A DNA stretch of 38,503 nucleotides from the IMG/VR virus record IMGVR_UViG_3300045131_003074, positions 1 to 38,503 of that record. One strand, 5' to 3'. The notes below the pieces were generated by a model that had not been told where the DNA came from, did no database searches, and was given only the letters and a program-made list of their open reading frames with translations. A program made the position numbers and the translations under genes. Below, piece by piece: positions 1-38,503 of the stretch (within the stretch, counting starts at the first letter, position 1; each line of letters opens with the position of its first letter). This DNA comes from a virus.

Positions 1-287
1 CGGGGATCTGCGCGGGGGTGCTGGACGGCCTGGACCTGGCGTACGAGGTGTACCAGCCCGGCGACGTGAAGAAGGCCGCGATCGGCGGCCGGACGGGCAG
101 CAAGGAGGAGATGATGGCGTGGGCCGCGGATGCCCACCCGGAGACGGCGGCCGAGTATTGCAACAAGGCGGGCAAGCTGCTGAACGCGTTCGAGCACGTG
201 GCCGACGCCCTCGCGGTGTTCGCGGCGGCCAAGGGCGGCAACCTGGTGCGGACGGCTGAGAAGGTGGCCGCCGCGGGCAGGTCATGA
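1..287 (+). CDS. RuvC-like Holliday junction resolvase, C-terminal part (cut by window edge)
   Basis: The reading frame is open from the first bases, so this is the C-terminal part of a longer protein. It shows the RuvC-type block YxPGDVKK followed by GGRTGSKEEMM, and near the end the block EHVADALAVF, which matches the last acidic motif of RuvC-type resolvases (DAADALA). RuvC enzymes cut four-way DNA junctions, which phages need before packaging recombined DNA. The catalytic N-terminal Asp is outside the window. The GTG at 18 is an internal Val codon in this reading. The stop overlaps the next start (ATGA). Family call is by motif only. Confidence 0.7.
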   Translation, partial: GICAGVLDGLDLAYEVYQPGDVKKAAIGGRTGSKEEMMAWAADAHPETAAEYCNKAGKLLNAFEHVADALAVFAAAKGGNLVRTAEKVAAAGRS

Positions 288-472
288 CGCGGTGCCCTAG
301 CAGCATGCGCTTCCAAATGTGCGTGCTGCTCGGATCCATGCGCCGCAAGAAACGCAAGCGGATGCAGCGCGAGATGCGGGCGGCCTGGGGCAAGGGGCCC
401 CGGCCGCGCCACCGCAGGGAGGACATCGCGCTGCTGGATTGGTGGAAACAAGAAAACAAGGAGACGACATGA
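284..472 (+). CDS. Small basic protein of unknown function
   Basis: A 62-residue protein starting in an ATGA overlap with the upstream resolvase and ending in another ATGA overlap, so its start is supported by the coupling pattern of the region. It is strongly basic in the middle (MRRKKRKRMQREMR) with an acidic-aromatic tail. No domain is recognised. The charge would suit nucleic acid binding, but that is inference. Confidence 0.55.
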   Translation: MTRCPSSMRFQMCVLLGSMRRKKRKRMQREMRAAWGKGPRPRHRREDIALLDWWKQENKETT

Positions 473-696
473 AAAAACGCAAGTACGTGGTCGAGATGCT
501 GACAAGGGACGAGTTCTGCGATCCGAAGTGCCCGTGGCTCTCCAAGGACTTCGAACTCTTCCGCTGCGTGCTGTTCGGCATGGGCGGCAAAACCCCCGAA
601 ATACCGGTCAGGGATGGAAAACTGGTGTCGTGCGACGAGTGCGTCGACCTGACGGCCAGCATCGAGCCGGTCGAGGAGAATGAGGAGGGGCTGTGA
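469..696 (+). CDS. Small cysteine-containing protein of unknown function
   Basis: A 75-residue protein starting MKKRKYVVEML from the ATG at 469, inside an ATGA overlap. A longer in-frame reading from 319 is possible but would overlap the upstream gene almost entirely, so the short start is preferred. It has paired cysteines (FCDPKCPW, then CVLF, then SCDECVD), suggesting a small metal-binding knuckle, and an acidic C-terminus. Function unknown. The stop overlaps the next GTG start. Confidence 0.65.
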   Translation: MKKRKYVVEMLTRDEFCDPKCPWLSKDFELFRCVLFGMGGKTPEIPVRDGKLVSCDECVDLTASIEPVEENEEGL

Positions 697-1073
697 GCCC
701 GCTCGAGATTTACGTGCTGTTGAAGCTGGACACCCTGCGGACGCTGTTCAGCGTGACGGGGTGGCTGGCCGCGTCGGCCGCGGTGATGGCGTGCATACAC
801 GCGAGCTGCATGCTCATCGAGGAGCCGGCCATCGAGGTCGCGCGGATGCGCAGGTTCATCAAGTGGATGGTGGCCTGCGGGCTGGCCTCCCTGGTGTGCT
901 GGGCGCTTACGCCGTCGTCCAAGGACGTGGCCGTCATGTACGTCGGCTCCAGGCTGTCGAACTCGGAGCTGGTCCGAGGCGACATCCCCGCGGACGCGGC
1001 CGAGCTGTACAGGCTCGGCGTGGCCGCGCTCAAGGAGAAACTGACGCCGGACAGCCAGCGTGCCTCTCACTAA
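693..1073 (+). CDS. Small membrane protein, two predicted transmembrane segments
   Basis: A 126-residue protein with a GTG start in a GTGA overlap. Two hydrophobic stretches are visible, about residues 18-40 (LFSVTGWLAASAAVMACI) and 55-73 (FIKWMVACGLASLVCWAL), followed by a soluble alpha-helical tail. It would sit in the host inner membrane. It could be called holin-like only by size and topology. There is no neighbouring lysis gene, so no function is assigned. Confidence 0.65.
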   Translation: MSPLEIYVLLKLDTLRTLFSVTGWLAASAAVMACIHASCMLIEEPAIEVARMRRFIKWMVACGLASLVCWALTPSSKDVAVMYVGSRLSNSELVRGDIPADAAELYRLGVAALKEKLTPDSQRASH

Positions 1074-1299
1074 GGCGCAGATGGACGGGGAGGAGGCGCT
1101 GGCGGGCCTGCCGCCGTGCCGCCACTGCGGCGAGTCTGGAAGCCTCCACATCGTCACGGGGTGGGACTGCTGGCTGGTGGAGTGCTCGCCGCCGCTGGGC
1201 TGCGGGGCGCGCGGGCCCTGGGCCGACGGCGGGGACGCCGCCGTGTCCCAGTGGCTGAGGCCGCGCAAAGGCAGACGCGAATTGAACGACAACAACTAA
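1060..1299 (+). CDS. Lar-like zinc-ribbon small protein
   Basis: A 79-residue protein with the layout of the Lar (restriction alleviation) family: PPCRHCGESG, then CSPPLGCGARGPW, then an Ala-rich helix with a conserved Trp (VSQWLRPR). Lar of prophage Rac modulates host type I restriction, but most phage members of this family are uncharacterised. The GTG at 1060 overlaps the upstream gene by 14 bases. An in-frame ATG at 1081 has a better-spaced AAGG and may be the true start. Zinc binding is inferred from the four cysteines. Confidence 0.6.
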   Translation: MPLTKAQMDGEEALAGLPPCRHCGESGSLHIVTGWDCWLVECSPPLGCGARGPWADGGDAAVSQWLRPRKGRRELNDNN

Positions 1300-1313
1300 A
1301 AAAGGAGGATGCG

Positions 1314-1496
1314 ATGGCGTACGTTACGATGTTCGCGCTGGGTGTCGTGGCGGGCTACCTGCTCCGGTGCTTCATGGAGGGGGCGGCGGAGGTTGGCGGG
1401 GTCTGCGGGGAGGGCGGCGCGGCCCCCTACAAGACGGATGGCTGCGGAGGGGACTGCAAGTGCAACAAAACAAAGGAGACGGCGAATGCTGGTTAA
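1314..1496 (+). CDS. Small membrane-anchored cysteine-rich protein
   Basis: A 60-residue protein preceded by a strong ribosome binding site (AAAGGAGGA). The N-terminus is one hydrophobic segment (MAYVTMFALGVVAGYLLRCF) and the tail is glycine- and cysteine-rich (GCGGDCKCNK). It looks like a single-pass membrane protein with a small metal- or disulfide-binding tail. Not recognised beyond that. Confidence 0.55.
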   Translation: MAYVTMFALGVVAGYLLRCFMEGAAEVGGVCGEGGAAPYKTDGCGGDCKCNKTKETANAG

Positions 1497-1767
1497 ATTC
1501 GAGACGACGACTGGTTCGATACATCTGAATCCGAACAGCGGGGCCCGGGTGGAGGTGTACACCAACGACTGGAACACGCCGCCCGGCACATACGTGGCGC
1601 GGCTGCTGCCGCACGGCCCCCACTGCAAAAAGGACATCTACGAGTTGTACAGGGGCGAAAGCAAAGCCGCCGCCGACAAGATAGCCGACGACGCGGCGGC
1701 CGCCTGCAACAAGGAGGCCGCCAGGGAGCAGGCCGCGTGGCACGAGGAGGCCGTCGATGCTGATTAA
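1486..1767 (+). CDS. Small unknown protein, first of a tandem pair
   Basis: A 93-residue protein starting MLVKFETTTGS from the ATG at 1486, with AAAGGAGA just upstream. It has a beta-rich N-terminal half, an ELYRG motif and an Ala/Lys/Glu-rich helical tail. The next gene begins MLIKFDLHGG and has ELYCG at the same relative place, also followed by an Ala-rich helix, so the two are likely diverged duplicates. Function unknown. Confidence 0.65.
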   Translation: MLVKFETTTGSIHLNPNSGARVEVYTNDWNTPPGTYVARLLPHGPHCKKDIYELYRGESKAAADKIADDAAAACNKEAAREQAAWHEEAVDAD

Positions 1768-2080
1768 ATTCGACCTGCACGGCGGCGGATCGGCCTGGGC
1801 CGAGCCCACGGGGCTCACGTCGGTGGCCTGCGGGAGGCGCCCCGACGGAGGGGACTGGGCGGCCGAGCTGATGGTGACCAGGAAGGGCCCCGTGTTCGAG
1901 CTGTACTGCGGGCCCGACAAACAGGCCGCGTCGGAGGCGGCCGCGGCCGCCGCGGCGCAGATCAACGCCGAGATGCGCCGCGAATGGTCCGAGTGGCGCG
2001 AGTCCCCGTTGAAATCATTGACGCAAACACAGAAGGAGGCCCACGATGTGGCCGTTCTCACACAAACAGAAACAGACTGA
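1757..2080 (+). CDS. Small unknown protein, second of a tandem pair
   Basis: A 107-residue protein overlapping the end of its probable paralogue by 11 bases. It shares the MLxKF start, an ExYxG motif after a short beta-rich region and a long Ala-rich helix with the upstream protein. The last 25 residues (TQTQKEAHDVAVLTQ...) overlap the ribosome binding site and start of the next gene and look like read-through tail. Function unknown. Confidence 0.6.
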   Translation: MLIKFDLHGGGSAWAEPTGLTSVACGRRPDGGDWAAELMVTRKGPVFELYCGPDKQAASEAAAAAAAQINAEMRREWSEWRESPLKSLTQTQKEAHDVAVLTQTETD

Positions 2081-2477
2081 GCCGGGCGCGCCCGAGCCCG
2101 GGCACATCCTCTGCGTGACGTGCGCGGAGGCGTCGTGCCCCCAGCGGCCGGGGCCGGCCAGGCCGGCGGAGCCGGAGCCGCCGCAGGCGGCGTTCGCGTT
2201 CGACACAACCATAGGCCGGGTGTACGCGGTGGAGTACGTCCCCGAGGTCGTGCGGGAGTCGCTCGAGAAGCTGCCCGGCGGCAGCAGGGAGTACACGCGG
2301 CGCGAGGTGGCCGGAGGCAGGACCACCATCAGCTACGCGGTGGACCGCGCCGACGGCGGCTGGAGCATGGAGTTCACGGCCGCGCTGACCGTGGAGCAGC
2401 ACAACGAGATCGTCCGGCAATGGCTGGCCGGCTGGCGGGTGCTGCAGTGGCCGCGCCCGGCGGACAAGCTGCCGTGA
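2046..2477 (+). CDS. Unknown protein with N-terminal cysteines
   Basis: A 143-residue protein with a consensus GGAGG site eight bases before the ATG. After a short basic start (MWPFSHKQKQ) comes a CVTCAEASCP segment, a Pro-rich linker and a folded-looking C-terminal half (residues about 55-143) ending in an amphipathic helix with several Trp (RQWLAGWRVLQW). It overlaps the preceding gene by 35 bases. Not recognised. Confidence 0.6.
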   Translation: MWPFSHKQKQTEPGAPEPGHILCVTCAEASCPQRPGPARPAEPEPPQAAFAFDTTIGRVYAVEYVPEVVRESLEKLPGGSREYTRREVAGGRTTISYAVDRADGGWSMEFTAALTVEQHNEIVRQWLAGWRVLQWPRPADKLP

Positions 2478-2635
2478 TGGGCGGGCACCTGCTCAAGGAG
2501 CCGGCCGACCGGTACGCGCGCGGCCGGTGGGGTCGGATCGCCGGCCTTGGCGTGCTCCTGGTGGACGCGCTGATGCTGGCCAGCGTGGCGCTGGCCGTGC
2601 TGGCGTCCGCCTTGATCATACTGGACCGCGCGTGA
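2477..2635 (+). CDS. Single-pass small membrane protein
   Basis: A 52-residue ORF starting in a TGATG overlap with the preceding stop and ending in a GTGA overlap with the RNase H-like gene. The C-terminal half is one hydrophobic span (VLLVDALMLASVALAVLASA). The stop-start coupling on both sides is the main support. Function unknown. Confidence 0.5.
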   Translation: MGGHLLKEPADRYARGRWGRIAGLGVLLVDALMLASVALAVLASALIILDRA

Positions 2636-3057
2636 CAGCCACCGCGCATTTCGACGGCTGCCTGCGCGGCTGCTACTACGGGCTGGGCTCGCACATAGTG
2701 TGCGGCGGCCTGGACGTGAAGGCGGGCCGCAGCGTGGGGGCCGACGGCAAGTCCACCGAGGCGGAGGTGGAGGCGGCCATACAGACGCTGGAGCTGGCCG
2801 CGCCGATAGTCGGGGGCGGCGGACTGCTGCTGCGCGGCGACAGCCGGACGGTGGTCGACCTGGTCAACTCGCCGGACAGCGCGCCGAGGTGGGTCAACCC
2901 GGACAGGCTCGCGCGCCTGCGCGAGGCCGCGGGCAAGTTCGAGTCGCTGGTGGCCGAGTGGGTTCCAAGGGAGCAGAACAGGGAGGCCGACAAGCTGGCG
3001 GGGCAGGGCGGCCTTTTGTCGTTGAACAAATCATTGCGTGAAGGCAGGGGGTTTTAA
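2632..3057 (+). CDS. RNase H-like protein
   Basis: A 141-residue protein matching the RNase HI fold (plant/RVT_3-like branch): HFDG with Asp8 on strand 1, AEVEA with Glu45, LRGDS with Asp70, and a C-terminal EWVPRE...NREADKLA with Asp120. These four positions correspond to the D-E-D-D metal site, so it is probably active. RNase HI degrades the RNA strand of RNA-DNA hybrids, for example Okazaki primers or R-loops. The GTG start is set by the GTGA overlap. The stop (TAA at 3055-3057) shares its last A with the next ATG. Confidence 0.75.
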   Translation: MTATAHFDGCLRGCYYGLGSHIVCGGLDVKAGRSVGADGKSTEAEVEAAIQTLELAAPIVGGGGLLLRGDSRTVVDLVNSPDSAPRWVNPDRLARLREAAGKFESLVAEWVPREQNREADKLAGQGGLLSLNKSLREGRGF

Positions 3058-3875
3058 TGAACAAGCAGGCTATTCTGAACGGGTTCAAGAAGAAGGGCAT
3101 AGGCGTGGTGGAGGTGGACGAGTCGACGGCCGTGCTGTGCGACGGCACAACGGGGTTCACGGTGCCGGCGCCGGGGCAGGCGTTCGTGTCCATCCCAGAG
3201 GGGGAGTGGCACAAGAACGGCCGGACCACCGAGCTGGCCGCGCTGCTGGAGGCCGCGGCGCAGAAGCCGGCGGGCGAGTTCCCGGCGACGCTGCACAAGT
3301 TGAAAAAGGCGCTGCTGTCGCTGGCCCCGCTGCCCCAGGTGGCGGAGAAGATAGGCTCGGCCGTGAGGGGCGCGTCGGTGCACGTCAGCAGGGGCTCGGT
3401 CAAGCTGTTGAACGCGTCGGGCACGGTCCTGGCCGCCGACAACCTCCCGGAGCTGCAGCTCGACCGCGCGTGCTCCATACAGGTGGTGGACATCCGCAAG
3501 GTGACGTCGTCGGCCGAGACCCGCGAGGACACGATCATGGCGGGCGCGTCGGAGGACTGCGCCGTGGTGGCGTTCAGGTCCGGCGACGCCATGGTGTTCA
3601 CCGTGGCCCCGTACGCCGACGCGACCAAGGCCGTGGAGCCTCGCGGGGAGGAGGCCAAACCAAAGTCCAAGTCCAAAGCCGCGGCCAAAGAGGAGCCCAA
3701 GGCGCCGGCGCAGTGGGACTTCCCCGACGTGCTGCTGGAGCTGGAGAAGGTGCAGGCCGCGGTCAACGGGCTGCGGACATCCCTGAAGGCCATGGCCAAG
3801 GAGCGCGCGGGCTCGGACAAGGACCAGCGCCAACTGCTTGAGCTGGTCAAGAAGCTCAGCGCAGGGGTCAAGTGA
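3057..3875 (+). CDS. Unknown 272-residue protein with Lys/Ala/Pro linker
   Basis: The protein begins with MNKQAILNGFKKKGIG and has three visible parts: an N-terminal mixed alpha/beta region (to about 100), a beta-rich middle (about 105-195), a charged low-complexity linker rich in Lys, Ser, Ala and Glu (about 200-225), and a C-terminal helical, possibly coiled-coil, end (DVLLELEKVQAAVNGL onward). No family is recognised. It is the largest unknown protein in the small-gene chain. The start overlaps the upstream stop by one base. Confidence 0.7.
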   Translation: MNKQAILNGFKKKGIGVVEVDESTAVLCDGTTGFTVPAPGQAFVSIPEGEWHKNGRTTELAALLEAAAQKPAGEFPATLHKLKKALLSLAPLPQVAEKIGSAVRGASVHVSRGSVKLLNASGTVLAADNLPELQLDRACSIQVVDIRKVTSSAETREDTIMAGASEDCAVVAFRSGDAMVFTVAPYADATKAVEPRGEEAKPKSKSKAAAKEEPKAPAQWDFPDVLLELEKVQAAVNGLRTSLKAMAKERAGSDKDQRQLLELVKKLSAGVK

Positions 3876-3984
3876 CGCGGACCGGCGACTGGCCCTGCTC
3901 ATCCTGTTTTTGGCCGCGGCCGCGTGGCTGGAGTGGAAGGGGGCGGACGCGCCCAAAGCGGGCAAAACAATGGAGAGGAGTTGA
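3838..3984 (+). CDS. Possible small single-pass membrane protein (weak)
   Basis: The gap before 3988 contains a reading frame with an obvious hydrophobic span (LALLILFLAAAAWLEW) followed by a charged tail ending at 3984. No good start exists: the only upstream start-like codon in frame is TTG at 3838, inside the preceding gene. The GTG at 3872, which has the usual GTGA overlap, lies in a different frame and encodes an unlikely Trp/Arg/Pro-rich peptide. Either a non-standard start or a sequence error is involved. Confidence 0.3.
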   Translation: MSWSRSSAQGSSDADRRLALLILFLAAAAWLEWKGADAPKAGKTMERS

Positions 3985-3987
3985 TAG

Positions 3988-4221
3988 TTGAGCGAGCTTG
4001 ACGATTGTCAAAACAAAACGGTCTGCCCGGTCTGCGGGCAGACCGTTTTCAGTCTGGACATGACGCGCGTGGAGATGCTGGCGCGGGCGTTGCAGCCCAA
4101 CGCCAAGGTGCACAGGCTGCTGAGCAAGCAGATGTGCGTGGACTGCGCGGGCCGCATGGCCCTGGACATGGCGGGGGCTGGAACAAAACTGTTGAAAAAC
4201 AAAGGGGTGGCCAATGTTTGA
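3988..4221 (+). CDS. Zinc-ribbon mini-protein, TTG start
   Basis: A 77-residue protein with one clear knuckle (VCPVCGQTVF) near the N-terminus and a second cysteine pair (MCVDCAGRM) about 35 residues later, so one zinc ribbon is likely. The start is TTG with GAGAGGAG seven bases upstream. The first knuckle is encoded inside a perfect 15-bp-stem hairpin (4015-4049). The stop lies just after the start of the next gene. Function unknown; such ribbons are common in phage small proteins that touch nucleic acids. Confidence 0.65.
   Translation: MSELDDCQNKTVCPVCGQTVFSLDMTRVEMLARALQPNAKVHRLLSKQMCVDCAGRMALDMAGAGTKLLKNKGVANV
4015..4049 (+). terminator. Perfect hairpin with A4/T4 flanks inside a coding region
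   Basis: Arms AAAACGGTCTGCCCG (4015-4029) and its exact reverse complement (4035-4049) are separated by a 5-base loop. A GC-rich stem ending in a T4 run has the form of an intrinsic terminator, yet it sits at codons 10-21 of a zinc-ribbon gene. It could act as a partial attenuator or an mRNA-stabilising/translation-control structure. The structure is seen; the function is inference. Confidence 0.4.
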
Positions 4222-4795
4222 CGAAATCAGGAGAGACGGGTTCAGGGCGGTCATCGAGCCTGACGGCGACGCGTGCGACCCGCGCGCCGAGTGGGACAAC
4301 CTGGCCAAGCTGGTGTGCTTCCACAAGAGGCACCGGCTGGGCGACAAGCACGACTACAAGCAGTCGGACTACGGCTCGTGGGGCGAACTGCACAGGGCCA
4401 TACTGGTGGACGAGGAGCCCCCGGTGGCCGCCGCCGTCTACATGTACGACCACAGCGGGCTGCGCGTCTCGATCGAGCCGTTCGGCTGCGAGTGGGACAG
4501 CGGGCAGATCGGCTGGGCGTACGTCCCGGGGGACAGCCCGGAGCTTGAGGGCGTGAAGGATCCGGAGGCCCGCAGGACCAGGGCGCTGGAGATAATCAGG
4601 TCCGAGGTGGAGGTGTACGACCACTACCTGTCGGGGGACGTCTACGGCGTGCGCGTGTTCGACGCCGACGGCGTGGAGGTCGACTCGTGCTGGGGCTTCT
4701 ACGGCCACGACCACGCCTTGGAGGAGGCTGGCCGCATGCTGGCCGCCGCGCTGGCGGACGCGCACGCGGTGCTTCCAGGCTTGGGGGCGGCCTGA
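4214..4795 (+). CDS. Conserved phage protein of unknown function
   Basis: A 193-residue acidic protein. The pattern DPRAEWDNLAKLVCFHKR followed by LGDKHDY, then YMYDHSGL, then WDSGQIGWAYV and a C-terminal GDVYGVRV...VDSCWGFYG is one I associate with a widespread uncharacterised phage/plasmid protein family, with no established role. The ATG start overlaps the upstream gene by 8 bases and the stop overlaps the next ATG by one base. No catalytic motif is identified. Confidence 0.7.
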   Translation: MFDEIRRDGFRAVIEPDGDACDPRAEWDNLAKLVCFHKRHRLGDKHDYKQSDYGSWGELHRAILVDEEPPVAAAVYMYDHSGLRVSIEPFGCEWDSGQIGWAYVPGDSPELEGVKDPEARRTRALEIIRSEVEVYDHYLSGDVYGVRVFDADGVEVDSCWGFYGHDHALEEAGRMLAAALADAHAVLPGLGAA

Positions 4796-4992
4796 TGGGG
4801 CGCGCGCTCCGGGTGGCCGAGCACGGCCTCATGCTGGCGGCGCTGGCGGTCCCGGCCATGTGGCTCGTGGCCATGCAGGCCCGCGGCGCCGGCGAGTGCC
4901 CGCCGTCCGAGTCGTGGCTGGCCATGTCGCTGGCCGCGGTGTCCCTCGCGGTGGGCGTGGCCTTGTTGAGGCAGGGCTTCCACCGTGGTTGA
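4795..4992 (+). CDS. Small two-span membrane protein
   Basis: A 65-residue protein with two hydrophobic segments (about residues 10-28 and 42-58) separated by a short loop (GAGECPPSES). Start is in a TGATG-type overlap with the preceding gene. Topology would suit a small inner membrane protein. No family recognised. Confidence 0.55.
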   Translation: MGRALRVAEHGLMLAALAVPAMWLVAMQARGAGECPPSESWLAMSLAAVSLAVGVALLRQGFHRG

Positions 4993-5320
4993 GCTGCGGA
5001 CCTCGCGGGACGTCGTGGACTACGTCAACTCCACCGGCAGCCATTTCTTCGACCCGGACACCATGCGCTACTGGGGCACGCGGGTCCTGGAGGGGTTGTG
5101 GTCGGGCCCCGGCGGAACTTGGTTCTGCACCTCCGACAAAGGCTACTCCGGGGACGGCCGCCGGCGGGTGTACTCGTGCAGGAGCGTGCGCACTCCGGCG
5201 GAGGTCGCGTCGGGGCTGGCGCTGATGGGCCCCGGCCGCGAGAGCTTCCCCACGGCCGCGGCGGCCAAGGCCCGGGCCGCGTGGCTGGCCAGGGGCGGCA
5301 ACCTGCTGGAGCAACTGTGA
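4985..5320 (+). CDS. Unknown phage protein, 111 residues
   Basis: A small soluble protein starting MVELRTSRDVVDYVN from a GTG that overlaps the previous gene by 8 bases. It has an aromatic-rich central region (FFDPDTMRYWGTRVL, then WFCTSDKGY) and the pattern RRVYSCRSV. Small phage proteins with this F..DTMR/W..R..Y.VRS layout recur, but I know no function. The stop overlaps the next start (GTGA). Confidence 0.6.
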   Translation: MVELRTSRDVVDYVNSTGSHFFDPDTMRYWGTRVLEGLWSGPGGTWFCTSDKGYSGDGRRRVYSCRSVRTPAEVASGLALMGPGRESFPTAAAAKARAAWLARGGNLLEQL

Positions 5321-5919
5321 GCATAGGGTTGTTCGTGGACGGCGGCTACAGCCGCAGCCAGTGCAGGGACGTGGACATGGAGCAGCTGGTCCGGTACGTC
5401 GAGATGGAGCTCAAGGACAAACTGTCTGAGGCGGTGTACGTCGACGGCGCGCCGCCGAGCCAGGCCAGCGGCACGGCGCGCTTCCACCAGGGTTTGACGT
5501 GGCCGAGGTGCAGGGGCGGCCCGGGCTTCAAGCTCAAGCTGTACCCCGTGGAGGACCACGTCGTGCGGTACCCCAAGGGCGGGCCCGTGCTGTATCCGGA
5601 CGGGTCGCCCGTGGTCGAGCACAAGCAGGTCGGCGTGGACATAGGGCTGGCGCTGGCGATGCTGCGCGGCCATGAGCGGAACGGGTGGGACAAGCTGGCG
5701 CTGATGGCCTGCGACGGCGATTTCCTGCAGGTGCTGGACGAGCTGAAGGCGGCGGGCGTGTCGATATGCCTGTTGAGCGGCGGCGACACGCTGGCCAAGA
5801 TACTGGTCCGAACGGGCGCCCGCGTCATAGACCTGCTGGCCGATCCAGCCAGGCTGTACGTGAGCATGTCCAGGGGTGGATTCAAACATGTCGGCAAAAA
5901 TAGGACAAAAAATGGCTAA
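5317..5919 (+). CDS. NYN (LabA/DUF88-like) PIN-fold protein
   Basis: A 200-residue protein with the hallmarks of the NYN domain, a PIN-like nuclease fold: GLFVDGGY at the start (Asp8), KQVGVDIGLALAML in the middle (Asp108), and LALMACDGDFLQVL (Asp133, Asp135) before a final strand AGVSICLLS. The acidic residues fit a metal-dependent RNase site. NYN proteins act in RNA processing or decay, but the LabA/DUF88 branch is mostly uncharacterised. The GTG start is in a GTGA overlap. Neighbouring RNase H-like and zinc-ribbon genes suggest, weakly, an RNA-related cluster. Confidence 0.75.
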   Translation: MSIGLFVDGGYSRSQCRDVDMEQLVRYVEMELKDKLSEAVYVDGAPPSQASGTARFHQGLTWPRCRGGPGFKLKLYPVEDHVVRYPKGGPVLYPDGSPVVEHKQVGVDIGLALAMLRGHERNGWDKLALMACDGDFLQVLDELKAAGVSICLLSGGDTLAKILVRTGARVIDLLADPARLYVSMSRGGFKHVGKNRTKNG

Positions 5920-6139
5920 GGCGTTTTTGCAGGTGGTGCTGGCGGAAAGCGGTGCCAAGGTGTTCCTGGCGGTGGACGCCGTGCAGGCGGTGTACTCGGG
6001 GCGGGGTAAGCTGATCGTGGCGACGTGCAGCGGCGATGACTACCACGTGGACCCGGGCGGGCTGCCCACGGACGAGGCCGCCGCGGCCTTGACCGAGAAG
6101 ATGACGGCGATGTCGCGCGACATGGCGGACTGCCTGTGA
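5888..6139 (+). CDS. Small unknown protein (FlbD-like beta layout)
   Basis: About 83 residues from the ATG at 5888 (GGGGTGGA seven bases upstream); ATG at 5876 or 5912 are alternatives. Strand-rich N-terminus (AFLQVVLAESGAKVFLAVDA) with VYSGRGKLIVAT and DDYHV recalls the small FlbD-type layout of one sheet followed by a helix, but the match is loose. The start overlaps the NYN gene. Function unknown. Confidence 0.5.
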   Translation: MSAKIGQKMAKAFLQVVLAESGAKVFLAVDAVQAVYSGRGKLIVATCSGDDYHVDPGGLPTDEAAAALTEKMTAMSRDMADCL

Positions 6140-6357
6140 GCGCCGACAGCCGGGCGCTGATAAGCTGCCCGGAGTGCGGAAGGCGCGTGTCCGTGGAGTT
6201 CAGCTCCCCGCGCGCGGAGCGCGAGTCGCGCACGCTGACGTGCGGGCACTGCGGCACGACGTACGGCGTGGAGTCGCGCCGCGCCGTGGCGTACGAGTAC
6301 CGGACTGCCGCGCTGGCGGAGCCGCCGGACGCGGGGCGCGGGGCGCGCCATGGATAG
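6136..6357 (+). CDS. Zinc-ribbon mini-protein
   Basis: A 73-residue protein with ISCPECGRRVSVEF and TCGHCGTTYGV, i.e. two CxxC knuckles about 25 residues apart, a classic single zinc ribbon. The GTG start is in a GTGA overlap and the stop lies within the next gene. No effector domain. A role in nucleic acid or protein binding is inferred only. Confidence 0.6.
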   Translation: MSADSRALISCPECGRRVSVEFSSPRAERESRTLTCGHCGTTYGVESRRAVAYEYRTAALAEPPDAGRGARHG

Positions 6358-7066
6358 GCGCCAGGCGCTGGCGGCCAGCGGCGGGCTCAGCATGCCCGAG
6401 AAGATGCCCATGGGCGGCTACGCGCTGCCGCCCGGCCAGTGCGTGGCGGGCCGGCTGCTGTCGGAGTGCCCGGGCACCGTGTGCCACAGGTGCTACGCGC
6501 GCAAGGGCAGGTACACGTTCAAGGCCACGGTGGAGGCCATGGCGCGCCGCCACGCCTCGCTGACGGGCAGGGACTGGGTGGAGGCCGTCACCACCCTGAT
6601 AAGGGGGCTGGCCGACAAGACCGACCCGGAGTGGCGGTTGTTCCGGTGGCACGACGCGGGCGACCTGCAGGGGCACTGGCACATCGCCAAGATCATCAAG
6701 GTGGCGGCCAACCTGCCGGACGTGAAATTCTGGCTGCCGACCATGGAGGCGGGCATGGTGGCCGACTACTTCCACGGCGGCGTGCTCATCGGCCCGGACG
6801 GCAAGTCCGGCAAGGTGGGCTTCCCGCGCAACATGCTGGTGCGGTTCAGCACGCCCGTCGTGGACGGGGAGCCAACCCCCCACGTGGAGCGGCTGGCCCG
6901 GCTCAAGGGCGGCTGGGCCAGGCTGTCCGTGGTCAACACTAGGGAGCCGCGCGCCAACGCGCACAAATGCCCGGCCACATGGGGGAAAGAGAAGACATGC
7001 AAAGGCAACAACTGCAAACTGTGCTGGAGCCGGGAGTGCCGGCTGGTGTCGTACAAGGCCCATTGA
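6350..7066 (+). CDS. Gp88-family (mycobacteriophage-type) cysteine-rich protein
   Basis: A 238-residue protein resembling the phage Gene-product-88 family: an N-terminal CPGTVCHRCYARKG motif, RWHDAGDLQGHWH in the middle, VKFWLPTMEA, and a C-terminal cysteine cluster (CPATWGKEKTC...NNCKLCWSREC). The family is common in large phages and its biochemical role is not established. The spaced CYAxxG and C-terminal Cys suggest a bound metal or iron-sulfur centre (inference). The ATG start overlaps the upstream gene by 8 bases; the last codon forms TTGA with the next start. Confidence 0.7.
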   Translation: MDRRQALAASGGLSMPEKMPMGGYALPPGQCVAGRLLSECPGTVCHRCYARKGRYTFKATVEAMARRHASLTGRDWVEAVTTLIRGLADKTDPEWRLFRWHDAGDLQGHWHIAKIIKVAANLPDVKFWLPTMEAGMVADYFHGGVLIGPDGKSGKVGFPRNMLVRFSTPVVDGEPTPHVERLARLKGGWARLSVVNTREPRANAHKCPATWGKEKTCKGNNCKLCWSRECRLVSYKAH

Positions 7067-7443
7067 GGTGTGGCACGAGGGACGAGTGGCTCGCCACGCT
7101 GGACGAGTACGAGGCCATCCAGCAGGACGACAGGGCGCATGTGCACGAGGTGCTGTTCCAGGTGTGCTCCTTCCAGCGCATAGCCGCGCGGTACGGCCGG
7201 GGGGTGGCCCGCCCGCCGGTGACGGTGGTGGCCGTGAGCCCGCCTGGCGCGCGCAGGGCCGCGGCCTACAGGCTGGAGGGCGGGCGGCTGGTGAAGCGGT
7301 CCGCCGACAGCTTCGAGGTGGACCTGTCGGAGGGGCCGGACCACGCGCTGGAGCTGCTCGGCGGCGAGCCGGTGCTGTGGTGCGCGGGCGGCTGGGAGAT
7401 GATCGAGGAGCTCAACGCCGCCCGGCGCCTGGAGGACATGTGA
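7063..7443 (+). CDS. Tandem-family small protein A (W-x3-G ... L-x2-M tail)
   Basis: A 126-residue protein with a TTG start in a TTGA overlap; upstream in-frame starts would overlap the preceding gene extensively. The final 21 residues, from the W of WCAGGWEMIEELNAA to the terminal Met, match in spacing the tails of the genes at 7440, 8453 and 8794: Trp at 1, Gly at 5, Glu at 11, Arg/Lys at 17, Leu at 18, Met last. The N-terminal part is helical, the middle beta-rich. Function unknown. Confidence 0.6.
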   Translation: MRCGTRDEWLATLDEYEAIQQDDRAHVHEVLFQVCSFQRIAARYGRGVARPPVTVVAVSPPGARRAAAYRLEGGRLVKRSADSFEVDLSEGPDHALELLGGEPVLWCAGGWEMIEELNAARRLEDM

Positions 7444-7775
7444 CGCCCGGTCTGGCCGCGGCCCTGGCCGCCGACTGCGGGGACTGGCTGCGGGCCGCGG
7501 GCGGCGTGGTCCTGGCGGTGTTCTCGCCGGGGCTCCTGCCCGGCTCCAAGCGCGCGCTGGCCCTGCTGCCCGCGGAGGACGGGCGCGCGGAGGTGTTTTT
7601 GATGGCCGCCGGGGACAAGCTGGGCCCGCTGCATTATTTATGGTCGACGGCCTACCTGGACCCGGACGCCGCCGTGGAGATCGCCGGCGGGGCGCACTGC
7701 GCCAGGGTGTGGGTGGGCGACGGGGAGAGGTTGTTCAACGAGTGGCTGAACGCGCTAAAACTGGAGAGGATGTGA
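7440..7775 (+). CDS. Tandem-family small protein B
   Basis: A 111-residue protein starting at GTG 7440, overlapping the ATG-TGA end of protein A. It has a hydrophobic beta-rich N-terminal half (LRAAGGVVLAVFSPGLL) and ends in WVGDGERLFNEWLNALK plus LERM, the same 21-residue tail layout as its neighbours. It is the second member of a local gene family that seems to have arisen by duplication. Function unknown. Confidence 0.6.
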   Translation: MTPGLAAALAADCGDWLRAAGGVVLAVFSPGLLPGSKRALALLPAEDGRAEVFLMAAGDKLGPLHYLWSTAYLDPDAAVEIAGGAHCARVWVGDGERLFNEWLNALKLERM

Positions 7776-7996
7776 GCATGGACAATAAAAAACAAACGCA
7801 GGAGGGCCCGGCCTACGAGCCGCACAAGTGGATGCAGAAAATGGCGCACGAGGAGTTCGTGGACCTGCTCAGGGAGCAGGCGCGCGACACCTGCGGGCGG
7901 GAGCCCGGGTCGGCCAAGTGGATGCTGGAGGCGGCGCGCAGGCTGGACGACCTGGCCGGCCGGATGGACGACTGCACGGGCGCCAGGCGTGGCTAG
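7772..7996 (+). CDS. Small helical protein of unknown function
   Basis: A 74-residue, mostly helical, charged protein. The start is GTG 7772 (GTGA overlap) or ATG 7778. It interrupts the tandem family at 7063-9096 and lacks that family's tail motif. Features are a polar N-terminus (MDNKKQTQEG) and two helices (MQKMAHEEFVDLLREQA; MLEAARRLDDLAGRMDD). Not recognised. Confidence 0.55.
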   Translation: MSMDNKKQTQEGPAYEPHKWMQKMAHEEFVDLLREQARDTCGREPGSAKWMLEAARRLDDLAGRMDDCTGARRG

Positions 7997-8456
7997 GGAG
8001 CTGCTGTGCGGGGTTGACGTCCGCGCCGTCGACGGCGCCCACTGGTGCGACGTGCAGCGCATAGCCGCCTACGTGGACTCGGACGCGCCCGGCAAGGTCA
8101 GGTACGCGACGCTGCACTGCGGGTGCGAGCTGAGGTCCGACCCCGCCTTCGAGCCGTGGTCCAGAGTCAAGTTCGAGAGGGCGCTGGGCGGGGCGGGGCT
8201 CAGGCAGGACCCCGGCGGCGCCGAGGAGATGGCCCAGGCGATGATGCCCGGGCCCGGCGGGGCCTACATGCGCAGCTCGCCGGTGGACGCCGCCCTGGAG
8301 CCGTGGCTGCTGCGCAGGGTCGCCATACCCGGCGCGGGGGCCTCCGCCAAGATCATGGCCAACCTGGGGCCATGGCTGTTGGGCGGGAAGGCGCCAGCCC
8401 TGCTCGCGGTCAGCCTGGGGCCCGTCATGGCCCGCATCCGGCTGGAGCGGATGTGA
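7989..8456 (+). CDS. Unknown 155-residue protein within the tandem cluster
   Basis: GTG start overlapping the previous gene by 8 bases. An N-terminal half with cysteines (WCDVQRIAAYV; LHCGCELRS) is followed by a helical, Pro-containing half. It ends ARIRLERM, which resembles the last residues of the tandem family, but the W-x3-G part is missing, so family membership is uncertain. Stop overlaps the next GTG (GTGA). Confidence 0.55.
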   Translation: MARELLCGVDVRAVDGAHWCDVQRIAAYVDSDAPGKVRYATLHCGCELRSDPAFEPWSRVKFERALGGAGLRQDPGGAEEMAQAMMPGPGGAYMRSSPVDAALEPWLLRRVAIPGAGASAKIMANLGPWLLGGKAPALLAVSLGPVMARIRLERM

Positions 8457-8797
8457 GCGAGTTCGACAAGCTGGTGTCGCGCATGGTGGGCTTCGCCAGG
8501 CGGAGGCTGCGCAACGACACGGTGCGGCCGCTGTGCTACGCGCCCGGCTCCGAGTACAAGATGGCCGACGGGCGCAAGGCCAGGGGCCAGGACACGCTGA
8601 TATGCGCCGCGGCCAGCCCGGACGGCGGCTGGGAGGGGTTCGTGCGCGTCCTGGACAAGGGCGCGTTCGACGACTTCGACCTGCTGATCGGGCTGCGCGG
8701 CGGCGGCGCCGAGGAGGCCGCGGCCGCGTGTTGGGTGGGGGACGGGCGGGACAAGTTCCGCGAGCTGGCCCTCAGGGACAGGCTTGAGGACATGTGA
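8453..8797 (+). CDS. Tandem-family small protein C
   Basis: A 114-residue protein with GTG start in a GTGA overlap. It ends in WVGDGRDKFRELALRD plus RLEDM, the shared tail (Trp 1, Gly 5, Glu 11, Arg 17, Leu 18, terminal Met). The N-terminal region is basic (MVGFARRRLRND) and the centre is beta-rich with acidic residues (DKGAFDDFDLL). Function unknown; it is linked to A, B and D by the tail and by position. Confidence 0.6.
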   Translation: MSEFDKLVSRMVGFARRRLRNDTVRPLCYAPGSEYKMADGRKARGQDTLICAAASPDGGWEGFVRVLDKGAFDDFDLLIGLRGGGAEEAAAACWVGDGRDKFRELALRDRLEDM

Positions 8798-9096
8798 CGG
8801 CGGAGGACCGCGGGCGGGTGGACATGGTGCTGCGCATGCTGATCGCCAACGACAGGGGGCGGCGCGCGGAGCCGTGGGAGGTCGTGGCCGTGGGCAGGGA
8901 GACGTTCCGCGTAGTGGCCATGGAGTCCGGCGACGTGTGGACGGTGGACGCGCTGTCGATGCGAGGCTCCAGGATGGGCCGGACCTACGTGGCCGAGGTG
9001 CTGCTGGACGAGTGGCGGAAGGGCTTCGCGTGGTGCGAGGGCGGGCGGAAGATGATGGAGGAGTGGCTGGCCAGGCGCAAGCTGGCGGCGATGTGA
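8794..9096 (+). CDS. Tandem-family small protein D
   Basis: A 100-residue protein starting at GTG 8794 (GTGA overlap). A compact beta-rich core (EVVAVGRETFRVVAMESGDV) is followed by WCEGGRKMMEEWLARRK and LAAM, the same 21-residue tail as A-C. It is the last gene before the reductase and lacks the downstream stop-start coupling seen elsewhere. Function unknown. Confidence 0.6.
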   Translation: MTAEDRGRVDMVLRMLIANDRGRRAEPWEVVAVGRETFRVVAMESGDVWTVDALSMRGSRMGRTYVAEVLLDEWRKGFAWCEGGRKMMEEWLARRKLAAM

Positions 9097-9125
9097 GTCG
9101 GATAAACACAGCGAAAGGACCGGCT

Positions 9126-12100
9126 ATGACCGAGATGCCGAAGATCGCCCAGGAGATATGGGCCAAGAAGTACAAGCACGCCACCGACGGCCGCGTGGAG
9201 GACATGTGGGCCCGCGTGGCCCGGGCCTGCGCCGAAGTGGAGAAGCCCGAGGACCGGCAGCGCCGCAGGGACGAGTTCTACGCGGCCCTGGAGGATTTCA
9301 AGTTCATCCCGGCCGGCAGGATCCTGTCGGCGGCGGGCACGGGCAGGCGCAACAGCACGGCGGGCAACTGCTACGTCATGGGCACCATCGAGGACAGCAT
9401 GGAGGGCATATTCCAGACGGTCAAGGAGGCGGCCATAACCCAACGCCAGGGCGGCGGAGTCGGTTTCGACTTCAGCACCATCCGGCCGGCGGGAACGCGC
9501 GTCGACGGCTGCGAGAGCGACGCCTCGGGGCCCGTGTCGTTCATGCAGGTGTTCGACTCAAGTTGCCGGACGATAGTCAGCGCCGGAAATAGGCGCGGCG
9601 CGATGTTAGGCGCGCTGCGCTGCGACCACCCTGACATCGAGAAGTTCGTCGAGGCGAAGCGTGGCAACGCGACATTGAGGATGTTCAATTTGTCGGTGGC
9701 CGTGACCGATAAGTTCATGGCCGCAGTGAAATCCGACTCGGACTGGGATCTGGTGTTCAACAACAAATTGTACAGGACTATGCGGGCCCGTGATTTGTGG
9801 GATAAGATAATGCGGGCCACGTACGACTACGCCGAGCCCGGCGTCATGTTTATCGATACAGTGAACAACAGCAACAACTTAGGCTATCTCGAGAAGATAG
9901 TCACGGCTAACCCCTGCGTAACTGGCGATACCAGGCTGCACACATCCAAGGGAATGGTGCGCATGGATAGCCTGTTCGACTCCAAAGAGCCGTTGACTTG
10001 CTCCGTGGACGCGCGTTCACTAGGTAAAGAAGGCAGACTATGCGAGCCGCGTGAAGCGGTTCCAGTGTTCATGACCGCCGAATCCGCGGACGTGTACCTG
10101 GTGGAGACCGCGGCCGGATACTCCGTCAAGGCGACAGCCTGGCACGAGTTCTACACAGGCAGAGGCAAGTTGAAGCTATCGGACATCCATGTTGGCGATG
10201 AGCTTTGGACGCAGTCCGGCAAGGGCCTGTTCGGAACGGAGGGCGACTATGCCCTCGGGTTGCTCTTGGGGGCGTTGACTGGGGACGGCTTTTTCAGCAT
10301 GTGCTCCAAGGAGATGGCGACACATCTGGATCTGTGGGATGGTAAGCAGGGTCTGGCGCCGGAGCTGACCGCCAAGATAAACGACATGATCAGCGGCGCG
10401 TCGCCCAGTGACTGCTCTCGCATGATTTCCCCCTTCATCATGAAAGAAGGCAGGAAACTGCAACTCAAATCCAAAATACTGACAAGGGAGTTGGCCAAAT
10501 ACGGGTACACGCCCGAGACTAAGTTGCGCGTGCCGGAGGTGGTTTGGCGCGGAACGCAAGACTGCGTGATCGGGTATCTGCGAGGGCTGTTCGAGACGGA
10601 CGGCACGGTAAACAGCAACAAAGCCGGGGACTCATGCTCCATCCGGCTGACGTCGGTCGACAGGACGCTGCTCACCGAGGTGCAGGTGCTGTTGGCCAAT
10701 TTCGGTGTCTACTCGGCTATCAAGCAGCGCCGGCAGGCGGCCGTCAGAGCTTTGCCGGACGGTAAGGGCGGGCTGAGGGAGTACGCCTGCCGGGCGTACC
10801 ACGAACTCATCGTGGACGGCGAGTCGCGCGGAATGTTCGCCAAGGAGGTGGGTTTTGCTTTGCCTGCCAAGCGCGAGAAGCTAGAGGCATGGCTGGAAGG
10901 CCGCGCCCTGTATAAGAAACAAAGGTTCGCATCCAAAATCGTAAGCATACGGCATATTGGAAAGGAGGCCGTGTACGACACCACGCAGGTCGATCACAAC
11001 GCAGTGATATTCAACGGGCTTGTGACAGGGCAGTGCGGTGAGATTTTCGCTCCGCCGTATGGCGTTTGCCTGCTTGGCTCGATCAACTTGACTAAATTCG
11101 TCGCGGCGCCTTTCACGAAGAACGCGGCGGTGGATCTTGACGGCATCAAAAACCTGACGAAGGTCGCCGTGCGCATGATGGACGACGTCCTGGACTTTTG
11201 CGTCTACCCGCTGCCCCAGCAGGAGGCGGAGGCCAAGGCCAAACGGCGGTTGGGCGTGGGGATCACTGGGCTGGCGGACATGCTGGCCATGAAGGGGCTC
11301 AAATACGACAGCCCCAAGGGGCGCGAGCTGGGCGAGTCGGTCATGGAGCTGATCAAAAACACGGCGTACATGACCAGTTGCGACCTGGCCGAGGAGAAGG
11401 GTGCGTTCCCTATGTTCGACTACGACAAGTACAGCCAGGGCCAATTCCTCAAAGGGCTGAGCTCGGCCGTGAAGGACCGAGTCAAGGCGGTCGGCCTGCG
11501 CAACAGCCATCTGCTGGCGGTCGCGCCCACGGGCACGATCAGCCTGCTGGCCGGCAACGTGTCGTCCGGGCTGGAGCCGGTGTTCGCGCTGAAGTACGAC
11601 CGCAAGATCCGGACGGGCAAGGGCGACGAGACCACCACCGAGGAGGTCAGGGACTACGCGTACGCCGGGCTGGTGGATTCAGGCATGGATCCCGCGGAGG
11701 CGGCCAAGCATTTCCAAACGGCGGACGAGGTGTCGATAGAGGGCCACCTGCAGATGCAGGCGTGCCTGCAAAGGCACGTGGATCACAGCATCAGCAAAAC
11801 TGTCAACATACCCGCCGACTACCCGTTCGACAAGTTCAAGGACGTGTACAAGCGCGCCCACGCGCTGGGGCTCAAGGGCTGCACCACGTTCCGGCCCAGC
11901 GAGCATATCCAGGGCATCCTGACAAAGACGGAGGATCGGCCCAAGGAGGTTTCGGCGGCCACCAAGGACAGGGAGGAGGCGCTCACGGGCGTCACGTACA
12001 AGCTGAAGGTGCCGACCACCGACGACGCGTTCTACATCACGATAAACGACGTCACCGGCACCAACGGCAAGCCGCGGCCGTACGAGATCTTCATCAACAC

Positions 12101-12461
12101 GAAGAACCTGGCCCACGCCGGGTGGATCGTGGCTTTGACGCGCACGCTGTCGGCCAACTTCCGCAGGGAGGAGGACCCGAGCTTCCTGGTGGACGAGCTG
12201 CTGTCGGTGTACGACCCCAACGGCGGCTTCTTCCACAAGGGCAGGTTCGTGCCGTCCATACCGGCGGCCATAGGCAGGCTGATCGAGGAGCACCTGCTGC
12301 GCATCGGGCTGGTGGAGCCCAAGGTCAAGCCGTTCGCCGAGCTGGCGGCCAAGGTGTCGGAGGACAGCAAGGCCTTCTGCCCGCAGTGCAGCGCCAGGGA
12401 GGCCGTCATGAGCGAGGGCTGCCTGAAGTGCCTCAGCTGCGGCTACAGCAAGTGCGGGTGA
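9126..12461 (+). CDS. nrdJ: Class II (adenosylcobalamin-dependent) ribonucleotide reductase with intein
   Basis: Host protein of about 738 residues interrupted by a 373-residue intein (codons 264-636). The first extein has the FIPAGRIL and GNCYVMG substrate-site region, QGGGVGFDFS and SAGNRRGAML. Splicing would restore NPCGEI, which carries the thiyl-radical cysteine, followed by SINL, GVGITGLAD and the VAPTGTIS phosphate loop. The end has the long class II tail with a TSCPD-like region and a C-terminal cysteine cluster (FCPQCSAREAV, GCLKCLSCGYSKCG) that probably shuttles electrons. It makes dNTPs without a separate beta subunit or oxygen. The start at ATG 9126 has AAAGGA upstream; the reading frame extends further upstream only as overlap with the previous gene. 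A terminator follows. Confidence 0.92.
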   Translation: MTEMPKIAQEIWAKKYKHATDGRVEDMWARVARACAEVEKPEDRQRRRDEFYAALEDFKFIPAGRILSAAGTGRRNSTAGNCYVMGTIEDSMEGIFQTVKEAAITQRQGGGVGFDFSTIRPAGTRVDGCESDASGPVSFMQVFDSSCRTIVSAGNRRGAMLGALRCDHPDIEKFVEAKRGNATLRMFNLSVAVTDKFMAAVKSDSDWDLVFNNKLYRTMRARDLWDKIMRATYDYAEPGVMFIDTVNNSNNLGYLEKIVTANPCVTGDTRLHTSKGMVRMDSLFDSKEPLTCSVDARSLGKEGRLCEPREAVPVFMTAESADVYLVETAAGYSVKATAWHEFYTGRGKLKLSDIHVGDELWTQSGKGLFGTEGDYALGLLLGALTGDGFFSMCSKEMATHLDLWDGKQGLAPELTAKINDMISGASPSDCSRMISPFIMKEGRKLQLKSKILTRELAKYGYTPETKLRVPEVVWRGTQDCVIGYLRGLFETDGTVNSNKAGDSCSIRLTSVDRTLLTEVQVLLANFGVYSAIKQRRQAAVRALPDGKGGLREYACRAYHELIVDGESRGMFAKEVGFALPAKREKLEAWLEGRALYKKQRFASKIVSIRHIGKEAVYDTTQVDHNAVIFNGLVTGQCGEIFAPPYGVCLLGSINLTKFVAAPFTKNAAVDLDGIKNLTKVAVRMMDDVLDFCVYPLPQQEAEAKAKRRLGVGITGLADMLAMKGLKYDSPKGRELGESVMELIKNTAYMTSCDLAEEKGAFPMFDYDKYSQGQFLKGLSSAVKDRVKAVGLRNSHLLAVAPTGTISLLAGNVSSGLEPVFALKYDRKIRTGKGDETTTEEVRDYAYAGLVDSGMDPAEAAKHFQTADEVSIEGHLQMQACLQRHVDHSISKTVNIPADYPFDKFKDVYKRAHALGLKGCTTFRPSEHIQGILTKTEDRPKEVSAATKDREEALTGVTYKLKVPTTDDAFYITINDVTGTNGKPRPYEIFINTKNLAHAGWIVALTRTLSANFRREEDPSFLVDELLSVYDPNGGFFHKGRFVPSIPAAIGRLIEEHLLRIGLVEPKVKPFAELAAKVSEDSKAFCPQCSAREAVMSEGCLKCLSCGYSKCG
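9915..11033 (+). mobile_element. Intein with LAGLIDADG homing endonuclease in the reductase
   Basis: The intein starts at Cys (CVTGDTRLHTSKGMV, block A) directly after extein NP and ends just before extein CGEIF. Two LAGLIDADG-type motifs are present: LGLLLGALTGDGF and IGYLRGLFETDGT. Block F reads VYDTTQVDHNAVIFNG. The C-terminal end is LVTGQ before the +1 Cys, so the last residue is Gln rather than Asn and the usual penultimate His is Gly. Gln-ended inteins that splice are known, so activity is plausible. Codon use inside is less GC-biased than in the exteins, consistent with later acquisition. Confidence 0.9.
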
Positions 12462-12499
12462 CGCCGCGCATATCTGAGTCGCAGGGGGCTAGTTCAACC

Positions 12500-12527
12500 G
12501 GCCGGGCCATGGTGGTCCGGCCTTTTT
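12500..12527 (+). terminator. Rho-independent terminator after the reductase gene
   Basis: A 10-bp stem (GGCCGGGCCA at 12500-12509 with TGGTCCGGCC at 12513-12522, one G-T pair) with a 3-base loop, immediately followed by TTTTT. It lies 38 bases after the reductase stop and before the ribosome binding site of the next gene. It is the clearest terminator in the window and would end the 1-12,461 transcript. Confidence 0.85.
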
Positions 12528-12549
12528 CATTTCAACAGGAGCATACGCT

Positions 12550-13005
12550 ATGACTGACATGGAGTTCGACATCCAAGCACCCGACATCATCGAGGACTAC
12601 CCCCGGGGCATAACCGGGAACTCGGCCGAGCTGGCCCGCGACCTGCCCGGCAAGGCGGCCTCCGCCAGGTTGTACATAATAGCCCGGCGCTGCCACCACC
12701 ACGACACCATGCCGGCCATGAGGCTGGAGCTGGAGGCGCTGCACTACCTGCAGGAGATCGACGACGTGCCCGACGACGTGCTCTACAAGGACAGCAGGCT
12801 GTGCCCCGTGTGCGGGGAGGCCGCGCTGGAGCCGGGCGAGACCGCGTGCCGCGGGTGCCTCATGGAGGAGATCGCGTTCAAAAGGCTGCGCCAGCTGGAG
12901 CGCGCCCGCTACGGGCTGTGCCCAAAATGCGGCGTCAACGCCAAAGCCAGGGGCAAGGCCCTCTGCGCCAGGTGCGCCGGCAAAGCCAAGCCCAGGCCGT
13001 CATGA
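12550..13005 (+). CDS. Unknown protein with two C-terminal zinc ribbons
   Basis: A 151-residue protein with AGGAG upstream of the ATG. A helical N-terminal half (residues 1-80) is followed by two cysteine modules: LCPVCGEAAL...TACRGCLMEE and LCPKCGVNAK...LCARCAGKAK. Two treble-clef or ribbon zinc sites are likely. The basic tail would suit nucleic acid contact. It starts a short operon after the terminator and ends in an ATGA overlap. Function unknown. Confidence 0.65.
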   Translation: MTDMEFDIQAPDIIEDYPRGITGNSAELARDLPGKAASARLYIIARRCHHHDTMPAMRLELEALHYLQEIDDVPDDVLYKDSRLCPVCGEAALEPGETACRGCLMEEIAFKRLRQLERARYGLCPKCGVNAKARGKALCARCAGKAKPRPS

Positions 13006-13418
13006 CCATCAAACTGCTGGGGGCCGTGGAGGCCGTGTCGGCCAGCGCCTACGACACGGGCAAGGGCATGCTGGTGCGCGCCGCCGCGTACGACCCGGGC
13101 GACGGCGAGCCGCTGTTCCGCAGGCTGTGCTGCGCGCCGGTAAGCTGCGGGCCCAAGGCGTGCCTGCACGACACGTGGGGCCCGCGCAAGTTCGTGAAGG
13201 AGCTGCTGGCGCTGGGCCCGCCCCCGCCCGACGGCGACGGCGCGGCCATGGAGTTCGCGTGCGTCGGCGACTTGGGCGCCGGCGCGCCGTACCAGCGGAT
13301 GAACGACAGCCTGGTGGACGAGCCCTACGTGGTGCTGCGCCGGGCGGTGCCGTACAACCGGCGGCTGGACGTCGCCGTGGAGGAGTCGGCCGCGGTGGCG
13401 CGGCTGGCCCGCGTGTGA
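13002..13418 (+). CDS. Unknown 138-residue protein
   Basis: ATG start in an ATGA overlap. The N-terminal half is beta-rich (TIKLLGAVEAVSASAYD) with a cysteine group (LCCAPVSCGPKACLHD). A Pro-rich loop and a second beta-rich half with Tyr/Asp follow. No known family. The stop overlaps the next GTG. Confidence 0.55.
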   Translation: MTIKLLGAVEAVSASAYDTGKGMLVRAAAYDPGDGEPLFRRLCCAPVSCGPKACLHDTWGPRKFVKELLALGPPPPDGDGAAMEFACVGDLGAGAPYQRMNDSLVDEPYVVLRRAVPYNRRLDVAVEESAAVARLARV

Positions 13419-13849
13419 CGGGCCACCCCAGGGCCCTGTGGCCGTGGCGGCCCCACGGCGACAGGCTGTTGGCCGCGGTGGTCAGCGAGACCGACTTCAG
13501 GCCGGCCGAGCCGCTCGGAGAGCGGGAGAGCCACACCAGGTACGTCCACATGCTCATCGCCACGCGCAATGGGTACAAGGCGTACTCGGCCAACATGGGC
13601 AAGTCGCGCAGGCCGTTCAAGGGCGCGGTGCTTAGAATGGCCAGGGACTGGCGCAGGATAAGGATAAGCAAGGGCAGGAGCGCGGGCGACTACCCGATGA
13701 AGTGGCTGAGCAAGTGCTGGGGCAAGCAGGCGGGCGACCAGGTGACGGACTGGCCCGAGGCCATCACGGAGTGGACCCACCCGCCGGGGGCCGAGGCCGA
13801 CGCGGCCATGGCGCCCAAGGTGGCGGCGAGGCTGCTCGGGGACATGTAG
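13415..13849 (+). CDS. Unknown 144-residue basic protein
   Basis: GTG start in a GTGA overlap. It shows an N-terminal WPWRPHGDRL segment, a central basic region (GKSRRPFKGAVLRMARDWRR, then IRISKGRS) and a Trp-containing C-terminal half. It ends AARLLGDM, faintly like the tandem family tails. It is the last gene of the short operon and converges on the terminase gene. Not recognised. Confidence 0.55.
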   Translation: MTGHPRALWPWRPHGDRLLAAVVSETDFRPAEPLGERESHTRYVHMLIATRNGYKAYSANMGKSRRPFKGAVLRMARDWRRIRISKGRSAGDYPMKWLSKCWGKQAGDQVTDWPEAITEWTHPPGAEADAAMAPKVAARLLGDM

Positions 13850-13880
13850 CGGCCAGATTGCGCAAGGAGGCGGCCGGGGG

Positions 13881-13899
13881 ATGAAACCAACGGTTTCAT
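13881..13899. repeat. Inverted repeat between convergent genes (ATGAAACC/GGTTTCAT)
   Basis: Arms ATGAAACC and GGTTTCAT separated by AAC; the right arm overlaps the terminase stop codon. It sits between the convergent ends at 13849 and 13896. There is no T-run, so it is not a typical terminator. The same arms recur at 20091-20112. Confidence 0.6.
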
Positions 13900-15665
13900 A
13901 GACCTGTAGCTCGTCTAGCCCCGGGAGTGCTCCAATCCACCATCGTCGGATCGGCCATGCGCAGCTCCTCCTCATCCGGAGGGGGGCGCGTGTCCAATCT
14001 GGGGTAGGCCTGGCGCGTGTACCACACGCAGGTGCACGCGTAGTTCAGGGCGTGGGCGAAATCGTCGGACATCCCGGGCCGCTTGTCGATGAGGTACAAC
14101 AGGGATCCGCGCGGCAGCTCCTTGGGGTTCTCCACCAGGGCCAGCAGGTCGGCCACCACGGGGTCGGCGGCCATGTCGTCGCGGGACTTGGGCAGCCTCA
14201 CCCCCAGCGACTTGATGGCGGTGCAGAGCACGGCCAGGCTGCGCGCCTTGTCCAGGCTGTAGGAGAATCTCGCGGATCCCGCCGCGGCCTCGTGGAAGCG
14301 CACTATGTCGGCCAGCGGGGAGCACACGTAGGTGTATGGCACTATCCGGTCGGTGGGCACGCCCGCCTGCCGCAGCAGGGTCTCCCGCACGAACCCGGCC
14401 CCCGTGTAGTCGTGGGCCACGAACAGGCAGCCGAGCCGCGTGAACAGCTCGAACAGCCTCCGGGCCTCCTCCTCGGGGGGCATGCCCTGGGGCAGCTTCA
14501 GCGCCATGACGCACTCGATGGAGTCGGTGGCCGGGCTGAAGCCGCACACGGCCACCGCGGTGGTGGAGTCGGTGCCGCCGCCGCCGGACCAGTCCACCCC
14601 CATGACGTAGCCGGCGAACCGGCGGGCGTTGGCCAGCGCGGCCGCTTCGGTGCCCGCCAGGCCGCCCTCGGCGGCCCGCCGGATGTCGTCGGGGGCGAGC
14701 AGCCGGCTGGCCTCGTCGAGTGGCTCGCCGAGCACCTCGTTGTAGAAGCGCAGGCGGGAATAGCAGGCCGGGCCGTCCATCTTGCGCAGCAGCGCCCGCC
14801 ACTTGGAGGCGCGCTCGCAATGGAGGGGGTGCACCGCCTGGGAGACGTGGTAGCCGGCGTGCTCGGCGACTCTAGCGGGGAACGCGTGGACGTACCGGCC
14901 AAGCCGTGTGTCCAGCGAGGCGCCGCATTTGGCGCACACCAGCCCCAGCTTGCCAATCATGCCGATGAGATCGTGGCCCACGGAGCCTATGTTCTCCTTG
15001 CCGCATCCGCAGGGCACGACCCACTCCCCCTGGCTGGAGGCAGCCCAGGAGCGGCCTATGGTGCCGTCGGTGGATTTGGGGGTGCCGGAGTAGATGGTGA
15101 ACCCGTACTTCCTGGAGGCGGACAGCACCTCCTGGATGACGGGCACGAAGGACCATTCTATGTCGGCGGCCTCGTCGAGCACCAGGCAGGCGACGCCACT
15201 GTAGCCGCGGATGCGCTCCGGGGACAGGAAGGCGTAGTCCAGGTGGATGAAGCCGCCGGACGGGAACTGCTTGCTGGCCACGTTGCGCATGCCGCCCTTG
15301 TCGAAGATGGGGGCGGTCAAGGCGCAACCGCGGAGCATAGGGGACAATATGGTGTGGTCGAACCGCGTTATCTGGTCGGCCCGAGGCTGGACGATCAAGG
15401 TGGTGAAGCCCCTGATCATGCCGCACCGCAGTATGGCCGCGCCAGCCACGCTGGTGGATTTGCCCAGCTGCCGGGCGCACATCAGCGTGGTCTCGGCGGG
15501 CTGCAGCAGCTTGAACACGGGTTCGAACTGGAAGTGGAGGTCGGAGCCCAGGGAGTCCCCGTCCGGGCCCTTGAACAGGGGCAGGAGGGAGGAGAACGAC
15601 CCGGTGGCCGAGGCCACCGAGGGGAACGCCCTCAGCAATTCGACGGGATTGGTTTCAGTGATCAT
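13896..15665 (-). CDS. terL: Terminase large subunit (lambda GpA-like)
   Basis: A 589-residue ATPase-nuclease that pumps DNA into procapsids and cuts it. From the ATG at 15665 (MITETN), the motifs are: deviant Walker A ARQLGKST (64-71), Walker B CLVLDEAAD (Asp164-Glu165), SGTP coupling motif (193-196), a zinc-ribbon insert (CGCGKEN ... LVCAKCG, about 219-247) as in GpA-type terminases, and nuclease acidic motifs VMGVDWSG (Asp358), FVAHDYTGAG and DDFAHALNYA. An upstream in-frame start at 15725 adds 20 residues that look non-coding. It is the only leftward gene in the middle of the window, and no portal or small subunit gene is adjacent. Confidence 0.9.
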   Translation of the reverse strand: MITETNPVELLRAFPSVASATGSFSSLLPLFKGPDGDSLGSDLHFQFEPVFKLLQPAETTLMCARQLGKSTSVAGAAILRCGMIRGFTTLIVQPRADQITRFDHTILSPMLRGCALTAPIFDKGGMRNVASKQFPSGGFIHLDYAFLSPERIRGYSGVACLVLDEAADIEWSFVPVIQEVLSASRKYGFTIYSGTPKSTDGTIGRSWAASSQGEWVVPCGCGKENIGSVGHDLIGMIGKLGLVCAKCGASLDTRLGRYVHAFPARVAEHAGYHVSQAVHPLHCERASKWRALLRKMDGPACYSRLRFYNEVLGEPLDEASRLLAPDDIRRAAEGGLAGTEAAALANARRFAGYVMGVDWSGGGGTDSTTAVAVCGFSPATDSIECVMALKLPQGMPPEEEARRLFELFTRLGCLFVAHDYTGAGFVRETLLRQAGVPTDRIVPYTYVCSPLADIVRFHEAAAGSARFSYSLDKARSLAVLCTAIKSLGVRLPKSRDDMAADPVVADLLALVENPKELPRGSLLYLIDKRPGMSDDFAHALNYACTCVWYTRQAYPRLDTRPPPDEEELRMADPTMVDWSTPGARRATGL

Positions 15666-15723
15666 CGTGTACTGTAACACGGGACGGACGCAAAACAAAC
15701 AAACAAGCGAAAGGCAGGGCGAC
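15666..15723. promoter_or_regulatory. Divergent intergenic region between terminase and rightward genes
   Basis: A 58-base gap between divergent starts must hold promoters or leaders for both directions. It contains GTGTACTGTAACAC, an imperfect dyad that could be an operator, and an A/C-rich stretch before the AAAGGCAGGG site of the rightward gene. No confident -35/-10 pair is visible. Confidence 0.3.
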
Positions 15724-15951
15724 ATGGCGCAAAGTCAAAGCCAGACCGCGTTCCTGAAAGGCGGCGGATTGGATGGATTCAGACCGGCGGGCGGATCGGA
15801 GCAATGGCGGATGGGCGGAGTCAAGACGCACTCCAGGCCGCTAATCAAAGACGCGGCGGCACCCCAGGGGCCCGCCGCCGAGGATAGAAGACTGGCGGGC
15901 GCGCCGGACAGGACGCTGAAGGAGGGGGTGGCGCTGCCATGGCCACCCTGA
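15724..15951 (+). CDS. Small Gly/Pro-rich unknown protein
   Basis: A 75-residue protein with an AAAGGCAGGG site before the ATG. Low-complexity, basic and disordered-looking (MAQSQSQTAFLKGGG, then GFRPAGGSEQWRMGG). No hydrophobic segment. It overlaps the next gene by 13 bases. Function unknown. Confidence 0.5.
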   Translation: MAQSQSQTAFLKGGGLDGFRPAGGSEQWRMGGVKTHSRPLIKDAAAPQGPAAEDRRLAGAPDRTLKEGVALPWPP

Positions 15952-16193
15952 TATGCGCCGGCCTGGGAGTGGCCGTGATGATGCTGGCGGGGGCGATCAG
16001 TCCCGCCGGCGGCATATTGGGCGGCCTGGCCGGCGCCATGCTCTGCATGCCGCGGAACCAAGGCATGCACGTGGCCATAGGGCTGGTCGGCGGCCTGGGG
16101 CTGGTCAGCTGCGCACCAGCAGCCTTGATAGGATGCTTCGCCGTCATGTTCACCGTCAAAGCGGTGGCGGGGGATGAGAAGGCCGAGGGTTGA
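15939..16193 (+). CDS. Small membrane protein, two to three hydrophobic segments
   Basis: An 84-residue protein with hydrophobic spans at about residues 2-20, 24-36 and 45-72, rich in Gly and Ala, and an acidic tail (GDEKAEG). Topology is compatible with a class II/III holin, but nothing else supports that and no endolysin is nearby. It is translationally coupled to the upstream gene by overlap. Confidence 0.6.
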   Translation: MATLICAGLGVAVMMLAGAISPAGGILGGLAGAMLCMPRNQGMHVAIGLVGGLGLVSCAPAALIGCFAVMFTVKAVAGDEKAEG

Positions 16194-16299
16194 AGAGGAG
16201 GTCATAACACGGCCGCAGAGGGCGTTTCCAGGGCCGTGGCGGGACAAAGACGGGCTGACCAGGGCCGGGACAAGGGTCAGCCTACGGCGAAGGCTGTAG
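16174..16299 (+). CDS. Possible 41-residue basic protein
   Basis: A short ORF starting at ATG 16174 inside the preceding gene, with a purine-rich GGCGGGGG just upstream. The product begins MRRPRVEEEVITRP and ends in a basic run (SLRRRL). The GC-rich codon use matches neighbours up to the stop and is lost afterwards, which is the main support. Function unknown. Confidence 0.4.
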   Translation: MRRPRVEEEVITRPQRAFPGPWRDKDGLTRAGTRVSLRRRL

Positions 16300-16348
16300 G
16301 CCATCCAATGGCCCCTTAAACGGCATCACGCCCATTTCAGAGAGCTGC

Positions 16349-16598
16349 ACCGCAAAAGAGAAAATCCCCAGACCCCTTAAGAGAATAAACTACGTAGAAT
16401 AATTGTAATTAAATTACATACTCTAACTCAATAACCTTTAACCTCCTTCCGGATCTTTCGCACGCGCGAAAAAAAAAAGTATAAGATAAACTCTATTGCA
16501 ATTAGTAATATGCTATTGAGTTAGAGTATGTAATTTAATTACAATTATTCTACGTAGTTTATTCTCTTAAGGGGTCTGGGGATTTTCTCTTTTGCGGT
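16349..16598. repeat. 250-bp AT-rich element with perfect 85-bp inverted repeats
   Basis: The left arm (16349-16433) and right arm (16514-16598) are exact reverse complements over 85 bases, separated by an 80-base spacer. The arms contain smaller dyads (CTACGTAG; TGTAATT-A-AATTACA) and the spacer has a run of ten A. The element is strongly AT-rich in a GC-rich genome. No flanking direct repeat was found at the boundaries. It fills most of the non-coding stretch 16300-16698; its left flank has a small GGCCAT/ATGGCC hairpin. Candidates are a replication origin or structured regulatory site, or a MITE-like element. No coding potential is seen. Confidence 0.9.
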
Positions 16599-16609
16599 AT
16601 TTTGCTCCA

Positions 16610-16634
16610 AAACACGCTTTGAATGAGCGTGTTT
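16610..16634 (+). repeat. 9-bp inverted repeat upstream of the replication operon
   Basis: AAACACGCT and AGCGTGTTT separated by 7 bases, just after the large inverted repeat and about 65 bases before the first operon gene. It has no clear T-run after it. It could be an operator or a leader hairpin. No convincing promoter hexamers were found around it. Confidence 0.4.
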
Positions 16635-16698
16635 GTGCTCAGACGATGACGACTTGTCTTTTGAACCGACAATGAAAAACAACCGGAATAGGTGATTC

Positions 16699-17895
16699 AT
16701 GGACGATGATGAGCAGCCGAATGGCCTTTCTTTCGACGTAGAGGGGCCGCCACGGCCTCAAGAGGGCCAAGCCCCTAATCGGACAAGGGTCGAGTCCTCG
16801 ACTGGCCGCCACGGCCCTGGAAACGCCCCTCCCGGCCCACTGGCTTTGATTGTTTCCGACTCCCACCTCAGGCGACTGGCATGGGCTGGGCGGGTGGCTT
16901 TGAGGGGGGACTCGGCGGCCGCTTTGCTGGAGGCGGCCTTCAACGTGTCCGCTTTGGGGTTGGCCGACAGGGTCGCTCTGATCCTGTTCTCCGGCGACGT
17001 GTTCGACTCGCCCGCGGCCGGCGGCCTGGACTTAATGGCCGCGAAGTCGTTTCTGGAGTCCTTCCCGGCCGCCGAGTCGCTTCACGTGCAGGGGCAGCAC
17101 GATTTCAACCAGGACCACTCGATCATGTCAGCCCTTGGATCGACTCACGCCGTAGGGCTGGTCGAGGCCGCCGGGATCCGCGTCCACGGAATGGACTGGA
17201 CCAGGGGCTTCAGGACGGCTTTGGCCTCGGTGGGCCCTTGCGACGTGCTCCTCTGCCACCAGGCGTTCGAGGAGACCCTAGGCTTCGACGGTGCCGCCCA
17301 GGCCGCGCTGGCCGATCTGCCCGCCCATGTCCGGCTGACTGTGTGCGGGGACATTCATTCCAGATCCTGGTTGGAGGCCCCTGGCGGCAGGTTCCTCAGC
17401 CCGGGGGCCACCCACAGGGTCAACATGGGGGACTCGCCCGATTTCGGAGTGTGCATCCTACCCTTGGCCGACTTGTCCGCCGAGCCTTTCGTGGTCCGAT
17501 CCAAGGGCCGGCCCTGCGTCCGGCTGGACCTGCGGGGTATGGCCGAGGACGAGGCCGCCGTGGCCGTGGCGGAGGCCGCCGCCACGGCCAAGGGTCCGCC
17601 TCTTCGAGCCACAGGGGGGATTCCTCTGCGGCCGCTGGTGGAGGTTTTGATGGAGTCGGCCGCCCCGCCGCTGCCGGAACTACGCGGGGTGCTGGTCAGG
17701 GAGATGAGGCAGTCGTCGAGCCCCGGGGAGGAGCGCGCCGTTTCAGTCCACTGCTGGGAGTCCGATCCCCTGGGCGAGTTGGACAAGTTGGCCGCTTCGT
17801 GGCCCGACCCTCTTTCGGCGGCCCTGGCCCGTCGATTGGTGCAGGGGATAAAACCCGCTAGGGAGCTGCTACAGGAGGTGCTAGATGAGGTTTGA
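16699..17895 (+). CDS. SbcD/Mre11-like exonuclease subunit (T4 gp47-like)
   Basis: A 398-residue metallophosphoesterase. Motifs in order: SDSHL (Asp54, His56), SGDVFD (Asp100), GQHD (132-135, replacing the usual GNHD), LLCHQ (His187) and CGDIH (Asp218, His220). The C-terminal third would hold the capping and SbcC-contact regions. The first 45 residues are a Pro-rich extension. With the next gene it forms an SbcCD/gp46-47-type complex that processes DNA ends and hairpins. A site GGTGA precedes the ATG. The Asn-to-Gln change in a metal ligand motif is unusual. Confidence 0.85.
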   Translation: MDDDEQPNGLSFDVEGPPRPQEGQAPNRTRVESSTGRHGPGNAPPGPLALIVSDSHLRRLAWAGRVALRGDSAAALLEAAFNVSALGLADRVALILFSGDVFDSPAAGGLDLMAAKSFLESFPAAESLHVQGQHDFNQDHSIMSALGSTHAVGLVEAAGIRVHGMDWTRGFRTALASVGPCDVLLCHQAFEETLGFDGAAQAALADLPAHVRLTVCGDIHSRSWLEAPGGRFLSPGATHRVNMGDSPDFGVCILPLADLSAEPFVVRSKGRPCVRLDLRGMAEDEAAVAVAEAAATAKGPPLRATGGIPLRPLVEVLMESAAPPLPELRGVLVREMRQSSSPGEERAVSVHCWESDPLGELDKLAASWPDPLSAALARRLVQGIKPARELLQEVLDEV

Positions 17896-19897
17896 GGCGT
17901 TGAGTTTGCGTAATTTCAGGCAGCATTCCAAATTGGATTTGGAGTTGGGGCCTGGCATGTTCGCGGTGCTCGCGCCCAATGGCGGGGGCAAGAGCAATTT
18001 AGTGTCGGCCCTTCATTTCGCGTTGGCCGGCTCGCCATTGGACGACGGCGGGCTGGATACTTTGTGCACGTGGGGGGCGTCCTCGGGGTCGGTGTCCTTG
18101 TCCTGCTCCACCCCCTCCGGTTCGCTGGAGGTGGTGCGGACCTACAAGTCGGGGCCTGGCGGTAAGTGGGCGGGCTCCCATTTGGCCTCCCACGCCGGGA
18201 TCAAATCACGCAAGGAGTCCGAGGTGGCCGAGCTACTGGCCGCTTTGATGGGAGTGGACCCCTCCGGTCTTCGCGAAGTCGCATTCGCCGCGCAAGGAGA
18301 GGTGGCCAGTCTGCTGACGGCTCCACCGGCCCGCCGCAGGCAGGCCGTCCTGGAGATGCTGGGGCTGGCTCGGGTGGAGCGGCTGCGCGGGGCATGCACC
18401 AAGGCCGCGGCCACCGTGGTGCTTATGGAGGCTCCGCCTCCTGATAGGGCTCGGACCGCTCTAGATGCGGCCTTAGCCGACCTGGCCTGTGTCCGCGGGG
18501 GGATAGCAGCCGCGGCAGAGGCGTTCGAGGCTCTATCCGCGTCATCCGGCCGCGACGAGATCCTCGCCGCGTCCGCAGCTAAGGAGGACATGGAGGCCGA
18601 GGTGGCGGAGCTAAAGTCCCGCTTGACGGCCGCCGAGGCGTCGTTGTCATCTATAGGCCGCGGAGCGTTTCCAATGGCCGCCCACGCAACCGCCCTGAAG
18701 GCCGACAAGGCCCGCGAGAGGTTGGCGGCCATGGCCGCCTCGAGGAGCGCCCTGTCTCGGACGGCGCTCGCCGCGTTCGCAGCCAGGCCGTTGAAATCCT
18801 CGCAGCCTCCTCCTCCTGACATGGAGGCGCTGCTGGCAGCCCATGCAGCTGCCGCCCATTCAGTGGAGGTGGCACGCTCGAAGTTGAAGTTGGCCGACGC
18901 CGGCCGCTGCTGGGTGTGCGGGTCGGCCACAGTCTCCGATGTGCAGGCCGCCCGAGCTGAGCTGACCTCCGCCTTGAGCTCCATGGAGAGTTTGAATGTG
19001 AAGGTTAAGGATGCCAAGATGCTATCGCAGGCGGCCGCCGAATGGCTGGCATGGCGGTCCAGGCGGGGCAAAGCGAGGCTGATGGCCGTCAGGGACAGAC
19101 GGTTGGAGGCCGAACTGCTATCCTCGGCCGCAGGCTGCTTAGCCCCAGAGGCGCGAAGTATATTGGCGTCAGGTACTCCTTCGGAACACTTGGAGGCCTC
19201 CCGCAAGTCCACCGTCGCCCTGGTGGCGTCCCTACGGGATTCGTTGGCGCGGTCGGCCCCAGCGAGTCTACCATCCCGTTCCGAGGTGCTCGCCGCCCGA
19301 TCCGCCGTGAAGGCGCTGGCCGCGGCGGGGGCTAGGTTGGAGGCCCTGACCGCCGAGGCGCTTAAGGTTGAGGCCGCCGTAAGAGTCCGTGAGTCGGAGC
19401 TTACCGAGGCTTTGCGGCTGGATGCCATAGCCGCTGCCAGGTCGCGTAAGCGGTCTTTGCTGAAAGGCGCTTCCGATCTACTGTCGGGCGAGAACCTTCA
19501 GCGGGCTCTGGCTGCCCGCATGTCTTTGCTGGTAAACTCGGCGCTTAAAGCCAACCTGGAAGAGTTAGGGGCCTCGTTCGAGGTGTCATTGGAGCCTTCG
19601 CTGGACTTCTCGGTGAGGGTCAACGGCAATAAGGCCGGCCCCATGGCCCTGTCCGGCGGGCAGCGGTGCCTTGCCGGAATAGCTTTGAGGTTGGCCGCGT
19701 TCACCGCGTCCGGCGCGGGTTGCGGGGTTTTGGTGCTGGACGAGCCGACGGCATTCCTTGACACCAGGGCTAGGACAGCGCTTCGCGAGTCGCTGCCGAG
19801 GCTTTCGCGGAGTATATTGAAATCCGGAATTTGTTTGTTGATACCGACGCACGACCCCGAACTGGCGGATGTGTGCGGGGAGGTGGTGAATCTATGA
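17885..19897 (+). CDS. SbcC/Rad50-like ATPase (T4 gp46-like)
   Basis: A 670-residue SMC-type protein: LRNFRQHSKL and Walker A APNGGGKSN (about 30-38), a Q-loop region, long Ala/Glu/Arg-rich helical arms (about 170-330 and 350-530), a zinc hook CWVCG (about 341-345) at the apex, the ABC signature LSGGQR (about 587), Walker B VLVLDEPTAFLD (about 616-627) and switch THDPE. It dimerises through the hook and powers the SbcD-like nuclease encoded just upstream (11-base overlap). Arms are short compared with cellular Rad50, as in phages. Confidence 0.92.
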   Translation: MRFEALSLRNFRQHSKLDLELGPGMFAVLAPNGGGKSNLVSALHFALAGSPLDDGGLDTLCTWGASSGSVSLSCSTPSGSLEVVRTYKSGPGGKWAGSHLASHAGIKSRKESEVAELLAALMGVDPSGLREVAFAAQGEVASLLTAPPARRRQAVLEMLGLARVERLRGACTKAAATVVLMEAPPPDRARTALDAALADLACVRGGIAAAAEAFEALSASSGRDEILAASAAKEDMEAEVAELKSRLTAAEASLSSIGRGAFPMAAHATALKADKARERLAAMAASRSALSRTALAAFAARPLKSSQPPPPDMEALLAAHAAAAHSVEVARSKLKLADAGRCWVCGSATVSDVQAARAELTSALSSMESLNVKVKDAKMLSQAAAEWLAWRSRRGKARLMAVRDRRLEAELLSSAAGCLAPEARSILASGTPSEHLEASRKSTVALVASLRDSLARSAPASLPSRSEVLAARSAVKALAAAGARLEALTAEALKVEAAVRVRESELTEALRLDAIAAARSRKRSLLKGASDLLSGENLQRALAARMSLLVNSALKANLEELGASFEVSLEPSLDFSVRVNGNKAGPMALSGGQRCLAGIALRLAAFTASGAGCGVLVLDEPTAFLDTRARTALRESLPRLSRSILKSGICLLIPTHDPELADVCGEVVNL

Positions 19898-21291
19898 TGC
19901 TGACCATAGGACCCGAGGCGGCGTTCCTGGACAAGGCGCCGGCCTCGGTCAAGGCCGCGCTGACTTATTCCAGGGGAGAGTACGACAGGGTCAACAGGCG
20001 GATGGTGAAGACCAGGGAGAGGCTGTACGAGGAGGTCGACGGGGGCCTGGCCTTTCCTCCCGGACTGGCCCCTCTGGTGGCTGGCAAATTGAATGAAACC
20101 AAGGTTTCATTCAATGTGGAGGACAGGAGACCCTCGCTCCCCGATCCGGATTTCAGTAAGGTGTCCAAGTTACGGCCAGGCCAGGACTCTTTGCTGCTGG
20201 CCGTGGCCGGCAGCCACGGCGGGCTGGTAGTAGGCGGGACGGGCATAGGAAAGTCGTTCATCATATCCCAGATATGCGCTATGTACCCGGGAAGCTCGGT
20301 CGTGGTTGTGTCACCCACCAAGTCGGTGGTCAAGTCTTTGCGCGACAGGATAGGCTGCAAGATAGGGTCGGACCAGGTCGGACTGTGCGCCGACGGGAAG
20401 TCGGAGACGTCGCGCCGGGTGGTCGTGTCCACCTGCGCGTCGATACTGAAGTGCGACAGGGACTGCGACCTGCTGCTGTTCGACGAGGCCCACGGCGTGG
20501 GTCATAACGAGGTGGCTTTGAATCTGCGGGAGTTCAAGAAGGCCCGCAAGTTCGGGTTCACGGCAACTCCCGGCGGCAGGTCCGACGGAGCCGATCTGGT
20601 TATGGAGGCCGTGTTCGGTCCGGTGTTGGCCTCGATACCCTACGCGGAGGCTGAGGCCGGCGGATTGGTGGTGCCCATAGAGGTGGTCACTCACCGGGTC
20701 GACATGGGCGACTCCCCCCTTCCGGGGGATCCGGTGTCTCGTAAGCGATGGCGGTATTGGCGCAACAAGGATCGTAACAAGGCCGTGGCCGACGCGGCGC
20801 TGTCGTTTCCCGAGGATGAGCTGGTCCTGGTGATGGTGGAGACTCTGGAGCACGCGGCGTATCTGGCCCCGATGCTGCCGGGGTTCAAAGTAGCCCACGC
20901 GGCCGAGGGGGTGTTGAAGGGGAGATCCAAATTGATACAGGCCGCGGGATTGGAGCTAGGCAGGGGAGCCTTGGATGAGATGCGCAAATCTTTCGCCCGG
21001 GGAGATATAAAGAAAATAATCGCCACCATGGCGTGGAAACAGGGCATCGATGTGCCAATGTTGACCGCCTTGGTGCGGGCCGACGGATCGGCCTCGCCGA
21101 TAACGTCGGAGCAGGTCCCGGGCAGGTTATCCAGGCTGTCGGAGGGCAAAGACAAGGGAGTGCTAGTGGATTTCATAGACGAGGGGTGCGCATGGTCCGA
21201 GCGGCGCACGGCTGCCAGACTAGCGGTATACCGCAAGGCGGGATGGACTATAACCGAAGACAAGGACAAACATGGACCGATCGACTTTTGA
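19894..21291 (+). CDS. SF2 DNA helicase (UvsW-like)
   Basis: A 465-residue superfamily 2 helicase. Motif I GGTGIGKSF (Lys120), Ia VVSPTKSVV, motif II DEAH (197-200), motif III TATPGG (223-228), and in the second domain LVMVETLEHA (motif IV), IIATMAWKQGIDVP (motif V) and QVPGRLSR (motif VI). The size and the recombination neighbours point to a UvsW-type branch-migration helicase, with host RadD/SSL2-type helicases as the alternative. The start at ATG 19894 is in an ATGA overlap with the SbcC-like gene. The region 20091-20112 codes for residues about 67-74 and is a 10-bp-arm palindrome. Confidence 0.88.
   Translation: MMLTIGPEAAFLDKAPASVKAALTYSRGEYDRVNRRMVKTRERLYEEVDGGLAFPPGLAPLVAGKLNETKVSFNVEDRRPSLPDPDFSKVSKLRPGQDSLLLAVAGSHGGLVVGGTGIGKSFIISQICAMYPGSSVVVVSPTKSVVKSLRDRIGCKIGSDQVGLCADGKSETSRRVVVSTCASILKCDRDCDLLLFDEAHGVGHNEVALNLREFKKARKFGFTATPGGRSDGADLVMEAVFGPVLASIPYAEAEAGGLVVPIEVVTHRVDMGDSPLPGDPVSRKRWRYWRNKDRNKAVADAALSFPEDELVLVMVETLEHAAYLAPMLPGFKVAHAAEGVLKGRSKLIQAAGLELGRGALDEMRKSFARGDIKKIIATMAWKQGIDVPMLTALVRADGSASPITSEQVPGRLSRLSEGKDKGVLVDFIDEGCAWSERRTAARLAVYRKAGWTITEDKDKHGPIDF
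20091..20112. repeat. Palindrome inside the helicase gene sharing arms with 13881-13899
   Basis: Arms GAATGAAACC and GGTTTCATTC flank a 2-base AA centre, giving a near-perfect 22-base palindrome within coding sequence. Eight bases of each arm are identical to the repeat at 13881-13899. A protein-binding site is possible; no other copy was noticed. Confidence 0.6.
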
Positions 21292-21784
21292 GAATTTGGC
21301 GGCCGAGTATTTCGGACCCAAGGCTCGGAAGTGGGCGCTGGGTCCTACGAGGGACAGGCTAGCCCTGACGCGCCTTGGAGCTAGATGCTTCCTGGCATGG
21401 CTGGCCCGTCGCAGGGATCCAGGCGACATAGACGGGGACATCCCTAAGATGGTGGCCAAGGAATCCTTTTGGACAGGGCTGGAAGACCGCGTGGAGCACT
21501 CCATGCGTCAGTCAGCCGACCTGTGCTGGCTATCCGACGCCGACCGCTTCAGCGCGGAGGTGATCGGGGGCAAGCGCCCGTTGGATGTATTGTCGGATCC
21601 GGAGGTTGACATCACTCCGTTGTTTCGTTACGTTATGGCTTCGGCCATCGGATTGTACGCTGTGGCCGAGGTCTTCGAGGATCGGGCCATACGACAGCTA
21701 CTGGAGAACCCCATGCACTACGAGGCGTCGGGGAGTTACTCCGTGTGGTTCCCGTACACTAGAGAAGAGTTACCGGAGCACTAG
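21272..21784 (+). CDS. Unknown protein in the replication operon
   Basis: A 170-residue, mostly helical protein overlapping the helicase gene by 20 bases, with AAGGA before the ATG. Basic N-terminal helices (MDRSTFENLAAEYFG, then WLARRRDPGD) and a more acidic C-terminal half. Its position between a UvsW-like helicase and DnaB helicase suggests a replication accessory role such as helicase loading, but no motif supports this. Confidence 0.6.
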   Translation: MDRSTFENLAAEYFGPKARKWALGPTRDRLALTRLGARCFLAWLARRRDPGDIDGDIPKMVAKESFWTGLEDRVEHSMRQSADLCWLSDADRFSAEVIGGKRPLDVLSDPEVDITPLFRYVMASAIGLYAVAEVFEDRAIRQLLENPMHYEASGSYSVWFPYTREELPEH

Positions 21785-21785
21785 G

Positions 21786-23216
21786 ATGGATAAAGAGTAT
21801 AACGCTCTCCTCCTGGCGGGTTTGATTAAATTCCCTGACTTGAGGCAGAGGGCCTCCGCCGTGACAGACGGCCGCCCGTTGTTCGACAATGCCATGGACC
21901 CGTCCGCGGCGTACATGTGGTCGGTCCTGTGTGAAGTGACCGCCCATTTCCAGAACGATCCTGATTTGGGAGTACTGCAGGCGGAGCTCAAATCCAGGGA
22001 GTCCACCATAAAAGGAGGACGCTTGAAGGGTCTGGTGGCCGGTTCGCTGGCTTTGCTGGACGAGATGCGGATGTATTCCGAGATGGGGGTCGACAAGAAA
22101 ACGGCCGAGAAGTTGCTGACCCACACGTTGAGAACTGTCATGCAGGTCGGCTGGGTGTCCGAGATGTCCAAGTTGAAGGACATGAGCAGCATGAGGGACT
22201 TCGTCCTCCGCGTGAGCAGGGATGAGTCGAAGTTGACGGCCAGCGACGAATCGGTCCATTTCCCCCTGATGAATCCGGAGGACTATCTGACCGACGTGAA
22301 GCGGACTCCCACTGGGCTGCGCTTCGTGGACGAGTTGCTAGGCGGCGGGACGTCGCCGGGGGAGATCATAGGCATATTGGGGCCGTCCGGCGGAGGTAAG
22401 ACCGTGTTGGCCACCGGGCTGGTGTGCGAGGCCGCGCGCCGCCAGAGGAAGGCCATGCTAGTCACATGCGAGCAGACCATAGCCGGCGACATAATGCAGC
22501 GCATCTGCTGTTATATGACGCGAATGTCCATAGACACGTTCCGCGGCAAAAAGAGGTCCGACTGGACGTCGGAGCAGCAGGACAGGTATTCCGCGGAGGC
22601 CAAGCCCTGCGAGAAGTTTCTGGCCGTGGCCGACTTCGCCAAGGGCAACGCAGGCCGCAGCGGAGTTTCGGACATAGTGTCCAGGGTCAGCCACCTCAGG
22701 GACAATGAGGATTTCATCCCGGAGTTGATAGTGGTGGATTGGCTAGGGGCCCTGGTGGAGCGCACCGACAACGGGCGCGCCATGGAGTTGAAGGACAAAT
22801 ACAGGTCGTTCGTGCCTGAGATCATGGACACGCTAGGCAGGGTGGCTCAGCAGTGCGGCGCCGTGGTTTTTCTACTGCACCAGCTATCCACCGACATGCA
22901 GCGCGCCCCGTCATCGCGGAAGCCGAACGCCACGCAGGCCCACGAGTGCAGATCAATAGCGCAGAAGATGAACGCGTGTCTGTGTCTAGGCACTCTGGAC
23001 AGCAAGTCCAGAGTGGGGTGGCTTGTCGCGGACAAGAACAGGGGCGCTCCATACAACGAGATGAAAATCCGGTTGGACGGGGAACACATGAGGTTCGACG
23101 ACGTGTCTGGCGACTACATCACGGATTACAGGGGGGCATGGGTACGCAAGGACGAGGACGACTCGACTGGATCCACCCCGTATAAATCAGCCTATGGATC
23201 CAATGGGAAGCCATAG
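21786..23216 (+). CDS. DnaB-like replicative DNA helicase
   Basis: A 476-residue RecA-fold SF4 helicase. A helical N-terminal domain (about 1-150) is followed by PTGLRFVDELLGGG, Walker A GPSGGGKTV (199-207), MLVTCEQTIAGDI, Walker B ELIVVDWLGALV, and a VVFLLHQLSTDM...QAHECRSIAQKMN segment like DnaB motifs H3/H4. It would unwind DNA at the fork as a hexamer, with the primase encoded immediately downstream (23-base overlap). ATG 21786 is two bases after the preceding stop. It could also be described as gp41-like. Confidence 0.85.
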   Translation: MDKEYNALLLAGLIKFPDLRQRASAVTDGRPLFDNAMDPSAAYMWSVLCEVTAHFQNDPDLGVLQAELKSRESTIKGGRLKGLVAGSLALLDEMRMYSEMGVDKKTAEKLLTHTLRTVMQVGWVSEMSKLKDMSSMRDFVLRVSRDESKLTASDESVHFPLMNPEDYLTDVKRTPTGLRFVDELLGGGTSPGEIIGILGPSGGGKTVLATGLVCEAARRQRKAMLVTCEQTIAGDIMQRICCYMTRMSIDTFRGKKRSDWTSEQQDRYSAEAKPCEKFLAVADFAKGNAGRSGVSDIVSRVSHLRDNEDFIPELIVVDWLGALVERTDNGRAMELKDKYRSFVPEIMDTLGRVAQQCGAVVFLLHQLSTDMQRAPSSRKPNATQAHECRSIAQKMNACLCLGTLDSKSRVGWLVADKNRGAPYNEMKIRLDGEHMRFDDVSGDYITDYRGAWVRKDEDDSTGSTPYKSAYGSNGKP

Positions 23217-24240
23217 CGCGGAATATCAGCCGCTCAACGTGGAGTTGCATTCGGCCATGGAGCGGCTGTTCGGCGACGTGGTCCTGTCGGACAGGGGGGC
23301 CAGGCCCGATGTGACTCCCCGGACGTCCGAGCTGTTGGGTGGCGGGGCCAGTGTTACAGGAGGGGAGTACTACACTGTGGACTGCCCCTTCTGCCTAGAT
23401 TCTCGCAAACGATTGTGGGTGTCCTGCGCTTGGGGGTTCACGGCCTTTGGCTCGCGCCCGTTGACCAAGCTGGCCCACTGCTTCAACGAGAACTGCCTGG
23501 CTGATCCGGCCAATGAGCGCAGGCTGTGGCTGGAGTTGCGCAGGGAGTTGGGCGGGGCATACGGAACCGAACTGAAGTTGAACGACGATTGCCCCCTGGT
23601 GCCTGAAGACCCCTTGAGCCCTGACGAGTGGGGCGCGGGGCTGCCCCCGTGCGTGGAGCTCTCCTCCCCTGACTGCCCCAAGGCTGTCAGAGGCTATCTG
23701 AGGGCTCGCGGATTCAATCCGGCCGTCCTGGGGTCGGAATGGGGCGTCAAGGTGGGGATGGTTCAACCTCATTCGCCGTATCCCAGCCTGATCATACCCG
23801 TGGTCATGCACGGAGTTCTAACGGGATGGCAGGCGCGGAAGGTGTCCGCCAAAGGACCCGGGCCTAAATATTATAATCCGCCTGGGTTCAAGAAATCCCA
23901 CAGTCTGTACAATCTGGATTCGGCACGCTCGTCGCGCCGGGTGATCCTCGTCGAGGGGGTCAGCGACTGCTGGGCCTGTGGGCCGTCGGCAGTAGCTCTA
24001 TTCGGCAAGAAACCATCAGCCAGGCAGGAGGCTTTGATCTTCAGCCTGTTTCAAGGAAGGGAGGTGGCGTGGCTGCCGGACGAGAATGATCCGGAGAGTC
24101 TTGAGACCGCGAGATCCCTGGCACCAGTGTGGCGCGTCAGGGGGTTGTTCTCGCGCATCGAGGTTGTTGTTCTTCCCGGGGATCCGGGATCCAACAAACG
24201 AGTAGACATAGAATCGGCGATAGAGGAGGCGTTCAAATGA
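23194..24240 (+). CDS. DNA primase (DnaG/gp61-like) with zinc finger and TOPRIM
   Basis: A 348-residue protein. The N-terminal zinc module is VDCPFCLDSRKRLWVSC...AHCFNENC. The middle has the RNA-polymerase-like basic region (GWQARKVSAKGPGPKYYN). The TOPRIM signature is VILVEGVSDCWA (about residues 249-260) with a later acidic WLPDENDPES. It makes RNA primers for lagging-strand synthesis together with the DnaB-like helicase. The start overlaps the helicase end; an alternative ATG is at 23203. The end overlaps the polymerase start (ATGA). Confidence 0.85.
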   Translation: MDPMGSHSAEYQPLNVELHSAMERLFGDVVLSDRGARPDVTPRTSELLGGGASVTGGEYYTVDCPFCLDSRKRLWVSCAWGFTAFGSRPLTKLAHCFNENCLADPANERRLWLELRRELGGAYGTELKLNDDCPLVPEDPLSPDEWGAGLPPCVELSSPDCPKAVRGYLRARGFNPAVLGSEWGVKVGMVQPHSPYPSLIIPVVMHGVLTGWQARKVSAKGPGPKYYNPPGFKKSHSLYNLDSARSSRRVILVEGVSDCWACGPSAVALFGKKPSARQEALIFSLFQGREVAWLPDENDPESLETARSLAPVWRVRGLFSRIEVVVLPGDPGSNKRVDIESAIEEAFK

Positions 24241-25694
24241 GAATAGAACAGGGGGTCGACGGGGTTAGATTCGAGATGGCCCATAAAAGGTTCCGCATGA
24301 GGGTGTGGGACCCCGTCGACGGGGAGATACCGGATTGTCCGGGCGGATGGGCCGGGGTGGACACCGAGACTTTGAGGATCTCGGACATCGAGCCGTACAT
24401 CCCGCCGGATCTGGTGCTATTGCAGGCCGCGTATCCCGGACTGGTGCACCTGGTCCCCTGGGACCAGGCGGCGGACTATGTCAGGCGCGTGGCGGTCAGA
24501 GGGATCAAGATGGCCATGTTCAACGCGGCGTTCGACGTGGCCGTGCTGCGGCCGTTCCTTCCAGAGGTTGACACTCTGGTGGAAAGCGGGCTCATAGTGG
24601 ACGTCAGATGCCGTAAATGGGTCAGGGACATATCCCTCAAGGGGTTCATGAACGAGCATGAGACGCTGGCGTCCGCGTTCAAGGCGTCGCTGGCCGTGGA
24701 GCTGGAGAAGCCCGAGGACGTCAGGCTGAGCTACACTAGGGACATGGAGCTGGACATGCCCCACGCCGTATACGCGGCCAAGGACGCGGTGGCCACTTTG
24801 CTCTTGGCGGAGTGCGTGCCAAGTCAGAAGACGGAGGAGGATCAGACCATGGGCTCGGTGGCTTTGGACTCCATAGAGCGCAGAGGCATGCTGGTGGACA
24901 GGGACTATTTCAACGTCAAGAAGTCGGAGTTGGCCGTCAAGATGCTGGAGGACGCGGAGGAGATGAGGCTGATGGGGTTCGACCCGGACCCCAAAGCCAC
25001 CGCGCCGGCCGCCCTGTTGAAGAAGGCCGCCTTGGACGTGGGGCTCAGATTGGAGATGGGTCCAGAGTTGAAGACCCCCGGCACCATGTACAGACAATTG
25101 TCCGTTATGTGGCTGGCCAGACTGGCCTCGGGGGATCCGGCCAATCTTACGGAGGATCTCCGGAACATATTGGCCGAGTGCCTGCGGAGCGCCCCCAACA
25201 TCGCGATTATGGAATTGCGGCGCCTGGCGGATTCGATAGGCATGCCCGATTTGGTGGATGTGCGCCGGATAGGTCTCCATGCCTTGCTGCTCTCACTCTC
25301 GGCGGCCGAGTTGAAGAAGGGCTCGCCGCCCGAGGACGCCTTCGAAGTGGTGGCTGCCCTGCGCAGACTCAGGGGCGGATTCGACGACGTGGTGGCCGTC
25401 AAACCCAAGGAGTTCCTGCAGAATCATCTGAGGAAGTTGTTGGGGGACAAGGAGAATTCCTGGCCCAAGACGCCCACCAATCAGTTGTCCACGTCCAAGG
25501 ATCATCTGGCCAACTTCAAGGACTATGGGATCGAGAAGGATCCGCTGCTGGATATGTACGCGGAGTACAAGCACTCCGAGAAGTTGATAGGGACGTACTT
25601 CAACGAGAGGCATGTCCGCAAGGACGGCCGCATGCACCCGCGGTATAGGGTCATGGTATTAACAGGCCGGACGTCCTGCGCAGATCCCAACCTT
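24237..25694 (+). CDS. Family A DNA polymerase, exon 1 (3'-5' exonuclease and thumb)
   Basis: First of four exons that together give about 781 residues. Exonuclease motifs: GVDTET (Asp42, Glu44), MFNAAFDVAVL (Asp100) and YAAKDAVATLLL. Then come the thumb region (STSKDHLANF, EYKHSEKLIGTYFNER) and HPRYRVMVLTGRTSCADPNL at the entrance to the palm. The open frame runs into non-coding sequence and stops at 25727, so the exon probably ends after CTT at 25694. The phage replicative polymerase would work with the adjacent helicase and primase. All four exons lie in the same frame. Start in an ATGA overlap. Confidence 0.9.
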
Positions 25695-26027
25695 TTCTAT
25701 ATCAACGAATTACGATGCGTTGCCTAGATAGTGGAGGTTGTAAAACCCTTTGAATTGCTGGAACACCTTTAGGTCGGGCAGCACCACAGCGTGGCCGGCG
25801 ACGGCGGGCGCGAAGGTTGGAGAAGAGCCGGGCATCAGGAGGCAATCAGCAGGCAAGGGCCTGGACCGCGCGGTCCAGGTCAAGCTTCAGAGACCATCCC
25901 GCAAGGGAGTAGGGGCCCAGGGTAAAGGGCTTCGAAGCAGAGGGGCGGTCCGATCCCGCATGATATGGTCCGCACACCACGGAGACGTGGTGAGGGGCGT
26001 CTGACCCGGACGTTCCGCAACAAAAGG
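25695..26027 (+). mobile_element. Group I intron 1 in the DNA polymerase gene (no ORF)
   Basis: This 333-base segment separates DPNL from QNLPREG, which are contiguous in family A polymerases. The exon ends in T and the intron in G, as group I introns require. Core landmarks: P-like GAATTGCTGGAA (25752-25763), Q-like AATCAGCAGG, a CCTGGACCGC/GCGGTCCAGG hairpin, R-like CTTCAGAGACC (25885-25895) and S-like GATATGGTCC (25962-25971). No endonuclease ORF is present. The core resembles that of the intron at 27048-28040. Confidence 0.85.
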
Positions 26028-26342
26028 CAAAATCTTCCTAGAGAGGGAGTTAGGGAAATGTTCGTGGCCAGTCCGGGCAATGTGCTGGCGGCCGTGGACT
26101 ATTGTCAGTTGGAGTTGTGCACCCTGGCCCAGACCTGCGTCACCCGGTTCGGGCACAGCAGGATGGCCGATCTGATAAACGCCAACGTCGACTTGCACAG
26201 GTGGTTCGCGGCCAAGGTCAAGGGTCTGCTCAGCCGCGAGTACGACATGAGGGACGAGGGGGATCTGGCCTCTCTGAAGGATATCCTGAAGGGAGTCAGC
26301 AAGAAGGATAGAAGCGACGCGAAGGCCGCAAATTTCGGCGGA
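26028..26342 (+). CDS. Family A DNA polymerase, exon 2 (palm motif A and fingers)
   Basis: The exon begins QNLPREGVREMF and contains motif A (LAAVDYCQLELCTLAQ, with the catalytic Asp), DLHRWFAAKV, and ends in motif B (KKDRSDAKAANFGG, O-helix). It has no good independent start and makes sense only when joined to exon 1. The 3' limit is uncertain: the frame stays open to 26363, but coding character is lost after GGA at 26342. Confidence 0.85.
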
Positions 26343-26726
26343 CTAGTAGTTAAAGCAGCTTAACAAGAACAGGCTTAGCATGTACACTTTTTCTAAACAA
26401 GGAGGTGGGCATGCGAGTTTGTTTGCGTTGCGGAGAGAGCATAGAGGCCAGGCCACTTCACTCTCCGACAATGTTTGTCACCTGCTTTAGCGAATTGGCC
26501 GAATCAAAATCCCGGAATTAAGCGAGAAACCCCGGAGACGGGCAACTCGAGTCCGAAGGCTGCGAGGGATCGCAGTCAGGCGCAACGCATAGTGACAGGG
26601 GAAGACCTCCCATCAGTCACCACGAGGCCGGGACACCGAGAGGTGAAAAAATATGCTGAGCTACGGTTTAATCTGACAAGAAGCCGTAGAAGTCGCGGAT
26701 AAAAAGCCGCGGCGGTAACAACACTG
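26343..26726 (+). mobile_element. Second intervening sequence in the polymerase gene, unclassified
   Basis: About 384 bases interrupt the O-helix between NFGG and LPGGMGSKRF. A U-before/G-end group I rule would fit a start after 26351 and an end at 26726. The standard group I R and S boxes of the other two introns are not found. The 3' part is dense in hairpins: CTGCGA-GGGA-TCGCAG, GTGAC...GTCAC, TCACC...GGTGA and CTACGG...CCGTAG. A 36-codon ORF lies in the 5' part. It could be a diverged group I intron or a degraded transposon/omega-RNA-type element. Boundaries are uncertain by about 10 bases. Confidence 0.65.
26411..26521 (+). CDS. Short cysteine-containing ORF inside the second intervening sequence
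   Basis: A 36-codon ORF with a consensus AAGGAGG site. The product begins MRVCLRCGESIEARP and has another Cys later (FVTCFSELAE). The strong ribosome site suggests it is, or was, translated. Its place matches that of the endonuclease ORF in the 27048-28040 intron, so it may be a truncated homing endonuclease, for example the start of an HNH-type protein; this is inference. Confidence 0.45.
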   Translation: MRVCLRCGESIEARPLHSPTMFVTCFSELAESKSRN

Positions 26727-27047
26727 TTGCCTGGAGGCATGGGATCCAAAAGATTCCACGCCCACGCCAAGACCTGCGGAGTGGTGGGGATGACGCTGGC
26801 AGACGCGGAGTCGTTGAGAAATAGCTGGCTGGAGGCGTACCCCGAGATGACGGAGTACTTCCAGTTGGAGAAGGATCAGCTGGATGGATCCTTCGTTGCC
26901 GAGACGGTGGGGACCGGACTGCGCAGATCCAAATGCTCATACAGCTCCGCGGCCAACTTCCCGTTCCAGAGCCTGGCCGCGGCGGGGGCCAAGCGGGCCC
27001 TGTGGGCCCTGCACAAGTTCAACATCCCGGTCGTCAATTTCATCCAT
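26727..27047 (+). CDS. Family A DNA polymerase, exon 3 (fingers to palm)
   Basis: Starts LPGGMGSKRFHAHAK, the continuation of motif B, and runs through SLRNSWLEAYPEM, VGTGLRRSKCSYSSAANFPF, QSLAAAGAKRAL to NIPVVNFIH, stopping exactly before the catalytic Asp of motif C. The following codon is TAG in unspliced RNA. It is functional only if spliced to exon 4. Confidence 0.85.
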
Positions 27048-28040
27048 TAGCAAAAATCTCAAATGATGCTAAGGTAAAGGCGTCAAAGGAGGTTTGTCTA
27101 TGAAGAACCAGCTGAGAGTGTACGTGTACAACAACACCGTCGACAATAAAAAGTACGTAGGCGCCACGTCAATGGAACTATCAGCCAGAGCCGGAAAGAA
27201 CGGCAGCCAATATAGAGGAAGCGTCTTCTTCTACGAGGCTATACGCAAGTATGGCTGGTCGGCTTTCAAGGTAGTGAGGTGCGAGGAAGGCCTGTCGCAT
27301 CCGGAAGCCGCCGCACTGGAGAAGAAGCTGATCGCCGAATACAAGGCCAACGACCCGGAGCACGGGTACAACTTGTACAGGGGCGGACTGCGGTTGGAGA
27401 GTCTGACGGAGCGCGAGCGCAAGACAAGGTTGGATAAGATCAAGGCATCGCTAAGAAGCCAGCGGTCGTCGGACGAGGTTCGCGCTAAGATGCGCGAACG
27501 CATGCTGGAGGTATGGTCGCGAGGCGAGCAGCGTTCTATACGAATGGCTGCCCGAAAAGCGAATCCACCAGGCCGTCCGGCCGTACGAGCGCAATGCGTG
27601 GAGACGGGTGTTGTGTACGTGAACCTAAAAGAGGCGTCCAAGGCCTTCGGAATGTGTGTCGCCGCCATAAGCAAAGGTTTGAAACGGAATGGCGGAGTCA
27701 TGGTTTTACACACACGCGCGAAAGGTAAAGAAGTGGTTCATCTTCGTAGACTAGACATGGTGGATGTAAAACGCGGAGAATTGCTGGAATAGGCTTAGAG
27801 CCGTCTGAACCACAGCGTAGCCGGTAACGGCAGGCGCGACGGTTTGAGAATCAGACGGATTGTCCAACCAGCAGCCGATCCTCCATTTGGAGGCAGGTTC
27901 AGAGACTAAACGTACACCCAAGTGGGTGGAAGCACCGCGGCCTCGAAAGAGGTATGATATAGTCCAGCCTTCCGGGAAAGCCGGAAGCTGTCCGTAAAAG
28001 GGCAGGGGCAGGGAAACTACGAACCTGCTTGAATACAGCG
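27048..28040 (+). mobile_element. Group I intron 3 in the polymerase gene, with GIY-YIG endonuclease
   Basis: This 993-base segment splits the HDE catalytic motif between His and Asp. Exon 3 ends in T and the intron ends in G. The core has GAATTGCTGGAA (27778-27789, identical to intron 1), R box GTTCAGAGACTA (27897-27908) and S box ATGATATAGTCC (27954-27965), both near-consensus. The 5' half encodes a GIY-YIG endonuclease whose stop lies in the intron core. Confidence 0.92.
27100..27792 (+). CDS. GIY-YIG homing endonuclease (intron-encoded)
   Basis: A 230-residue protein with AAAGGAGG seven bases before the ATG at 27100. The nuclease domain is at the N-terminus: VYVYNNTVDNKKYVGATS (GIY and YIG strands), AIRKYGWSAFKV, and EAAALEKKLIAEYKA with the catalytic Glu, then YNLYRGG. 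A basic linker and a C-terminal helix-turn-helix-like/NUMOD segment (LKEASKAFGMCVAAISKGLK) would give DNA-site recognition, as in I-TevI-type and SegE-type enzymes. It would cut intron-less polymerase genes and spread the intron. Less GC-rich than flanking exons. Confidence 0.9.
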   Translation: MKNQLRVYVYNNTVDNKKYVGATSMELSARAGKNGSQYRGSVFFYEAIRKYGWSAFKVVRCEEGLSHPEAAALEKKLIAEYKANDPEHGYNLYRGGLRLESLTERERKTRLDKIKASLRSQRSSDEVRAKMRERMLEVWSRGEQRSIRMAARKANPPGRPAVRAQCVETGVVYVNLKEASKAFGMCVAAISKGLKRNGGVMVLHTRAKGKEVVHLRRLDMVDVKRGELLE

Positions 28041-28292
28041 GATGAGGTTATATTAGACGTCCCCGAGCTGATAGCCGGGGAGGTGGTGGCCGTCACCCAG
28101 GAGTTGATGATCGGGGCCATGCGCGAGGTGGTTCCAGACGTGACGATCCGTGTGGAGGCCACACTGATGCGTAGATGGAGCAAGAAAGCGGAGGCGGTGT
28201 ACGATGGGAAAGGAGTTCTGGCACCGTGGGAGGATCGACTGATTAAGCAGCTTTTCGACTCGAAAGGCTCCCCAGTAACAGCCGCGGCGTGA
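28041..28292 (+). CDS. Family A DNA polymerase, exon 4 (motif C Asp and C-terminus)
   Basis: Begins DEVILDVPELIAGEV, directly completing VNFIH-DEV, the palm motif C with a catalytic Asp. It continues to VRVEATLMRRWSKKAE and ends at TGA 28292 after about 83 residues. It is not expressed as an independent enzyme. The tail after the palm is slightly longer than in many phage polymerases. Confidence 0.85.
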   Translation, partial: DEVILDVPELIAGEVVAVTQELMIGAMREVVPDVTIRVEATLMRRWSKKAEAVYDGKGVLAPWEDRLIKQLFDSKGSPVTAAA

Positions 28293-28337
28293 GCCGGGCG
28301 AACGACAAACCAACAAACAGCACACAGGAGTATCAAC

Positions 28338-29591
28338 ATGGGTCTTTATTCGATGAACGATGATTTCGGCCGCCGCGGCGGCTCCAACGGGGTTTTCGCC
28401 CCGGGCGTCAAAACTCTCAGATTCACCGGCAAGAACACGCCGATGGACTTCCGCATCCTGCCCGCGTTCGATCCGAACAAGGTGTTCGAGACGCCCAAAG
28501 GCATCGAGGTGGATCCGGAGTCCTGGGTCCCGTTCCGCAAGGACGACGACGAGGGCTCCCTCAACACATGGGGCCGCCTGATCACGGAGGGCCGCTGGCT
28601 TGGCCATCCGGGCGGCCGGCAGGTGGACATCGTGTCCGAGACGACGTATGGCGAGTCCGAGTCCAGTTGCGTCCTGCTCAAATTCATCAACACGGTGGCT
28701 GCCCGCCCGGAGTGGAAGTACCTCCAGGAGGAGCGCCCCTATCCAACGGCCAAAGGGGTGATCATCCGCAAGGCGATGCCCATCCGGGCCTCGGCCTCCG
28801 TCCTCATCAACCTGGTCTGCGTGGACCATCCGGGCGAGGGCGTGCAACTGGGCGTCCTGTCCAACATGACCATGATCTCCATCACGGGGCGGTCGGGCAT
28901 CGGCACGATGGCCAACGCGTCCGTCAGCGAGGAGGCCTTGGCCTCGGACTACTGCTCCCGCTGGGCGTGCGGGGATTTGACCAAGCCGGGCAGGGGCATC
29001 GTCGTCCGCGTGGAGAAGGACACCGACACCAAGAAGCCCATCCAGGGTTTCGTGGCCGTGTTGGCCATGGACTCCCGCGGAGGGTTGCGCAGGTTCGAGA
29101 CCACCAGGGAGCATTTGATGGACAGGTACAACCTGTACGACATCGAATCCCTGATTCCCCGCAGGGACGCGGCCTTCAACGTCAGGCTGCTGGTGGAGGC
29201 TTTCGACGGGGTCAGCCCGACAGGAGTGCCCGAGCGCGAGTTGCTGCGCGAGTTGTTCTCTGACATTTGCGACATCCCGTCGCACGCCATCCCGGGCCAG
29301 AAGCAGACGTTCGCCGCCCCCGCCAAGAGGGACGAGGAGGAGCTCGCCGAAGCGTTCGCCGCGCCCAAACCGCGTAAACAGGCGCAGCTCGCGCCCGCGC
29401 CTGAGCCCGTGGATGATACAGGCGTGGAGTACGTGCCGCCACAACCCGCCAAACCAGTGGCGGCCAGGCCCCCGGAGCATAACCGCTCTCCGGCCGTCCC
29501 CGCCCAGAAGCAGCAGGTGGACAAGGCCCAGTTGGCCGCCCGCCTGAAGGCTGCGCAGGACTTGCTGGAGCAGGATGAAGCCGGTGAGTAA
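28338..29591 (+). CDS. Probable single-stranded DNA-binding protein (by context)
   Basis: A 417-residue protein with an AGGAG site before the ATG. The N-terminal 310 residues are a mixed beta-rich domain (TLRFTGKNTPMDFRILPAFD; VLINLVCVDHPGEGV). The C-terminal 100 residues are Pro/Ala/Gln-rich and end in an acidic tip (DLLEQDEAGE), the architecture of phage SSBs whose acidic tail contacts replication partners. Its place between polymerase and recombinase is where T4-like phages need gp32. No SSB motif is certain; a structural annotation is excluded mainly by the context. Confidence 0.5.
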   Translation: MGLYSMNDDFGRRGGSNGVFAPGVKTLRFTGKNTPMDFRILPAFDPNKVFETPKGIEVDPESWVPFRKDDDEGSLNTWGRLITEGRWLGHPGGRQVDIVSETTYGESESSCVLLKFINTVAARPEWKYLQEERPYPTAKGVIIRKAMPIRASASVLINLVCVDHPGEGVQLGVLSNMTMISITGRSGIGTMANASVSEEALASDYCSRWACGDLTKPGRGIVVRVEKDTDTKKPIQGFVAVLAMDSRGGLRRFETTREHLMDRYNLYDIESLIPRRDAAFNVRLLVEAFDGVSPTGVPERELLRELFSDICDIPSHAIPGQKQTFAAPAKRDEEELAEAFAAPKPRKQAQLAPAPEPVDDTGVEYVPPQPAKPVAARPPEHNRSPAVPAQKQQVDKAQLAARLKAAQDLLEQDEAGE

Positions 29592-30747
29592 GAAAAAAGC
29601 GGACATCAACGCGGATGGGACCCCTTCGGGGGTTTCCCCCGCCGACGCCTTGTCGATCCGCCGGTCGGAGTTCATATCCAAACTGGCGGCCAAAGTCTCC
29701 GACGACGGGGGCGAGGTCCTCAGCATGGAGGAGCTCAGGGACGGGCTCAGGGTCATCCCCTTCAACTGCCTGCCCCTGGAGTACTTGTTCGGCGTCAACG
29801 GCATGGTGTGCCCGGGAATCGTGTTCCTTTCAGGCAAGACGGGGACGGGCAAGTCAACCCTGGGGTACCACTTGTTGTCCAAGGTCATAGCGCAAGGCGG
29901 CGTGGGCTCCCTGGTGGACACAGAGATCAAGACCAGCCCCAAACTGGCCAGGTCCATGATGGGCGACGACAAGTCCAGCTTCATCTACAAGCACGCGTCC
30001 ACCCTGGAATCGGCCCAGGACATGATCACCGACACGATAAAGCTCTTCCGAAAGGAGGAGGCCAAGTTCCCTTTGGGGGTCATGTGGGATTCGCTGGTGG
30101 GGGCTCGCAGCAGGACTGTGGCCGAGGAGATCATCAAGTCCGGCCACTCGGAGTCAGGTTACGCCATCGAGGCAAACTTGAATTCGAAGTACATAAGCGG
30201 CCTGTCCGCGGTCATAGGCAGGAGCCCCACCACGCTGGTGATAACGGGCCACGAGAAGAAGAGCATGGACGCGGGGACGTCGTTCGGGTTCAAGGGAGGG
30301 GACGACACCCATGTGCCCGGCGGAGACGCGGCCAGGTTTCACGCGTCGCATCACATCACGGTATCATCCAACGCGACCACGGGCCTGGTGGACAAGCATC
30401 ACACCAAGACGCTAAAGACCAAGAAGAACAGCTTCGGGGACACGGGCCGCTGGCTCCAGGTGGAGTTCCACTGGGAGGACGACGACTCGGGCCAGCGCTC
30501 GTGGTTCGACTGGGACCAGGCGCTGTGCGAGCTGCTGGTGTCTGACAGACTGTCCAAGGAGAGGGTGGCCAAGGTCGCCAAAGTGGTCAAATACTCCAGC
30601 ACCAAATGGGCGTGCAGGGAGCTGGACGTGGTGGACGCGGGGCCCGCGGACGTGGCCAGGGCGCTGCTCAAGGATCCGGACAGGGTCGACGCGCTGCGCA
30701 AGGCGTTGGGCATAGAGGTGTACACACCGCAGGAAAGGCAGGTGTAG
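29575..30747 (+). CDS. RecA/UvsX-like recombinase
   Basis: A 390-residue RecA-fold ATPase: FGVNGMVCPGIVFLSG leading into Walker A GKTGTGKST (87-95), VGSLVDTEIKTSP, Walker B region FPLGVMWDSLVGARSRT, a DNA-binding loop segment (SGYAIEANLNSKY), and TTLVITGHEKK. The N-terminal 80 and C-terminal 120 residues are less conserved. It would form filaments on ssDNA for strand exchange, together with the SbcCD-like complex and UvsW-like helicase. ATG 29575 overlaps the upstream gene by 17 bases. Confidence 0.8.
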   Translation: MKPVSKKKADINADGTPSGVSPADALSIRRSEFISKLAAKVSDDGGEVLSMEELRDGLRVIPFNCLPLEYLFGVNGMVCPGIVFLSGKTGTGKSTLGYHLLSKVIAQGGVGSLVDTEIKTSPKLARSMMGDDKSSFIYKHASTLESAQDMITDTIKLFRKEEAKFPLGVMWDSLVGARSRTVAEEIIKSGHSESGYAIEANLNSKYISGLSAVIGRSPTTLVITGHEKKSMDAGTSFGFKGGDDTHVPGGDAARFHASHHITVSSNATTGLVDKHHTKTLKTKKNSFGDTGRWLQVEFHWEDDDSGQRSWFDWDQALCELLVSDRLSKERVAKVAKVVKYSSTKWACRELDVVDAGPADVARALLKDPDRVDALRKALGIEVYTPQERQV

Positions 30748-31269
30748 ATGAGCAAGACGGAATTCGTGATGGAGATGAAAAGGCGCGCGGGCCCTAGAGG
30801 GGGCCGCCGCAAGGCCGCCTTCGACGAGGACTCCCCGGACGCAGCCAAATGGAAGGCCGACGCGGTGTACGCGTTGTTGAAAGGTTGGAAGCTGCCTACC
30901 GGTCAGGCGGGTCGCGTGTACGAGGCCGCGGGCAGCAATCCGCAGCAGGTGGCCGCGGAGGCCTACGCGGCCGGGCTGCCCCCTTGGGTGGTGCTGTCGG
31001 CCGAGCCCGAGCGCGGCTCGTTCAAGATGGTGGCGCAGCTCAGAAGCTCCAAGGTGTTCGGCAAATTCCAGAGGTTCGGCGAGGAGCTGGGCCTGGAGTC
31101 GCTGGCCTTGGTGTTCCCTGTGAAGGGAGCTGGCGCGTGGGTGTTGACCAACCGCAGGCTCGAGGACGAGCCAGGGGCCGTCAGGATACTAGTCCCATCC
31201 GACGGGTCGCTATGCCCGATAGTCATGCTGGGAATCAAACAATTCACTAAAGAGGCCAGATATGGGTGA
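30748..31269 (+). CDS. Unknown 173-residue protein after the recombinase
   Basis: Starts at ATG 30748 directly after the recombinase stop. The N-terminus is basic (MKRRAGPRGGRRK) and the rest mixed alpha/beta, with a motif WVLTNRRLEDEPG near the C-terminus. No family recognised. The position suggests a recombination or replication accessory protein; that is inference. It overlaps the next gene by 8 bases. Confidence 0.6.
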   Translation: MSKTEFVMEMKRRAGPRGGRRKAAFDEDSPDAAKWKADAVYALLKGWKLPTGQAGRVYEAAGSNPQQVAAEAYAAGLPPWVVLSAEPERGSFKMVAQLRSSKVFGKFQRFGEELGLESLALVFPVKGAGAWVLTNRRLEDEPGAVRILVPSDGSLCPIVMLGIKQFTKEARYG

Positions 31270-32074
31270 CGACACGTCTCTGACGGAGGTCAGGGGACCG
31301 TTGGCCTCGACGCTTAGGGTGGACGAGGATCCATCGTTCGAGGTCGAGGGCAAGTCGGTGGAGGAGATGATGGAGACTCTGCGGCGGGAGTGCGGCTCCT
31401 TGGTGCAGTCGTCGATAGTCAGGGCGTACAGGATCGGGACCATAGTCCGGGGCGTGGTGTCCGGCGGAGAGGGTAGGCAGGCCCGCCCCGTGCCGTCGCT
31501 GGCCGACGAGGTCGGGGTGTCCCACACATGGCTGTATTCGTGTTTGAAACTGGTGACGGCGCTATCCTGGCGCGACATCTGCAGGGTGGCCAACTCGGTC
31601 GGCAGCGTCAAAGCCGTCATGGTGTTGTCCAAAGTGGAGGATCCAGCCACCCGCTCCGAGTGGGTGGGGCTGCTGGAGTCGGGCGACAAGAAAATAACGG
31701 ACCTGCAGAGGGAGTTGCGGGAGTCCGGCCAGACTGAGGACCACGCGGCCGAGAGCGCCGTGGTGGCCGACGCCGCCATCAGCGGGCCCCGGCCGGCCAA
31801 TCCGGGGACTAGGCTGGCCAGTGTGCTGGGCAAACTGGAGCGGTCGCTGACTGTCGTGGCCAGGCTCATGGAGCAGGCGGCCAAGGCCGCTGGGGAGTGC
31901 GCGACGCATGTGGAGCCCGAGACTCAGGAGAAGGCCGCGGGCCATATCTGCACCTTCCGGGGCGGCGATGGCTGGACGTCGTTCAAGGATGTGGAGATCA
32001 TGTTGGAGGAGGCCATGAATGAACTCGAGCAATCCGCCCCTGTTCAAGTGGCGGCCGCCGAAGCAGCTGGCTGA
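31262..32074 (+). CDS. Putative DNA-binding protein with helix-turn-helix-like region
   Basis: A 270-residue protein with AAGAGGC upstream of the ATG. The helical region around residues 35-110 (YRIGTIVRGVVSGGE ... SLADEVGVSHTWLYSCLKL) looks like a helix-turn-helix preceded by two helices, reminiscent of DUF3102/DUF1016-type N-termini. The rest is helical, possibly coiled coil, with an acidic end. A regulatory or replication-accessory role is inferred from the fold guess only. Confidence 0.55.
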   Translation: MGDDTSLTEVRGPLASTLRVDEDPSFEVEGKSVEEMMETLRRECGSLVQSSIVRAYRIGTIVRGVVSGGEGRQARPVPSLADEVGVSHTWLYSCLKLVTALSWRDICRVANSVGSVKAVMVLSKVEDPATRSEWVGLLESGDKKITDLQRELRESGQTEDHAAESAVVADAAISGPRPANPGTRLASVLGKLERSLTVVARLMEQAAKAAGECATHVEPETQEKAAGHICTFRGGDGWTSFKDVEIMLEEAMNELEQSAPVQVAAAEAAG

Positions 32075-32717
32075 GGCCCACGCGCTGCTGGCGGGCCTAG
32101 CCCCCGCCGACAAAGGCATGGCCCTGCCCGAGGGGGCCTTGGGCAGGATGGCCGGCGGCGTGCGGCCGCCCCGTGGGGTCATGCTGGCCTTGGCCGACAT
32201 GGTGCCCCTGACCGTGGAGCCCAGGCGCCGGACATTGCTGGCGGCTTTGAGGGTGTGCGCGCTGAAGCACCTGACCGAGGTGGAGCAGGCTGACGCCATG
32301 GCGCTGGCCAAAGGATCCCCTGAAGGGGGGTTCCTGGTGGACATGGCGGAGGCGGACGGCAAAGAGGGGTCGTTGGTGCTGGTGGGATTGTCGGGCCCTG
32401 CGGCAGGCCTGGAGTCCAGGATCCCCTTGAGCGGCGACGCGCCCGCCGCGGCCAGATTCCATCTGGCGGGCAAGGCCCGGATATGGCGCCCGCCGGACAT
32501 CAGCGAGCTGGTGGGCTTCATCGGCCATTTCGAACCGGGATCCAGCAGGGCCTTGCTGCGGGCCACGGACGCGGAGCGCAGGCGCAACGGCGAGTTGTCG
32601 CGGGCCAGATGGGCCGAGCGGCGGCCCTGCGCCCGGCACTGTCCGTGCTGCAGGTGCCCCGAGTCAGCCGAGGCATGCCCCCTGTCGCCCAGGGGGTCCA
32701 GGTTGTGGATTGTTTGA
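32019..32717 (+). CDS. Unknown 232-residue protein with C-terminal cysteine cluster
   Basis: Starts at ATG 32019, 56 bases inside the previous gene. Ala/Leu-rich helical N-terminal half; middle beta-rich segment (GSLVLVGLSGPAAGLESR); the C-terminus has a Cys/His cluster (CARHCPCCRCPESAEAC) that may bind zinc. It is the last gene before the IS607 cluster, and the operon seems to continue at 36020, so the transposons may have split an operon. Function unknown. Confidence 0.6.
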   Translation: MNSSNPPLFKWRPPKQLAEAHALLAGLAPADKGMALPEGALGRMAGGVRPPRGVMLALADMVPLTVEPRRRTLLAALRVCALKHLTEVEQADAMALAKGSPEGGFLVDMAEADGKEGSLVLVGLSGPAAGLESRIPLSGDAPAAARFHLAGKARIWRPPDISELVGFIGHFEPGSSRALLRATDAERRRNGELSRARWAERRPCARHCPCCRCPESAEACPLSPRGSRLWIV

Positions 32718-32764
32718 AACAGGATCAAAAGGTGGTGGGATTGCATCAAAATCAATAACTATTG

Positions 32765-32793
32765 TTGACAATGCTTAACTATCGTGATATAGT
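32765..32793 (+). promoter_or_regulatory. Consensus sigma-70 promoter with overlapping dyad, outer element
   Basis: TTGACA, a 17-base spacer and TATAGT: near-perfect host-type promoter placed 23 bases before tnpA. The dyad CTTAACTAT/ATAGTTAAG with a 6-base loop overlaps the -10 box. It may be a TnpA binding site that also represses the promoter (inference). Confidence 0.8.
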
Positions 32794-32816
32794 TAAGAAT
32801 AGAACGGAGGTGTCAA

Positions 32817-33473
32817 ATGCTAGTGCCTAGCAGAAAAGCATCTCATGAACTGGGAGTGCATCCCAACACATTACGGAGGTGGGCTGATGAGGGACGAATA
32901 CGATTCGCAATGTCCCCTGGCGGACAGCGGTTGTACGACTGCTCCTCCATCGACAAGTCCCGCGCAAGTGGAAAATTCTGTTATTGCAGAGTGTCCTCTG
33001 CCAAGCAGAAAGAGGACCTCCACAGGCAGATCGCGTACATGCGAGAGCACTTCCCGGAGCATGAGATCATCCAAGACGTCGGCAGCGGCCTCAACTTCAA
33101 AAGAAAAGGATTTACGTCCCTTCTGGAGCGATCGTGCGCTGGAGATGTCAAAGAAGTTGTGGTTGCCCACAAAGACAGACTCGCCAGGTTCGGATTCGAC
33201 CTCGTCAGGTGGCTTGTCGAGCGCAACGGTGGAAAACTCGTGGTTCTCGGCGACGTTCGACAAAGCCCCGAGTCAGAGCTCACCGCCGACCTGCTCTCCA
33301 TCATCCACGTCTTCTCCTGCCGGATGCGCGGCCTTAGAAAATACGGCCGTGCCGTCAAGGAAGATAAAGCTCTACCCCACGGCGGAGCAGCGGGAGAAAC
33401 TGCGCCAGTGGGCGGGAACGGCGCGGTTCCTGTACAACAAGACAGTGGAGCATCTGAGACTACCGGACACTAA
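32817..33473 (+). CDS. tnpA: IS607-family serine recombinase (TnpA), outer element
   Basis: A 218-residue protein. An N-terminal MerR-like helix-turn-helix (SHELGVHPNTLRRWADEGRI) is followed by a serine recombinase domain: FCYCRVSSAKQKEDLHRQIA with the nucleophile Ser at the second S of RVSS, VVVAHKDRLARFGFDLV, and SIIHVFSCRMRGLRKYGRAV. The IS607 order (DNA-binding domain before catalysis) is clear. The protein normally ends near KEDKALP; here the last 20 residues overlap tnpB in another frame. GGAGG lies six bases before the ATG. It appears intact. Confidence 0.9.
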   Translation: MLVPSRKASHELGVHPNTLRRWADEGRIRFAMSPGGQRLYDCSSIDKSRASGKFCYCRVSSAKQKEDLHRQIAYMREHFPEHEIIQDVGSGLNFKRKGFTSLLERSCAGDVKEVVVAHKDRLARFGFDLVRWLVERNGGKLVVLGDVRQSPESELTADLLSIIHVFSCRMRGLRKYGRAVKEDKALPHGGAAGETAPVGGNGAVPVQQDSGASETTGH

Positions 33474-33777
33474 AGCTAGTTGGATGTCGTTGAAGGGTCC
33501 AGCTTTGGCTGAAGCCCCCGAGTGGGCGGGGCTGGTGCCCTACCAGATCAAGTCGATAGCCGTCAAGGAAGCCTGCGACGCGGTGTCGCGGGCGAAAATC
33601 AAATGCAAGAAGACAGGAGGATTCAACCAAGTCAAGTTCAGATCGCGTAAGAGTAAGCAATCCATCTACATTCCGAAAAGCGCAGTCATTAAAGGCGGCA
33701 TCTACAAGAGACTGTTGGGGCCGATTAAAGCGGCTGAGCCTTTCGACACCGCCAAATATGACTGCCATATAGTGTGA
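33349..33777 (+). pseudogene. tnpB: tnpB of the outer element, 5' fragment
   Basis: Starts at GTG 33349 within tnpA. The 142 residues cover the OrfB N-terminal helix-turn-helix region (KIKLYPTAEQREKLRQWAG, TARFLYNKTVEHLR) and the wedge-like region to DTAKYDCHIV, then stop. The usual continuation (VYxxGRYYL... and RuvC Asp DPG) is absent. The missing middle includes the first two RuvC residues, so it is inactive alone. Confidence 0.85.
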
Positions 33778-33796
33778 TTCATGATCTACAGAAACC

Positions 33797-33825
33797 TTGA
33801 CTTTTATTATCATGCGATGTATTGT
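33797..33825 (+). promoter_or_regulatory. Sigma-70-like promoter of the inner tnpA
   Basis: TTGACT, a 17-base spacer and TATTGT. A dyad with arms CATGC/GCATG spans the -10 box, a similar layout to the outer element. Transcription would begin at about 33832, leaving almost no leader before the tnpA ATG at 33837. Confidence 0.65.
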
Positions 33826-33830
33826 ATTGC

Positions 33831-34433
33831 ATGAACATGAAAACCTCCATAAAGTTGTCCGACTTCGCTAAGAGGCAAGGCATAGCCTACCTCACGGCGT
33901 ACCGCTGGTTCCGGGCTGGTAGAATAGAGGGCTCCTATGTCTCCTCTACCGGCTCAATCTTTGTGACTCTCCCCGAGGAATCCAACAACCACGCCCGCGT
34001 GGTGGTGTACGCGCGCGTCTCCAACCAGTCCAGGCGCAAGGAACTGCAATATCAGGTCAAGCGGTGCCTGGACTTCTGCTCAGCCAGAGGTTTATCCGTG
34101 GAGGACACCTACTACGAGGTGGCCTCCGGGATGAACGACAACAGGCGTAAACTCTGGGCCATGCTGGAATCGAAACCATCCACCATAGTGGTGGAGAACA
34201 AAGACAGACTCACTCGCTTCGGTTTCAACTATCTGGCTCGCCTGCTCAAAGAGCAGGGCTGCCAAATAATGGTGATGAATCCCAATGACAACGACGAGCA
34301 AGATCTGATGAAGGACATGGTGGCCATCATCACCAGCTTCTGCTGCCGGCTTTACGGCCTGCGGCGGACCAAGAACAAACTCGATAAGATTAAAGCGGTG
34401 GTCTCGGAGATAGCCGACAATGGCCAAGACTAA
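33831..34433 (+). CDS. tnpA: IS607-family serine recombinase (TnpA), inner element
   Basis: A 200-residue protein (ATG 33831; ATG 33837 fits the promoter better). MerR-like helix-turn-helix (LSDFAKRQGIAYLTAYRWF), then the catalytic domain VVVYARVSNQSRRKELQYQV with the nucleophilic Ser, TIVVENKDRLTRFGFNYLA, and ITSFCCRLYGLRRTKNK. It is a distant homologue of the outer TnpA, not a recent copy. The 3' end overlaps tnpB by 14 bases, the usual IS607 layout. It appears intact. Confidence 0.88.
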   Translation: MNMKTSIKLSDFAKRQGIAYLTAYRWFRAGRIEGSYVSSTGSIFVTLPEESNNHARVVVYARVSNQSRRKELQYQVKRCLDFCSARGLSVEDTYYEVASGMNDNRRKLWAMLESKPSTIVVENKDRLTRFGFNYLARLLKEQGCQIMVMNPNDNDEQDLMKDMVAIITSFCCRLYGLRRTKNKLDKIKAVVSEIADNGQD

Positions 34434-35766
34434 GAACACAGCCATAAGATCCTCTAAGCACACGCTGAAGTTCGCCAATAAAGGCAAACGGCAGGATGTG
34501 GCTCTGTTCATGGCCGCCTATAGAGAAGCCGTGCGTTTCTACGTGAACTGGCTCTGGTCGGCTGACGTCCGATGGGTGTCGGACGTCAAAGACAAGACAA
34601 CAGGCCTGACCACTCAGGTTGCCCGGAGGTTCTGCCTGGCCGACCATTGCCTCGACGTCCCCTCGATGATATCCACCACGACTGTCGCTATAAACAGCCC
34701 GCTAAGAGCCCGCGCCCTTAAATGCGCCAGCACGCAGGCTTGCGGCATCGTGGGCGCCGTCGTGCGGAAACGTGTCAGGGACGAGGCATCCGCCGCGTGG
34801 CAGATGCGGGAACGCGGCTGCGTGGGCAAACAGTTGGCCAAGCGGCTTGCCCAGCCCTTGACCCAGCCTGACTGCTCTTCGGTGAACGCCGAGCTAAACT
34901 CCATCTGCGCCGAGGTGGAGGAGGCCGACGGGTCATCCTTCGCCGATCTCTGGCTGAAGCTGTCGTGCCTGTTCAAGCCCGACGTGCGGGGCAGGGGCTT
35001 TTCGATAGACATCCCTGTCTTCAAGCACAGGCAGTCCATCAAATGGGAAACGCAGGGCACGCGCCTCAATAGCTTCCTTCTTAACGAGAAAGAGGTTCAG
35101 ATCCGTTACGAGGTCGCCAAACCAGCCGAGAAGGCCGCTGGCGCCACCGTCGGAGTGGACCAAGGTAAGAAGACCTGCCTGTCTTTCAGCGACGGCCAGC
35201 AGTCCGGCGCAGGGCCGCACGGCCACACGCTGGATTCGGTCATCGCGGCCATGTGCCGCAAACGCAAAGGCTCCAAAGGTTTCGCCAGGGCGCAGGCGCA
35301 TCGCAGGAACCTAGTCGGCTACCTGGTCAAGAACATGAACTACTCCAACATCAAACACGTCTGCCTGGAAGGCATCATCAACATCAATTTCGGCAGGCGA
35401 ATGCCGAGGTCGATGAGACATTGGACGAACACGCTGATAAGAGACGCTCTGGAGAAGCACGTCTGGGAGACCGGAGTCCGGTTCGAGCAGGTGCGCTCCG
35501 AGTACAACAGCCAACGATGCAGCGTGTGCGGCTGGACCTGTAAGCGGAATAGGAAGGCCAAGCAGTTCGCTTGCTCGGCCTGCGGCAACGCGATGGACGC
35601 GGATTTGAACGCCAGTAAAAACGTGGCGATCCGCAACCAGCTTCCTAATCCGCCTTACTGGTTCAGGGAGAACAGAGTAAACTTGCGCGGGTTCCTATGG
35701 ACCATGGCAGGTTTCTTTGACTCCGAAGGCAAGGAGCTTACAGTCCCTTGTCCCGCGGCGAGCTGA
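34420..35766 (+). CDS. tnpB: TnpB RNA-guided nuclease homologue, inner element
   Basis: A 448-residue TnpB. RuvC residues are present: Asp247 (GATVGVDQGKK), Glu317 (HVCLEGII) and Asp395 (MDADLNASKN). The zinc ribbon is C367-x2-C370 (RCSVCGW) with C385-x2-C388 (FACSACGN). TnpB proteins use an omega RNA from the transposon right end to cut DNA and help keep the element. The C-terminal tail is long (about 48 residues after the last Asp). The large N-terminal region contains an extra helical insertion compared with small TnpBs. Probably active. Confidence 0.88.
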   Translation: MAKTKNTAIRSSKHTLKFANKGKRQDVALFMAAYREAVRFYVNWLWSADVRWVSDVKDKTTGLTTQVARRFCLADHCLDVPSMISTTTVAINSPLRARALKCASTQACGIVGAVVRKRVRDEASAAWQMRERGCVGKQLAKRLAQPLTQPDCSSVNAELNSICAEVEEADGSSFADLWLKLSCLFKPDVRGRGFSIDIPVFKHRQSIKWETQGTRLNSFLLNEKEVQIRYEVAKPAEKAAGATVGVDQGKKTCLSFSDGQQSGAGPHGHTLDSVIAAMCRKRKGSKGFARAQAHRRNLVGYLVKNMNYSNIKHVCLEGIININFGRRMPRSMRHWTNTLIRDALEKHVWETGVRFEQVRSEYNSQRCSVCGWTCKRNRKAKQFACSACGNAMDADLNASKNVAIRNQLPNPPYWFRENRVNLRGFLWTMAGFFDSEGKELTVPCPAAS

Positions 35767-35782
35767 TTGATAGAAACGTCTA

Positions 35783-35980
35783 TTTATTCAGCAACTGTCG
35801 GAGGCGCACACGAGCAAGACTTGCGGGGCGTGCGGCGCGATACACGTAAAACTCGGATCGAATAAGTTGTTCAAATGTCCGAGCTGCTCAGTGACAATGT
35901 CTAGGGATTACAACGGCGCGCGCAATATCATGTTGCGCGCATTGCTAGATCAAGCCACGACATCAAAAGATGTCGCGTAA
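35783..35980 (+). pseudogene. tnpB: tnpB of the outer element, 3' fragment
   Basis: One open frame encodes QLSEAHTSKTCGACGAI...FKCPSCSVTMSRDYNGARNIML, the zinc ribbon and last RuvC Asp (SRDYNGARN) of an IS607-type TnpB, ending at TAA 35980. It has no start of its own. It differs from the inner TnpB in sequence (TSKTCGACG against NSQRCSVCGW), so it is not a duplicate of the inner tnpB end. It is the natural 3' partner of the fragment at 33349-33777. Confidence 0.85.
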
Positions 35981-36019
35981 TTGTTAACGAGAGTTAACAG
36001 AAAGTGATCGGTGGTGGAT

Positions 36020-36493
36020 ATGACTTTTAGAGTTAGGAGCAAGGCGATCGCGGGCCCGCATGGCAGGTTCGTGTCGGCGGGCAGGGACATGACATATCTA
36101 GGCGCCCCGGCGGCGAAGGCCGCGTTGGATCTACTGCCCCCCACAGAGGGCAATATGGCCGGGGCCGCTTCGCTGGCCGCCTTTTTCAACGCCATAGGCG
36201 GCACTAGGCGGCCTATAACGGAGTGTGTGGCTAATCTACATGGGTCCGCACCCCAAAACGTTCTAGCGGCCCTGGGAATGGCCTTTCTGACCGAATACGC
36301 GATAGCTGCCAGGGAGACTGTGGACGATGAGATAGCGTCTGACCATCAATTGGAGCGGGCCCTTGGGGTTTGCCTGGCGCTGGCCGAATTAAGCCCCGGG
36401 CTGCGCGCGGCCGCGGAGGCCGAGCTCAAGGCGGCGGGCCGGTGGCCCCCGCCGTTGGCCAGGCTGGCCGCGGCCGACATGGCCACCCCATGA
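36020..36493 (+). CDS. Unknown 157-residue protein downstream of the transposons
   Basis: ATG 36020 with GGTGG upstream; GTG 36011 and 36014 are alternatives. The N-terminal third is beta-like (MTFRVRSKAIAGPHGRFV) and the rest helical and Ala-rich. It has mixed codon use with some rare codons. Likely a member of the operon interrupted by the IS607 elements. It ends in an ATGA overlap with the next gene. Not recognised. Confidence 0.6.
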   Translation: MTFRVRSKAIAGPHGRFVSAGRDMTYLGAPAAKAALDLLPPTEGNMAGAASLAAFFNAIGGTRRPITECVANLHGSAPQNVLAALGMAFLTEYAIAARETVDDEIASDHQLERALGVCLALAELSPGLRAAAEAELKAAGRWPPPLARLAAADMATP

Positions 36494-37137
36494 GCGGGAT
36501 GGTCACGGCGGAGTGGGCCGCCCCCAGGGGCTCGCGCCCATGGCTGGCCAGGCTCTCGGCGGTGAGTCTGCGGCTGACTTGCGGCGGGGGCGGCCGTTGG
36601 AGCCAGTTGTCGCTCAGGGGCTGCGCCATCATGTCCGACGAGGGCCAGGTGGCCGAGTTCTCCCCGGAGGTGGTGATCATACAGGGCGGCGGCCGCTCCG
36701 GGCTGGCGGTGCCCCCGGGCAGGCTGCTGCCGGGCGAGGTGGGCGTGGAGGGCGCGACCCGGTCGGCGGCGACGCGTCCGCCGACCTATGCCCAGCCCGC
36801 GGAATCCATGCCCCTGCCCCGGCTGTGGGTGCTGCACAGGGGGCTGCACACGCTGAAGCCCCGCGTGACCGCGGAGCTGGCCGCGCTGGCCAGCTCCGAG
36901 GGGTTGACGGTGCGGGAGGCGTTCGAGCGGTGCGCGGCCGCGGCCGCCCGGGAGTTCGAGGGCAGGTCCGCCGTGCCCTACGCGCTGGCCTATGGCGGCG
37001 GGTGCGTCGCCGTGGAGCTGCCGCCGCCCCCGCCCGCGGCGGTCCCCCTGGCCATGGTGGACGTGGCCAGGGGGCTGGTCAGGGTAAGGGGCGCGGCCGC
37101 CGGATTGATCCGGCTGGCCGGGGTGGCTTGGTGTTGA
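36490..37137 (+). CDS. Unknown 215-residue protein
   Basis: ATG start in an ATGA overlap. The N-terminal half is beta-rich with Gly-rich turns (LRLTCGGGGRW; VVIIQGGGRSGLAVPPG). A C-terminal helical region (LTVREAFERCAAAAAREFEG) and a Pro run (PPPPPAAVPL) precede a basic end. No family recognised. The stop forms TTGA with the next start. Confidence 0.6.
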   Translation: MSGMVTAEWAAPRGSRPWLARLSAVSLRLTCGGGGRWSQLSLRGCAIMSDEGQVAEFSPEVVIIQGGGRSGLAVPPGRLLPGEVGVEGATRSAATRPPTYAQPAESMPLPRLWVLHRGLHTLKPRVTAELAALASSEGLTVREAFERCAAAAAREFEGRSAVPYALAYGGGCVAVELPPPPPAAVPLAMVDVARGLVRVRGAAAGLIRLAGVAWC

Positions 37138-37673
37138 ATCCGGCCGCGGCCATCGCCCTAGCCACCGAGACGGCGGATAAGCGGGGCGACGCATTGGCCG
37201 TGGCCATCGCCTTCGCGGACCGGCCGGCCGCCATGTGGATGATCAAAGGGGCCAATCCCAGGCTGAACATGTGCTTGACGGGCATACCGCCCAGCCTGCA
37301 CGAGTCCCGGGCCGTGCCGGCGGCGGCGGCGGAGGCCGCCTGCCTGGCCGAGTTGGCGGGGCAGCCCGCGCTGCTGTGCTGGTCGGCGTCGTTCATCGAG
37401 CGGAAGCTATGCCGGTCGTGGCATGCGGGGCTGCCGCCGCTGGTTCCGTTCCCCATGCTGGCGTTGGCGGTCATCGACGGGGCGGATCCCGCGCCGGCCG
37501 CGTTGTGGGCGATGGAGCGCAGGCTCAGGGGGTCGGCGGGGACCCACGAGTGGTGGCGGGCCAAGCTGGGGGTGGCGCCGGCCGGACCGGGGATGAGGCA
37601 CATGGCCAGGGCTTCGGAGATGCTGGCCATGTGGTCGGCGCTGCGCTCGGCCTACATCGACGCCTCGATGTAG
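37134..37673 (+). CDS. Unknown 179-residue protein, TTG start
   Basis: TTG start in a TTGA overlap, a pattern also used at 3988 and 7063. Ala-rich, mainly helical protein with WWRAKLGVAP and a final MWSALRSAYIDASM. It converges with the leftward gene at 37652, overlapping by 22 bases. No function assigned. Confidence 0.55.
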   Translation: MNPAAAIALATETADKRGDALAVAIAFADRPAAMWMIKGANPRLNMCLTGIPPSLHESRAVPAAAAEAACLAELAGQPALLCWSASFIERKLCRSWHAGLPPLVPFPMLALAVIDGADPAPAALWAMERRLRGSAGTHEWWRAKLGVAPAGPGMRHMARASEMLAMWSALRSAYIDASM

Positions 37674-38008
37674 GCCGCGGAGTCGTCCAGCAGCTCCAGG
37701 TCGTCCAGGACGGGGTCGGGGGCGCGGCCCTTGGGCCTGCCCCTGGTCCCGTCGCGGCTTTTGTCGCAGGGCGCGGCCATAGGCTCCGCGCGTTTGTCCA
37801 TCTCGCGCAGTTTGGCCTGCAGCAGCCGCCCGGTGAAGGGCTCCAGGTCGTCGCAACCCAGCAGCTCCTCGCCGAGCGTGCGGGCCAGTTGAAGGCATTT
37901 GGCGCACATGCGGTTGCCGCAGTGCTCGCTCCAGAAGGATGACCGGCACCGAACGCAGCGCCTCACCCCGGGGTCATTCTTGTCGATTCCCACTTTCGGC
38001 CGCTCCAA
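37652..38008 (-). CDS. Leftward zinc-finger protein of unknown function
   Basis: A 118-residue protein on the minus strand (TTG start; a GTG a few codons later is an alternative). It has a cysteine-rich N-terminus (RRCVRCRSSFWSEHCGNRMC, then AKC), a form seen in small phage zinc-ribbon proteins, then a helix and a basic GRPKGRAPD linker with an acidic tail. The frame is preferred over the plus-strand ORF here because the Cys spacing is regular. It overlaps the gene upstream of it (37974-38387). Confidence 0.55.
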   Translation of the reverse strand: MERPKVGIDKNDPGVRRCVRCRSSFWSEHCGNRMCAKCLQLARTLGEELLGCDDLEPFTGRLLQAKLREMDKRAEPMAAPCDKSRDGTRGRPKGRAPDPVLDDLELLDDSAAYIEASM

Positions 38009-38387
38009 TGGCTGGTGATGATATGGCGGGGCGGCCGCGCCCGGGCTCCCAGCCCAGGGTCCGCCCCGCTTTGCCGACCAATCTGCAGCAGCCCGCCCTG
38101 ACGAGCCACAGGCCTGCGTGGCCGTCCCACGCGACCAGCACGCTCAGGTCGCCCTCATGGCGGTCCGGCAGCCATTCGCGCAGGTCGGCCTGCACTAGGG
38201 CGGCCCCCGTGGCGTCGCCGTCGCCGGGCAGGCACATGCCCACGACCAGCGGCCTAAGCACGCCGCCGGTGCCCCACAGCGGGTCGGCCGGCAGCCTCCC
38301 GCGCTTGGGGCGCGCCCGCGCGAAGGCCGCGTCCATCCACCGGCCGGTCCATCCGGCCGAGCCGGTGGCGACTCCGGCGCAGGTCAA
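37974..38387 (-). CDS. Leftward unknown protein, start uncertain
   Basis: A 137-residue minus-strand ORF from TTG 38387, beginning MTCAGVATGSAGWTG and ending in a basic tail. It has beta-rich stretches (LSVLVAWDGHAGLWLV) and no recognised domain. The same frame continues open upstream to 38452 without a good start, reading ETALRIPCHT before the TTG, so the true N-terminus may be longer. Confidence 0.4.
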   Translation of the reverse strand: MTCAGVATGSAGWTGRWMDAAFARARPKRGRLPADPLWGTGGVLRPLVVGMCLPGDGDATGAALVQADLREWLPDRHEGDLSVLVAWDGHAGLWLVRAGCCRLVGKAGRTLGWEPGRGRPAISSPAIGAAESGNRQE

Positions 38388-38454
38388 AGTGTGGCAAGGT
38401 ATCCTCAGGGCGGTCTCCGCATAGGTTTTCGAGCCGGCCCCCTCAATAAGGGGC

Positions 38455-38503
38455 TCACGGCCTCAGCGAGGCAATATACACCTCGCCCAGGCGCCGGCCA
38501 CCC
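38455..38503 (-). CDS. C-terminal tail of a leftward gene, cut by the window end
   Basis: The minus strand is open from the window edge to a TGA at 38455-38457, encoding GGRRLGEVYIASLRP. The stop sits in a GTGA context typical of gene overlaps in this genome. Too short for any family call. Confidence 0.3.
   Translation of the reverse strand, partial: GGRRLGEVYIASLRP

Follow-up and report, generated by a model that had tools for sequence, protein, structure and literature searches.

Three predicted group I introns of two lineages in a single phage DNA polymerase gene

The window analyzed here, a virus contig from IMG/VR, is 38,503 bases long. Its gene for a family A DNA polymerase is split into four parts and is flanked by a DNA primase gene on the 5' side and, on the 3' side, by a gene for which PHROG gave no match (Table 1). 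The exon boundaries were chosen so that they restored conserved motifs and fitted the rules of group I splicing. The order of the exons, their motifs and their common reading frame were as claimed in the preliminary description; of the three insert sizes given there, 333 and 993 were exact, whereas the second, given as about 384, was 387 nt. All three inserts had lengths that were multiples of three and were located at phase 0 sites, between whole codons. Stop codons, also claimed for each insert, were present at least three times in every frame of each of them. An IMG/VR search with exon 1 yielded no relatives, and a search with exon 3 yielded only one.

Table 1. Features of the polymerase locus in the window (P1 pairings of introns 1 and 3 were assigned by eye)
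Feature	Positions	Strand	Description
DNA primase gene	23194-24240		5' neighbor; PHROG_47
Family A DNA polymerase gene	24237-28292	+	four pieces
Exon 1	24237-25694	+	3'-5' exonuclease-like region plus polymerase as far as TGRTSCADPNL; PHROG_17 (2.9e-18); aligns to intron-free polymerases
Intron 1	25695-26027	+	group I intron of 333 nt without a noteworthy ORF; RF00028
Intron 1, P1 (7 bp)	25688-25694 and 25734-25740		CAACCUU/GAGGUUG; U.G at splice site
Intron 1, P7 motifs	25885-25895 and 25960-25971
Exon 2	26028-26339	+	QNLPREG and motif A, up to KAANFG; PF00476
Intron 2	26340-26726	+	387 nt; group I; lineage undetected by Rfam; model R1
36-codon ORF MRVCLRCGESIEARPLHSPTMFVTCFSELAESKSRN	26411-26521	+	inside intron 2; preceded by AGGAGG
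Intron 2, internal guide sequence	26498-26503	+	GCCGAA; pairs with 5' exon UUCGGC, 26334-26339
Intron 2, P3 5' strand	26510-26515	+	UCCCGG; pairs with CCGGGA, 26628-26633
Intron 2, P7 5' strand	26585-26591	+	A(C)GCAUA; pairs with UAUGCU, 26652-26657
Exon 3	26727-27047	+	LPGGMG to VVNFIH; PHROG_17 (5.8e-4 alone); joined alignment
Intron 3	27048-28040	+	group I intron of 993 nt, a relative of intron 1; RF00028
Intron 3, P1 (7 bp)	27041-27047 and 27760-27766		CAUCCAU/GUGGAUG; U.G at splice site
AAAGGAGG	27085-27092		upstream of the endonuclease gene
GIY-YIG homing endonuclease gene	27100-27792	+	in P1 loop of intron 3; PHROG_314 (7.8e-22)
Intron 3, P7 motifs	27896-27908 and 27954-27965
Exon 4	28041-28292	+	motif C (DEV) to stop; PHROG_17 (4.6e-3 alone); joined alignment
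Gene without PHROG match	28338-29591		3' neighbor

The joined product of the four exons consisted of 780 residues; the length of 781 reported earlier includes the stop codon. The joined sequence gave one continuous match to DNA_pol_A (PF00476), covering residues 397-744 and profile positions 37-380 of 381 (125.7 bits, E = 2.9e-36), whereas exons 1, 2 and 3 taken singly scored 30.3, 40.2 and 10.3 bits, respectively, and exon 4 had no match. The unbroken domain, in which motifs A, B and C are present, identifies the product as a family A DNA polymerase, and its alignment with the solved DNA polymerase I structure 8jrb_A was likewise continuous (E = 3.3e-23). All three junctions were located inside conserved motifs, namely, DPNL/QNLPREG, KAANFG/LPGGMG and VVNFIH/DEVI, where the slash marks the junction, and when the product was aligned to four phage polymerases that lack introns, a check proposed in the preliminary description, no gaps appeared across any of them. 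At the second junction, KAANFG/LPGGMG was aligned against KVANFGFPGGLG and KVNNFGRPGGMG of intron-free phage polymerases, in which the corresponding residues are NFGFPGGLG and NFGRPGGMG. With the joined match and the gap-free junctions, the spliced polymerase gene with three insertions that had been proposed is well supported.

Frame neutrality of all three inserts is what an in-frame intein needs, and this phage does have an intein in its RNR gene. However, inteins are excluded because stop codons occur in every frame of every insert; no Rfam group II family matched at E ≤ 10, and P3/P7 cores of group I type were found in all three inserts. On these grounds group II introns, inteins and ribosome bypassing elements were rejected, their probability being negligible. 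The presence of three group I introns of two lineages in one phage polymerase gene, with splicing predicted, is considered highly probable.

An Rfam search of the window at the gathering cut-off returned nothing. Introns 1 and 3 matched the group I model RF00028 (Intron_gpI) from its first to its last position, with 40.5 bits (E = 2.8e-8) and 37.3 bits (E = 2.6e-7), respectively; neither score reaches the 50 bits of the curated cut-off, and the E-values refer to the stretch searched. Both introns had a conserved group I core, a U.G pair at the 5' splice site and a terminal G. Their cores were similar to each other, and that of intron 3 also matched a stretch annotated as Intron_gpI in Pseudomonas phage Pa_WF01. 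The GIY-YIG endonuclease of intron 3 scored 19.4 bits against PF01541, which is below the cut-off, and the last codons of its gene overlapped the guide sequence and the core. The three insertions had been described as different from one another; this proved correct for insert 2, which belongs to another group I lineage, whereas inserts 1 and 3 are relatives.

Intron 2 matched no Rfam family at E ≤ 10. It nevertheless contained the pseudoknotted P3-P7 core of group I introns, with 100% of cells paired; among 34 aligned sequences, P3 changed on both sides at five of its six pairs and P7 at three of six. The P7 G-C pair was invariant in all 34 sequences, and the adjacent bulged base was C where the neighboring pair was A-U and A where it was G-C. 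In group I introns, the P7 G-C pair next to the bulged base is the guanosine-binding element. The guide sequence was separated from P3 by 6 nt, as in phages EauM-23, LIS04 and JCL1032, and the intron ended in G at 26726, the position that restores both the reading frame and the motif. The 5' exon of group I introns usually ends in U, with exceptions. In P1 of intron 2, which was paired at 6/6 positions, the exon ended in C instead, giving a C-G rather than a U.G pair with the guide at the splice site, whereas among relatives with a predicted P1 the last exon base was T in 39 cases and C in two. Because the core features are present, the C-G pair is taken to be a departure of this one copy from the usual pairing; it may stem from a silent change in the exon, since GGC and GGT both encode glycine.

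The lack of an Rfam match and the C at the 5' splice site are also what would be expected if insert 2 were a non-splicing mobile element or a decayed intron, with only inserts 1 and 3 being group I introns and the gene being either broken or coding for a two-part polymerase. Several observations make this explanation very unlikely: all core helices of insert 2 keep their pairing, as does P1; NFG-L-PGGMG is restored exactly when the exons are joined at the predicted sites; the flanking exons are open and conserved on both sides; and a functional split protein is unlikely to be divided within the fingers, beside NFG. A HEARO/omega RNA or an IS200/IS605-type element was also considered for insert 2, because IS607-like genes are present in the same window, and was rejected in view of the lack of an Rfam match and the covariation in P3 and P7.

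Assignment of intron 2 to a group I lineage of its own was based on its relatives. When insert 2 was compared with phage genomes by permissive blastn, weak similarity (E = 0.4) was seen to stretches within or adjoining the terminase genes of Listeria phage LIS04 and Exiguobacterium phage vB_EauM-23. A pattern that emerged as common to these sequences was found in 103 stretches of IMG/VR, and two further patterns were found in at least 120 stretches each; in GTDB genomes, a pattern search revealed 30 stretches, most of which were confirmed by the covariance model R1. The core derived from 34 copies comprised P3, P4, P5, P6, P7, P7.1 (between P7 and P3'), P8, P9 and P9.1. In the 34-copy alignment, 96.9% of cells were paired, a value biased toward the structure used, which was read by hand from one of the aligned sequences; double changes were observed in 38 of the 51 pairs, and the covariation score was 0.589 compared with 0.08-0.11 for slid versions. 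A separate regex count showed all six P7 pairs to be complementary in 75 of 79 members. The switch from A-U with a bulged C to G-C with a bulged A kept complementarity, and the two P7 strands varied in step (ACGCAUA/UAUGCU, GAGCGUA/UACGCC, GAGAAUA/UAUUCC and GAGACUA/UAGUCC).

Model R1 scored 147 bits for intron 2 of the window, which is one of its 34 training sequences. Outside the training set, it detected copies in phiR1-37, Goe21, PS1, BpSp, ZK_P1 and Staphylococcus phage F1 (84-134 bits), two introns in gyrA of AR9 and a single intron in the Lactobacillus phage JCL1032 terL gene (99.4 bits). The phages with introns of this lineage thus included jumbo phages (AR9, phiR1-37 and PS1) and phages of Listeria, Exiguobacterium, Staphylococcus and Lactobacillus (JCL1032), while R1 found no match at E ≤ 10 in SPO1, Twort, T4, LL-H and Pf-WMP3. 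Conversely, the Rfam group I model recovered none of the lineage copies compared: it missed the JCL1032 terL intron at E ≤ 10 and all R1 copies in 15 further prophage or phage loci, in three of which it picked up different, neighboring introns. The lineage appears to be IA-like, because a hairpin is located between P7 and P3'; subgroup IA2 has two hairpins there, P7.1 and P7.2, and only one was found. It is proposed tentatively, with a probability a little short of even, that intron 2 stands for a separate, as yet unnamed subgroup among the group I introns that is common in phages and prophages, is systematically missed by the Rfam model, is characterized by a single P7.1, a short P1-P3 spacer and a P7 of ACGCAUA/UAUGCU or its covarying variants, and prefers sites after GGY glycine codons.

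Two members provide independent support for splicing in this lineage. GenBank annotates AR9 gyrA and JCL1032 terL as joins, and after removal of the mapped introns these genes measured 2,430 and 1,809 nt, respectively, both multiples of three; in terL, the joined codons, read by eye, encode GRKNG/KTT, the Walker A motif. Self-splicing introns have been reported in phage JCL1032, and the annotation suggests that the terL intron is one of two such introns. It shares with intron 2 the 6 nt spacing between P1 and P3, P7, P7.1, P9 and the 3' end GAUAAC; however, it is 226 nt long, interrupts the Walker A codons of a terminase and follows a 5' exon ending in U, whereas intron 2 of the window is 387 nt long, interrupts a polymerase and follows a C. 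The introns in the gyrA or topoisomerase II genes of AR9, Goe21, BpSp and phiR1-37 also belong to the intron 2 lineage according to R1. They differ from intron 2 in the gene invaded, some of them carry endonuclease genes, and in AR9 and phiR1-37 insertion occurs after GGT glycine codons, compared with GGC in the window.

According to the proposed mechanism, the three introns would excise themselves from the polymerase pre-mRNA by two guanosine-initiated transesterifications. In each of them, the guide sequence just upstream of P3 would pair with the end of the 5' exon to form P1, the P3-P7 core would bind guanosine, and the conserved last G would mark the intron end; joining of the four exons would then yield the 780-residue polymerase. 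We infer that splicing of this kind takes place in the window phage, and mobility and the order of invasion are inferred likewise. Introns 1 and 3 would have originated from one lineage, the GIY-YIG homing endonuclease of intron 3 would carry the intron into alleles without one, and intron 1 would be a relative of intron 3 that lacks an endonuclease and occupies a new site. Intron 2 would result from an independent invasion by the second lineage, which is widespread in phages.

The frame neutrality of the three introns had been pointed out as a coincidence of about 1 in 27. This arithmetic is right for three independent introns, but the figure carries little weight as evidence because the property was picked out after it had been seen. 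Among eight introns of the intron 2 lineage with mapped ends or flanking frames, four were multiples of three (window, 387; LIS04, 1173; phiR1-37, 1290; AR9, 354) and four shifted the frame (EauM-23, 907; AR9 intron 2, 358; JCL1032 terL, 226; Goe21 gyrA, with differing flanking frames), which does not agree with a special feature. For AR9 and JCL1032, the lengths come from counting by eye, with the annotated joins as a check; the flanking-frame test in metagenomic loci gave two usable cases, and the tally rests on the introns with mapped ends. Frame neutrality might have been selected, for example in connection with the skipping of exons between introns 1 and 3, which are related: because all introns are at phase 0 sites and the lengths of exons 2 and 3 are divisible by three, skipped products would stay in frame, and exon skipping is known from the SIOphi polymerase (47% of transcripts) and Twort orf142 (PMC11878797). 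The frame of skipped products is, however, independent of intron length, the introns have stops in all frames, and half of the eight lineage introns shift the frame, so that selection is regarded as very improbable. The frame neutrality of the three introns is most likely due to chance, the sample being small and without sign of a rule, and no mechanism requiring frame-neutral introns was apparent in the analysis.

Three insertions in one polymerase gene are indeed unusual, as had been stated, yet there is a published precedent: in Bastillevirinae, group I introns frequently interrupt the DNA polymerase gene, in some cases two or three of them in one gene (PMC11878797). The likeness extends to the PHROG_17 polymerase genes, the two or three group I introns and the endonuclease genes that many of these introns carry; it concerns gene structure rather than the affiliation of the window phage with Bastillevirinae. 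The Bastillevirinae introns were found with Rfam/GISSD models, whereas the middle intron of the window is invisible to RF00028. In Twort, another gene contains three introns (Landthaler & Shub 1999, as cited in PMC6669764). The polymerase genes of SPO1, Bastille and Pf-WMP3 contain one group I intron each, at conserved motifs (PMC3428280); unlike intron 2, these introns (I-HmuI, I-BasI and I-PfoP3I) belong to subgroup IA2 and carry HNH endonucleases. Consequently, the gene structure is already known in kind, while the lineage of intron 2 is unrecognized by Rfam. The locus offers a clear example of the invasion of a single phage replication gene by group I introns from two unrelated lineages, but the lineage of intron 2 is the more useful result, being widespread in phages and yet missed by Rfam. 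Phage genes that bear it, among them those for terminase, gyrase and subunits of RNA polymerase, will appear in annotations as broken or split, which a model of the lineage would correct.

A minor feature of intron 2 is the 36-codon ORF, which has no PHROG match and is possibly a vestige of a homing endonuclease gene, in which case the P1 loop of this intron may hold an endonuclease gene stub. Both its stop codon and that of the LIS04 endonuclease gene fall in the AATTAAGC motif, which lies between P3 and P4.

Two closely similar introns of the lineage to which the second polymerase intron (insert 2) belongs were found in a single gene, gyrA of Bacillus phage AR9, where they were separated by approximately 100 bases and inserted between IIG and EYHPHG and between HG and NFGS, respectively. 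The genome of Bacillus phage vB_BpuM-BpSp contained 11 matches to the Rfam group I intron model RF00028 and one intron matching R1, the covariance model of the insert-2 lineage, which is an unusually high intron load. In three further contigs (L260, L264 and L296), an intron of the R1 lineage lay about 500 bases or less from one matching RF00028, and in each contig the two probably share one gene.

In many aligned copies of the insert-2 lineage, the loop of P7.1, the hairpin between P7 and P3', was GUGAAAAGAUAUAAUC, which resembles the intron's own J8/7-P7' segment, GUGAAAAGAUAUGCUG (window region 26592-26657, P7.1 loop and J8/7); this likeness may reflect internal duplication or coincidence.

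Within the ribonucleotide reductase gene of the window, positions 9915-11033 (+ strand) encode an intein of about 373 residues that is in frame with its host gene, contains a LAGLIDADG domain and is inserted between NP and CGEI. This intein apparently terminates in Gln (VTGQ) instead of Asn. The two IS607-like recombinases in the region 32817-35766 shared 76% over 42 nt, and a TnpB fragment is possible around 33430-33777.

IS607-like and TnpB-like genes in the window
Feature	Position	Strand
IS607-like serine recombinase gene, first copy	32817-33473	+
IS607-like serine recombinase gene, second copy	33822-34433	+
TnpB-like gene, Cas12f1-like TNB domain	34420-35766	+
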